Of a DNA stretch of 64,000 nucleotides, positions 1 through 64,000 are shown in pieces. The stretch is from Beroe forskalii. Its lineage: Eukaryota > Ctenophora > Nuda > Beroida > Beroidae. Each line of letters begins with the position of its first letter. Position 1 is the stretch's first letter. Both the position numbers and the translations under genes were made by a program. The stretch is taken from assembly GCA_011033025.1 (NCBI GenBank), contig WFMF01000147.1, positions 248,001 through 312,000 of the forward strand, given 5' to 3'. The notes under the pieces are model-generated. The model made no database searches. It was not told the origin of the DNA and saw only the letters and a list, made by a program, of their open reading frames with translations.

Positions 1-311
1 TGCAACTGTATACAATAATTTTCAGGGATCTTCATCAAATGTTCTTCCAAAAAAGTTCGCGAATTTTGAAATTTGGATAATATCTAAATCCTATAAAGCC
101 GAGCTTAATGCTTGGAACTTTTGGAAATAGATATGGAACTGTAATAGTGTCCTGTCGCAACAACAATTTCTAAATTTCTGTTTTGTGTTTTAGCATCTGA
201 CATGTTACTCTAAACCGGAAAATCATGAAAGATTCATTTTCTAAATTTCTATTCCATAATACTGTATGATCAATTATCACATATCCAGTGTAATACTGTA
301 ATAGAAGTCCA
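1..311 (+). mobile_element. Fragment of the CACTCAG-type TIR element (copy 1)
   Basis: This stretch matches parts of 10795-11100 and of 33235-33360 plus 35303-35425 plus 36127-36175, which lie in two complete elements (8914-11377 and 32982-36454). The left part is off the window. The copy stops at about 312, where the GGGAGCCC minisatellite starts, so its right end is missing. It is useful because it keeps the uninterrupted sequence at two places (about 137-140 and 262-275) where copy 3 carries insertions. No coding sequence is seen. Confidence 0.75.
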
Positions 312-312
312 A

Positions 313-1610
313 TTTGGTTTGGGGGAGCCCGAACATTACGGGGGAGCCCAAGTTGTTATGGGGGAGCCCAAGTTAGTGTGGGGAGCCCAAGTTAGTGTGG
401 GAGCCCAGGGAGCCCAAGTTAGTATAGGGGCCCAAGCAATAAGGGGGAGCCCAAGTTGGTATGGGGAGCCCGAACAGCACGGGGAGCCCAAGTTGGTATG
501 GGGAGCCCGAACAGAACGGGGAGCCCAAGTTAGTATGGGGAGCCCGTACTGCACGGGGAGCCCGAGTTAGTATGGGGAGCCTGAGTTGGTGTGGGGAGCC
601 TGAGGTATGGGAGCCTGAGTTAGTGTGGGGAGCCCGAGTTAGTGTGGGGAGCCCGAGTTAGTATGGGGGAGCCCTAGTTAGTATGGGGAGTATGGGGGAG
701 CCCAAATTGGTATGGGGAGCCCAAATTGGTATATGAGAGCCCAAGTTGGTATGGGGCCCGAGTTGGTAAGGGGAGACCGAGTTTATAGGTGGATCCCAAG
801 TTAGTGTGGGGGAGCCCGAGTTATCATAGGGGAGCCCGAGTTGGTAGGGGAGCCCAAATAAGTGTGGGGAGCCCAAGCTATGGCGAAGCCCAGGATAAGG
901 TGGAGCCAAGTACGGTGAAGCCCAAGGTGGTGAGCCTCGTATGGGCGATCCCATGTTTCAGGGTGAGCCCAAGTTATGGTGGAGCCTAGGATTAGTGGAG
1001 CCAAGGTCGGTGAAGCCCAAGGTAAGGGTGAGCCTGGTATGGGTGATCCCATGTTTCAGGGATAGCCCAGAACATCAGTGTAGCCCAGGATAAGGTGGAG
1101 CCAGGTACGGTGAAGCCCAAGGTAAGGGGGAGCCTGGTATGGGTGATGCCATGTTTGAGGGTGAGCCCAGAACATCAGTGAAGCCCGAGGTTCGGTGGAG
1201 CCTGGTATGGTGAAGCCCAAGATAAGGGTGAGTCTGGTACGGGTGAGCCCTGTATCGGGGTTATCCCAGAACATCCGTGAAGCCCGAGGATTGGGTGAGC
1301 CTGGTATGGCGAAGCCCAAGGTAAGGGTGAGCCTGGTACGGGTGAGCCCCTGTATCGGGGTTATCCCAGAACATCCGTGAAGCCCAAGGTTCGGTGGAGC
1401 CTGGTATGGTGAAGCCCAGCAATAGGGTGAGTCTGGTATGGGCGAGACCGTGTATAGAGGTGAGCCCCGGACAATCGGGGGAGCCCTAGATTAGGGGGAG
1501 CGGTGTATAGGGGAGCTTTCAAAAGAGGTTATCCCATGTGTAGGGAAAGCCTGGGTACGGTGAACTCTGTAATTTGTGATACCTAGAATAGGGGGAGCCG
1601 GTGTAACCGA
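313..1610. repeat. GGGAGCCC minisatellite array
   Basis: The first half (313-880) is a tandem array with a unit of about 18-21 bases around GGGGAGCCCAAGTTAGTATG. The second half (880-1610) drifts into a longer unit of about 60-75 bases containing GTGAAGCCCAAGG, GGTGAGCCTGGTATGG and CCCAGAACATC. The long open frames on both strands come from the repeat lacking stop codons, not from a gene. Confidence 0.9.
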
Positions 1611-1761
1611 AACGGATACATGGGCTCCCATAACTTGCCAACCCCATTGGATTCTGACGCAGTTTGTAAATTGCTCCTTTATCAAAACTAGCGAGTTGAG
1701 AAGATGTTAATTATTGCGCGGTGTAAAATAGCCAAATATTAATAATATCTAGTTTCTTTAA

Positions 1762-3602
1762 AGGGGTTCTCTGCTCCAGAAAAAGTGCTATTTTTCATGA
1801 TCCAATTTATTAATTATTTCTGTAACAATAATCATGGTGAAATTCCCATGTTTCTAGGTGCCTCCTATCGCGAGATATCGCACCTTTATGTTACGGCGCG
1901 ATGACGTCACTACTGCACCAGACCGCAACTGACTGCTATGCGCGCTATTAAAATACGTGATAAAATTGGTATTTCCCACATTACTTTTATTGTTTGCTTC
2001 ACTTTTAGTTTTCTTATTTTCTTTTTAAATGATTTTTTGCTGATTAGATATGTTAGTTAATTGATACACTCAACTATTTATGCATTCATTTTGGGACAAT
2101 AGGATGGGAAATGAGCCCATCTTGCCTGCAGTAAATTCTGACAGTTTTCATTGTGAAATCAGTACTTTATTTAGGCATCAGCTAACTCCGAGATACCTTC
2201 ACTCATCCCTTATTTGATCTGACTTCAGTTCATTCTGAAAGTGAAACTCGTCACTCTTCAGTAGCGATTTACTCTAAGTTCCTTCTTACCGTAATACCGG
2301 TCGACCAGTTCAATTATATTTTGACAACTGTTCAGTCCGACTAAAATTCACTTTTTAACAAGTTTTGACAAGTTTCAGTTCTGAAAAGAGTGCAATGTAG
2401 GACCTGTCCTTTCTAACACCAAACACTCTGGCTCATGAACTCGTTAAAATAGTCCCGGTTTAAACAAGTTTTAGACTCTGACACAAGTCCACTCCAGTCC
2501 AATCTTAACGACTCTAGTACATGTTCACTCTGAATCTATATTAATTCCCATTCTAGCCGATTCCGAAGTAGGTTCACTGTTTCTTCTAACACCAGTTCAC
2601 TCTAACAACAGTAAACGACCGAGTTCAAGTTCTTAGCCGAGACCGAGTTTGCGTTGTTTTCTGACTGACGCCAGTCTACTCTAACATCAATTCAATCTGG
2701 CACTAGTCCGGATTCAAACAACAGCTCAGTGATCACTCGGACACCAATTCACTGATCACTCTGACACCATTCCTGATTCCAACATCAGTTCAGTGTTGGA
2801 CTTCTGACTGGTGCCAGAGTGAATTAGTGCGAGAGTGACTCTGACACTAATTCACCCTGACACCAGTCTGGATTCCTACAACCTTCAGTGTTCACTCAGT
2901 TGCTTTGACAACAGTTCACTCTGACTCAAGTCCGGATTCCAACAAGCGATCAGTGTTCACTCAAATGAAAAAAGTTCATTTTGACACCAGTCTGGATTCC
3001 AGCAACCATTCAAACAAGAGTGTAAACTCTGACAACAGTTCCCTCTAACATCAGTCCGGAATCTGGATTCCAGCAACAGTTCATAAGACTATTTGGGTGA
3101 CTCTGATATCTTTTCACTGTTCATTGTCCATGTAAAAGTGCGTTACTATACCTATGTTAATATTACTGTGAATATGCATTATGATTTGTACGTAGTAATA
3201 GTATCAATTATCATATTTAGTCAATCATGATGAATAAAACCGCTTCAAAATGTATAATTTGGAAAATCATCCAAAACCTAGGTGAAAGTAGTAAATTCCG
3301 TCCATGAACTAGGATGAAATACTATATAAGCATGCTAAAAGCTTAACAATTTCACCAGTTTTCACACCTATTTCCCACTACAATAGTACACTAAGCTGTT
3401 TCACCTGTAATATAACACTGCGCGACAACATGTTGGTGCTGGAGTGACGTCATCGCGCTAAATTTTTAAACCGCAATAACTCGCGAAATAATAAAGATAG
3501 AGGGATGGGGATTTCAACATTTTATTACGTGTAAGGTGAGATATGATAAAATCATAATGATTTCAATTTCATATAAAGTCAATTCTATACCAGAGAACCC
3601 CT
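1762..3602. mobile_element. TTAA-flanked non-autonomous DNA transposon with satellite core
   Basis: The ends are inverted repeats: AGGGGTTCTCTG at 1762 and CAGAGAACCCCT ending at 3602. Each is flanked by TTAA (1758-1761 and 3603-3606), the target duplication of piggyBac and Kolobok transposons. A second inverted pair lies further in (GCGCGATGACGTCACT near 1897 and AGTGACGTCATCGCGC near 3444). The middle (about 2200-3110) is a degenerate tandem array of roughly 50-60 bases containing TTCACTCTGACACCAGTCC-like units. No transposase frame is present, so the element is non-autonomous. The choice between piggyBac and Kolobok is not settled. Confidence 0.75.
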
Positions 3603-3606
3603 TTAA

Positions 3607-4039
3607 TAACTGTCAACCTAAATGGGCTTTTTTGCTCCGATTTGGACAAATTTTGGCTGGGATTGCCGCTCCTAAAATCCTCATATTATTCCACTGGGAA
3701 CAGTGGACAACAAGAATTGTGCCAGCAGGCGCAATTCTTGTTCAATAACATATACCCATCTATCGTCCATCAATCTTGATAAAATCGAACAAATAACTTA
3801 TTTAATAAGGGACATTTTCTTATTCACCAGATTCTTACCACATTCTTCTGATACTGATCCAGCTAATTACCCAAGTAACGTCTTTTACAGCAGATGTGAC
3901 GGGTCATGAAGATGTCATGTCAATTCTCATTTGATCAGTTTTAATGATTCTGATCCATTCTGATCAATACTTGATATCAATACAACCATGGTCGTCATAT
4001 TCCCCTAACCCCGACCCCAAGCAGCTTGTTGTCTACACC
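3607..4039. other. No gene seen
   Basis: AT-rich sequence without a convincing exon, RNA gene or repeat. The short open frames here lack family resemblance and codon-biased character. Confidence 0.5.
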
Positions 4040-4041
4040 TA

Positions 4042-4479
4042 CCTTATTGGCCTTTATTTAGCCGGCCTTTTTTTAACCGGCCCTTTTTTTAACCGGCCCT
4101 ATGGCCTATGGACAAAAATCGAATCAATTTTGAACCGTTTTAGCCGGCCCCTTGGACAAAAAATTTTCTAGTGGTCACCAGACCAAGGATTTTTTGGTCT
4201 AAAATGGCCATTAAAACCCATATTTTGTACTTGATAAATTGCACCAAAAGACCCAAATCCCGATCTTATATGATGATTTAGGTCATTAATCATTATCGTG
4301 TTATATAATGACTTTCACGAGAATAAAAGGCAAGTCATAAAAGTTTCATTTGACCTAAATTGACTGGCCTTTAATTTGACCGGCCCCATTTTAACCGGCC
4401 TTTTTTTAACCGGCCCGTTGGACAAAAATCTCAAAGTCATTTTTGTCCTTAAGGGCCGGTTAAATAAAGGCCAATAAGG
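4042..4479. mobile_element. MITE with CCTTATTGGCC termini and TA target duplication
   Basis: The inverted ends are CCTTATTGGCCTTTATTTAG at 4042 and its near-complement ending at 4479, each flanked by TA. The subterminal zones carry several AACCGGCC/GGCCGGTT blocks. The length is 438 bases with no coding capacity. Its outer TACCTTA is shared with 9906-10658, 36823-37408 and the single end at 12982. Confidence 0.8.
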
Positions 4480-4481
4480 TA

Positions 4482-5260
4482 TTGCTCTAAACCGATCATC
4501 GGATAATAATTTTTACAAATCAACAGCGAAAAAACCGGATTGTTGCAATAAACAAATACTCGCATGCAACGCTTTTACTGCGATACTTTAAAATGTGCGA
4601 CCATTCTGGAGTCGAGACAATATTGTCAGACTTCCTGATGTCACTCTTCCAATTCACTTCACATCCTTTATCGCGATAATCATTCTGAAGAGCTAATATG
4701 AACATGATTTCATGACCGCAATCGAAATCATATGTTGAAAGAGACAGCTGTCATGAATGCATGACCAGCGAAGTAAGATGTAGTCTCATGCAGCTTCACA
4801 CTTCTGGTTGAATGGGTGAAATTCCAGACTACACACTGTGAAGTTTTGTCTGGACAGGCACAGTACAAACTCATCATAAACAGATTATTGTTATGATTTC
4901 TCAAACAACAACTGTACATCCATCTTCATTCCACTGCACAGTAGTGCTGTAATATGATCAACCCGTGTCGGTCATGTCTGTCAGTTATGTCAGTATTGTT
5001 ATCGTAAGTAAGAGTAGGTAAACAATAAATACAGCAGGTCTCATGCTGTAAGTATGATGATATTGAGCAATACCTCATGTCCGTCATTACTGACTCATTA
5101 TTCAATATATCCCGGATATGAGTACAATGAATATTATGCATCATAAAATCATGACTAATTCAGCATGTATATGCAATGTTTGATGTAGTAATTTGACATA
5201 ATCCTGATATTTTATAACACACACGGCGTTGTCACACAATTTCTTATGATGGAGCTTCTA
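4482..5260. other. No gene seen
   Basis: Unique-looking AT-rich sequence with only short open frames on the minus strand, none with recognisable domains. Confidence 0.5.
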
Positions 5261-5457
5261 TTCTCTTTGTCACCTGCTGATGGGACACCTACATCGCAGA
5301 TGGCAGGGAAACCTTACTACTGTAGGGTAACCGCTGACGATTCACAGTTTAGTCTCTTCCGCCTCTTATGTCAATCTTTGAATTAGGAAATCGATACTCA
5401 GTATTTTGTTATGTTTGTAGTATACCCATACACCTCTATAGATAAGACATTGGATTA
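5261..5457 (+). repeat. 5' pseudo-LTR of the Naiad element
   Basis: It begins with TTCTCTTTGTCACCTGCTG and ends with AAGACATTGGATTA. It matches 8883-8913 joined to 11378-11545. Position 5290-5291 (TA) is the unoccupied version of the site hit by the TIR element downstream. A short inverted match of about 28 bases to its 3' end also occurs at 30209-30236. Confidence 0.8.
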
Positions 5458-5968
5458 GATCCGTATCATGGTGTTTCTCCTGGTGGCCGGTTCCTCCGCC
5501 CCGTTGGGCACAGAATTGATAGCTTGAATATGAATTTATACTCTATTATTACTATATCTTGGTCTCTATTCCCATTGATTTTCTTGTTCATTGATTATTC
5601 TAGATGTATCCACTTTATCCGTTTGTCATGTAAATACGTTCTCTTGGCGTGAGCTGCCCGCCATGCTCTGGCGCGAGAAGCAGCAGCACTATGTGATCCG
5701 GTGATAAGGTGGACCTATGGCCGTATGGCCCCCCGCCAGGCTGTAGTGTGATGGTGGGAGAATCTGTTTAGATTCATGTCATCTACCGCCCGCCTTAAGT
5801 GTGGCAGCCCCACATCAGTAGGGTGATGTCCGGTCCCTCTCCCTTTACATACCTTGAGTCGGTGTGTATAGGAGGGTAACTTCTGACAAGGGGAGTTGTA
5901 ATAACATGACTTAAACGTAGCAACAAGTATTATCATAAAAATCTTGCAAAATGGTTAGGCATCAATAA

Positions 5969-7756
5969 TCTAATAATGTAACTTCCTCCCGCTTCCTAGC
6001 TTGTAACAGTAAGGGATGTCTAACTTGCAAGTCCTTTGTCACTAGTAAAACCTTTCATAGTAGCACGTTTAATAATAAGTTTATATTTTGTCATGATAGC
6101 CTTAATATTTCCTGCAAAAATAGCAACGTTATCTATCTTATCACCTGTTCCACTTGTCAAAAACAGTACGTTGGTGAGACCAGTCAGCCACTTCACAAGC
6201 GTATGAATGGTCATAGATCGGGTGTGAAGAATAATGCCTCCACATTCATCTATGAGCATTTTAACCTTCCAGGTCATTGCTTCTGTGAAGCAACTATCCA
6301 GATCATTGATTATGTCGATAAGGACATTTCAACCGACGTGAAGAATGATCTGTGTAGTTTGGAGGATTACTGGATTGACAAGTTGGGTACAGCATATCCC
6401 TTAGGCCTTAATGATAAAAAGAAGGGATATGGCAGTATATCGCAAGGTATTACTGTCAACTATTTTAATGGTTTCATCAAACGTTATAAACGTGGCAGAG
6501 GCAGTAAGAGAGCCTCTTGTAAGAGTAGGAGTAAAGAAGAGGTTGCAGATAACCTCGTTCTTTTCAAAGAATATATTAATAATTTTGATCATTCCTTATT
6601 TAAGACTCTAAGATCATATACCTTAACAGATTTAGTTACCCTATTTAATTTGGCTAGTGTTAATTCTGGAATTTTGTACAATATCTGTAAATCATTTTGT
6701 AGGACATTCTCACCGAAATTCAAAGTGAATGAGGCTGAGAATATCAAGGAACGTGAACATCTTGTTATATCTTTCAATAGTAAGTTTATGGATAATTTAA
6801 AATTTCAATCCATTTTCTCAGATAAATCTGTTGTCCAGCTTCTTCCTCCTCCTCTTCAAGAGAAGTCTCCTCTACGCGTTTACTATCGTTATAGTAAACC
6901 TCTTAGTTTATCCGTTTGTAATTACAGCAAATTTCTTAAAAACCTTACCATTACTGATGTTCGAGCAATTCTAAATTCTCAATGTAATTGTAATTTATCA
7001 CCTTATTGTTATGAGCCACTAGGGCATATTATTACTGGAGACTTGAGTATTGCCAATGACCCAGATTTAAGAAATATAATATTATTATCATTCGGTAGTA
7101 AATTTAGAATTCCTTGTCATCAGACTGTGTCTGAGATCAAAGCTAGTATTGACGATGATTTGACAAACTTTATCAAGAGCAAAAGTAAGAAGTACCACTT
7201 GAAGAACGCTGCTTTTGATTCTTGGTATAGCAGAGTGTCGGATATCGTTAATAATAGACTTGGATTTTATGAAGACAACCATCCACATGTCTTTGAACAA
7301 ACTGAAGACAATGTCCTTGAGAGAGAGTGTGTCAAGGAAGAACTCAAACGTCTTCAGAAGTTGTATATCATTTGCACTATTGATAAAGCATCTAACAACT
7401 TCGCTTTTATCTGTAAGAAGTTCTATGTTATAACACTTCTTAAAGAACTTGGTTTTGACACTGATACACTAGAATGTACGGGTAACAAAACCTACTCTCC
7501 TCTCCCAAACGACCCTGACTTCTACGTCGAACAAATAACCTCGACATTACGAGACAAGTACTCTATCACCGTCGACGACCAAAACATGTGTCTACCACGG
7601 CTGTTCTGGAATCCCAAACTCCACAAGAACCCTTACAAAGCACGCTTCATAGCTGGGGCGAGGAGCTGTGCTACTAAACAGCTGAACATCCTTGTTAATT
7701 GTAGTCTTAAACTCCTCCGAGAATATACAATTGGTTTCAAGAAGTATTGTCAGTGA
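5969..7756 (+). CDS. Naiad polyprotein, N-terminal part: GIY-YIG nuclease, CxC linker, start of reverse transcriptase
   Basis: This is a single open frame of 595 codons bounded upstream by TAA at 5966; an internal ATG lies at 6203. Reading from the N-terminus it has a Cys cluster (CNSKGCLTC), then NVIYLITC and QYVGET, which is the GIY-YIG core, then the RMNGHRS helix. GIY-YIG endonucleases nick target DNA during insertion. Further on, near 6980, SQCNCNLSPYC holds the CxC motif, followed by GHIITGDLSI. Near 7600, FWNPKLHKNPYKARFIAG is a reverse transcriptase fingers motif. The frame ends in TGA before motif A. Some Naiads in clams and spiders read TGA as selenocysteine, but here another stop follows ten codons later, so decay is the simpler reading. 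The transposon is inserted in the flank or introns of the ARHGAP21/23 locus and is not part of that gene. Confidence 0.75.
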   Translation, partial: SNNVTSSRFLACNSKGCLTCKSFVTSKTFHSSTFNNKFIFCHDSLNISCKNSNVIYLITCSTCQKQYVGETSQPLHKRMNGHRSGVKNNASTFIYEHFNLPGHCFCEATIQIIDYVDKDISTDVKNDLCSLEDYWIDKLGTAYPLGLNDKKKGYGSISQGITVNYFNGFIKRYKRGRGSKRASCKSRSKEEVADNLVLFKEYINNFDHSLFKTLRSYTLTDLVTLFNLASVNSGILYNICKSFCRTFSPKFKVNEAENIKEREHLVISFNSKFMDNLKFQSIFSDKSVVQLLPPPLQEKSPLRVYYRYSKPLSLSVCNYSKFLKNLTITDVRAILNSQCNCNLSPYCYEPLGHIITGDLSIANDPDLRNIILLSFGSKFRIPCHQTVSEIKASIDDDLTNFIKSKSKKYHLKNAAFDSWYSRVSDIVNNRLGFYEDNHPHVFEQTEDNVLERECVKEELKRLQKLYIICTIDKASNNFAFICKKFYVITLLKELGFDTDTLECTGNKTYSPLPNDPDFYVEQITSTLRDKYSITVDDQNMCLPRLFWNPKLHKNPYKARFIAGARSCATKQLNILVNCSLKLLREYTIGFKKYCQ

Positions 7757-7944
7757 CAATATATACAAATATATGACTTACTTTAACAGTGGTGTCAATG
7801 TGTTCTTTCGGAAAGAGCATAGATTGATTCTTCTGCAAGAAGGGTCTTTTGAGTCACCGCAGTGAAGTATTTAATCAAAGAAGCAGTACATTTTATCATC
7901 TATCACACCTATATAGTTTTCGCAGGTAAAGTTTTTATCAAGTC

Positions 7945-8395
7945 TTAGGAATCCCCATGGGTGGAAATTCCAGTTCCCCCATCTCTCACTCTCGCTAAAC
8001 GAGAGTTTAACTTCATGCTTAATCTTTTAAAGTCTAAAAAGTTCTCTCTCGCTAGGATTCTTTCTAAGACACGACGCTACGTTGATGATCTTATCACCAC
8101 TAATTATCTCAACTTTGAAGCTCTCATCAAACAAATCTATCATCCTTCTCTTGAAATGGAGAGGTCAGGTAACGACAACAAAAACGCCAATTACCTGGAC
8201 CTCAACATTTCTATCCCACCAAGCAAGGTTATTGTGTCTGTATATAACAAGACCGATGACTTTAATTTCTCTGTAGTTTCCTTAACATTTCCACAGAGTA
8301 ATATCCCTCTAGAAGTAGGCCATAATGTATTTTACAGTCAAATCCTTAGATATGCAAACATTTGTACTGAATTTGAAACTTTCCTTCAATCTTAA
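7945..8395 (+). pseudogene. Naiad reverse transcriptase, C-terminal remnant (YVDDL)
   Basis: A stretch shifted in frame from the main ORF encodes GIPMGGNSSSP (reverse transcriptase motif B-like). The open frame 7961-8395 then encodes RRYVDDL, the catalytic motif C, followed by NYLDLNISI and YNKTDDFNFSVV, the usual downstream thumb-side motifs of this family. Only about 190 bases separate it from the previous ORF, too few to hold motif A, so a deletion as well as frame breaks is inferred. Confidence 0.7.
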
Positions 8396-8913
8396 AAAGT
8401 TTTCCAAAAACTGATTGAAAGGATATAGTAGCTCCAATCTTTTAGAAATTATCAAACGTTGCCTGAATAAGAATAGCTTAGTTTTTCAAAAATATGCCAT
8501 TTTAGATAACAGTGTTATATTAAATCAATTTGATTAGGTATTGGCACGCGAGGTTCTTCACATTCTGTACTGGTTTGTCGTGCAGCTTGTTGCTGACCTC
8601 GAACAACTTGCTGTATAATGATTAGCCTGGGACTAAATGTGTGGCTGAACAGGCAGATGCCTGCAACCTCACGTCCATTTTAGCTTTCACCTCCAGGTTT
8701 TAATTGCATAACATTTAGATATTCACCTCGATTTTAGCACTCAATGATCTTTCACCTCGACTGAACTCTTTCCTTTTCCTCTCCCTTCCCTCTAAACTGT
8801 GTTGCTCAGGAATCCGGAGTCCTGGGTGGCCCAGCCTTGCAGTTGTAAGCTGTGAGGGGTACGTGGGCCGAAACCCCTCCGTTTCTCTTTGTCACCTGCT
8901 GATGGGACACCTA
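8396..8913 (+). other. 3' untranslated part of the Naiad element and start of its 3' pseudo-LTR
   Basis: This is non-coding sequence between the reverse transcriptase remnant and the split pseudo-LTR. The last 31 bases match 5261-5291. No ribozyme was recognised. Confidence 0.5.
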
Positions 8914-9225
8914 CACTCAGTTTTTTTATAAGAAACTTATTGAAATCCTAGGCTAAAAGTTTCTTATTTTTTCACGATTTTGAGCCTAAAAGTTTCTTGA
9001 TCGGTTTCTTAATTCTACATACCGACATATCGTACAGCAAAATGTCCACGAAATTTCCAACATAGGAACCTACTGTGTAGACTGTAGTGGAGGGATTTTA
9101 ATCGATTCTTCGGATATTTTTCGGCCCCCGACCGAAAAAATTTCAAATTTTAATTTTCCATTTTTTATGGTGGAATGTGTTCATATAGGTGAAATATCAA
9201 CAATAAGAGCGAAAATCCGGTTTGT

Positions 9226-9376
9226 ATATTTTTATCTACAAACTACAGTACAGAATTGCTGAAGTCTGTTCACCAAGTCTTTATAGTTATTTTTTTAATC
9301 TATGAACTACAGTACAGAAGTGCTGTAGTCCGATCAGTCCATATCTCAGGGTTACAAAAAGCAATATAAAATGAAC
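9226..9376. repeat. Dispersed repeat with CTACAGTACAGAAGTGCTGTAG core
   Basis: 9220-9287 recurs at 14013-14078, and 9293-9376 recurs almost identically at 27294-27378 with a diverged version at 37042-37115. The core is an imperfect palindrome (CTACAG...CTGTAG). Confidence 0.7.
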
Positions 9377-9905
9377 GATTATACGTGTAACCATGCAAGG
9401 TTAAATCATATGTATTTATGTAATATCATTCCAGTAATTCATGCTTAAAAGGATTCTATGATTTTTAATAATTATTTAAGGCCTGAATGTGAACGTTAGT
9501 GCTCTAGGGCTAACATGGGTTATAGTTATGATGCTCCAAGCCGCTAATAGCTAATTTAGTTGATGAAATTCCTCAAAGGGCAGCAGAATTTTCCTGTATT
9601 ACGGCGGATATTTCCCCGTACGTGATGACGATACGTATCACATTACAGTGCATGTTGCATGTTATTCTAACAAAATATATGCAGGGCAACAGTGGATATT
9701 CAAGCAGTAAATTGAAATGCAATTATTGATCGGTAAAATGATTTGACATACTCGGCAACCACTTTATCTTTTAGACAATATTTCGACCTAATGACCAAAA
9801 AAAAGTTTTGGTCAAAATTGATTGTTCAGAAGTCTAATTATGAGGCATCAAAGATTGCCGTTTATTCAAGTTATGGTATGTAAACATGAATTCTCTGCTG
9901 ACCTA

Positions 9906-10658
9906 CCTTAGTGGTAGAAATTAAGATGTGTATTTATTAAGGACGTACTAATTAAGAAGTGTACTAATTAAGGCAGTAAATTTCTCCAAAAATCAGGCAA
10001 TTCTAGGACTAAATTTCACGTTGTTTTACCAATTTTCAACCAAAAATACCGATGTGAAAAACAAGAAGAGGGCATCTATGAAACATAGACAAAAGTAAAG
10101 CTAGGCGTTCTAGAAACAGATTAGCAAACGGGTCAATGAGCATCATTGAGTCAACACCATGTTCTTTTGCAATGTTTCACTGCCTCCGTTTGATGAAAGA
10201 TTGGCCGATGATTCCGCTGAAATTTTGAAGGCCTTGTTTCCTGATGAAAACGTCGAAGAAGATATCGAAGATGGTTCTATTTGGCTTGAGGTGGAAGATA
10301 TGGATAATGGAAGATGTGCAGGAAGACGAAGAAGCTGTAGAAATGCCTATAATTTTCATCGGGTGATAATTGTTTATCATATCAAATTTGATTTATTCTG
10401 CACTGATGCTTTCGGCTTTCGCTGAAAAATTCTGAACCTGTATTGAGAGAAAATAGAATGCCTTAATTTTTTAGTGAAAGAAAAGATAGGTTAATAGATG
10501 TACAAATCTTTACTTAAACAAAATTTTCTAAAATTTTGGTATTGTACAAATTACGGTAGGTAGAAATTAAGATTTGTCGAATTTAGGAGTGTACTATTTA
10601 AGGCAGTAAAATTGCATGCTACCTTAAATAGTACACTTCTTAATTTCTACCACTAAGG
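9906..10658. mobile_element. MITE with CCTTAGTGGTAGAAATTAAG termini
   Basis: The inverted ends CCTTAGTGGTAGAAATTAAG and its complement are flanked by TA (9904-9905, 10659-10660). It is nested inside the 8914-11377 element. An 88-codon acidic frame at 10159-10425 is the only sizeable ORF. It has no domain that I recognise and may be a transposase tail remnant. Confidence 0.75.
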
Positions 10659-11377
10659 TATTTTCAATCGCTCATAGCAGCTAAACTAATTAGAGTTAGA
10701 GGGTGGGACAAAGTACATTGTACTTCACGCCCCTAAGATCTATGGAATTAGCCAAAGTCAAAATTTTGCGTTCAAATTTTTTAAAAGATTTTTGCGACTG
10801 TATACGATGATGTTCAGGAATCTTCATGAAATGTTCTTCCGAAAAAGTTCGCGAATTTTGAAATTTAGATAATATCTAAATCCTATAAAGATTTACCTAG
10901 CCGAGCGCAGCTTAATGCTTGGAACTTTTGGAAATAGATATGGAACTGTCGCAACAACAATTGCTAAATTTCTGTTTTGCATAAGTATCTGACATGTATT
11001 ACTTTAAACCGACAATCATGAAAGATACATTTTCTAAATCTCTATTCCATATGATCAATTATCTCATATTCAGTGTATAATACTGTAATAGAAGTCCAAT
11101 GAAAGTGATGGATTAGTTTCGGAATGTTCAATAAAAAAAAAATTAGGGCTCTGGGGGCGCAGCCCCGTAGCTAGGACACATCATGTTAAAAGAATTTCAG
11201 TTGCAATAGGATTTTATACACAAATTTCAAAATTCTAGGCTAGAAGTTTCTTAATTTCTTAATTGTAAATCAGTGAAGTTTCTTAATTTTTCCAAAATTC
11301 TAGGCTAAGTTTCTTAAATTTTCGGAAATCCTAGGCTAAGTTTCTTATAGACAGTTTCTTATAAAGAAAACTGAGTG

Positions 11378-11545
11378 TACATCGCAGATGGCAGGGAAAC
11401 CTTACTACTGTAGGGTAACCGCTGACGATTCACAGTTTAGTCTCTTCCGCCTCTTATGTCAATCTTTGAATTAGGAAATCGATACTCAGTATTTTGTTAT
11501 GTTTGTAGTATACCCATACACCTCTATAGATAAGACATTGGATTA
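11378..11545 (+). repeat. 3' pseudo-LTR of the Naiad element, distal part
   Basis: It matches 5290-5457 nearly base for base, from TACATCGCAGATGGCAGG to AAGACATTGGATTA. Confidence 0.8.
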
Positions 11546-12981
11546 CTATTATCTGATCTCGTGAAATTATTCTTACCACAAATTTAAAATACCACATTTT
11601 ATTTCACAATCTATTTCAATATTTCTCATGAAATTATTCATATTTATTCCATATGTAGGTACACGCCTCTCCACCCTGTTCATTGCACAGACTGCTGTGG
11701 AAAATGTACTCATTGAAATCAAGGCAATGTATGGTGTGTATGAAATGTTAGAATACATCCATGAACGGCCGTAGCTGCTCATACACATTTATAAATCTTA
11801 AGTACCCCAATCTAATAAAAGGTCCACACACATCTATAAAATTGAGTTTATAAACGCGTATAATTGAGTTTACGCGTTTCGAAATGTTGCAGCACTACTT
11901 CAATTTAATTTCCGTTGTCTGAAAGCTCCATTATATCATTGCATTAGCGGTCAAAGCACGTACACTCGCGGACACAAAACAGTGATGTGATGCGGTAGTC
12001 AGTTCATTCATTACATCACGAAAATTACGCCGTACAGTAATGACCGCGAAATGGCTGATTTTTGCTTATTACTAGCAAGATGGGGTGATACAGAGTAATT
12101 TTAACTCTGCGCGCAACGAATTGAAAAACAATGCGCGGCGCGCCCCGTGACTCATTACTTTAATTCTCAGCATGGCGACAAATTGGTGGTATCCATCATC
12201 AGTTTCCTAATTCCTCACGGATACATTGTGTACAATGTACACCCCGTACATTGTTATTGTTTTCCGGAAACAATGATTAACTTTTCAGATTTCCTAGCTG
12301 CGACAGAATGAGCCGGAATTGCGTCAAGTCTTACTCCATGTTATTGTTACGGAGCCTTATTTTGCGCGCGCGAGCGCGCCTCTTCAGAGAAGAGTGAAAA
12401 GAGTGACTTTTCTACGAAAAGCGCGCGCGAGCGCGAACAAACAGGGACACGTAACATGTGGTAATTCAAGTCACAAGTGTGTGCGCCTATTGTGTACTGT
12501 TAACATTCTGAATTTTACTGAGAAGTGAGGATCAAGTGTCATGATAGCACGTATTGTATGGTTTTAAGAAGAAGTCCTTTGTTTTTAAAACAAAACATGT
12601 GTCCTCAATTCAAGGCGTTGCCTTGTTCACATGTGCTACATTCTACACTGTTCTTCATTCAGGATGAAAGAGGGTACACGTTACAGTATAATGTCTTATT
12701 AATGTAATCAATGCATTACTTAGTAAATCGTACATCATTATTCATTACCTTTAAAACCTCAAAGTGACCCTGTGTGTATGTAGAGAAACCCATTAACACC
12801 CTCCAATAAAACACTGAAATCTGATACTGCGCTGATTTCTCATTATTTCTGGGAATAATCAGATGATTGTGTGTTTTGCAGGACATGTTCCCGTTAAGAG
12901 GAGTTTCTCGGAGGACGCCCCCGCTACAATAATCACTCACGATCACCTCAACTTTTCTTTCAAAACATCTGAGTTTATGAG
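11546..12981. other. No gene seen; CG-rich patches
   Basis: There are short unrelated frames only. 12360-12445 holds two GCGCGCGCGAGCGCG patches, and 12100-12140 has GCGCGGCGCGCC, which stand out in an AT-rich setting. Exons of ARHGAP21/23 could be hidden here but none was recognised. Confidence 0.4.
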
Positions 12982-13060
12982 TACCTTATTGTAGGAAATT
13001 AAGCACTCAGAAAATTAAGCACCAATGCTTCCAAAAGGGCCTAATTTCATGGTGCTTAAT
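12982..13060. mobile_element. Single MITE end (TACCTTATTG)
   Basis: TACCTTATTGTAGGAAATTAAGC-like sequence resembles the outer ends of 4042-4479 and 9906-10658. It is followed by AAATTAAGCACC and its inverse GGTGCTTAAT. No matching right terminus was found, so the element is truncated or its other end has decayed. Confidence 0.4.
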
Positions 13061-13469
13061 GACGTGCTAACATTTTTGAATACCTCAATTTTCAATTAAT
13101 TTTGGATTCAAAATGGCATAAAATGTCTGATATTTTGCTACATTTTCAGTGATTATAAACCAATGAAAGTACAGAATCGAAATAATAATGGAACAAATCA
13201 AATATTTTCGTCTTCAGCCCCATCTCATCATCTCCGCATGGTTCCGCATCCTCCATTCATCATCATCTGCATCCCCGTCCTTGATGCTATCAATGATCTC
13301 TCCAGTATAGCTTTCAATCATCCATGTCAGATCTTTCGAAGCAGTTATCGTCAGCACGGAGCACCAAAACTAAGCTTTTCTACAAGTGACCATTCAGCTT
13401 TGACTGACTCTTGATTTCCAACCTCCATATGTGATCGGAGACCGGAACTGTTCTTAGCCAGAACTTCTA

Positions 13470-14000
13470 CAGAGAACTTACAGGTGTAATCCCATTTTTG
13501 CTCAAATTCCACTTTTACCAGGGTTACCCCTTTTTTTACCCATTTTTGTTACCATAGTTCCCTTGGTTTACCCCCTTTTTTCCCCCCTTCAAATTTTGGT
13601 TCCACTACCCGTTCCCTTTGGTTTTCCCACTGTTACCACTGGTTTCCTGGTGGTTTGCCCCCCAGGGTTTATTGGGACAGCACAAGGAAGGGGAAAAGGG
13701 TTTGTTTTTGGTAAAAGGACTAAAAATATTTTTAAAGAAAAAGGTAGGAAAAATCTACTAAAAAAAGTGGGCCCCCAAAAAAACTACAAAAAAAGCGATA
13801 ATAAGGGGAAAAAGGGGGTTGTATGTAACCCTGGCAAAACAAATTGAATGGAACACATCATCATCAAGCTAGGCCCCTATTTTCCCGTTTTCTTGATGAC
13901 TTTAAAAAGGTTTAAAAAAGCTCCCTCAATTCCCAAAAACTTCGTTCAGCCAAAACCCCAAACCCATTTTTATAAAGCTTTGAAAAACATTTTCTCAGCT
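13470..14000. other. Homopolymer-stuttered segment, probable low-quality assembly
   Basis: Runs of doubled and tripled T, C, A and G follow one another at unusual density (TTTTTTTACCC, CCCCCTTTTTTCCCCCC, AAAAAAGTGGGCCCCC). The texture differs from all flanking DNA and resembles uncorrected long-read gap filling. A second such segment lies at 27650-28010. Confidence 0.45.
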
Positions 14001-14079
14001 AAAACTACGTTATAATATTTTTATCTACAAACTACAGTACAGAATTGCTGAAGTCTGTTCACCAAGTCTTTATAGTTAG

Positions 14080-15299
14080 TAATCCAAAAATAATCCAAAA
14101 AATAATCCAAAAGTAATCCAAAAAAAATATAATACTGCTGTACGATAAAGATATTGTTTAAAATTAACGTAACCAAATTCAAAGATAATTTTAGCTCCAG
14201 GCAATCGGCATATAATAACGTATCGGGAGTGTTCAGTAACCCCTTCCTTGCACAATGGACACACCCTTCATCGGCTAGATTCAGGAGACTCAATAGAGGT
14301 GTATCCTACAGGGAATGAGGGATCTTCAGAAGACAATGAGAGTTTAGTTAGACACAAAGGAGGGTTATTTTAGCCACAATGGTGGTTTAACCAAGAGACA
14401 ATAATAGAATAATGATTTGCATAGATAGAAATCATCAGCTTAAATGATTAAGTATAATGATAAGCTATGGTTATATCGAAGCAAAAGGTAGCCTCAATCA
14501 AAAGAGCAACTTTGTAACTTTACGTCTCGCTATTACAGCAAGACATTAGCAACCCAGCAAGAACGAATTGTGAGAAAAAAGACAGAATTTTCAAACTCGG
14601 CCAATCGCAAAAAAACAGACAAAATCTCTTCAATGGGGTCCGACTCGTGGGTCAAGACTTATAATAAACCAAGCGATATCCTACCCAATGGGAGTGTTGG
14701 GCTGAAATTGGTAATCTGATGCGGGGTTCGTCAATTAATTGACCGAAGGGAGTACGCGGTACGCGCGTGTGTAATTAGGGATTGGTGAGTCTGACTGCAG
14801 ACAGGGTGATAAGAAATAGAAGAGGGAAGAGAGGGAACTGGGAAGACAAGGATAGAAGAAAGAGAGATCAAGAGAAAAGATTGTAGCCTTTATCAGTCAC
14901 GAATTGTCTCAGAGAGTACGTTCATTGACTTTTGATGGAAATGGATAGTGGTGATTTGTGCCTGAAATAAATAAGTATATCAATCTAACTACGATTCTTA
15001 TCATATTTATGAGATCTTATTTGACACAGAATTGAAAATATCGTACCAGGATGAATATCAAAGCTAACTTCATTATATTTAAATGATTAAATTTGAATAA
15101 CGACTAACGAGGTCAATGTATCGGAAGTGTGACAAATTGTAGAGATAATATCGCCCATGATCGTGATTCTTGAGTGGCAAATTCGAGACAATACCTCTGC
15201 ACTCTGCACTTGCCGAATAATAATTTAATTTAAACAAATGGCGTGGTACACTATGCCACTTTTAAATAGAGAATCATGGTACCCTTGTTACAGGGAACT
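14080..15299. other. No gene seen
   Basis: AT-rich sequence without a supported exon. A short AATCCAAAA direct repeat is present at 14081-14117. Confidence 0.4.
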
Positions 15300-16322
15300 G
15301 GGTGTCTTTCATGAAACTTTTACTTAACTTTTGTGTTCAAAAGTTAAGTGCGCACTTAGCTTAAGTGCGAGAAATTTTGTCTTTCATGAAACAAGAACCT
15401 ACCGGGGTGACTTGTACTTAAACACAGAGTTGTCTTTCATGAACGCCCTCAACCACCCGCACTTAACTTACACGTGATAAAGGTAACGCATGTCATGTGA
15501 CCGAAACACTAGCTAATCAGAGAAGCGGAGTGTTGCAAATAGGAAACATGATGCGTAATTCTAACCTTTTCAGCGAGATAATATTGTTTACTTGTCGTAG
15601 CCGTTCCTTACCCAAACATACTGTAGGGATCAGAACCTTCAATGCAGTGTGGATGATGATGTGAAGGAGATGAAGAGGAAAGAAAATAAAGTTTCCATCA
15701 CACGCATAATCAGAAAAATACGTCTGACAAAGAAGCCCTGAGGCCTGAAACTGGGACAGCTGGCCAAAAATAGCGTCATTGACTCATTCATGTCTTGAAG
15801 CATTTACCATATAATACCAAGCGGATGAAATAGACGTCAATTACTGAATGGATATTGAATGTGTCATGTGGCCTTCCATCTTCATTGATAATAATGATAA
15901 TATCATATTAAAATGGCATTTTAATACTCGTCACAATTGGCAGGTATATGTTGGCTCTTATCCACAAATTCCCTAAGTGCAAGTTAAGTACGGTTTAAGA
16001 GCGGTATAGACCGCTCTTAACTTTTTACTTAAATCTCCACAAGTTAAGTACGGCTTAATAAGTATTTTTCTGGAGTTAAGTGCGGTGTCCATTACATCAC
16101 GCAAGCATAACGCACCATATATGGAGTGTCACGCAGAGTTGAGTGCAGGTTAAGTGCAAGAGGAAAGTTGCACTTAAATATTTCATGTCGCACTTAAACA
16201 CAAAAAGTTAAGTAAAAAGTTGCACTTAACTTCAGTTTCATGAAACACAATTGGAGAGTCGTACTTAAATTTCTACTTAAGTTTTTGTTAAGTGCAAGTA
16301 TTTGCGTTCATGAAAGACACCC
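15300..16322. mobile_element. TIR element with GGGTGTCTTTCATGAA ends
   Basis: GGGTGTCTTTCATGAA at 15300 is the exact complement of TTCATGAAAGACACCC ending at 16322. Both subterminal zones are packed with AAGTTAAGTGC/GCACTTAACTT blocks and further TTTCATGAA copies. The length is 1023 bases, with no transposase. The target duplication is unclear because the ends border repeated G/C bases. Confidence 0.75.
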
Positions 16323-16735
16323 TGGGAAGTGTACCGATATACCGGATATCACAACATTGTAACTAAGTACGGTGTCGGTGTGTGGTGGTGACTGGTTAAA
16401 AAGCAACAGATACGACAAGATTATAATAATGAAGAGACTCGATAAGACATTATTAAGAGTATCTCCTCCCCTCGTTACAGTGATACTGGTGCAATAATTT
16501 CCATTAGAAAACTATAATTAAACCTTGCAGGAGCCACAACCAGGGAGCCCCCAGACATCTTCTCGACATTTAGCGCTGGATATCTACGAACTTCCAATTT
16601 CCAATTCCATGGTACTAAATATAACCTCGTACCTGATTCCCATTCCTCTGCATCCAATGAAAGGATGAAATGAATTTCGGAAGAAATTTCGGTGAAATAA
16701 TAAAAGGTGGAGTGCTACTCTAAATTACCACATAC
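16323..16735. other. Intronic or intergenic DNA downstream of the PH exons
   Basis: One weak candidate exon (16524-16647, minus) fits the phase of the preceding exon but has a poor donor and no family match. No RhoGAP coding sequence is visible. Confidence 0.4.
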
Positions 16736-16961
16736 CGTATTGAGAATTGATCTGGAAGTCATTGTCCTGCTTGTACTCCTTGACTTTCACCGTGCTATTC
16801 TTCTTCTTTGTGTTGTTGTTGTTGTTGTTGTCATTATCCGGACCGTCACTCTTCAGCAGCTCGTCAGCCTTCCTCTTAATCAGGATGTTACAAAGACTCT
16901 GATTGTCATTCAACTTCTGGAGATTACCAATCCATTCCAGCATTTCTTCGTTTGTACCCGC
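16736..16961 (-). CDS. ARHGAP21/23: ARHGAP21/23-like exon: end of PH domain and Asn-rich linker
   Basis: The acceptor is TTGACCCAG before 16961 and the donor is GTATGT after 16736. The exon encodes AGTNEEMLEWIGNLQKLNDN, the C-terminal helix of the PH domain with its conserved Trp, matching the EDRDDMLAWI helix of vertebrate ARHGAP21. It continues into a Lys-rich linker with a run of Asn residues. It starts in phase 0, continuing directly from the EYLFK end of the upstream exon, and ends in phase 1. In the family a long linker and then the RhoGAP domain follow; they are not seen in this window. Confidence 0.85.
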
Positions 16962-17223
16962 CTGGGTCAAATCAACGGGTCAATTGGTATATGCGTAACT
17001 ATTTTTCTTTTTTTTCTAAGTGATGTCGTATTTTGATTGGCATTTGATTAACTATCTACTTTCTCGTTTGCAAATTAATAACTCTGACAAGAAATCTGAC
17101 CGAATGGAAGTGGTTGACTACTTCTCAAGAAAACTGCAGAAGTTGCCGGTAGGAAAATATTGATGGTAGGCCGCAAGTGTCTGTTATTGAGACCCATATT
17201 CCAAACTCTGCTGGTTTGCTAAC

Positions 17224-17436
17224 CTTGAACAAGTACTCCTTGCTATTCTGACACGTGACCCTAAAAGCGTTCTTCTTGAGTCTGTACTCGATAGAGACGA
17301 GAGAGTTTGAGGTATCGACTGGACCCTCCTCTGGCTTGCTCCGCCTGTACACGTAGTCATCAAAGGTCTTGTAGAGGGATAGTTCCGTGTTCTGGAGGGT
17401 GGTGAAGTAGCGCGTCCAGCCCCGGAGGGTGTGCCT
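17224..17436 (-). CDS. ARHGAP21/23: ARHGAP21/23-like exon: core of PH domain
   Basis: The acceptor is CCCCTCAG before 17436 and the donor is GTTAGC after 17224, phase 0 at both ends, 71 codons. It contains RGWTRYFTTLQNTELSLYK and then NAFRVTCQNSKEYLFK, the strand pattern of a PH domain. The PH domain of ARHGAP21 binds membrane phosphoinositides and, together with an adjacent helix, the GTPase ARF1 at the Golgi; that is known for the family and not shown here. The intron just upstream on this strand is a pyrimidine-rich minisatellite. Confidence 0.9.
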
Positions 17437-17439
17437 CTG

Positions 17440-18095
17440 AGGGGAGGAGAGATAGTGAGGAGATGGGGAAGAGAGTGTGCCTCTGAGAGGAGAGAAGTTG
17501 AGGGAGTGAAGGTGAGGGAGAGAAGTTGAGGGAGTGAAGGTGAGGGAGAGAAGTTGAGGGAGTGAAGGTGAGGGAGGGAAGTTGAGGGAGTGAAGGTGAG
17601 GGGGAGAAGGCGAGGGAGTGAAAGTGAGGGAGAGAAGTTGAGGGAGTGAAGGTGAGGGAGAGAAGTTGAGGGAGTGAAGGTGAGGGAGGGAAGTTGAGGG
17701 AGTGAAGGTGAGGGGGAGAAGGCGAGGGAGTGAAAGTGAGGGAGTGAAGGTGAGGGAGTGAAGGTGAGGGAGTGAAGGTGAGGGAAAGAAGGTGGAGGAA
17801 AAGAAATGAGTAGATGGGGAGGAGTGTGCCTTCGAGCGGGAAAAGGCGAGTTGGGGGAAAGAAGGGGGGAGAGAAGGTGAGTAGATTGTGCCTCTGAAGG
17901 GAGGAGGTGTGGAGATGCAGTGAGATCGGGAGAGGGTGAGAAAATTCGGAGAAATTGTGGAAGAGAAGGGTGAAGAGGGGACGAATAGAGGTTGAGGAAA
18001 TGACGTGGAGGGTGCCTGAGGGGAGGAGAAGATGAATAAATGTAGAGAAATTATGAAGGGTGAGGGGTGGGAAGAAAGGCGTGAGGAAAGAGTGG
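17440..18095. repeat. 28-bp purine-rich minisatellite with 112-bp higher-order unit
   Basis: The unit is GTGAGGGAGAGAAGTTGAGG plus GAGTGAAG. Variant units recur every four copies (GGCGAGGGAG at 17609 and 17721), giving a 112-base higher-order period. On the gene strand it is a pyrimidine tract of several hundred bases that leads directly into the splice acceptor at 17437. Confidence 0.9.
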
Positions 18096-19126
18096 GTGGT
18101 GAATATTCTGTAGACTTTATCTATTCTGATTCAAAACTCAATGGATATGTTGTTGGGTTGCATTCAAAATCATGATGAATACTAATCTATTAACATCAAG
18201 GCCTCTAAATTTCATTGATAACCCATCTCAGTATTGAGCGCTACTCGATTCATAAATTCCTAGATTTTAAATTAAAATGTCATGGGTTTTATTAAATTTG
18301 GGTCGTCCAATTTACCCAAGTGTCATGTGCGTGAAAGATCTAGTACCTCCATAATTCTTATATCAAATTTCTATCGCGGTGTTTTCAAGTTCACATTTTA
18401 AGAAGATCACTGTTTAAGTTATCATAAGTAGACAAAATACCGGGGCACACCTCAATATAAACGGACTAAGGTAATCGGAAAATCGTTTAAAATCGTATAT
18501 TATTCGGAATTCAAATTACTGAAAACAAATCGATCGGGATTGTTTTCAATTCATATTATACTAAAGAACAGACAGTTTGAAAGGATCATTGAACTCCACC
18601 ATCAGCTGTTAAACAGCGAACCCTATTCCATTGAGAATGTTATTTAAATTACAAACATCAATGGGGACGGTAATTTAGGCAGCTATGTTTTTTGAAAAAC
18701 ACATTCGCTTAGGTACAGTGAAATCTTTCATACAAGTCAGCTTCGCCTCACTTACGAGATGAACTCAGTCAACAAGAATCAGCTATTGTGACATTTACAA
18801 AATTTAACAAGGAACGCATTTGATCGTTGTACTAGTAAGTAGTAACATTACATTAAGTAAATTAATTTACATTGACATTGAATTACAAGCTGCTTAGGAG
18901 ATGCTATAGCTCGGCAAAACTCTGTCTGAAAGTTAACCGGTTAAGAAATCAAAAGCAAAGAGGGTATATAGTTAAATTCTACCTAGTTCTAGTGCTTTGG
19001 TAAGTTTTGTGACGGAAAAAATGATGGCGAATGAACGTCTATTGGAAATTCTGAAGAAAATGCGGTGTGGTGTATATTGTAATTTCTGCTAAATATGATT
19101 CTATATCACATTTCCTAAGTTCTTAC
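18096..19126. other. ARHGAP21/23 intron, no feature seen
   Basis: This is the remainder of the intron between the two first PH exons. It is unique-looking AT-rich sequence. Confidence 0.5.
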
Positions 19127-19255
19127 CTTGAAGGAATCATCCACAATCTTGCAGTCCAGGAACCCCTGGTAGCTACAGTCCCCTGTCAGCCGCTGCAACT
19201 CACTGGGCGAGATCTTGGATTGGGAGAGGAGCGCTTCGCAGAGGGGGTCCATCTC
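19127..19255 (-). CDS. ARHGAP21/23: ARHGAP21/23-like exon: start of PH domain
   Basis: The acceptor is CTCTCTGCAG before 19255 and the donor is GTAAGA after 19127, phase 0 at both ends, 43 codons. It begins EMDPLCEALLSQSKISPSEL and ends with YQGFLDCKIVDDSFK, the first PH strand, corresponding to the region where ARHGAP21 has its REGWLHYK-type strand. It joins in frame to RHTLRGWTRYF of the next exon. Confidence 0.85.
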
Positions 19256-19299
19256 CTGCAGAGAGGTGAAGCAATAGCGTGGGTTTCGAGGGGGCAATA

Positions 19300-19570
19300 G
19301 TAGTGTGGTGGAAACAAGTGACGCGTGGGGTGGAGACACTAGAGAGGCCGTGGGGTGAGGTGCAGACATGAGTGAGAGGGGGCGAGGTGGAGACAGGGAT
19401 GAGGTGGAGATAGGAGTGAGGGGATTAGGTGAAATCAAGTGAGTGGTGAAGTGGAGACGGGAGTGAGGGTTGAGGTGGAGACAGGAGTGAGGGTTGAGGT
19501 GGAATCAAGTGAGAGGTGAGGTGGAGACAGGGGTGAGGTGGAGACAGGAGTGAGAGGTGAGGGAAAATGA
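19300..19570. repeat. GAGGTGGAGACAGGAGTGAG purine-rich repeat
   Basis: Imperfect tandem copies of a unit of about 28-40 bases. As at 17440-18095, the array lies immediately upstream of an ARHGAP acceptor and is pyrimidine-rich on the gene strand. Confidence 0.75.
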
Positions 19571-20360
19571 AGAGGGATCAACAGGATCCAAAGGTTAGGA
19601 GAGACTGAGAGTTACGAAAATAAAATCTACAGGGTTTGCTCGAGGTTTAATCAAATGAAATTTTGAAGAACTGTAGCTATGAATCATGAATTTTGCAAAC
19701 AGTACAAAACAAAACATTCTGCTTATAGCTTCTAGCGTCTGTATTAATGTATCATATTCCTTCGTACAACATCATCTACTCAATTGTAAGAATCGATGAG
19801 AAATTTAATCTGAGTCAGATTTTTCTTAAAAGAGATATGATTATGATTATGTGTAAGTTGAATGAAAGCTTTAGGTATCTGGTGCACAATGCACATCAAA
19901 TTTCAATTTACCGCTTTTCTTTTTATTCTGACGAACGGAAAAAAACTGATGGATTGAAATTATGACGAGGTGGGAGAAGTGAGAAAGAGAGGTGAAGGTA
20001 ACATTATGATCTGGGGATGAGAAGAAAAGGAGACGCGTATGATAATGGATGAAACTTGGATAACGATTTGCCACTACATTCTAAGATGAGGAAGATTATG
20101 GCATAATTTTACAACGAGGCATATAGCAGATAGCTATATGCAAACAAATGAAGATCAATCACCCGGATCCCATTATACATATTTAAGGAATCTGCATCAA
20201 GGAACTGAGGGAACGGTGCCGAGTACTGTGAGTTGATGCATGCAAACACCTTGGACATGGGACTGCTACTGCCAAATTATTACATTATAATCATTTTAAT
20301 CATGTTAACTCAATCACCCCCGTGCGCCCCTGTCACGTCACTAATCCACATAACACTAAC
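19571..20360. other. ARHGAP21/23 intron, no feature seen
   Basis: Apart from a small palindrome near 20120 (TATAGC...GCTATA), nothing is recognised. Confidence 0.5.
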
Positions 20361-20892
20361 CTTGGTAGGGACTGATCCAGCACTTCCTGCTTTCTCCGGT
20401 GGCAGCTGGAAATCCTCCAAACATTCCAAGTTACCGAACCTCTTCCGCCTGTCGTCCAGGCTGTACGACAGGCGGTTGTTAACGGGCCGGACGGGCGCCG
20501 TGGAGGCGGGCGGTGGTCGTGGTCTGACTCGTAACCGAGGGCTCTCACTCTCTGAACTTCCCTCCCCTCGCTCCCTCTCCCCCACTGCTCCCCCACGAGG
20601 GTTGTGAGGTGGACCCTCCCTCCGCAACACGTAGCTGGGACGCGGTGGCTTGGTTGGGATGTTGTCTGCTTCACCCCCGCCCCCGCCCCGCGTGCACCGC
20701 GGACTGGAGGGGTGGCGGCGGATGGCGGTGGAGGGGTGTCTGGGTTCTGGGGACCGGGATTCTGGATAGTGCCGGGATTCCGGGTGGTGGCAGGATTCCG
20801 GGTAGTGCCGGGACTCTGGATGGTGGCGGGGGAGGGCTGTGAAGTTGGTGGGGCTCCTCAAGTGCGGTGGGGGCGTGTTGAGGGGCGAAAAC
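20361..20892 (-). CDS. ARHGAP21/23: ARHGAP21/23-like exon: proline/serine-rich linker
   Basis: The acceptor is AATCTCCCAG before 20892 and the donor is GTTAGT after 20361. One base completes an Arg codon from the upstream exon, then 177 codons follow and end in phase 0. The protein is low-complexity and basic, with a six-residue repeat of the form HYPESR/HHPESR (about residues 20-45 of the exon), Pro-rich stretches, and a more conserved end with NRLSYSLDDRRKRFGNLE. It links the PDZ and PH domains. Local G+C is far higher than in neighbouring introns. Competing open frames on both strands here are by-products of the GC-rich repeat. Confidence 0.8.
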
Positions 20893-21113
20893 CTGGGAGA
20901 TTAACACTAAAACCATTTAACAGGAGTCAGAAATAATGCAGTTCCGTACTCATCTGGGAGTAAATTAATTTATAGCTTACTGCTCAAAGCAATAATCTAT
21001 TTGAAAAAAATAAAATGATAATTGACTGAAGTTTAACAAAATACGGCATGATCTACTTTCTATTCCGGGACTGACGCACGAGAGAAAGAAGAACACTTCC
21101 TCCAAGCACTCAC

Positions 21114-21224
21114 CTCTCTAGGGAGGAATTGTCTGAGTCCGGCTCACTGTAAGCCTGTTCAGGGTACTCCACCTGCAGGTAGTCCTTGTGCCAGGGCGCG
21201 ATAGACAGCACCACGTAGTCGTCA
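21114..21224 (-). CDS. ARHGAP21/23: ARHGAP21/23-like exon: end of PDZ domain
   Basis: The acceptor is a C-run ending CCTCACAG before 21224 and the donor is GTGAGT after 21114. Phases 2 in and 2 out match both neighbours. It encodes DDYVVLSIAPWHKDYLQ, the last PDZ strand plus the downstream segment, matching the order LELSVMPKDEDILQV in vertebrate ARHGAP21. It then runs into an acidic stretch (SEPDSDNSSLE). Confidence 0.85.
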
Positions 21225-21886
21225 CTGTGAGGGGGGGGGATTGAGAGATGGAGAACATGGGGTTTTGAGGAGAGGGTGATTTCTTAGAAAGAGGAAGTGG
21301 GACATTTAGCTGTATTACCTTGCATTATAAGGCAGAGCTTACATAGTTAAATATGTGGGGAGGGGGTATGTAACTAGCAACCAAAGATTGCACCTCGTAC
21401 CATCTAACGTGCGACCTATCACCAACCCACGTACTCAATAAATGCCTTTGATTCCATTGAGACTATATCGATACAAGACGTGTTTGAGAGGGCGCCAGGT
21501 GTTGCTGAATCCAGCCAGAGTACTCAAGTTACATTATAACTGTTATCACGCCAGACGCAGCACTCAGAAGGGGATCAGCTCATACCTTTCAAACTGCACT
21601 CACTCAAATGTACTAGCTATTTTGCGGTGACGGAATCATGATGATTTAGAGTAGTGAAGTGAAACTGCCGTGGAACATTAGTTCATGTTGCCAATGAAAT
21701 ACTCGAAGATTCTGTAAGAGCGTTAAGTAATCAGATAGTGGGTGAAGGGAGGTCTCATAATTCAAGGTTCTGATTTCCCCAAAATAAGTTGAAAGCCATA
21801 TCTTTTGGAGTTCTTACTTTTTGTATATTATTAATAAAACCATTGAAGTGTAACTAAGCTATTATCATAATAGTGGAACATGAAGG
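21225..21886. other. ARHGAP21/23 intron, no feature seen
   Basis: Only short frames and a G run at 21231-21239, which is the C-rich tract of the splice acceptor on the gene strand. Confidence 0.5.
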
Positions 21887-21888
21887 TA

Positions 21889-22032
21889 TTCGGTCATTTG
21901 GCCTAACTGGACATCTGGCCTAACGCTGGTTAGGGTCAGGGGAGAGAGATAAATTCAAAATTTCTTGAGTATTTCTTGAGTTTAAGGCGTTAGACCAAAT
22001 GTCCAGTTAGGCCAGATGACCTAGAACCGAAC
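21889..22032. mobile_element. Small foldback (inverted repeat) element
   Basis: TCATTTGGCCTAACTGGACA near 21896 is the imperfect complement of a segment ending near 22021 (TGTCCAGTTAGGCCAGATGA). The arms are about 35-45 bases with a loop of about 60. It looks like a short MITE within an ARHGAP intron; no target duplication was assigned. Confidence 0.65.
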
Positions 22033-23895
22033 ATGAAATAAGATCATATAGTGACCTCATGGGTGATGTTTTAAATCATCGAGTGTATGTCTTCATTCCT
22101 GGTTGTAAAACAGAATTGTTACAGATGTTTGAAATCATGCATAATACATAATACCCATCACCATATTTAGATATCGAGCTCTGTGATATTTCTTAAATTC
22201 ATTCTATAACAGATGACCTGTATTTCACAACCAGGTTCACAAATCGCAAATTATGCCTAAATAAAGAAATCTAGAGACTTATTCATCACTTTCAGCTCTA
22301 TTTATGGTTATGTTTATAACTCGAATTTCATGGAGTGATCTAGCGGTGAATTTCATACTTAGCAGATAAGAATTTAAATGGTAATAAATTATTTTCTGTG
22401 AATTCTCTCAATGCTAAATTTAAACTTAATGAACATGGTATGTTATGTATCGTCATGCATTTTTTGCAACACATTAGTACTTAACCGGAATCATGCTATA
22501 CGCCTAGAACCAATTCCAATATGGAATTTGACAGCAGTTCATTAAAAAGCCGGATCAATCAGACATCAGTTGTGGCACAAGTTCAATTTGAAACTAGTCT
22601 GTAACAGCAGTTATTAGACAAGTACACTTTTCCTACCTTTGTACGCTTTGCTACCAAAACAATCACAGTTTACATTGACACTGGAATACACTTGGAGACC
22701 GCAACAGTGCAGCACATTGATACCAATTCGTACTGACACCAGTATATTTTGACACTAAAACGCATTGGCCATTCATATCACAGAGACAGCAGTTAACGTA
22801 AGTCCCAATATCACTGGATGATCGACGCTGTCTGGCCATCATTAATATTGCAGATCGGAGATTGCATTCGTGAACTCGCATACTCTTATAGAATGGTGTA
22901 GTGGTGTACCAGCGAAAACTCTTCAATAGAATTTTGATGTTGAAACTGTAAAAATGTGCTTAGCACATCGCTGAAATAACAACACACGATTTGAGAATGC
23001 CTCATTCCTGACATTAAATGTTTCCCGATATTAACACCTGCTGTTGATACAATTGTTTTGAATAATTTGTTTTGGTTTCCGTTGTAACTGGATAGGTCTG
23101 AACGACCGCTGAACAAGCAGCATTGGAACTCTTCAAGAAATTCCCACGCATCATGTGCGCGCGGCTCAAACACCAAAATATGATGACGCGCGCATCACAA
23201 AGTGTGCGCAACAAATAAAGTAAGACAAAGTGGACGTAGCCGCGCGTTACGTTGAGTTCCAATTAATGCCGTTCAGTCAGTAGATGTTCTAGCCCAAAAT
23301 TGTCATGATTCTACATGTGGATTCACCTATTGATCCTCGACAAAGCATGCGGCGCGTGCCGTAGGAAACGCAAAAAAGCTCCTACTATTTTCCAAGAATA
23401 TCTGCAAATGAGATCATGATACGGGTAAGGTTTCATCCAATCAAGCAGGCGACTCGGCATGATCTATTACCCACTTCACTCTGTGATAATTACGTCCTAA
23501 AACTTAGGATGTGATATCAAGCAGACATAATGTATGCCACAAGGAGACAAAGAGGATACTTTAATTCACGGATTACTGGGAAATCCATGACAAAAATGAA
23601 GAGGAACCCCCATGTAGATCATGACAATTCCATGACAATTCTGCTAGAACATCTACTCAATTCGGGTTTCGAATATCACAATTCAATGGCACCATGATAC
23701 TGTAAAGATGGAAGATCCAGGGAAGGGCCAGTAGGGGCTGTGTGCAATTAGTAATTGGTTGTGAGTGAAGTCATCGCTATGACTTGAAATGGTGAATTAC
23801 TGACATGAAACCACAAACGTTTGGCGACACACAACACAATGGAAAGGAGCCATTACCCAGCCCATCGAAATGAGGAGTGTGCAAGTAACTCTTAC
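22033..23895. other. ARHGAP21/23 intron, no gene seen
   Basis: 22530-22780 has loosely repeated GACAGCAGTTCA/GACACCAGTA motifs reminiscent of the satellite core at 2200-3110. 23150-23250 is locally CG-rich (GCGCGC). Confidence 0.4.
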
Positions 23896-23974
23896 CGCTT
23901 CTTCATCATTGCCACTACGTCATCAAGTGATTTACTGAACACGCTCACACCACTCACTTTCAGAATCCTGTCAC
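23896..23974 (-). CDS. ARHGAP21/23: ARHGAP21/23-like exon: middle of PDZ domain
   Basis: The acceptor is TTTGCCGCAG before 23974 and the donor is GTAAGA after 23896. The exon completes a Gly codon and encodes GDRILKVSGVSVFSKSLDDV and VAMMKK. GDRI is the typical PDZ strand after the first helix, and the LDDVVAMMKK helix lines the peptide-binding groove. It compares with [20 protein letters not shown] in vertebrate ARHGAP21. Length 79 bases, phases 1 in and 2 out. Confidence 0.9.
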
Positions 23975-24371
23975 CTGCGGCAAATTGAGAGGGTGTTAAG
24001 GGGTGACGTCATTATCAGGGTTTAGAATGGTCAATTGACTGTACACAAGACTGTAAAACTAGTGTCTAAGTAGGGAATAATGAGGCATGACTATTGATCA
24101 TGCGATAAATCACTTTTGATCACGGTTCAAGACTTTCTGTTAAATCAGCCAGTAGTACGTTATGAGAGGGGCTCTTATCTGAGACATGAGTTAATTGAGA
24201 GAGGAAGTGAGGCAATACCGCATAACCACTTTACCATAGGGCATTGCAGTGGTTTTAAGATGATTTCAAGAAGAACATATGTGAAGTCATCCCACATTCT
24301 GTTATCAGAATCGTCCCACCATTTTTCAGTAATTCTCTGTGTCAAGACAACAGTCAACATATAAAACTGAC

Positions 24372-24453
24372 CTTTTTTAAGTCCTGCTTTTGCTGCGGGC
24401 CCATTGGCATCCAACTCCTTTACAAATATCGTAGCCATTCTGTGATACGGGCT
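24372..24453 (-). CDS. ARHGAP21/23: ARHGAP21/23-like exon: PDZ domain, second strand and helix
   Basis: The acceptor is TTCATTTCAG before 24453 and the donor is GTCAGT after 24372. It encodes SPYHRMATIFVKELDANGPA and AKAGLKK, equivalent to DTIFVKQVKEGGPAFEAGL in ARHGAP21: a conserved strand and the GPA...AGL loop and helix of PDZ folds. Phase 0 in, phase 1 out. The intron upstream on this strand is about 14 kb and full of mobile elements. Confidence 0.9.
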
Positions 24454-27293
24454 CTGAAATGAAACATGAATAGGTTTCTGAGGAATTATGCAGAATTACA
24501 GAAACAATAAACATTGTAGGAATGGCTCATTAATCATTATTCTTGGAATTGCTTGGAATTATTCGCTCTTCCAACTTCCCTTTACTCAGAATTGTCTGTA
24601 ATTGTGTTTGTAATGTGGAATGTTTGTGAAGTACATTCAAAGAAATGTATCATAATGCGTCCTCCACGTTCCAACCAAACCACTTAAAGTGCATCATCAT
24701 TAGAAATTGCGGTACATTGCGCACTGAACAGGGCCAGAATTAGGTACAAATGTCGCATTATAAAAGTGGTCATAGCAGAATTAACTAATTATGAGGACAA
24801 ATAAGAAAGGCAGAAAAGGGTAAATTATGGTATACCAAGTGCTACCGCCTTTTGTTACCAAACAGAATAAATTAATAAAACATTCTATTCGCTTACACCA
24901 ACTACCTACCTTCATGACTCACATTACTTTAAACACCCCTTTGACATTTCTCCATTTTAACTCACTTTTAACTTACAACTCACTTGATAACTCACTTTTA
25001 ACTTACAACTCACTTCATAACTCACTTTTTAATTTACAACTATATATCAACAGATGTTAAAAGCGGTACTATGTAACAAAGTGGTAGTTCTTATCACCCT
25101 ATAAAGTACCACAATGTGAGGTCCATTGTTGACAGTTGTAGTTGAGTGTGAAACTCAGCTACACAATACCCACACACACAATAACATTCATGTGACTATT
25201 CCAGGTATACCCACAACTGATGTAGCTTGTGTTGGAGAACTAACTATAATCATATTTCAGAGTGACCAATTGGTGAGGTTTCGTATTCGAGTGCGTGATC
25301 ATGCGTGATACGTACTCGAGTTCACAGATCGCGTACTCGAATACGCATTTTTACATTTATTTCGAATGATTTTCTTTTCCAACATCTGTACAGCTAATGA
25401 TAGAAATCGAAGGCCTTCTTGATTCCTCGTGTACGTGTTATAGTTTGTCGGCACAACCAGATTAACTATCTTATTCATGCGTGACACACCTAAGGTATGG
25501 AGAGTCACTTCCTCTATGTGATCAGCTGGTCACATTTGTTACAAAGTTAGCACTTCACAGGTCTCACAATGTTATTTATTGAAGTACTGAGTCTCTGAAG
25601 CAAATAGCTCCTTAATTAAAAGCGTAAAGCAGTACCTACATTCTACAACCACTGTAGCCTGTAGGTATACAGAACAAGGGCATGTGTACTATATTAGTCA
25701 GCGATTGTGAAGTCAAAACAAGCTCTTTATCCATGACATCATCTGCTGACTGTTGGCAGTAAATAATAATACCACAAGTAAATAATAAAAATACCACTAC
25801 AATTACAGAACCATGAAATATAAAAGACTAAATATCTTAATAATATACTTTAAAATGCTTTTAAATGACCTAACATATACCGACAGCAGTTAGCGCTGTC
25901 TACTACAAATTCTGTAGTAATACGAACAATAGTGGGTGTTGATGATTTGTTGATTGAGTGACACCTTTCAGCAACCTCATACCCTTGCATTATATAACTA
26001 AAGTCTGTATATATATATATTGACGAAGCTATCAACTTCATTATCATTACGTTATTATACGTAAAGTGTTGAGAGTTATCATACGTTCTCCGAGCGTGGT
26101 ATCTGATAATACCCTGGAGCGCTCGACCAAATTTATCGGATCCCTTGGTCCGATCTATAAACCGTAACAACCACAATCCGACGGGTATTATATCAAATAA
26201 TACTTCCCACTTTTAGAGTAACGTCCTCACACTGCTCGAAGGTCACGTACACGGCTCTCAAACTGAGGCATTGTTTTGTCATGGTACAACAAGCAGCAGC
26301 AGTAGAAAGCACTTGCTTATCTACGCACGTACGAAAGAGGGGACTAAGGGGGGATTCATTGTTCTCATGGAGGAGAAGAAAACAATGGATAATATGGCGT
26401 GTTATGATGAGGTGTTATATGTAATACACTGGATATCCACCAGAGTGTGTAATGTATACACAAATAAATACATTGCACACTACAGACATACATCCTTGCA
26501 GACTTCGTACTGTATGGTGCACACAATGGTATAAGTCTTCGAAATAATACATTGCATGGTGTACATTTCATTGCATGTACATATTTTGAATGTTTTAAGG
26601 CCCTGGCAAAGACCCAAAATGTAGGCAGGAATCGAAACAAGCCAATCCCAAAAAAGGCAACTATATAATTTTGAGCTGCTATGCCCAAAAATAAGAAGTC
26701 GCAAACAATGTCACCTGGTTTTTGTGAAGCGTCCGAAGGATTTTGTGTGTGGTACACTATACCCCAATCGGGAACACAATGAACGAACTTACACAGTTCT
26801 CGGTGATAGAGGTGCGAAAGTTTCTGACAAAACTAAGATGACCCAATTTGGCTTGATTCGTGCGGCTTTAATTACTGCTACTGCCAACTAAGCACAATGA
26901 GTTGAGGATATCATCCCATCTTATGTCAATAGCATATTATTATTATTCAGTTGATCACATCAGTACTCAGTTGTATGAATAATGATGATAAAATTGAATA
27001 TTGAGCTTATTTTCCGCTAAACCATATGATTGAGCGGGAAGTAAAAAGTCGGAATAACTGTTTATTTATGTTTTACGAGAAATGTTTTATGTCATCTATT
27101 CATTCTTCTTTCACCACTCACAATCCTGATAACGTCGTCATGATGAAGAGAATGTGTTACTATAGACTGTAAAAGAAGTAATAATTGAATTTTATGAGTA
27201 TGAGTTGAGTGCGTGTTTGTATTTTAACATACCACAGATTCACAGAAAGTACGCAGCACTCAACCACTCAGGATATAACCAATCACTGACTTA
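24454..27293. other. Large ARHGAP21/23 intron, first part
   Basis: A 31-base direct repeat of AACTCACTTTTAACTTAC type lies at 24957-25042. A palindromic patch of CGTATTCGAGT/ACTCGAATACG type lies at 25280-25347. A short (TA)n lies at 26010-26020. No exon is supported. Confidence 0.45.
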
Positions 27294-27378
27294 TTTTAAT
27301 CTATGAACTACAGTACAGAAGTGCTGTAGTCCGATCAGTCCATATCTCAGGGTTACAAAAAGCAATATAAAATGAACA
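27294..27378. repeat. Dispersed repeat with CTACAGTACAGAAGTGCTGTAG core, copy 2
   Basis: It is almost identical to 9293-9376 from TTTTAATCTATGAACTACAG to AATATAAAATGAAC, although the two sites are 18 kb apart and their flanks differ. Confidence 0.75.
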
Positions 27379-27649
27379 TACATGTATGCAAGTAAATTCC
27401 ATAATGACCTCATGTATATTATATTCATGAATGAGTTGCTACTTTCAGAGGCATATCTTTAGACATGTTTAAGTAAATATCTTGATGATCTCCCTAAATT
27501 TGGCTGCATATACAAGAGTAGGCAAATTCATTCGTCTTCGTGTGTTGCTAGCAGCAACATTCCAGATACAAACCAATCCCTTATTTTGCGAGATATTCGA
27601 ATCAGTCAGGTACCGGATAGGACTGGTGGAGATGATATTGTCTTTACAT

Positions 27650-28010
27650 TTCGTTTTTATTTTTCCCATTTCGAGAACATATGAGTATTATTTAAAAAAA
27701 AGTAAAAACAAATTTTTGGGCTCTGATTTAAAATGGTTTTTAAAAGGGAAAAAATTTTGGACATTGTTCCCTTTTATGTTGTAAGACATTTTAAAAGGGT
27801 ACATTTTTTAAATCTAAGGGCTTTTTAGATGGGGCTTAGGAATTTTTTTATTATCAGCAACATGGGGGGGCAAAAATACCCAGGGAAACCCCTACAAGGG
27901 GCTCTTGTTTGGGGGGTTTTTTGGGGGTGAAAAACTCTTGATAAAAAAAGCAAAAATTTAACTGTCAGAACTCTTTTTGGACCATTTGCCATCTGACTAT
28001 ATATTTACCC
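27650..28010. other. Homopolymer-stuttered segment, probable low-quality assembly
   Basis: Dense runs of T, A and G (TTTAAAAAAAAG, GGGGGGGTTTTTTGGGGG, CATGGGGGGGC) with the same texture as 13470-14000. Confidence 0.4.
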
Positions 28011-31000
28011 CCTTTTTTCACTGCTTTAAAAAATTTGTTTGTACTGTAAAGATTCATTAATCGACAGTAATAACGTGCAGGGTTCAAGACGGGAATTTTA
28101 ATTTTTTTTAAATGGGAATGAGTGTACGTATGTCTATGTAATTGTGTTAGAGACTGTTTTATACTGCAATAATCAGGGTCATATGCAACATATACATACA
28201 CCCGTAGTAAAGTGTGTCTATTTTTAGGGTTGTAAATTTATAAAAGTATAATATTGGGGAAAGTAGAGTCCTAAATGCGGAGACCCTCACCATCCAGTTA
28301 AGCGAAAATAAGAGCTCTCTGGCTATCACTGGTAAAAGCTATAATTTTCGTAAAGCTGAATGAGTTTGGTAAATTATAGGGTTGCCAGAACTTTGACTGA
28401 TAATGGATATTGAACTGTCATGCGACAACACACGCCCATTTTCTCCAATAGCCGTTGGCAGCGAAAACAGTTGGTTTACGTTTTCAGTATCGTATTACGA
28501 ATGTTATAAAGCAGCCGATTCATTAGCTCATTACATCAGAATTGTAAGCGATGACATGTCTTAATATTGCTTTATAATAGGTGAAAATAACTTTCATTTC
28601 CGAAAACAAGGTGATACATGTTATTGAATTTATGTAAAATATGCTAGATTCTTTTTTCGTGATATCTAAATTTAGCATAAATGAGAAACTAAGGGTAGCG
28701 TTTTCTGAAGAAAATGTTCATACTAAATCGAGTCGGTTTTGTTTTAATCCAATCGTCTTTACATTCATTTATTCAGCAGCCAGAAAGAGCAAATTCTAAC
28801 TGAATTGCTGCATTAATATTACAGATACCTATCGAAAAAAAACTATTCCATCTTGTGATTATTTTCCTTTATGATTCTGGCCCTATGGAGAATGGAAATA
28901 AGTAGAATTGAAGCCGAAGCTCCAGATGTATGCATGTAAGCTGACGTCCAGTGATCCTGGACCCTGGTTATCAGTTCTCATAAGGTGCTAGATACTAGAC
29001 ACCACTCACTGATATGCCAGATACATATAACGTGATAATGACCAGGTAATCCTTATCTCTACCACCAACATGAAGTGAGACAGAACTTGGGCTGAAGGGA
29101 TACACACTGGTACAGAAATAGACTCTAGAAGTTTAGTGACAACATAATATATGTACACTGATCTGTGATCTGGGGCTGTGTATGGCTCAAGTGGTAGGAT
29201 ATGTTTCACAGAAGTCACTGGTTAAAGTGTGGCAACATGAAAGGTAAACTCATAATATTTCCTTCACACAATTGTTGTAGATCATGAATCATGATGTCTC
29301 ATCCTCTATCTATCAACTATATAATATAGATAAATGTTTTCGTGTGTACGAGTGCGTGTTTATTGTGTTCCATCAGCTATTATAACTTTATAAGGTTTAC
29401 AAGCCGTTCATAATGAATAAAAAGAGAGTAGATCCCGTCTCATTAAAAGCAGATAAAGCAATAATGAGGAAGCGAATGACAGACAAAAAGACACTGACAC
29501 AAAGTGTCTTTTGATAGCAAACCCACTCATAGATGATACTGATAAGGGGTGTAAAGTTTTACTCTATAACTCTCTAGCTGCAGCTCTATGAACAAACTGC
29601 TCAGAGTTTACACGTTTGAATCATCCACGACTAAGAAAAGCTAGATAGTCCTACGAAGAGTCAGTGCTGAATCCCCTACTAAAGTGTTAAGCCAGTGCTG
29701 TGTTTGCAGGTCCTGTAAACTCATTGCTGACAATAACAAGTTGTACGAGTTGTGCGAGTAACAAATGACAAGATACACCGTACTGTGTGCACAGTACTAT
29801 ACAAAGACCGTACAAACTCTCAGCAGACTCAGGAACCACTGATGGTTTGGGATAAATTGCGTGTCACATACATATTATATACATATGAAGATATACAAAG
29901 ATACGAAATTTAGGGATATATAATATATATCCTCACAGAGATTCCAAATAAGCATCCCAAATAATTATTTCAAAAAGTACGAGCATTTCAAGCGTACTAG
30001 ACCAATCTAAGCTGTGCAAAGTGTACACAACACTTCAGATGAAATTAGATAATACATTCAGTAATGCGTGCTTCATAAAAATTATAGCCTTGTCTGACTA
30101 TGACCGTATAGAAAAGTGACGGAGGTACGAATAGTCAAGACATACAGGTACAAAGTATTGCGATAGTATGGATTCAACCAGGAGCTTTCCAAATGTTGCA
30201 TAAGAGGAATCCAATGTCTTATCTATAGAGGTGTAGTTTTACTTCGTCGATTATTCGCGATTACACTTTCTGTATTTCCTGATGATGTACCAAATTCATT
30301 GCGTTGCAACATTTATATTTCATACCTAAAGTTACATAACCTTTCATTTTTTAGGAAAACATTGAAATAAGCAACTGTAAGTACCCGTTAAACTCCAAAA
30401 AGGAGAGGAAGCGATTCAAATTAGCACCTCCTGATCTTTCCAGTATTCAATAATGACAGTCAGAACTCAGATTGTCAGAATGCCAGATTACTGTGGTAAC
30501 GTGTCATGTGCATCATATCAGAGGATAAGGGATAACATCATACAGATTGCAGAGGAATGCAGCACTGCAGTAAACCGAAAGATCCTAGAGGTATTGCGTA
30601 GATACTCAACACGAAGTTTAGTGGAATTCCCAGCATTCTAATGAAAGTTCGTTGGATTGTTATCGCTCTTTTCAGCATTCTTCGTAAAGATCTTTGTAAA
30701 AAGGCGTACTTTTGACAGTCTGTAATCCGTATACCACTATACCAAACACATGAAAGTAGGATGAGCTGATTTTTATTCATCCCACCAATTTTATTTGAAA
30801 GGTTCAAATCATATATTGCAGTAATATGTATACAATGTCACTTTTTTAAAATTTCCTACTTATTAAAGCAACATATAACTTGGGGAACACAACACAGCCG
30901 AGCCATAATAACAGTGTTCCCCTCAAATAAAAACAATCAACTTATATTTGTATAGATAAATATAAGAGCCGCAAGATAAATAAATAGATATTTAGGTGCC

Positions 31001-32510
31001 CATAAAAAGCTATAAGTAAACAAATACTAAAACTCAATTATTAAATAACAAATGAAGTAAACCCTGAGTCAGGATTCGGTTAAAATTCGGTTAAAAGTTT
31101 GGTCGCGGGAGGCTGTAGCCTGTTTAAAATCACACACATTCAATAAATAATTACCTATAACACGTCCACCACTGCATCACCGGTGACGGAAAGTCAAGTG
31201 TTTTCCCATGGGAAATTCATCAAGCACCACAGTGGCAGTGTGGTGCTGTAATATCTGCCGTGGTTATGAAGCAGGTATCTAGTGTATCCGATGTGCAGTA
31301 GCCTCGCCCTACTCTCTCAATGTAAACAAGGTGCCTACTTCCTTACCTGCTTTCTAATGTAATCGTGTGTAAACAAAGCTTTGCAAGCAACCGCACGTGC
31401 ACCTTGGTACATCAATCAGGCGTGTTTGTACAATATAAACATGTGTGCGTGCCATTATGGTGAATGAAAGGATTTAACCACAAAGAAGAAAGAATCAATT
31501 CTCTTATTATCTCAATAGCTGCTGTACACACTGGGCAATCACAAAGATTGATATCACGGATGCTGCCTGACTATTCCCTCTGTATTCTCACAAGTCACAA
31601 TGCTATTAGCATGCAACTATCTTCACACGCCCGAAATCTCGGATTGAATTTCTCACAATCTCATTATATCTTGATTCACACACTTCCAGATCCAGCAACC
31701 TTCTGATGGAAATGATTTTGTGCATTTCCCTTTCTTATCACGAAACACTCTTCTTATCTAGCTTTGTGTAGAGGGCAGACTTTGTAGGAAAAAATGTTTG
31801 CAGTAGACCTGCGTCATGCAACTTTTGCATCAAAGCGTGTAGACTGTAGATTATATTTTGCCATCAACCAACTCTCTGACTTTCGCGAATTCACGTTCCT
31901 CATTGCAATACGAGAAAGTGGTATTTTATATCCGTTAAACAATTATACCGTATATGAAATTGAGAACTTCATTATATCTGCTCCGAATTTATAAAAGATG
32001 CTGCTTCTGAAAATTCTAAATATCTGGTGATTTCAGATAATGAACATCAAATGAAGCTCACAGATATGTTACAAGCCTTACAGCTTTACAGGGTATTCTT
32101 ACGGAAACTTCGGTCCCTCGCAGAACTACAGAATGATGAAAATATGATAAAGATATGATTAAATAGATCGTTTCATTTCAAAAACAAAATACCAAAATAT
32201 ATACTCCACTTCTTGAAAAAGGCCCGACTTAGTCAATGCTAAGTATCACAAACACGACAAGAAATTTTTGCTTTTAGTGTGTCTCAACAATAACACCTTT
32301 TTTGTAGTAGACTTTTCTAATGCCAATTTAAGTAGGTAGGTAATGGTAGCTATCACAGCAATGCCTATGTAAATCGGATACCTACTTCGATGAATAGAAA
32401 ATCAGCTTATGGTTTGTTTAGTATATGTCACTGAGCTGACTTGGATTGTGAAATCAACAGGAAATATTCTGTAATTGCGATCTTTTCTCAGATGCCACAA
32501 CCCCGGTTGG
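28011..32510. other. Large ARHGAP21/23 intron, middle part
   Basis: Mostly unique AT-rich DNA. An inverted 28-base match to the end of the Naiad pseudo-LTR lies at 30209-30236. An ATTCGGTTAAA direct repeat lies at 31073-31098. No exon, RNA gene or long ORF is supported. Confidence 0.4.
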
Positions 32511-32544
32511 AATAAAGGTTAGGCTGGTTGCCAATCCTGTGCAA

Positions 32545-32685
32545 GCGAAGCGAGCATGGTAGCTTTTGGTTGCGAGCGAGGTGCCGCGAAGCGGCGCCGA
32601 GCGAGCTGCAGCAGGGGTCTGGGGGCGCAGCCCCAGCGGGTCCAGGGGCAGAGCCCCGGTGGGGTCTAGGGGGCGAAGCCCCGGA
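32545..32685. repeat. GC-rich array of GGGGCGNAGCCCC hairpins
   Basis: Three successive units of about 23-26 bases each contain a small palindrome: GGGGGCGCAGCCCC, GGGGCAGAGCCCC and GGGGGCGAAGCCCC. They are preceded by GCGAAGCGAGC and GCCGCGAAGCGGC. The same GGGGGCGCAGCCCC box occurs once in each CACTCAG element (near 11150 and 36230). Confidence 0.8.
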
Positions 32686-33360
32686 AAATTTTGCTAAAAA
32701 ATATATAATTTTGCAGGGTTTTCCTTCATTTGAGCAAGAAAATATCCGAGATTTAAACAGCGTGTTTCATTCAAAAATCTCTAATTTTTGATTCAGAAGC
32801 CCCTGAGTAGGCTACACATTATGTAATTCAAAATTATTTCCACCTGACAGACAAAATTTGAATCACTTACTCACTGCTCACTATTCTTTTACTCAACCAA
32901 TTGATGAATTGTAAAAGTAAATGTTCATGTTTCAAAGATCAATTGTGTGTCAGGCTTATAACTTAATAACTAACAAATATACACTCAGTTTTTTTTATAA
33001 GAAACTTATTGAAATCCTAGGCTACAAGTTTCTTATTTTTTCACGATTTTGAGCCTAAAAGTTTCTTAATCGGTTTCTTAATTCTACATACCGACATACC
33101 GTACGAAAAATGTCTACGAAATTTCAACATAGGAACCTACTGTAGACTGTAGTTGAGGATTAGAATCGAAACCTTCTGATATTTTCAGTTAAATTATACT
33201 TTTAAGCATGTTTTTATCTTAAAAGATTTGTGCAGCTGTATTATACAATAATGTTCAGGGATCTTCATCAAATGTTCTTCCAAAAAAGTTTGAAATTTTG
33301 AAATTTAGATAATATCTAAATCATATAATGCTTGGAACTTTTGGAAATAGATATGGAACT

Positions 33361-35302
33361 CATCGATAGCAGCCAGAATGCAAGTTGGCCATTTTTGACA
33401 CTTAAAGGCTTCTGTGCAGTGAAATAGGCATCCCAGATGGTTGGAAACAGTCTTATATGAAAGAACTCATTGATATCTATCATTTGCAACAAAATTATCA
33501 AAATCCGACCTTGCGTTGAGATTTTATGAGTTAAAACCACCTAAAAAGTCGCTTTCGATTTGTGACATGACTTGATTTTCCCCTCACAAAAGAGCTCATA
33601 ACTCAAAAACTAAAAGATACAGCCTTGGGACCTATCTCAAAAATTCGAAGACCCTCTTACATAAGAAGAGTCTTTACTGGAAGGTCAAGTCCTTAGAGTG
33701 GCCCGGTTGAGGTTATCGAAGGCGGTGTCTAATGCAGTGGCCTTGCCTGCGTCATGGGCCAGCCTTCTTAACCTCAATATCCAACACAGAAGAAACCAAT
33801 CTACACCAAACTGTAGTACCCATGGCTGCTACAAGTTGACATGGATAGATCCTGGCTACCTGCTTTACTTTTCCGTAGTCTGGTTAAAGGCGGTTATGCA
33901 GCCTTGTATGAAGGACCTATTATTCCCAGAGGGGAGGGCCTGACCTGGTGGTGTCTTACCAACGTAGTACCCATGGTGGCTACAAGTTGGTGGCGTCGCT
34001 AGTCCTACCTCTTTATGTTTGTCCCTCAGGGGTTAATCTTAGGCCCGTTTCCGAAAACCGGGTTTTTGGATGTCGCGACTCAAATTTAGCCTCAAGACCA
34101 CAACAGAAGCCAATGAAAACATATTTTATTTACCAAGATGAAGCTGAAACTGTCAAGGATCACCTCAAACCAAAATTTTGCACAATGGGATGAATTTGTA
34201 GCTCTCAGGTGAGGTTAGCGATGTCCTCCCGGGAATTTCATCTTAAAATTTGGCCTTGTTTTGCCTCAAATGAACAACGCAAGGTCAAAAACTCCCAACT
34301 TTTTGAACCAGAGTATATTCTGACCTCTTGATTAATATTACATTTCTTTAAGAGGACTGAAGCACCTCCATGAGGTTAAAATGGCTAAAAACTGTAAAAA
34401 TCCAGGTTTTCAGATGTCGCGACACAGTTTTAGCCTCAAGACAGCAACAAAAGCCAATGAAAAACAGATTCTTGATGGCAAAATGAAGCTGAAACTGTCT
34501 AGGATCACCTCAAACCCAAATTTTTCACAATGGGATGGATTGGTGGCTCTCAGGAGGTTAAGTGACTTCCTCCCGGGATTTTATCAAAAATTCAGGCCAT
34601 TTTTAGCCTCAAATGGACAACGCAAGGTCAAAAACTCCCAAATTTGACCAAGGAAGTATATTTTGACCTTTTGATTGAGACTGATAACTTTGGGAGGACT
34701 CAAACACTTCTTTGATGTTTGAACTTTTGAAGTGGCTAAAAACAGTAAAATCCAGGTTTTGAGATGTCGCGACAAAATTTAGCCTCAAACAGCAACAAAA
34801 AGCAAGTAAAGACATATTCTTGATACCAAAATGAAGCTGAAACTGTCTAGATCACCTCAAATCAAAAATTTTACTCATTAGGATTTGTTGGCAGATCTCA
34901 GGTGAGGATAAGTGTCTTCCTTCCCATGTTTTTATCAAAAAGTTGGATTTTGTGTTAGCCTCAAATCGACAACGCAAGGTCACAAATTCCTAAATTTTGA
35001 CCTAAAGGTGGATTTTGACCTCCAGATCAAGAAAAAAAAATACTTTTTGGAGGATTAAAACACTCCTTTGATGCATTAAATGGCCAAAAGCTGTGAAATA
35101 AGGCATTTTTGCTCAAATCAGCCTCATATTTAACCTCACAGTTGCCACAAATAAGGTAATATCATGTTCAAAAAGTTTTTTGGTCACCACAGATGTCCAA
35201 ACTAACTTTTATGTGAAAAGATTGGCATTATAACCTTTTTGAAAAAATGATGTATAAATAAGCCAATGTCACAAATTCCTTACATTCTGGCTGCTATCAA
35301 TG
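33361..35302. mobile_element. TIR element with CATYGATAGCAGCCAGAATG ends, AACT duplication
   Basis: The ends are 24-base inverted repeats differing at two positions, beginning CATCGATAGCAG on the left and CATTGATAGCAG on the right. AACT occurs on both sides (33357-33360, 35303-35306). Copy 1 at 133-145 has ATGGAACTGTAATAG uninterrupted, proving this is an insertion. The interior from about 34060 to 35060 is a tandem array of three diverged units of about 345-350 bases, marked by ATGTCGCGAC at 34070, 34413 and 34763. No transposase was recognised. Confidence 0.8.
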
Positions 35303-35427
35303 AACTGTAATAGTGTCCTGTCGCAACAACAATTTCTAAATTTCTGTTTTGTGCTTTAGTATCTGGCATGTTACTTTAAACCGAAAAATCATGAAAGATT
35401 CATTTTCTAAATTTCTATTCTACATTA

Positions 35428-36126
35428 CTAGAAAGGCCCGTTGGGCCTGCCAGATGATACAGGACCAAATAATAAGCTCTCAAAAAGTTTATGAAGGAGC
35501 AAACTTGACCATTATTCTTTAGTTACTTTTAGTGATGCTGGACCGTGCAAGTTTTGATCATTATAATTTGCTCTTTTATGATGAACTTAAATCTGAAAAT
35601 TAAAACAGAGTATCGTACTCATACTGAACTTTGAATCAAAGCATTGATTTACGCCAAGAGCAGTATTCCAAAAGCGCAATGTGCTAAGCCCCTGTTTTTG
35701 ACTTAATGTGATTTTGCTTTTGGTCAATCTTAAATTGCTCTTAATTCACATTTTCCGTTAATTATCAACTCAGCATTGATTTAAATCGACCGACGTCTGT
35801 CACAGATTTATGAAGAGATGCTTTCGGAAATAGCCTCCACGATGCAAGCCATACCCGTTCTCTATTTCCAGATCTTGAATTTAAAATGAAAACAGTAAAC
35901 ACGTCGTTCTTTTAAACGCTACAACGCAGAAGTCAACAACGTATCAGAAAGCACTCGCATAGAAGTGATTATAATCTGCACGTGCAGAATATCGGTATCC
36001 ATAGCAACGGCGCAACTAAGCCCAGCTTAGCCTTTGTTTCTCTTGATATTTTCTTGGCAAGCTCAAATTTAATTGTGGACGGCGGCACAAACATTATTCA
36101 CGTGTGACTTTACTTTATATATAAGA
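35428..36126 (-). mobile_element. Helitron-like non-autonomous element
   Basis: On the minus strand the block begins TCTTATATATAAAG and ends with a short hairpin GGCCCAACGGGCC followed by TTTCTAG and a T. That is the layout of Helitrons: 5' TC, 3' hairpin plus CTRR, and insertion next to T without target duplication. The uninterrupted site is present in copies 1 and 2 of the host TIR element. The base before the 5' TC is G, not the expected A. No Rep/helicase gene is present. Confidence 0.55.
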
Positions 36127-36456
36127 CGATCAATTATCACATATCCAGTGTAATACTGTAATAGAAGTTCAATAGAAGTACTAGTATAGATTAGTTTCGG
36201 AATGTTCACAATCAAAAAATGGAGGTCTGGGGGCGCAGCCCCCAGAAGCCAGACGTATCATGTTAAAAGAATTTCAGTTGCAATAGGATTCTATACACAA
36301 ATTTCAAAATTCTAGGCTAGAAGTTTCTTAATTTCTTAATTGTAATTCAGTGAAGTTTCTTAATTTTTCCGAAATTCTAGGCTAAGTTTCTTAAATTTTC
36401 GGAAATCCTAGGCTAAGTTTCTTATAGACAGTTTCTTATAAAAAAAACTGAGTGTA

Positions 36457-36820
36457 ATCAGCTAAAAGGCTGTCGTTTGATATATTACTATCCTAAAAAA
36501 ATGGAAGCACAGATTTTTTGTTTGATAAGCGAGTCAAAACGTCACCTTTACTCATACACAGGAGTTCGAAAAAAACAAATTTCAGGCTGAATATTGATCA
36601 TGATTTAATATTGTCTATGTGTCGCTGTATCTTGAATACGAATATTAGATATACTCCTGGTTTTATTTCTAATTGGATTTTTGTTTTTGTTAAAATTAAG
36701 TCCACTCCTTAAAGTTAAAACTCGATCAGATCATGCCGACTGGAAGTGCAACCACCGCTTTAGAGAGCTTGAAAGTTGCTGCTCTCAGCAGCAGTGTTTT
36801 ACTACAGCTCACCCTCACAA
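36457..36820. other. No gene seen
   Basis: Short AT-rich stretch between two mobile elements. Confidence 0.5.
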
Positions 36821-36822
36821 TA

Positions 36823-37408
36823 CCTTAGTACACTTAAGAACGGCATCACGTAATTTGCGCGCACTTTAAGATCGACGCACTTTATTAGTGCGGTTTTTTA
36901 TGAGATGGAAAACGATTTGAATCAAATTTGAAATTTTCCTCTTGATTGCGAGACATCATATTCATAGGACCAACAATATACAATTTTGCAATTTTGACAA
37001 TGAAACAAATTTTCAACAGTAATAAGTTGTAGTATCCATTATTTTAATCTAAAAACTACAGTACAGAAGTGCTGTAGTTTGGACCGTGCATATCTCAGGG
37101 TTAGAAAAGCAAAATAATAATTTCATTCTTTAAACTATATCTTTAAGTTTTAGCTGACATTTTTAAAACCGAGGTTTCTTGAAATTTTAATTGACACTTT
37201 TGCGACAAAATAATCTAACGACAAAATTAACTGACGGTCATGATTCATCAATTCATGCCCGAAAAAAACCAAAATCGAAAATTTATAAAATTGTTCACTT
37301 AATTAGCATACACTTAATTTTATGCGCACTTAATTACTGTACACTTAATTAGTGCGGTTTTTTCCAAACCGCACTAATTAAGTGACGCCGTTCTTAAGTG
37401 TACTAAGG
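36823..37408. mobile_element. MITE with CCTTAGTACACTTAAGAACG termini
   Basis: The inverted ends CCTTAGTACACTTAAGAACG and complement are flanked by TA (36821-36822, 37409-37410). The right half repeats ACTTAATT and AGTGCGGTTTTTT/AAACCGCACT blocks. It also contains a diverged copy of the CTACAGTACAG dispersed repeat (37042-37115). Confidence 0.8.
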
Positions 37409-37410
37409 TA

Positions 37411-38106
37411 ATCTAATCAGCTGCAACCAGGATCGCAACCAGGATTGCTAGAGAGCCTCCAGGATTGTAAGTTCCGCTTACAATCCTCTGAAAAAAGTAA
37501 CAAGTTGGGTTGCTCTGGTTGCGCTAGCATGGTCCATGGAATGCTGGATATATGCTGGATATTATGAGGGAAGTAGATAGACTACGCATATCCCTTCTGC
37601 AGTAATTATTAAAGCGAGAAGGTGTAATATCATAATATGAATGATACCAACGTAGTATGTACGTTATTCAGTGTTTCTAATCCTGACTACTGCTAAGAAT
37701 AAAATGGGAATTTTATGCATTGCATACTGATGGTGATAGTGAGTAGCAAACTATGATTGCACGTTTCACTCTCCATTTTGAAAACTGACTGATGTAACAG
37801 TAAAATTGTAGCTGCACACCTAATTTTAAGTCGTTAAATTCTGAAATTTCATGGTTGCTTTAACAAATAATGTTGCCCAGCTAGGATTGCCAGGATTGCA
37901 GGTTATTCCAACCGGGGCCACAACAGGTCATGTTTGAAGAGTGAAGACACCTACTGATTCACCTCTCAGTTTGTACAGTTCATTACCCAATGACACATTA
38001 TAATACACAAGCTGATATATCATTTTAATTGTATTCGAAGTATTATAATCTTGGAGTATAACCAACACACGTTTAATAATGAGGTAATCATCTTGATTCA
38101 GAATGG
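37411..38106. other. ARHGAP21/23 intron, no gene seen
   Basis: CCAGGATTGC-type short repeats occur at 37425-37485 and 37885-37900. The minus-strand frame at 37928-38128 adjoins the kinase-like fragment but has no recognised motif. Confidence 0.4.
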
Positions 38107-38346
38107 CTAACTGATGACCCCAAACCACCTAATCCGCGTAATTCCTTCATGGGGTATAGTGAGAGAGGCTAAGGCGTCGGGAAGTCCCACTGATCCAGTG
38201 ACCTCATGCACACACAATATATTCCCTATGATCCAATGGCATATATTAATACCGTACACAATGTCATGAATATCACACTGTGCTACAAGCCATTCCAAGC
38301 CTCTGAACAATTCAGATATTGTAAGGATTTTCGGTGACCAGATCAT
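38107..38346 (-). pseudogene. Possible degenerate protein-kinase-like fragment
   Basis: The frame encodes FRGLEWLVAQCDIHDIVYG and later GNILC, then VGLPDALASL and ITRIRW. The order resembles a tyrosine-kinase catalytic loop region (GLEYL, HRDL.ARN.L, DFG, RW) but the catalytic Asp, Asn and DFG residues are not present as such. There are no flanking exons. It lies in the large ARHGAP intron and, if real, is a decayed fragment or a pseudokinase exon. Chance resemblance cannot be excluded. Confidence 0.25.
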
Positions 38347-38645
38347 TGTTAATGATTATTGCTGGGAGCAATTAAGATTTAAATGTGTGATCCAATTCTT
38401 CTCAAGACTCTCAATTTGGATTACAAAACCTCACACCTCACCTAGGATAGAATAATATAGTTTTTTCGGTGGATTAAAATTTTATCAAAGTTTTTAATAG
38501 CAAGTGTGTGACATAGCAAGCTATAACAAATAGCACATAAATAGCATTCATGATATTCAATACATATTCATGAATCAAGATATTTAAGTTAAGTAATAAG
38601 TATTAACTTTGCATAAAGAATTACAAAAAATGAAAATAAACTCAC

Positions 38646-38789
38646 AGCTAGATTTGACTGAGAGGGCGCAAAGCAGTATTGAACTTTGAACCCAAGACTA
38701 CCATTCTGCTTGTTGACAACAATTGTCTTTTCTTGAGAGAGCAGAGTGTGCTGCTTGTGAGGAGACATGTTCCTGTTGTCCACTTCAAT
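38646..38789 (-). CDS. ARHGAP21/23: ARHGAP21/23-like exon: first strand of PDZ domain
   Basis: The acceptor is CTCCTGCAG before 38789 and the donor is GTGAGT after 38646, phase 0 at both ends, 48 codons. It encodes EKTIVVNKQNGSLGFKVQYC: the first PDZ strand and the carboxylate-binding loop (SLGF, equivalent to GFGF in ARHGAP21 after PKTVTLKR). It joins in phase to SPYHRMATIFVK about 14 kb downstream. Confidence 0.85.
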
Positions 38790-39058
38790 CTGCAGGAGCC
38801 GATAGTTCTTAGTTTCTTACTAGGTGTAGGTATAAAGGAATTGCTAAAAACAACAAACTCACGATATTGTACTGATAATTCTAAAATCTGACAAGAACTG
38901 AAATCAAAACAAATAAATTATAGATGCCTTATATGAAGGTTTTCTAACCATAAATTAAGCATTGGCACAAACTGTATGATTGAGTAGTTTTATTTCATAA
39001 ATTTAATGTACAATGTTCATATTGTACATGGTCTAATGAATTGTATTGATTGACTTAC

Positions 39059-39203
39059 ATTGTGTTTTAGTAGTAATGAAGACACAATATGAGTGTTGGA
39101 AGGTAGACTATGTAGTCTAGCTACACTGAGCTTCTCATTAGTTTCTCTGTCAACTAGCTCTACTTCATCATCACTACCCAGGTCAAAGGTTTTCTGTATA
39201 GCC
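39059..39203 (-). CDS. ARHGAP21/23: Probable ARHGAP21/23-like exon upstream of PDZ
   Basis: The acceptor is CTTGTTTCAG before 39203 and the donor is GTAAGT after 39059. One base plus 48 codons end in phase 0, as required by the next exon. It encodes KTFDLGSDDEVELVDRETNE and then a hydrophobic segment ending SSLLLKHN. There is no domain match; the region N-terminal to the PDZ is poorly conserved in this family. The support is splice signals, open frame and phase. No start codon lies in frame, so further 5' exons are expected beyond 39203. Confidence 0.55.
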
Positions 39204-39728
39204 CTGAAACAAGTCCATGAGGTGATCCCTTGTGAGATCAGTTTATGAAAGCCAAATAAATAAGTGGTGGGCAGGTTACAGCATCCTTGATAAGAACTGT
39301 GAAGCTTGGATGCAAATTAATAGAAGGATAGGCATGCAATATTGAGACTTATTGCAAGGAGCCATCTGAGAAAATGAAGTGTGCCTAGTTTTGTACCAAA
39401 ATTTAATGACTTCAAAAAATAGTGATTACTATAAACAATTAGAAGGTACATTAAATATTCTTTCATTTTTCGTGGAAGTGTTTTTGAATTGCTAATTAAA
39501 ACTTTGTTTAATTGTGGCTTGAATTTTTACAAAGACTGTATTAAGAAGATTGCTTAATGCTTAATTGAAACTTTGTTTACTCAACAGCTTTAACTAAATA
39601 GCTTTAACCCATGGGAAAAGGAGATGAAAATTTCATTTGTGACAAGACTGAAGACGTGTATACCCAAATTCAAGACACTTGAGGTACTGTGATTATATGA
39701 CGAGAGGTCCTGTAATAAACTGAGCTTG

Positions 39729-41345
39729 ATGAAAATTACTAACTTACTAAAATTGAAAGGTGATGGTTTGAAGGCTAAGGTTCCTGAGGACTCGGTTAGA
39801 GTATCATTACAGGTGAATGACAAATGTAAGAATGGTGATGATGCTCTCCAACCAAAGATTGTAAAAGTAGAGTTGAGAAAGTTGAACTCAACTACACCAG
39901 GACCTGATTCAGATGATGTTGACCTCAATACTGCTCAGATAAGTCCTAAAAATGTGCCTAGTTTCAAGTTTTCAAAAAATGTTTCCACTGATGAAATTGT
40001 GAGTACTGATGCTGAAATTATTGATTTTGACTCTTTCAAGTGTGTCAATAAAGACACTGTCATCAAAGCTCTTCTTTATTTCATCAAGAGTTTTGATCAG
40101 CTTAACAAAGAATTCTCATTAATAACAGATTCCTCTAACAGTGTTGGAGGGAATTGCTCTTGTAAAGATGATACTGCTATTTCCACTGATCTTTGTGTTG
40201 ACAATGGGAATGTCAGTGAGATTCCTACCCTCTTTGATGAGACCAGCTCAGATGAGAGCAGTGAGGATGAAAGCAGTGATGAAGAAAGTAGTGAAGATGA
40301 GAAACATGATCAGATTTGTAATAGTGAGAAAGATATTGTTAGTGGTGATAAACTTGTATTGATGGAAAAACGTGTTGATAGTTTGTCAAATTCAATGGAG
40401 GAAATAAAAGTTCTTTTGCATGAGGTCTTAAATTCAAAACATGGTAAGATAGAAGCTAATCAACAGAGACTAACAGGTGAAAATTTGATTTCAGAGTCTA
40501 CCAAGCCCACTGCTGATGAGGTTTCTCATGTTGAAATGCCATCAAAAACTAGCAATGTCACTTATGCAGCAATAGTAGGAACTTCAAAATCTTCACAAGA
40601 TGAAACTGTTGTCAACTCTAATGCAGTCAGTAATTCGAATCAGTCTTCTTGGACCACTGTGTCTAACAAATCTAATAATGAAGTTCTTATTTTATATCCA
40701 ATTGATAAAGACAATGAATCAGCTCAAAAAAGTATGCAGAATGTGAAGAAAGCTACTGAAATCAAGCTTAAAAATGTTCAGGTTGAGTTCATTCGAGTAA
40801 ACTCAAAAAGCATGAAAGTTGTTATTGGCTGTAAAGACCTGAATGTGAGAAATGAGGTTGAAAAAGTTTTGAATGAGTCAGAAGTTCTCAAAGCAAATGG
40901 CTATCAAATTAAGCATGCAACTAAAATGCTTCCTAAAGTCAGCTTACATAATGTGCTTACTGATGTTCTGGAAGAAGTAGATAGATCCCAGAATGTTGAT
41001 GATGTTAGGAAGCAAGAAAAAGACCTTGTTTTGCTCAAAGTACTCTCCAAGAATCCATGTGTTCGAAACTTGCATGAGGTGGGCCATACATTAGAGGTTG
41101 TGTATATCAACACAAATGCAAAGAATCAACTTTATACAATTGGGCTCAAAGTGTCTCCTGCCATCAGATTGGCTATAGTTCAGCACCAACAAGGGAACAT
41201 TTATCTGGGCAATAGTCGGTATCAATTCCGTGATAGATTTCATTTCAAGCATTGCTATCACTGTCAAATGCTTTTTTGGCCACATTTCTTAGAGTGCCCT
41301 GAAAGACAAATCTCCAGCTTGTATGTTCTGTATGAAAAACCATAA
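39729..41345 (+). pseudogene. LINE copy A ORF1, frameshifted in the zinc-knuckle region
   Basis: It aligns along most of its length with the ORF1 at 52046-53761. It has an acidic Ser/Asp/Glu tract near 40240-40310, a conserved block VQVEFIRVNSKSMKVVIG near 40780, and HFKHCYHCQML near 41240. Extra bases at about 41270 (CTTTTTTGG versus CTTGGACA in copy B) shift the frame so that the CCHC fingers are lost and the protein ends early. ORF1 proteins of this type bind nucleic acid. Confidence 0.75.
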
Positions 41346-44300
41346 ATCCAGCACATGCCCAGTGAGAAAAAGACATCACAAAAACATTGTTGTGTTCGTT
41401 GCTTAGCTTCAAAGCATGGTAATGATGCAGAATCTCACAAAAGTCACAATGCAGGTGACCAAAAATTGCCCAGTTATCCTTCGTGAGATCAATAGACTGA
41501 AGGAAAACACAGAATTCATTTCAAAAAACATGATGTGAAAATAAGTGCAGAAACTGCTTGTCCTCATTTGCGAGTAGCTTGCTTCAACGCGCAATCTATC
41601 TGTAATAAAGTATGTGGGGCACTGGAAATGCTGAAAGATAACAAGATTGATTTATGTTGTGTTACAGAAACTTGGCTCAAGGCTAAAGACAAGGCAAATC
41701 TTTTCAGAAATCCATGATTTTTGGGTTTGATATTCAAAGCTGTCCTCGAAAAGGCAAAGGAGGTGGAGTTGCATTTATCTTCAATCCAAACAGAATCTCA
41801 ATCAACAGACATCTGGTTAAGGATACAAATCTTTGAAGTTCTTGGAGTGTTTGGTCAAGTCAGCCAAGACTCCAACAAGAGTTTGTGTCATTCACCGTAC
41901 AACCAGCACTAAATGCAAAGCTAAATACGAGGAAACTAAAATATTGAAATTCATGGAGGAATTTGAAATATACCTTGAGGAACTGGTTGAAAAGTTTGGT
42001 GCTCCAATCATCTGTGGGGATTTTAACTTTCATATTGAAAATAAAAATGATCAAAGGGCTAAGAAATTCTAGCACTGTGTCAAAGTAAAGGATTCCAGCA
42101 ACACGGGGTGAGCCTACCCATAACTCAGGGGAGTTCTTTGACTTGGTATTTACTTTAGAGTCAGGTGCAGATGCCTTACTAAATTAAAGATTTGCTGTAG
42201 AAACTGATACGGCACATCATCAGACCATCATCTTGTCTTTGATGTACCTGATCATTTCACCTACCAACCAAGAATCGTCCTTTGAGATTAAAGATGTGAG
42301 GGAGTTTCTGAAAAATGGATCAAAAGGAATTCAGACATGACTTGTTCTGTTCTATTAACTACTAAGCACTTCAAATCTGTTGACCAGGCTGTTCATTTAT
42401 ACCATGATATTGTACAAGATGTTTTGGACAAACATGCACCATTTATCACTAGGAAGTTCAAAAACCTCACAGTCACCATGGTGGAGTGAATCCCTGCAAA
42501 AAGCTAAAAAGAAATGAAAAAGTCAACGTAAGTTTTATAAAAACAAAGATGACAATGAAGCACGTGAGATCTATAATGGAGAAGTGTGTTGACAAAGCTA
42601 TCATTAACAAAGAAAGAAACCTTTATTTCTAACGAAAAATTGACTAGCAAGGGAAAAACTCCAAAGCAACATATATAAAGTCCTAAATCATCTCCTTGAT
42701 AAGGAATATGAGCAAACAAGCTTCCTCATTGTGCTGATGATTCATTACTTGCAGAGAATTTCAAAACATTTTTTGACAAAGTGAAGGATATCTATTCAGA
42801 CATTGAGAAAGACTGTACTAGATATGAAAATAGAAGTAATGATGGAAATTTCCATGCTCAGGATGAAGTAAACACGGCTCACAGTGTTTCGTGAGAGGTC
42901 TCTATTGAAGAACTTTATAACCTAGCAAAGAATCTTTCAGATAAATCATGAGCTTGATGTTTTGCCAATGTGGCTTTTTAAAGAATCTTTACCAGAACTG
43001 ATAGGAATTATTCACTATTGTTACAATGAATCATTAAAGACTGGTGATTTTCCCCAAGGAATTGAAAACAGCTCATTAGGCCTAGTTTGAAGAAAACAAA
43101 TCTAGATTCTGATATTTTGAGTAATTACAGACCAGTCAGTAACATTCTTATATATCCAAACTTATAGAGAAAAGTGGTACACAATCAACTTCTGGAATTC
43201 CTGGATAGTGAGGATTATTCTCAAAATACCAATCAGCATATCGTAAGTTCCATAGTTGGCCAGAAACTGCTGTTTTGAAGCATCCAGAATGATTTGCTCA
43301 TTATGATGGATAAAAGAAATAATGCTGTATTGTTCTTGGATCTAAGTGCAGCATTTGATACTGTCAATCATGACATCCTGATTAAAGGTTGAAAAAGACT
43401 ATAGAATGGATGGAGTTGTAATACAATGGCTCAAGTCATACCTATCAGAAAGAAAATTCAAAGTAACAGTTAATGGTTCATATTCTTCCAGAATGTCTGC
43501 TTAGCATTGGAGTTCCACAAGGATCGATACTTGGACCACTCCTTTTTCATTCTTTATACCAAGGAACTTGAGAAGATAGTGACTCAGTATGGATTTTCTA
43601 TTCATTTATATGCTGATGATACCCAGATATACTTTGCCTTTGATGTTGACTCCGGTACACTTGACCTCACAAACATACAACTTTGTTTAGGAGAAGTAAA
43701 GAAATGGATGGCACTAAACTTTATGAAGCTGAATGATGATAAGACTGAGTTCCTAGACATAGGATACTATGTCAGTCCAATTGAGAACCTAGATCTTGGT
43801 GAAAGTTTTGGCGAAATAGAATTGTCTCCATCAATGCATGCTAAAACCTGGGCTTCCATTTTGACCATCAACTTGATATGGGTGAACAAATTAATGTCAT
43901 CTCTCAGATTTGTTACTTAAATCTAAGGGACCTTAGGAGAATTGGATCCAAACTAAGCTTTGAACTAAAGACTCAGCTAGTCCATTCTAATATTTTGTCT
44001 GTAATTGACTACTGCAATGCTTCTTATGGAGGTCTCACTCAGAAAAATGTCTACAGGCTTCAAAAACTTCAGAACAATGCAGTCCGTTTTATCTTCAAGC
44101 TCAGTGGTAAAAAAGTATGGGATCACATTAAGCCTTACCTGAAGAAACTCCATTTCCTCCCCAGTAGAATTCAGAATAAAGTTCAAAATTGCCGTCTTGG
44201 TGTTTAAGTGTCTCAACAACTTGGCTCCACATTACCTCAAAGAGCTCATATCAGTACGTGAAGTTAAGAATGTGAGCCTGAGGCTTGACAATGACTTTTA

Positions 44301-44478
44301 CCTCCTCAAAGTGCCTCCACCATCTCGCCTCTCCAAGACAGATGCATCTTTTACCTACATGGCTCCCAAAACTTGGAACTGTTTACCATATAGTATAAGA
44401 AGCTGCACAGAGTTGGAATCATTTAAAACACTTCTTAAGACTCACTATTTTGAGACTGCTTTTATGGGAGTTGAGTAA
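41346..44478 (+). pseudogene. LINE copy A ORF2 remnants (endonuclease and reverse transcriptase)
   Basis: The recognisable pieces are 41535-41717 (start of APE-type endonuclease), 41833-42072 (CGDFNFHIE), about 43310-43390 (LDLSAAFDTVNHDIL), 43507-43920 (YADDTQ) and 43878-44478 (thumb and C-terminal region). Many frameshifts and stops separate them. No functional protein is possible. Confidence 0.8.
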
Positions 44479-44720
44479 ATTGAGACTGATGTTTATTATA
44501 AACTGGAATATTTTGGATATTTTAATTTTTAAGGCACAAAGTGAAGTTGGATTTAATGTTTAATATAAGACTAAAATCTTGTGTTCGTATATCTTTCATA
44601 TAGACTGAATAATTTGGATATTGTTTCATGGTCACGCTTGAATGGCAAAATATTGCCTTGTGTAATATTAGTGATTGTCTAAGCGTGTTATAAGTATTTT
44701 GAATTTATTTATTTATTTTA

Positions 44721-45610
44721 TGAAAAGGAAATACTGCTACATACTTACATATTATAGGGATAAATTAACTTATGAAAGGGGCCATCAATAAAGGACATTG
44801 ATATCAAATGAATCCAAAATTACCAACATAATATGGACTTGGGTAAGATTTTTACATAAAAAGATGCAAGATTTGAAACTTACATGGTCAAGTGAGGACC
44901 AGGTAGGAGCTTTGGGTAGAATAATCTGACACGATTCTTGAAGTGAACAGTTAAGGTCACAGAGTCCATCATTTGTCATAACTGAGCTCAAACATGTCAA
45001 AATATATAAGTAACAGTAAGCAACTAGTCAAAATTTGGTAAAGTGGTCACTTGGTCAGCAACTATATTGATATTTGATGAGCAAAAAATAAATGTGGAGC
45101 ACAGTAGTAATCAAATCAAATTGTTTGGCCAATTCAAATATCAATTCCACCCTAACACTATACACACTAATACACTATGTATAGGTTCTGTGGGGGTGTA
45201 TGGTAGAATACATGCAGTGTACTAAGATACACACTATCAACAGATATACACAGCCTTGCAACTTGGAAAAGTAGACTACCCAAGTTTAGGTTGGCACTAT
45301 GTATAGATATTCTGCAGCAAACGAGGGTCATCAAGTGGAATATCAGACATATCTCACTGCATTTTCAGTAGATAATCGTTCAAGTTTATCAAAAGTTAAA
45401 GAATGAATCCTTTAAAACAAGGATTCAAAACATGAAAGATATGTTTTTGAAAAAAACGCCCATAAAATTATATTGTTCCTTGCACTCATACATGACATGA
45501 AACTAGGGTACATCATTGGCTGCAGTAAAACATGATGGGCTGCTTAATGGTCATATGGACCACATGTTGTGAAGTAGTAAGCATGGGATGCAGTAATGCA
45601 TTACATCAAA
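44721..45610. other. No gene seen
   Basis: 44777-44800 carries one end of the AAGGGGCCATCAATAAAGGA element type seen at 45613-45930. The rest is AT-rich with no supported feature. Confidence 0.45.
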
Positions 45611-45612
45611 TA

Positions 45613-45930
45613 AGGGGCCATCCATAAAGGACATCTGCGAAATTTGGCCATTTCGGACCCCTCCCCCCCCCCTTGTCTGCAAACATCCGCAATCCAGAAA
45701 CCCCTCCCTTCCCCCTGGACGTCCACATTTTTCTTCAAAATCTTTTGGGTCATCATTTTTGGCCCCAAAATTTCATGATTTTCTAGTAAAATAGCCGTCA
45801 AATTGCCCAAAATTTCCATGAATTGCGGACATCCACATTTGGCCAAACACCCCCCCCTACATCTGCAAACGTCCACATTGGCCAGACTCCCCCCTCCCCC
45901 TCATTGCAGACTTCCTTTATTGATGGCCCT
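45613..45930. mobile_element. Short foldback element with AGGGGCCATC ends
   Basis: AGGGGCCATCCATAAAGGAC at the left is complementary, with mismatches, to TTCCTTTATTGATGGCCCT at the right. TA flanks both ends (45611-45612, 45931-45932). The interior is C-rich and carries several diverged internal inverted copies of GCGGACATCCACATTTGGCC. Confidence 0.65.
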
Positions 45931-46310
45931 TAAGAGGTAGTTGAGGCTGCTGCAATGTTTTATCATCAAGGATTTATAAGTTACCATTGAGAGAAAAATA
46001 AATTAATCATTTCTCAAGATAAAGTGTGCCATACAGGGTGTGTAAAAAGTCTGGACCCCCCTCTCTCCAGCCAAAACAGTAAAAGATACAGACTTGTCCT
46101 TTTGAACATAATTTGTACTATCAATTATGAGTAGAAAAAAGTCATTTTGGATTTTCCTAATTATTTTTGTCGAATTTTATGAAGGAGCATTAAGACGACA
46201 CTTTTGTGAGCTAAATTATCACGTAAATATACAAATTTTTACAATTGATCAATGATATCTAATATTTTGTGGCTCCACCATTATTCTCTACCATTGCATT
46301 TAGTCTTTAA

Positions 46311-47022
46311 GGGGGCCGGGGGGGGGGGTCCGAGGTCGATTTCCAGTTTTTTGATGTTTCTGATAGAGCAGAACGCCAGCTACCAGTAGGTTTTTACCCC
46401 ATGAAAAAATATTGTTCCTAGCCGAAGTTATAAATTTTTCAAATCGCAAGTTCGCCTGTAATTAGAGTGCGCGCGTGAACTTTCGACGCCATTTGTCGAA
46501 AATCAACTTTAAAATCTATCTCCTCCTACAAATTTTGGAGAAAACCCTTGAAACTTGGTAGTTATGTTCTAGAGCATAAAACTCAACTTTGTATCGAGCC
46601 GATTTTTGATTTAGGCCTTAGAAGTGAAAATATGAATTTTCAAAGTTGGCTCCTGTCACAAAAATCGTCAAAAATAGTGATTTTCAAAATTCAAAAGTCG
46701 ATATTTTCACTTCTAAGGCCTAAATCAAAAATCGGCTCGATACAAAGTTGAGTTTTATGCCTTAGAACATAACTACCAATTTTCAAGGGTTTTCTCCAAA
46801 ATTTGTAGGAGAAGATAGATTTTAAAGTTGATTTTCGGCAAATCGCGTCGAAAGTTCGTGCGCGCACTGTAATTACAGGCGAACTCGCGATTTGAAAAAT
46901 TTATAACTTCTGCTAGGAACAATATTTTTTCATGGGGTAAAAACCTACTGGTAGCTGGCGTTCTCCTCTAGCAGAAACAACAAAAACCCGAAAATCGACC
47001 TCAGACCCCCCCCCCGGCCCCC
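46311..47022. mobile_element. Long hairpin element flanked by TTAA
   Basis: The 712-base block is an almost perfect inverted repeat with arms of about 340 bases meeting near 46665. It starts GGGGGCCGGGGGGGG and ends CCCCCCGGCCCCC. TTAA flanks both sides (46307-46310, 47023-47026). There is no coding capacity. Such a hairpin would fold strongly in RNA and is a candidate source of double-stranded RNA. Confidence 0.85.
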
Positions 47023-47218
47023 TTAACAGTGACTTGGGAGAAAATAAGCAACTGAGAGGCCCAAAAATGCAAGTTTTGTAAAATTGCTCCTTCATAATTT
47101 TTTTATTTTTTTTCTTTGACAACTTTTTTCTGCTCAAAATTGATGATACTAAATATGTTCAAAAGGACAAGTCCGTATCTTTTACCGTTTTGGCAGGAGA
47201 GGGGGGTCCAGACTTTTT

Positions 47219-47613
47219 AAGATAAGATAAGATAAGATAAGATAAGAAAACATTTTTGTCATATGACAACACAACTGGATACAATTCCTCGCCACACTTA
47301 TTCTTTCATCATGCACCCTAACAAGGTACTTAAACTACAACAATAAGTTAAAAAACATGAACATTGTACCGCAAGCAGGTACCAATACTAAATAACATAC
47401 AGGCAGGCTCATTACATCATAATATACATACAGGTATAAGCTTGCATTCTGCCACAAAATTACTGATCTGCTATTATAAAGTTATGATAACATATCAAAT
47501 TTAAAAATACAAGAAACATAATCTGAGAAAATGATCACAGTATAAGAATGATTTAATGAGTATAAATATTGATACCTTTTTCCTTGCTACAAAAGGATTG
47601 TCTAACAAGTAAT
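47219..47613 (-). mobile_element. LINE 3'-end fragment with TTATC-repeat tail
   Basis: On the minus strand the fragment ends in five or more TTATC repeats at 47219-47245. It lies between TTTTTA direct repeats, the expected result of 5'-truncated LINE insertion. No ORF remains and the LINE family was not identified. Confidence 0.5.
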
Positions 47614-47629
47614 TTTTACCCACCCTGTA

Positions 47630-48178
47630 CACCAAATATCTATATTTAAAACAGTTACAAAATATATACCAGTCTTAAGGGGGCAGGGGGTCTTTGGGGT
47701 GTCAATAGCTAGACAGAGGAGCATCGCAGCCACCAGAAATTAACTTTACTGAATGAAAAAATCCTGTTCCCAGCCTGAGTTATGTAACTTCGAAAAACAA
47801 AACCCGCCTGCTTGCTAAACACATATATCCCTGTGTGGCTCGCGCGGCGCGCTTCCCCAGCGTGTCCCGTAGGGAAGCGCGCGGCGCGTACACACACCTA
47901 TGCGGGCTTAGGAACCGGCCTGCAATCACTGAATCACATGAGCACAACCACAGCATTGAGAGAGTGCTGCAATGTTTTATCATAAAGGGTTTAAACGTTA
48001 CCATTGTGTGAGATATACACCACAATTCCATTGACTGTTTCAGGATTATGAAATTCTTCTTCAGGAACTCTATTTGGTGAAACCCTAGGGTACTGGTTAG
48101 GCCAAGAACTCTATACAGTTATTAAAAAAACATTCAACTTTATGTTTGAAAATATGGAGTTCAACAAATTATTAAAAC
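47630..48178. other. Inter-element DNA with CG-rich palindrome
   Basis: 47840-47895 has GGCGCGCTTCCC...GGGAAGCGCGCGG. The sequence TTGCTAAACACATATATCCC next to it recurs inverted near 51530 and directly near 57237. 47960-48010 resembles 45953-46000 (GCTGCAATGTTTTATCAT). Confidence 0.5.
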
Positions 48179-48179
48179 A

Positions 48180-51100
48180 AATTAATAATAATAATAATAA
48201 ATTGAAATTTAGGAACACTGCTTTTAAGGCTTGCTTATACTCAGCAGTGTTAAAATCTTAAAAACTCATGATATAAAATCTATAATTTAACTATCATAAA
48301 CTAGTGCCTTCTTTAAACCTTGTTAACATGAAATTCATAGAAAGAAAAAACACCTTACACAAAACAAATAATTATCATCATGAAAGAAGCACAAGCGACC
48401 AAGAAATCATTTCGTCAGTTTCATAGTGTCTGATAAGGAAAGTTCAAAAAGATAGGTTTTCAAAAGTTTTTTGAACACATCTGTGCCAGAAGCTGTAGTA
48501 ATATGGTGAGGGAGGTTGTTAAATACCTTGGGACCAATAAATGAGAGGCTTCTTTGTCCAAGCCTAGTATTCATCACAGGAGTCAATAGTCTTGGTGTAT
48601 AACCTTGATAGGAGTAGGTAAACATGTCCTGGATATACATAGGAGCCTGACCATTAATGGCCTTATATGATAAAAGTGCAATTTTAAACACAATACGTTT
48701 TTTGATCTGAAGCCAGTGAAGATTATGAAGATCATCATCTACATGATCATATTTATACTTGCCAGTGACCAATTTTGCTGCAGAATTCTGAATTATCTGT
48801 AGTTGATTGACAAGCCTTTCAGCAATCCCATAGTATAGACAGTTACAATAATCCAAACAAGAGATAACCATGCTATTCACAACTAACTTCATTTGATCCT
48901 TTGTGAGCAGAAATCGAACTTTACAGAGGTTCCTAATGGTATGGAATGCATTCTTCTTAAGGGAGACTATTTGTTTCTCAAAAGTTAATCTTTGGTCCAT
49001 TTGAACACCAAGATTCTTGACCACTGAAAGAAATCTTATGGTTGTCCCACTAAGAAGATTAACACCCTTGATGACAATTTGTTGGAGGATTTTACTTGAA
49101 GCAAATATTGTGATCTGAGTTTTAGGTTCATTGAGTTGAAGGTAGTACTTAGACATCCATTTTCGTATCACATCAAAACAGCCATTAATCTGATTTGTCA
49201 ATATGTCAACCTGGTCTAATGGAGGGAATTTCTTTGTGACCTGATGATCATCAGCATAACCAAATATTGTGAACCCTAGCCTTTGTACACATAGGTAAAT
49301 GGACCGGATGTATATGTTGAATAAGACTGGGCCTAGCACTGATCCCTGGGGGACACCAAATTTGATTGTGATTGTTTCTGAAGTGATAGAACCAAGTCTT
49401 ATTCTCTGTGAACGGCCTTTGAGGAAACTAACAAACCATGCTAAAGCAGTCCCTCTAATTCCAATCTCATACTTCAGAATTTTCAACAGCAGTGAATGAT
49501 CCACAGTATCAAAGGCAGCACTGAGGTCTAAGAGCATCAGTACTGTTGCTGTATTTTCATCAGCAGCTATCAGTAAGTCATTGACAATTTTTACCAGTAT
49601 GGTTTCAGTACTGTGATTTTTCTTATAGGCAAACTGGTCTGGGCAATGAAGGTTATTATGCTGCATATGAGTATTAAGCCTTTTCAAAACAACACGCTCA
49701 ACTAGTTTACCCAAAAAGGTGAGGTTGGAAACAGGGCGATAGCTGCCAAGACTATTTTCATCAAGTTTTTTATCTTTTAACAGAGGTGTAATGTCAGCTA
49801 GTTTCACACCATCCATAGAGCCTGAACTCAAGGATAAGTTAACTAAGTCAACAATTGTGGGAAGTAGTGAGGCAATGTTATCTTCAAGCAATTGCTGGGG
49901 CAACATATCAGCAGGAGAACATTTTATGCCACTCTCAGCAATGATATCCCTTATCTCATCAACAGTTGTTGGCAAAAACTCATAGAGTGTTGAGGAGGTT
50001 TCATGAGACTGGAAAGGGGACTCTGGTGTAATTTCAGGATCAAACTTCTCACGGATTTTATCAATTTTTTCTACATAGAACTGATTAAAGTCACTGGCAA
50101 GTTTTGCAATATCTTCAGTTTCAGGCAGAGTGTGGATCTTTTGTTTGTCAAGCACCTTGTTGACAATACTGTAAAGAGTCCGAGTGTTCCCTTTAGATTG
50201 CTGAATAACATTACCTAGATAAGCCTTTTTCTTATTCTTTGCTAACATAGTTGTCCTCCAGCACAGCTCTTTGTAAAACAGGTATGCATCCTCTGAAACA
50301 TGCTTTGTCCTTTCTGCTTGACGTCGAAGTTTCCTCAATTCCCTGTACTCCTTATCAAACCATGGTGCTTTATCCACAACAGAAATGAATTTGTTGACCA
50401 TAGGAGCATGATTGTTCAGAAGACCACCAAGTGCAGATGACAAATTATTAACAGCTATTCCAAAACTCTTGCTTGTGGAGGTTGAAACAAGTAAGTCCTG
50501 GAGGTCAGATGAGAATTCTTCTTTATCAATTTTAGCTAGATTCCTGACCTGGATCTTTTTGAAGTACTTACCACTCAACTGAACATTCAATTCACAAAAA
50601 ACTGGATAATGATCAGATCCCAAGGAGTTGAGAGGATCAACACAAACAGAGTAAGTCAATGTTTTGTTTAGTGAGAATAAGAAAACTTGGTCAAGGGATG
50701 CACCTCCAATATGAGTTGGTTGATCCACTAACTTTCTCATACCATATGAAGTGAAGATATCAAGGCATTGCTTTTCAACACCAGCTGCTGCATTCTCAAA
50801 ATGAACATTCAAGTCTCCTGCAATAATGAAGTCATCTGATTTTGCTGAAATCTCCGACAGAAGGCAATCAAGTTCACTTTGGAATACTGATGTTAATGCC
50901 CCAGTCCTGTACAAGGTCACTAAGATAATTTTTGTAGTTTCAGTTTTCAGCCAAACAGCAATGTACTCAAAACTTTGAAAGAGTTTGATTGAACTGCATT
51001 GAACAACATCTAATCCAGTTTTAAATAAAACTGCAGCACCTCCTCCTCTCTTATCACTCCTGAATTCGTGTAATATTGAGTAGCCATGAGATCTTATAAT

Positions 51101-51184
51101 ACTTGTCGTAGCATTGGTATCATCATCATTAAAATCGTTATCATCATCATTAAAATCGTAAGAAAATTTTTTCAGGACATCCAT
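48180..51184 (-). mobile_element. CR1/L2-like LINE on the minus strand, nearly intact ORF2
   Basis: It comprises the 925-codon ORF2 plus about 230 bases of 3' untranslated region ending in a TTA-repeat tail at 48180-48205. The 5' part, including ORF1 and the beginning of the endonuclease, is missing. It differs from copies A and B in sequence and tail, so it is another family. Confidence 0.8.
48407..51184 (-). CDS. LINE ORF2: endonuclease (5'-truncated) and reverse transcriptase
   Basis: This is an uninterrupted ORF of 925 codons. Residues about 35-60 read FRSDKRGGGAAVLFKTG, residues about 115-130 IIAGDLNVHF and residues about 190-200 GSDHYPVF, all APE-type endonuclease motifs. Residues about 545-560 read LLDLSAAFDTVDH, about 610-620 GVPQGSVLGP and about 640-646 GYADDHQ, which are reverse transcriptase motifs A, B and C. 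The C-terminal LINE region follows. The usual endonuclease start (N..S...K, TETWL) is absent. Instead the first 20 residues are Asp/Asn-rich from a short direct repeat at 51120-51165, so the true element end is about 51120 and the ATG at 51184 is fortuitous. The lack of stops suggests a recent insertion. Confidence 0.85.
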   Translation of the reverse strand: MDVLKKFSYDFNDDDNDFNDDDTNATTSIIRSHGYSILHEFRSDKRGGGAAVLFKTGLDVVQCSSIKLFQSFEYIAVWLKTETTKIILVTLYRTGALTSVFQSELDCLLSEISAKSDDFIIAGDLNVHFENAAAGVEKQCLDIFTSYGMRKLVDQPTHIGGASLDQVFLFSLNKTLTYSVCVDPLNSLGSDHYPVFCELNVQLSGKYFKKIQVRNLAKIDKEEFSSDLQDLLVSTSTSKSFGIAVNNLSSALGGLLNNHAPMVNKFISVVDKAPWFDKEYRELRKLRRQAERTKHVSEDAYLFYKELCWRTTMLAKNKKKAYLGNVIQQSKGNTRTLYSIVNKVLDKQKIHTLPETEDIAKLASDFNQFYVEKIDKIREKFDPEITPESPFQSHETSSTLYEFLPTTVDEIRDIIAESGIKCSPADMLPQQLLEDNIASLLPTIVDLVNLSLSSGSMDGVKLADITPLLKDKKLDENSLGSYRPVSNLTFLGKLVERVVLKRLNTHMQHNNLHCPDQFAYKKNHSTETILVKIVNDLLIAADENTATVLMLLDLSAAFDTVDHSLLLKILKYEIGIRGTALAWFVSFLKGRSQRIRLGSITSETITIKFGVPQGSVLGPVLFNIYIRSIYLCVQRLGFTIFGYADDHQVTKKFPPLDQVDILTNQINGCFDVIRKWMSKYYLQLNEPKTQITIFASSKILQQIVIKGVNLLSGTTIRFLSVVKNLGVQMDQRLTFEKQIVSLKKNAFHTIRNLCKVRFLLTKDQMKLVVNSMVISCLDYCNCLYYGIAERLVNQLQIIQNSAAKLVTGKYKYDHVDDDLHNLHWLQIKKRIVFKIALLSYKAINGQAPMYIQDMFTYSYQGYTPRLLTPVMNTRLGQRSLSFIGPKVFNNLPHHITTASGTDVFKKLLKTYLFELSLSDTMKLTK

Positions 51185-51626
51185 CTGTGATTTTTTTGAA
51201 TGATTTGAATAAATAAAGTCCAGGGTGAAAACTGAAACTCTAAAAATGAACCTAGCCTAGCAAGGATTTAAAAAAAGAAACATTGCATTTAGAAACATCT
51301 ATGTTTGCGGTTATGAAATAGCTACAAAAGGCAACAAAGTTTGTACCAGGAGAACCACTGCTTAGCTTGGTTTACTCTAACTCTAGAGCCCTCTTTTGCG
51401 CGCGGTGAACTGCTTGGTGTGTATAATGTCCGGCCCAATGATCGAGTATAGACAGTTCTTCCTAAGCCATAGCAGGTGTAGAGCCAGCCGCCGCTTTCCC
51501 ACGGAGGCGCCGCGCACGAGCCACACAGGGATATACGTGTTTAGCAAAGACAGTTCAGTTATAGTTTTAAGTGTCTCCACGCGCGCAAAAGAGAGCCTAG
51601 GTTGATTATCTTCGAGGAACGCGCTA
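51185..51626. other. Inter-element DNA with a GC-rich inverted repeat
   Basis: CTCTTTTGCGCGCG at about 51391 and CGCGCGCAAAAGAG at about 51580 form an inverted repeat. The loop carries GCCACACAGGGATATACGTG, the inverse of the motif at 47820 and 57240. Confidence 0.6.
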
Positions 51627-51932
51627 CGGTGTACCAGAAGGATAAGTTATTGTACCTTTTTTTTTAAATAGAAATAACTTATCCTTCTGGTACAGGAGTG
51701 TGTCCCAAAAGGATAAGTTATTTTTATTTTTGAAAAAGAAAAAATAACTTATCCTTCTGGTACACGAGTGTGTCCCAAAAGGATAAGTTATTTTTTATTT
51801 TTGAAAAAGAAAAAATAACTTATCCTTCTGGTACACGAGTGTGTCCCAGAAGGATAAGTTATTTTTTATTTTTGAAAAAGAAAAAATAACTTATCCTTCT
51901 GGGACACGAGTGTGTCCCAGAAGGATAGCTTA
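51627..51932. repeat. Left palindrome array
   Basis: Tandem units of about 66-69 bases, each an inverted repeat AATAACTTATCC...GGATAAGTTATT joined by A/T-rich TTTTTGAAAAAG spacers. The centres alternate between GGTACACGAGTGTGTCCC and GGGACACGAGTGTGTCCC. Confidence 0.9.
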
Positions 51933-52045
51933 AACTTACAACACAACACATATTAAATTAACTAACTGAGGACTCTGAAATCCACAACCTAAGAACCCAC
52001 TCCCTGTGACATTGTTGTGTTTGCCTGTGGTATACCAGGTGTACC

Positions 52046-53761
52046 ATGTCACAAGGTGATGGTTTGAAGGCTAAGGTTCCTGAGGACTCGGTTAGAGTAT
52101 CATTACAGGTAAATGACAAATGTAAGAATGGTGATGATGCTCTTGAACCAAAGATTGTTAAAGTAGAGTTGAGAAAGTTGAACTCAACTACTTCAGGACC
52201 TAATTCAATCAAAGATACTGTCCCAAACTCAGCTGAGGTGAGTTGTGATAATGTACCCAGTTTCAAATTTGCAAAGAATGTTTCCACTGATGAAATAGTG
52301 AGTACTGATGCAGAAATCATTGAATTTGATTCATTCAAATATGTTAATAAAGATACTGTCATCAAAGCCCTCCTCTTTTATATCAAAAGTGTTGACCAGC
52401 TCAACAATGAATTCTCCTTAATTACAGATTCCACTACCAGTAGTGAATTGAATTGCTCATGTAAAGATGATACTGTTATTTCTACAGATCTTAGTGCTGA
52501 ATGTGGGAATGATAGTGAGCTACCTTGCTTATTAAAGGATATAAGCAGTCAGGATGATAGCAGTGAAGACGACAGTAGTGAAGATGAAAGCAGTGAAGAG
52601 GAGCACAATGATGATCATGAGATTGATGCATGTGGTGAGTTGGGCAATAGTATTCATTATGATGACAAGGTAGAAATGATTGACAAACGTGTTGATGATC
52701 TTTCACAGTCAATGGACGAAATAAAGCTGCTATTGCATCAGGTGTTAAATTGCAAAAATGAGGGAAGTGTTCATACAAGTACTGTTATGGGAATCAATTT
52801 GACTTCTGGGTCAGATCACTCTGTTCTTTCAAGTGAAGAAGAACAGCTGCCTAAAAGAACTAATAGTGCCAGCTACGCATCTGTTGTGGGAACAGCAGCA
52901 CCACCATCAAATAATGCTGCTGTTTTCAGCAAAGCCCAACCAACATCTACTTCAGGTAAGACATTGAAAGAGTCTTCCATGGAGGTTCTGATTTTGCATC
53001 CTATTGACAAGAACCATGAATCAGCTCAAACTAATATGAATAATGCTAAGAAAGCAGCAGAAAACATGCTTAAGAATGTTCAGGTAGAATTCATTAGGGC
53101 TAATTCCAAGAGCATGAAGATTGTAATAGGTTTCAAAGACGTGAATGCAAGAAATCATATTGAGAAAGTATTAAAAGACTCTAATGCCATTTGTGACCAT
53201 GGTTATGAGATCAGACATGCAACAAAAATGCTTCCTAAAGTGAGCTTGCATAATGTTCTTAGTGAGGTCTTGGAAGAAGTTGATAGATCCCAGGTTACTG
53301 ATATTGTCAGGAAACAGGAGAAGGAGATAATTTTGAATAAGGTGCTGTCAAAAAATCCATGTGTCAGAAATTTGCATGATATTGGACATACATTGGAAGT
53401 TGTTTATGTTAGCAAGAATAACAGCAATGCATTCTATACCATTGGATTCAAACTTTCTCCAGCCATCAGGACAGCTTTAGTCCAGCAGCAACAAGGAAAT
53501 ATCTATCTGGGTAATAGTAGATATCAGTTTCGTGATAGGTTTCATTTCAAGCATTGCTATCATTGTCAGATGCTTGGACACATTTCAGTGGACTGTCCAT
53601 CCAAAGATAAATCCCCTGTATGTATGTTCTGCATGAAAAACCATAGATCTAGCTCATGCCCAGTAAAAGATGATCAAAAAAGCCATTGTTGTGTTTGGTG
53701 CCTTGCATCAAAGCATGGTAATGATGCAGAGAAGCATAAAACTCATCATGCAGGTGATTAA
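52046..53761 (+). CDS. LINE copy B ORF1, intact nucleic-acid-binding protein
   Basis: This is a continuous 571-codon ORF from ATG at 52046. Residues 165-190 are an acidic tract (SSEDDSSEDESSEEE). Residues about 310-380 hold the conserved block VEVLILHPIDKN...VQVEFIRANSKSMKIVIG. The C-terminus has a CCHC zinc knuckle CYHCQMLGHISVDC, a second finger CMFCMKNHRSSSC and a third Cys/His cluster CCVWCLASKHG. LINE ORF1 proteins coat the transcript and act as chaperones. Unlike the following ORF2, this frame has no break. Copy A has the same protein with a single late frameshift. Confidence 0.85.
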   Translation: MSQGDGLKAKVPEDSVRVSLQVNDKCKNGDDALEPKIVKVELRKLNSTTSGPNSIKDTVPNSAEVSCDNVPSFKFAKNVSTDEIVSTDAEIIEFDSFKYVNKDTVIKALLFYIKSVDQLNNEFSLITDSTTSSELNCSCKDDTVISTDLSAECGNDSELPCLLKDISSQDDSSEDDSSEDESSEEEHNDDHEIDACGELGNSIHYDDKVEMIDKRVDDLSQSMDEIKLLLHQVLNCKNEGSVHTSTVMGINLTSGSDHSVLSSEEEQLPKRTNSASYASVVGTAAPPSNNAAVFSKAQPTSTSGKTLKESSMEVLILHPIDKNHESAQTNMNNAKKAAENMLKNVQVEFIRANSKSMKIVIGFKDVNARNHIEKVLKDSNAICDHGYEIRHATKMLPKVSLHNVLSEVLEEVDRSQVTDIVRKQEKEIILNKVLSKNPCVRNLHDIGHTLEVVYVSKNNSNAFYTIGFKLSPAIRTALVQQQQGNIYLGNSRYQFRDRFHFKHCYHCQMLGHISVDCPSKDKSPVCMFCMKNHRSSSCPVKDDQKSHCCVWCLASKHGNDAEKHKTHHAGD

Positions 53762-53800
53762 AAATGTCCTGTAATCAGCAGAGAAATAAATCGGCGTGAT

Positions 53801-56740
53801 GTGATCAACGGAGCAGAAACAAATTGCCTAATTCAAGACCTAAGAGTAGCATGTTTTTATGCTCAATCAATCTGTAATAAAGTTTGTGGGACATTGGAAT
53901 TGCTGAAGGAAAGAAATATTGATATTTGTTGTTTAAGGCAAAAGATAAAGCAATTATCAGAAATTCATGATTTTGGATTTGAAATCATAAGCTGTCCTCG
54001 AAGGTGTAAAGGAGGTGGGGTAGCATTTTTGTTTGACCCTAAAAGAATTTCTGTGGATAGGCACATTGTCAAGGGTTTTAAATCATTTGAAGTCTCAGAG
54101 TGTTTGATTAAAACAGCCAAAGTTCCAACAAGAGTCTGTGTTATCTATAGGACTACACGTGCAAAATGTAAAAGCAACTATGAAGAGACCAAAATTGTTA
54201 ACTTTATGGAAGAATTTGAAAAATATCTTGAAGAAGTTGTAGAAGAATGGTGCACCAATGATATGTGGTGATTTCAATTTCCATGTTGAGAATAGAGAAG
54301 ATCAAAATGCTAAAAGTTCATAGCTTTATATGAAAGTAAAGGCTTCCAACAACATGTAAGTGAACCAACTCATATCTCAGGAGGAACCTTAGATCTTTTC
54401 TTAACTTTGAAATCAGGAGTAGATAGTTTGCCTATCAAAGATGTTGTTGTTGAAGTTGACAAAGGCACAACATCAGACCATCATCTTGTCTTCCTTGATA
54501 TACCAGGCCATAATAGTCCCCTTCAAGTCAGTAAAGGCAAGGCTTTTGAAACAAAAGATGTAAGGGAATTCAAGAAAATTGATATAGAAGAGTTTCGACA
54601 TGACTTGTTTTGCTCTTTGAGTATGGCAGATCTTAAATCAGTTGATGAGGCTGTTGATGTGTATCAGAAAACAACAGAATATGTGCTAGATAAGCATGCA
54701 CCATATACTACCCGGAATTTCAAAATAGGTAAATCACCTTGGTGGAATAGTAACTGTGCAGCTGCTAAAGTTGAAATGAGAAAAGCTCAGAGAAAGTTCT
54801 ATAAGAACAAAGATGACACTGAAGCAAGGAAATTTATAATGAGAAGTGTATTGACAAAGCTATCATAATAAATAGGCGAGGAACCTGTATTTCAATGAAA
54901 ACTTAGTTCCAGTCAAGGAAACCCAAGGGCAACATATAAGGTTCTGAACCATCTGCTAGACAAGGAATATGGTGTTAATAAATTGCCAAAATGCCATAGT
55001 GATGAGATATTAGCTGAGGACTTCAGAAATTCTTTGATAAAAAAGTCAAAGACATCTATAAAAATATAGGAGAATTTGTCAACCTTGAAATGTCCTGAAA
55101 CTGGAAATGGTGATGGGCATAATCAACAGAAGTGCAACAAGCTTTCTGTATTTCGAGAAGTTTCTGTTAAGGAGCTTATGGAATTAGCGCGGGATCTGAC
55201 AGATAAGTCATGTGAACTAGATACCTTGCCAATCTCTGGCTATTCAAGGCTTCCTACCAGAACTAATAGATACAATTCACTTTATTGTTAATGAGTCATT
55301 GAGAACAGGGAATTTTCCATCACAACTTAAAAGAGCTCTTATAAGACCAAGCTTGAAGAAATCAAATCTTGATTCAGATGTTCTCAGTAACTATCGACCT
55401 GTCAGTAACATTCCCTACATTTCCAAACTCCTTGAAACAGTTGTGCATAGTCAGCTCATTGAGTTCCTAGATAGTGAAAAGCTGTTCTCTAATAACTATC
55501 AGTCTGCCTATCGCAAGTTTCATAGTTGTGAAACTTGCAGTTCTTAAGATACAGAATGATCTGCTGATGATGATGGACAAAAGAAATAATGCTGTGCTGC
55601 TGCTGCTTGACTTAAGTGCAGCATTTGATACGATCAATCATGACATCCTACTTCAAAGACTGAAAAAGTGCTATAGATTAGATGGCTTAGTTGTCCAATG
55701 GCTTCGATCATACCTCTCAGATAGAAAATTCCAGGTAACAGTCAATGGTTGCTACTCTTCTGAATGTGAACTGAATATTGGTGCCTCAAGGGTCAATTCT
55801 TGGACCACTTTTGTTTATTTTATATACCAAAGGGCTTGAAAGAATAGTGACTAAGTATGGATTTTGCATTCATTTGTGCAGATGATACTCAGATCTATTT
55901 TGCATTTGATGTTGATTCTGAGAATCCTGATCTGACAAATATACAACTATGTCTTGAAGTTAAGAATTGGATGACAATCAACTTTATGAAACTCAATGAT
56001 GATAAGACAGAATTCCTCGACATAGGTTACTATGTTAGTCCTATCAAGGAGCTCAATCTTGGTCACAATTTTGGTGAAATACAACTGTCCCCAGCATTAC
56101 ATGCCAAGAATCTTGGCTTTTATTTTGATCATCAGCTAGATTTGAGTGAGCAAATAAGGTAATCTCTCAGATTTGCTACCTCAATCTGAGATCTCAAACG
56201 GATAGGATCGAAACTCAGTCATGAATTGAAAGTTCAGCTTGTCCATTCAAATATTCTTTCTGTTATTGACTATTGCAATGCATCATATGGAGGACTGACA
56301 CAGAAAAACATCCAAAAGCTACAAAAGCTCCAAAATAATGCAGTTCGATTCATTTTCAGATTAACAGGAAAGAAAAATGGGAGCATATCAAACCTTATCT
56401 TAAAAACTTCACTTCCTACCAGTTGAATTTCGGATTAGATTCAAAATAGCTCTTTGGTGTTCAAATGTCTGAATAATTTAGCTCCCCAATACCTTCAGAA
56501 CTTATTTCATTGAGAGATGTGAAGAATGTTAGTCTAAGATTAGATAATGACTTTTATTTACTTAAAGTTCCTCTGCCATCACGTCTGTTAAAAAACAGGG
56601 CATCTTTCTGTCATATTGCTCCCAAGATATGGAATAGTTTGCCTTATAGCATAAGATGTGTACAGAATTGGGAACATTTAAGAAATTGCTGAAGACTTTC
56701 TATTTTGACATGGCTTTTGATGCAATTGAATGATATGGGC
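53801..56740 (+). pseudogene. LINE copy B ORF2, broken endonuclease and reverse transcriptase
   Basis: The pieces in order are 53801-54271 (RVACFYAQSICNK...; the TETWL motif is deleted), 54407-54868 (endonuclease end with DHHLVFLD), 55076-55547 (NYRPVSNIPYISKLLE), 55474-55839 (LLDLSAAFDTINHDILL), 55857-56162 (ADDTQIYFAFD) and 56226-56740 (C-terminal region). At least six frame breaks separate them. An ATTTATTT tail follows at about 56873-56890. Confidence 0.8.
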
Positions 56741-56966
56741 CAGATATTGAATTTAGTCATATGATCATATTGATCTGGTATTTTTTGTAGTATTTTGGTG
56801 GTCACGCTTCAATGGCATAATATTTCCGAAGGTTTTATTAGTAAGTGTCTAAGCGTGTAATAAGTACTTTTGATTTATTTATTTATTTATAGATATGTTT
56901 GAAGTGATTGATCATTGATGCAGTGAAACACAAATCTCAAAAATGATATCAAACCCACACACTATT

Positions 56967-57853
56967 TTTAATTTTGAAAAAGAAAAATAACTTATCCTTC
57001 TGGGACACGAGTGTGTCCCAGAAGGATAAGTTATTTTTAATTTTGAAAAGAAAATAACTTATCCTTCTGGGACATGAGGTGTCCCAGAAGGATAAGTTAT
57101 TTTATTTTACAATGTAGGCGTGTACTGTGTATGCACACATCTTTCTTTGGGGAAGCATGAAGCTGCACTGTGCAGGCGAGTCTGGCAGAAGTGTCATGCA
57201 CGGTGGCACACTTGTCAGGTGTTGCCTGACCCCCTTGCTTAACACATATATCCCTGTCTGGCTCGCATGTATGTGCACACACCTATGCAGGCTTAGGAAC
57301 TGACCCCTACTAGCAGAGTTGTGTTCCTGAGCCAAACACGCCTGCACAGTGCAGCTTCATGCTTCCCTAAAGAAAGATGTGTGCATACACAGTACACACC
57401 CCTACATTGTAAAATAAAAAAACTTGTCCTTCTGGGATATACACGTGTCTCGAAGGATAAGTTATTTTTATTTTTCAAAATTAAAAATAACTTATCCTTC
57501 TGGGACACACTGTGTCTCTAGAAGGATAATTTATTTTTTTTTCAAAATTAAAAAATAACTTATCCTTCTGGGACACACTGTGTACCGAAGGATAAGTTAT
57601 TTTTTCTTTTCAAAAAATAAAAAATAACTTATCCTTTTGGGACACACTGTGTAATAGAAGGATAAGTTATTTTTTCTTTCAAAAAATAAAAATAACTTAT
57701 CCTTTTGGGACACACTCGTGTACCAGAAGGATAAGTTATTTTTCTTTTCAAAATAGAAAATAACTTATCCTTTTGGGACACACTCGTGTACCAGAAGGAT
57801 AAGTTATTTCTATTTAAAAAAAAGGTACAATAACTTATCCTTCTGGTACACCG
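56967..57853. repeat. Right palindrome array with an internal larger palindrome
   Basis: Units are as on the left. Within it, 57104-57413 is a larger inverted repeat with arms of about 75 bases (ACAATGTAGGCGTGTACTGT and complement). Its loop carries TTGCTTAACACATATATCCC, shared with 47820 and, inverted, 51530. Confidence 0.85.
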
Positions 57854-57855
57854 TA

Positions 57856-58619
57856 CGCGCGCGCCGCGCACAAAAATAAATATTAGTTAAAATCTACAAA
57901 ACAGAAATTGATCGACTGAACACTACGTGAAAAGTGCACATAAATCAGAAAAATGTCATCGCGCATTACATAACCTACGTGGGAAATTTTACATCAAAGA
58001 TAAAAAAAAAAAGCTTTTATTCATTTTCACAGATATCTTTCGAACAAAGATTTTCTTACGGGCTTTATATTTTAAAACTATGTAGAACATGAGTTTCAAT
58101 TTCGAAAAAATGTGAAATTGTGACTTGTGACAATGAAAAAATAAATATTCAAAATCCATTAGTCAAGCTTTATTAAAAGCAGTGAATCACATATCAAACA
58201 TGAATTGAGTGTTTTGATATTGACTTTTACCAGAATATTCATCTAAGTTGGCTCATGATAACGCAAGTGTTATCGGCACACTCGAGTAGTGTGAGGTTTA
58301 GAAACCAAAAACAAACCCATCCAGTGATACAATCGGGTAAATAACAAAATTTTATCTGATCAGATGTCCGCATAATTCAGTCACACTGTCGACATGATAA
58401 CATTAAGATAAGTTGTAAGCAGTCTTCCACGAAAACAGCGTCGTATAATTTAAGTGACACATTTACATCTACTTTGCAAACAACGTATGATTCCTGAAAG
58501 CCATAACTTTCTTCTTTCAATCTTTATAGTAAGAAAATTTATAATCTGTATACCTATTGCTGTAAAAGAAAGTTGAGTGAAATAAACACAAAGTACACAG
58601 AATACAGACTGCATGGGTG
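57856..58619. other. 3' flank of DENND6
   Basis: AT-rich sequence. On the gene strand an AATAAAG sequence at about 58166-58172 could serve as a polyadenylation signal, about 450 bases after the stop. Nothing else was recognised. Confidence 0.35.
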
Positions 58620-58752
58620 CTATGACAGGTTGAATGTGGGTTTGAGAGTGCTCTGTAAGTCAGCAGGTAGAACCTCCAACAAGGTATCGATGTGATTCTT
58701 CAGATGGTCTTGTAGTTCGGGGTAGGTCCCCAGTCGGCGCAACGCCTCGTAC
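58620..58752 (-). CDS. DENND6: DENND6 last exon
   Basis: The acceptor is GACTCTCAG before 58752. One base plus 44 codons include the TAG stop at 58622-58620. It encodes YEALRRLGTYPELQDHLKNH and then LLEVLPADLQSTL, equivalent to the vertebrate C-terminus ([20 protein letters not shown]). The acceptor completes an Arg codon with the previous exon. Confidence 0.9.
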
Positions 58753-58986
58753 CTGAGAGTCGAGAAAACGTTGTGAAACGGCTGGCGATCAATACCCAAT
58801 AGTGAACAGGAAAATGCATACTTTTTAAGTATCAGATACGATTTATTCTCATAACTCATATTTTATTATTATTATTTAAGGCTATGATTGTTTATATGAA
58901 TGAAATATGAAATTTGAGATACCGAACAAAAAGCTAGAAGCTACATTGACGTTTAAATACAAAAGTGCACAATTATTTCCTCGTAC

Positions 58987-59094
58987 CTATCTCTGATAAG
59001 AAGGAGCATGTCCACTATCTCCACTTCACTCCTTTCCCCTTTCCAACTGTAAACGTCAGCTTCACTCAGCTGCTCCACGTGTAATAACTCCAAT
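58987..59094 (-). CDS. DENND6: DENND6 exon
   Basis: The acceptor is TTCTGACAAG before 59094 and the donor is GTACGA after 58987. 108 bases, phases 2 in and 2 out. It encodes LELLHVEQLSEADVYSWKGE and VEIVDMLLLIRD, matching the [20 protein letters not shown] region of DENND6A. Confidence 0.9.
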
Positions 59095-59312
59095 CTTGTC
59101 AGAAGTTTCCATTAGTAGTGCGACGGATAGAAATTAAAACTTTAAAACCTAAAATAACAAGCTGATTTCTCTTGGATAGGTTCCCATCGGGTCCCTGAGT
59201 TCCAAAAATGTTAACGAAGATCTCAGCAGGGCAAATATTACTTTTTCCGATTTCCTCTCAGGTGCGTCAGTGCGTATGCGCAAATATGATATCTTCCAAT
59301 TTCCCAAGTTAC

Positions 59313-59428
59313 CTTTGGTTGGCTTCCGTTCTCTTGAGTTGGAACCACTGTTCAAAGGTGGTAGTCTTTAGGAACTTGGCATAGAGATCCTTCCAGTTTC
59401 CTTTCTGGCCCTTGAATTCCGCGCTGTT
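59313..59428 (-). CDS. DENND6: DENND6 exon
   Basis: The acceptor is AATTTGAACAG before 59428 and the donor is GTAACT after 59313. 38 codons plus two bases. It encodes KGNWKDLYAKFLKTTTFEQW, the counterpart of the KGNWKGLYRRFLKSPNFDIW motif that is characteristic of DENND6. Confidence 0.92.
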
Positions 59429-59588
59429 CTGTTCAAATTTCATTGGTAATTCATAACAAAAAAGACCCTTCAAACTTTACTTTCAATTAAGAGGGGAGTT
59501 AAATGCCCGGTTGCTAGTTTACAGAACTTAATATCAGTAAGTTGAAAGTAGGAAATGAATTATTGTAAATGCTTCCATTTGATGGTAC

Positions 59589-59745
59589 CTTAGTCTCCGA
59601 GACACTGGACAGGAAAGCGTCGTGTTGAAACTGGTGCAGCAGTGGAGGCTGCCTGTAGGGATTAATGCTCTTCTGGAGCGGCATCAGACTGCTGATGTAC
59701 TGCTCCAAAGGAATGATCAGTGAGTGGGTTAACTCGGTCAGGTAC
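59589..59745 (-). CDS. DENND6: DENND6 exon whose 5' end is tandemly repeated in the intron
   Basis: The acceptor is CCTTCTTCAG before 59745 and the donor is GTACCA after 59589. One base plus 52 codons. It encodes YLTELTHSLIIPLEQYISSL and MPLQKSINPYRQPPLLHQF, matching the vertebrate [30 protein letters not shown] region of the DENN module. DENND6A is a guanine exchange factor for Rab14 on recycling endosomes. The start of this exon, with its acceptor, is repeated about ten times further upstream on the gene strand. Only the copy at 59745 keeps the frame. Confidence 0.92.
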
Positions 59746-60190
59746 CTGAAGAAGGAATGATCAGTGAGTGGGTTAACTCGGTCAGGTACCTGAAGAATGA
59801 ATGATCAGTGAGTGGGTTAACTCGGTCAGGTACCTGAAGAATGAATGATCAGTGAGTGGGTTAACTCGGTCAGGTACCTGAAGAAGGAATGATCAGTGAG
59901 TGGGTTAACTCGGTCAGGTACCTGAAGAAGGAATGATCAGTGAGTGGGTTAACTCGGTCAGGTAGCTGAAGAAGGAATGGTCAGTGAGTGGGTTAACTCG
60001 GTCAGGTACCTGAAGAAGGAATGATCAGTGAGTGGGTTAACTCGGTCAGGTACCTGAAGAAGGAATGATCAGTGAGTGGGTTAACTCGGTCAGGTACCTG
60101 AAGAAGGAATGATCAGTGAGTGGGTTAACTCGGTCAGGTAGCTGAAGAAGGAATGATCAGTGAGTGGGTTAACTCGGTCAGGTAGCTGAA
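59710..60190. repeat. 44-bp minisatellite made of an exon boundary
   Basis: About eleven head-to-tail copies of a 44-base unit, starting at 59710, 59754, 59798 and so on at exact 44-base steps. Read on the gene strand each unit is CATTCCTTCTTCAG, then GTACCTGACCGAGTTAACCC, then ACTCACTGAT. Thus each holds a splice acceptor, the first 36 bases of the DENND6 exon, and a branch-point-like CTGAT. The outermost copy (about 60186) is preceded by a different pyrimidine tract (TTTTTCTTAAAATTCAG), likely the ancestral intron end. Confidence 0.9.
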
Positions 60191-60892
60191 TTTTAAGAAA
60201 AATCAGTCACACGTAATCAGAAAGTCAGAACACTATTTACATCCAGAACCTAACGACTGAGTGCAAAAGTTTGATGAATGGCGAGTCACTTAATTTTCGA
60301 GACACAATTCGGTTAAAAAGCAAAGTATGATGTGCCCGAGATGTACCTTCAGATGGGTCACAAAAAGGTCCTGTCAACTGTCAAGTTGTGCTTTGAGAAT
60401 CGTGTGTTATATTGGGATCTATTTCTCTACCTTCCTTGAAAATAAATTTCTCAGAACCAGTCGCCTCTGTCATTATTATTAAGCACCATCATTATAGCTG
60501 CATCAGATACAGTATTTGAGTATGTGCTAGGCTAATTGCTTGTCTGAGTCCTGCAATCTTAACATGTTATGAATAACCTGTTACATATTTTTCATATAAC
60601 ATTTAAAACTAGTAAAACAAGAGTCTCAGAGTGACCCTTCTTGACAATCGTATGTTATCTCAGAAACAGTAGCAAATATGACACCTTACGTCGACTATTG
60701 ACCGATGAAAACGTACAATGAAATGTTTCGAGCAATATTCCCCAGAGCAGCATTTATCAAGGCTGCTCGCGTCAGATGTTCAAGTTAGTTAACAGCATTC
60801 GTGCATTACAGACGCAAGCACTGAGCTCTCGATCCAAGTACTCCCATTTAACCTGAGTTTTATTTCTCTTTTGACGTTTTTGCATCTCAACT
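60191..60892. other. DENND6 intron and upstream region of the nested gene
   Basis: No exon was recognised. The region would contain the promoter of the gene starting at 60893; no clear TATA box was assigned. Confidence 0.4.
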
Positions 60893-62353
60893 ATGTTTCT
60901 CGTTTCATTCTTAGCGATTGTCTTTGCCGATTCTTTACACGAAGGTGCAATTAAGACATCACTGGACCCCATTCAATATGAACCGATAAATATACAGGAA
61001 CAACGAAAGGAATTGCAAGAAAAGGAAAATAAACTTCCTGAACATGAGCATCATGGAAAGCAAAAAGAACACCGTGAAGAGGAAAAGGATCATCATGGAC
61101 AGCAAATGGAACAGCATGAACAAGGAAATGTGCATCATGGAAAGCAAAAACACCAGCATGAAGAGGGGAAAGAGCAGCGAAGACTGGCGAAAAGGTCCCT
61201 CCTGCCTCCTTCGGTAAAGGAAGCGACCCAGTCTGCCCTAAGTGAAAATTACACGAAAATGAGACGGAATGCAACCATCGATGGTATTGAGGAGGGTGAA
61301 GTGATCATGGCGTTGAGTATGATTGGTGAGGTTGCCGACTGTATTAAGTACTGTGAGCAAGTGGAAGGGTGTCGGACTTTCACCTTTGATTCAGGAAATT
61401 GCTCACTCCTACGGTCAGAACATCATATGGCCCAAGGTTACGGCGGGGGTAGAATATATAACAAGAACACTGCAATTGGGGATAAGAATTATAAGAGATG
61501 TCTGCAATGTACGGACAGACTGGAAAGATTAGAGAAGAAACGAAAAAATAGAGTCCGATTAAAAAGGATGTGGATCGTGGACACAGATTCTGGTAGATGC
61601 CTGGGGTTAGATCCTGAGAAGAGAACAGAAAATACCAAATACTTGAGGTGGACTACTCAATGCTCCAATGCACTAACATGGGACATCAGGTTAAATTTTT
61701 TGACGAAGGATTATACAATAAGTAAATGGCAGAGAATACCGGTTATCATTACCAAACAAAACACATATTGGAAGTTTGATGTAATAGACGGTGAAACGGA
61801 TGATACATCGGAGAAGGCTTTTCGTGTTGGTTTGAAAGACCAAGGCGGAATCCAAGTAAACCAAATAACCAATCGTACTATAGTAATGATGAGAAAGGGG
61901 GGCTGTAAATTCACCATTGGGGTGTCGATGATTAAATGGATCATGTTTCCAATATTTACGGACAAAAACGTTTCTCAGAGATTTAAAGAAGTTTCATTTG
62001 TAAATCCGATAATCAACAGAACGTGTTCTTTGGACCAGTTCTCCGTTCCTAACGGCGAGGTTCTGAACCCTGGGAATTGGCCATTTTTCCTTCCCGGGTT
62101 TACTGTGACAGTTACCTGCTTCCCAGGATTCAGAGTACAATCAAATGAGTCAGCAACCTCGCAGCACATAACGTGTGCGGAGAACACCATTGCAGAGCCT
62201 TGCTTCAACTTCAATGAAACCAGACCTGATGACATGGGTCAGAGTCCTTTTACAGAAGTAGACAATCACACAAGCTACCAGGACAGTGGCATGTACACAA
62301 GGGTTTCTGATGGCAGCCTTATTCTACATCTATTGCTCTACTTCATGCTATAG
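60893..62353 (+). CDS. Secreted/surface protein with His-rich region, PAN/apple-like and CCP-like modules
   Basis: This is a single-exon ORF of 486 codons nested in a DENND6 intron on the opposite strand. The ATG at 60893 starts a signal peptide (MFLVSFLAIVFA). Residues 38-97 are charged and rich in His, Glu, Lys and Gln with HHGKQ/HHGQQ repeats. RRLAKR at 96-101 is a likely furin-type cleavage site. Residues 145-206 have the Cys spacing of a PAN/apple fold (ADCIKYCEQVEGCRTFTFD). Residues 225-350 include WIVDTDSGRCLGLD and WDIR, suggestive of a ricin-type trefoil. Residues 378-437 carry four Cys around VPNGEV and VTCFPGF, a CCP/sushi module. The last 14 residues are hydrophobic (SLILHLLLYFML), fitting a GPI-anchor signal. 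N-glycosylation sequons are frequent. Function is unknown; these modules mediate extracellular binding. The lack of introns could mean retrocopy origin. Confidence 0.8.
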   Translation: MFLVSFLAIVFADSLHEGAIKTSLDPIQYEPINIQEQRKELQEKENKLPEHEHHGKQKEHREEEKDHHGQQMEQHEQGNVHHGKQKHQHEEGKEQRRLAKRSLLPPSVKEATQSALSENYTKMRRNATIDGIEEGEVIMALSMIGEVADCIKYCEQVEGCRTFTFDSGNCSLLRSEHHMAQGYGGGRIYNKNTAIGDKNYKRCLQCTDRLERLEKKRKNRVRLKRMWIVDTDSGRCLGLDPEKRTENTKYLRWTTQCSNALTWDIRLNFLTKDYTISKWQRIPVIITKQNTYWKFDVIDGETDDTSEKAFRVGLKDQGGIQVNQITNRTIVMMRKGGCKFTIGVSMIKWIMFPIFTDKNVSQRFKEVSFVNPIINRTCSLDQFSVPNGEVLNPGNWPFFLPGFTVTVTCFPGFRVQSNESATSQHITCAENTIAEPCFNFNETRPDDMGQSPFTEVDNHTSYQDSGMYTRVSDGSLILHLLLYFML

Positions 62354-62560
62354 ATTTTCTTTTACATGATGGCGAACTAACATAATGGACCCTTACGGTA
62401 GTAATTCCTGAATTTTAAAATTCTAAAATAGTAAAACAACTTATATTTATTCATCTAATATTATATACAACAGTAGGAAGTGCCGAAATATTATCAGAAA
62501 TCATCCATGTGATCATGTCTCAGTATTTAGTGGGGACTGAAACAAATGAAATAGAGGTCT

Positions 62561-62566
62561 AATAAA
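62561..62566 (+). promoter_or_regulatory. Polyadenylation signal AATAAA
   Basis: AATAAA lies about 210 bases after the stop of the nested gene and is followed within 30 bases by a T-rich stretch (GAATCTTTGTTTC). It is a plausible 3' end for that transcript. Confidence 0.45.
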
Positions 62567-62956
62567 TTGAATCTTTGTTTCTTGCAAAGTATAGGTTAAT
62601 CGAATTCAAGAGTAAAAATTTTCAGAAGTGATATTTTTCGGGAATACTGAAATACGGCATTTGGATTTTTGTGATTGGTGATACTAATTGGTGATACTAA
62701 TTGCTTAATTGGTGAATAGCTTACATTTTCTTGCCTATAATATCTTAATATGCCCAAAATGGATCGGAATGAAAATGCTGCAAGATCGACCATACTACAG
62801 GCCTTTCTGCGGCTGTCATTATTTTAAATCCTTCTTTTAGCTGATAACATAATTCGTTGAATAGTGGTGCCAGTAGTGGTGCCGTGCAATTTATCAACCA
62901 CTACTCTTGAAGGATACATCCTTCCTGTACCTGCATATCACCGAACACTTAACACC

Positions 62957-63297
62957 ATACATTGAACAGTATACATTGTTCACTGTTCACTGTACAGTGT
63001 ACACCATACATTGAACAGTATACATTGTTCACTGTACACTGTACACCGTACACTGTACACTGTACACCGTACACTGTACACCGTACACTGTACACCGCAC
63101 ACTGTACACCGCACAGTGTACACCATACAATGAACAGTATACATTGTTCACTGTTCACTGTACACTGTAAACCGTACACTGTACACTGTACACTGTACAC
63201 TGTACACTGTTCACCGCACACTGCACACCGTACACTGTACACCGTACACTGTACACCGTACACTGTACACCGTACACTGTACACCGTACACTGTACA
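62957..63297. repeat. TGTACAC satellite with larger palindromic periodicity
   Basis: The core unit is 14 bases (CACCGTACACTGTA), with an interspersed longer unit holding CCATACATTGAACAGTATAC and TTGTTCACTG. The unit is rich in GTAC and TGTACA self-complementary steps, so both strands stay free of stops and give meaningless Cys/Val/Tyr/Thr-rich frames. It lies in a DENND6 intron, starting 16 bases from the donor of the 63314 exon. Confidence 0.9.
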
Positions 63298-63313
63298 TGC
63301 GTAGTTCCTCTAC

Positions 63314-63471
63314 CTGCGTATCATGATGTCCTCCACTTCTGGAGGCCTCCTCTTTTCTCCCCTCAGTAACTTCTTCACGTTCTTATCCCGCGAGAGGAAG
63401 GGTTTAAACTTCGTGTAGAACCCGGGTTTACCTCTCAGGGAGGAACTTGAGTGCTCCTTCGGGTTCATTAC
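63314..63471 (-). CDS. DENND6: DENND6 exon
   Basis: The acceptor is CTGACCCCAG before 63471 and the donor is GTAGAG after 63314. 52 codons plus two bases. It encodes SLRGKPGFYTKFKPFLSRDK and NVKKLLRGEKRRPPEVEDI, corresponding to [20 protein letters not shown] of DENND6A. It joins in phase to YLTELTHSL of the 59589-59745 exon across a 3.6-kb intron. Confidence 0.9.
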
Positions 63472-63698
63472 CTGGGGTCAGGGACGTTAGTTGTGACGAT
63501 GGGTCATGAATCGTGCTGCTCAATGAGTTGGAAGTGGTTCGATTATTTCTTTTTTTTCTTAATCTTCTTTTTTCAAATAACTTACTAATTTAGTGCTAGT
63601 CATATTGAATGTAAGCACTAAGCAACCACCCACTAAAGCACTACAGGGGACCCTGCGGTTATCATACACCTAACACAGAAACCATCACCAACTCTCAC

Positions 63699-63879
63699 CT
63701 TGAGCTGTTTGTCAGGGTCGGTGTCGAGGATGATGACGTTGGGCCAGTGTTGGAGGGCCTTGTTGAAGTAGGGGTTGGTGACCCCCAGGATCACACGAGA
63801 AGGGGAGTGGGTCTTGGTGGTGAAGTCAGGGAACTCACTGTCATGAATAGTGAAGTAGGGTCGGTAGTCGTTCCCATAC
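63699..63879 (-). CDS. DENND6: DENND6 exon
   Basis: The acceptor is TGCTATTATAG before 63879 and the donor is GTGAGA after 63699. One base plus 60 codons. It encodes [20 protein letters not shown] and [19 protein letters not shown], almost identical to the [18 protein letters not shown] and [18 protein letters not shown] blocks of vertebrate DENND6. The remaining N-terminal exons lie beyond 64000. Confidence 0.95.
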
Positions 63880-64000
63880 CTATAATAGCAGAGTCAGCGC
63901 ACTAGACAATCAAATCAAGTTTTTATGATAACAGCCACTTCCAATCATGTCAAAAAAGTGTGCTGAAAACTTGAAAAGTGGCGAAGACTCGATAAATCAA

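Follow-up and report, generated by a model that had tools for sequence, protein, structure and literature searches.

A tandem array spanning an intron-exon boundary in a DENND6-like gene of the ctenophore Beroe forskalii

Tandem repeats that run across exon-intron boundaries have been described in the Adh3 and globin genes of lancelets and named mirages (PMC3087553), and TnC and PGBD5 have been added to these boundary-spanning cases (PMC3902484). The haplotypes of lancelet mirages differ in length. BflGb6, in which the 3' end of an intron and the 5' part of an exon are repeated, is reported with six units in one haplotype and three in another. The AG/GT signals of the repeats could serve as cryptic sites, and splicing is described as regular, as far as RT-PCR and the Adh3 data suggest (PMC3087553). 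In UBC and VCX3A, AGGT motifs within tandem arrays are used as both donor and acceptor (PMC10809524). Tandem duplication of AGGT has also been proposed as a route to intron gain, an idea credited to Rogers 1989 in PMC3087553, with potato RdRp as a described case (PMC4974935).

We analyzed 64,000 nt of the Beroe forskalii genome (contig WFMF01000147.1, positions 248,001 to 312,000; hereafter the window). TRF finds a tandem array at 59708-60190 with a period of 44, 11.0 copies and 98% matches. The array holds the intron-exon boundary of a coding gene inside its tandem unit, the exon start at 59745 being placed by frame and homology. Exon-like copies start at 60185, 60141 and so on to 59745, with a spacing of exactly 44. 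The features of the locus, numbered along the window, are as follows.

63314 to 63471, minus strand: coding exon before the array intron, placed by frame and homology, ending CGCAG|GTAGAG
59746 to 63313, minus strand: intron of 3568 nt, with the array as its 3' part
60186 to 60205, minus strand: acceptor 5' of copy 1 (TGATTTTTCTTAAAATTCAG), rank 41 of 310 AG sites
59746 to 60185, minus strand: copies 1 to 10 of the 44-nt repeat unit (n = 10), each with 38 exon-start bases plus CTTCAG
59708 to 59745, minus strand: copy 11, the first 38 bases of the real exon (GTACCTG...CATTCCTT), acceptor AG|GT
59738 to 60101: 12-base palindromes TCAGGTACCTGA (n = 8), centred on the AG|GT of copies 3, 4, 5 and 7 to 11
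59589 to 59745, minus strand: DENND6-like coding exon of 157 nt, placed by frame and homology, donor AAG|GTACCA
59428-59313, 59094-58987 and 58752-58620, minus strand: last three coding exons, placed by frame and homology, stop TAG

A preliminary description had proposed a minisatellite made of a splice acceptor and an exon start in a DENND6-like gene, and TRF, copy alignment, reading frames and homology all bear this out. It had also counted eleven 44-base copies, which stands, and assigned 36 bases of each to the exon, where the alignment gives 38.

Six exons in the window, with edges inferred from frame, homology and AG/GT, encode 283 residues in an uninterrupted frame up to the stop codon. 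An approximate human DENND6A query was aligned by tblastn to the window and two adjoining contig stretches, where it matched the minus strand in ten collinear pieces (E 2.8e-19 to 0.029). In BLASTP against the same approximate sequence, 128 of 283 aligned positions in its C-terminal part were identical. Pfam returned a match to SPA only, below threshold (E 0.19), and a PDB search with the gene product matched no chain. By its sequence the gene looks like DENND6, a name that the collinearity backs for an approximate query.

The copies are nearly identical, with six single-base variants among 478 aligned bases (10 x 44 + 38). AG is present in all eleven. The first exon-like base is C in copies 1, 2 and 6 (AG|C) and G in the remaining eight (AG|GT), so that C for G at position 1 accounts for the variants of those three copies. 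Position 30 varies once, in copy 5, and one variant at position 36 is common to copies 8 and 9. The acceptor in front of copy 1 differs from that of the other copies (TTCTTAAAATTCAG), and we infer that it is the ancestral intron end. A 34-base core, searched with at most three mismatches, has 11 matches in the window, all inside the array, against an expectation of 0.00 (100 shuffles); the exact 24-mer GTACCTGACCGAGTTAACCCACTC, with G as first base, occurs at eight places in the 216-Mb assembly, which are the eight G copies. The low number of variants and their sharing between neighbors, in the pairs 1-2 and 8-9, are as predicted by local turnover. The position-1 variant of copy 6, however, matches copies 1 and 2 and not its own neighbors, and therefore turnover was not purely local. 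A repeat collapsed or expanded during assembly would be another explanation for the array, and a single haplotype is what the assembly shows: a search for a second allele found none, as only one of the 40 places scored, from 164 candidates in the assembly, matched over the full length. However, the copies carry distinct variants and both flanks are unlike the unit, and we consider an artefact highly improbable.

The structure belongs to a known kind, the mirages of lancelets. Like those of Adh3, BflGb6, BflGb9, TnC and PGBD5, the present array is a boundary-spanning tandem unit that adjoins an authentic exon, and its copies carry splice signals, as many lancelet mirages carry AG/GT signals. 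Its polarity, 3' intron end followed by 5' exon part, is that of BflGb6, and its 44-nt unit falls within the range reported for the Adh3 mirage, 10-72 bp. It differs in lying in a ctenophore genome, in having eleven copies and in devoting only about six bases of each unit to intron-like sequence. The copies of the PGBD5 mirage are described as imperfect, whereas those of the present array are nearly identical.

We therefore read the array as a tolerated, largely neutral mirage minisatellite of unstable length, with splicing mostly to its last copy at 59745; we give this reading a probability of a little under 0.8. A short stretch across the 3' splice site would have been duplicated in tandem, and copy number would then have risen by slippage or unequal exchange. 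Each duplicate would bring its own acceptor, so that an intact exon is always restored beside the exon body and surplus copies turn intronic; this is why a frame-shifting 44-nt repeat would be tolerable in a coding gene. Most transcripts would join the donor at 63313 to 59745, either directly or via re-splicing through AG|GT copies. Wrong products would carry a premature TGA and are expected to be degraded, leaving the array itself largely neutral and its length free to change. The AGGT-duplication model of intron gain is similar in that both splice signals come from a duplication across AG|GT, but the present intron is taken as pre-existing, its end probably lengthened by duplication.

The cost of choosing a wrong acceptor is evident from the frames. 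Among the eleven direct acceptors, the full frame follows only from copy 11. A splice from 63313 to any of copies 1-10, without further splicing, leads to TGA after 16 whole codons. The preliminary description had noted that 44 is not divisible by three and that the next acceptor upstream gives a TGA after 16 codons; both points are confirmed, the second for all ten upstream acceptors. Its suggestion that each copy is a potential acceptor is plausible. Scored with approximate human matrices and ranked among the 310 AG sites in 58.5-64 kb, copy 1 reaches 0.88 (rank 41) and copies 2-11 reach 5.4-7.0 (ranks 2-7 and 10-13). By this score, the acceptor that duplication created is stronger than the presumed original one. 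Rank alone is no predictor of use, since two acceptors of the gene model, at 59428 (rank 119) and 59094 (rank 176), are ranked low on the same matrix. The last 14 intron bases of seven of the ten upstream copies are identical to those of copy 11, with one mismatch in two others, and copies 3, 4, 5, 7 and 8 equal copy 11 in score; simple scoring therefore gives no reason for the last copy to win. The exon-derived sequence had also been singled out as a branch point. This is at chance level, as 5607 of 10000 shuffled 38-mers have yTnAy 13-40 nt before the AG, and each repeat unit holds four yTnAy motifs.

The preliminary description had also suggested that the array could tune output, more copies meaning more wrong acceptors and premature stops, hence less DENND6, with array length setting expression. 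The TGA after 16 whole codons from every upstream acceptor and the tie of copies 3, 4, 5, 7 and 8 with copy 11 both fit such an effect. However, published mirages are reported, in PMC3087553 and PMC3902484, without interference in regular splicing, and re-splicing could erase the effect. We regard tuning as distinctly unlikely.

Re-splicing is conceivable because of what lies on the exon side of the junctions. An acceptor is juxtaposed with a donor, AG|GTACCT, in eight of the eleven copies, each of which reads CAG|GTACCT, and on an approximate human matrix this sequence scores 1.41 as a donor. The gene's five donors score 1.44 (upstream exon), -0.21 (array-bearing exon), 6.7, 4.4 and 2.5 by the same measure. 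The AG|GT copies are thus also potential donors, weak in sequence terms but scoring between the extremes of the gene's five donors. Two donors of the gene model begin with GTAC (GTACCA and GTACGA), and this donor class is therefore in use in the model.

A splice to an early copy would recreate a donor, CGCAG|GTACCT, that could be re-spliced onward until the last copy is reached. Such a self-correcting ratchet, which would make the mature mRNA independent of copy number, is possible but in our view doubtful. Besides the eight AG|GT copies, whose donor score is near that of the upstream exon and above that of the array-bearing exon, it draws support from the published dual use of AGGT sites, tandem arrays such as UBC and VCX3A included (PMC10809524), and from published recursive splicing (PMC8605326). 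Every productive multi-step path also yields one identical mRNA. When we combined acceptors with AG|GT donors of the array in every possible way, 3193 paths gave 239 distinct mRNAs, one of them productive and reached by 128 paths with the direct path counted, although path counts do not equal frequencies. With array introns of at least two units, 384 paths gave 114 mRNAs, again with one productive, via 25 paths. Re-splicing could thus either restore the normal mRNA or leave a nonsense one. The earlier view that the spliceosome has either to pick the copy next to the exon body or to produce nonsense transcripts is accordingly right about the TGA after a wrong acceptor, but these are not the sole alternatives, since some re-splicing paths end in the normal mRNA. 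Of the ten upstream copies, seven read AG|GT, and a wrong first splice to one of these could thus be repaired.

Several observations stand against the ratchet. The copy donor has no G at +5, and four of the gene's five donors outscore it, one of them by a narrow margin. Copies 1 and 2, which are transcribed before the others, start with C; these two and copy 6 have no GT, so that re-splicing at their own junctions cannot rescue them. Steps of 44 nt are short for animal introns, and only steps of at least two units are therefore likely.

The comparison with known dual-use sites is similarly mixed. As in UBC and VCX3A, the AGGT of each unit could act as donor or acceptor and units could be removed by splicing. 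UBC, however, has coding monomers with reported inter-unit splicing, whereas the present units are intronic and frame-shifting and their dual use is potential only. As at Drosophila ratchet points, the adjoining AG|GT would recreate a donor after the first splice (PMC8605326). The Drosophila points are described as spaced in long introns, for example two in an intron of about 50 kb, while here a 3.6-kb intron ends with eight AG|GT packed into 400 bases, and the donor is weak.

That the array forms a ladder of zero-length recursive splice sites, which repairs wrong AG|GT splices and so buffers the protein against copy-number change of a frame-shifting repeat, is an unlikely extension. If it were true, the C variants of copies 1, 2 and 6 would be broken rungs, and mirage arrays would persist by splicing themselves out and might exist well beyond lancelets. 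The array also offers a natural experiment on how one of several near-identical acceptors is selected by the spliceosome, and on whether AG|GT re-splicing can hide repeat expansion from the protein.

Donor-like exon starts occur elsewhere in the gene. AG|GTA is present at four of its six visible acceptors (63879, 63471, 59745 and 58752), so four exons begin with donor-like sequence. At 59745 the exon start scores 1.41 as a donor against -0.21 for the exon's own donor, and skipping of the exon via re-splicing could be favored unless suppressed.

We also considered whether RNA structure hides the decoy acceptors, the palindrome TCAGGTACCTGA pairing adjacent copies and burying their junctions. 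The whole array folds far outside 20 ordinary shuffles (z -10.65); ordinary shuffles destroy the repeats, and we therefore relied on arrays of shuffled units. Of 60 such tandem arrays, 59 fold less well than the real one, a palindrome of at least 12 bases appears in 31 of 5000 shuffled units, and the AG is less paired in a single-copy stretch (0.68). The pairing does not discriminate between copies, however. Junction pairing is 0.82 in copy 11 against 0.82-0.84 in the other G copies, pairing of the AG itself is 0.96-1.0 across the eleven copies, and the AG of copy 11 is paired like those of the remaining copies at four span limits. The C copies 1, 2 and 6, which re-splicing cannot rescue, are more open (0.68, 0.49 and 0.52). 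With copy 11 buried to the same degree as the other G copies and the C copies more open, structure does not favor the correct site, and we rejected folding as the selector of the correct acceptor. That structure hides the decoys at all seems very unlikely. A palindromic element (AACTTATCCTTCTGG...AGAAGGATAAGTT) is repeated in tandem elsewhere in the window, at 51672-51927, 56963-57103 and 57411-57851.

Tandem arrays are abundant in the parts of this genome that we sampled. The window and other genome stretches, with repeats of the window and mitochondrial pieces left out, hold 72 arrays of period at least 20, some of them overlapping, in 311,212 bases of 70 sequences. An acceptor-like AGGT motif is in the unit of five of the 72, the present array included. 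We examined one of the other four, which is located upstream of the first piece aligned by tblastn in the gene and not at an exon edge seen there, and hence no second mirage is shown. Judged by titles and abstract starts, we found no literature report of boundary-spanning arrays in ctenophores. The present array extends mirage repeats from lancelets to a ctenophore genome, which suggests that mirages may be what minisatellite growth generally produces in genes with introns, and not a lancelet oddity.

A mitochondrial contig of the assembly (13,339 b) encodes a divergent COX1 with in-frame TGA. Scanning five further ORFs gave COX3, two matches to Proton_antipo_M and two ORFs without a Pfam match. 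In the first 10 kb, eight ORFs of at least 90 residues all lie on one strand, and G+C is 0.14-0.24. ARAGORN, run with the bacterial setting on both pieces, found no tRNA. In-frame TGA in COX1, missing tRNAs, low G+C and one-strand ORFs are features given for ctenophores in PMC5924465, which also gives a size of about 10-11.6 kb for their mitochondrial DNA, a range that the 13.3-kb contig exceeds. Taken together, these features point to a ctenophore-like mitochondrial genome and speak against a lancelet host.

A 7-bp array (TACACTG, 46.6 copies) at 62972-63297 starts 16 bases past the donor of the array intron, and so tandem repeats lie at both ends of this 3568-nt intron. Within it, antisense to the gene, a plus-strand ORF of 486 residues at 60893-62353 matches PAN_1 (E 3e-5). 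In the last intron (58986-58753), the 10-nt AGGTACGAGG is present at both splice junctions; among 231 AG|GT pairs compared in 58.5-64 kb, with arrays left out, a match of at least 10 occurs in one, that of this intron. It is possibly a scar of intron birth by AGGT duplication, a post hoc reading that concerns one of five introns. The intron at 59312-59095 contains a stretch of about 153 bases (59142-59294) that recurs at 77-79% identity in at least 39 further genome places, from 40 scored of 164 candidates. Several copies form opposite-oriented pairs about 2.5-3 kb apart, and the stretch looks like a transposon terminal inverted repeat.
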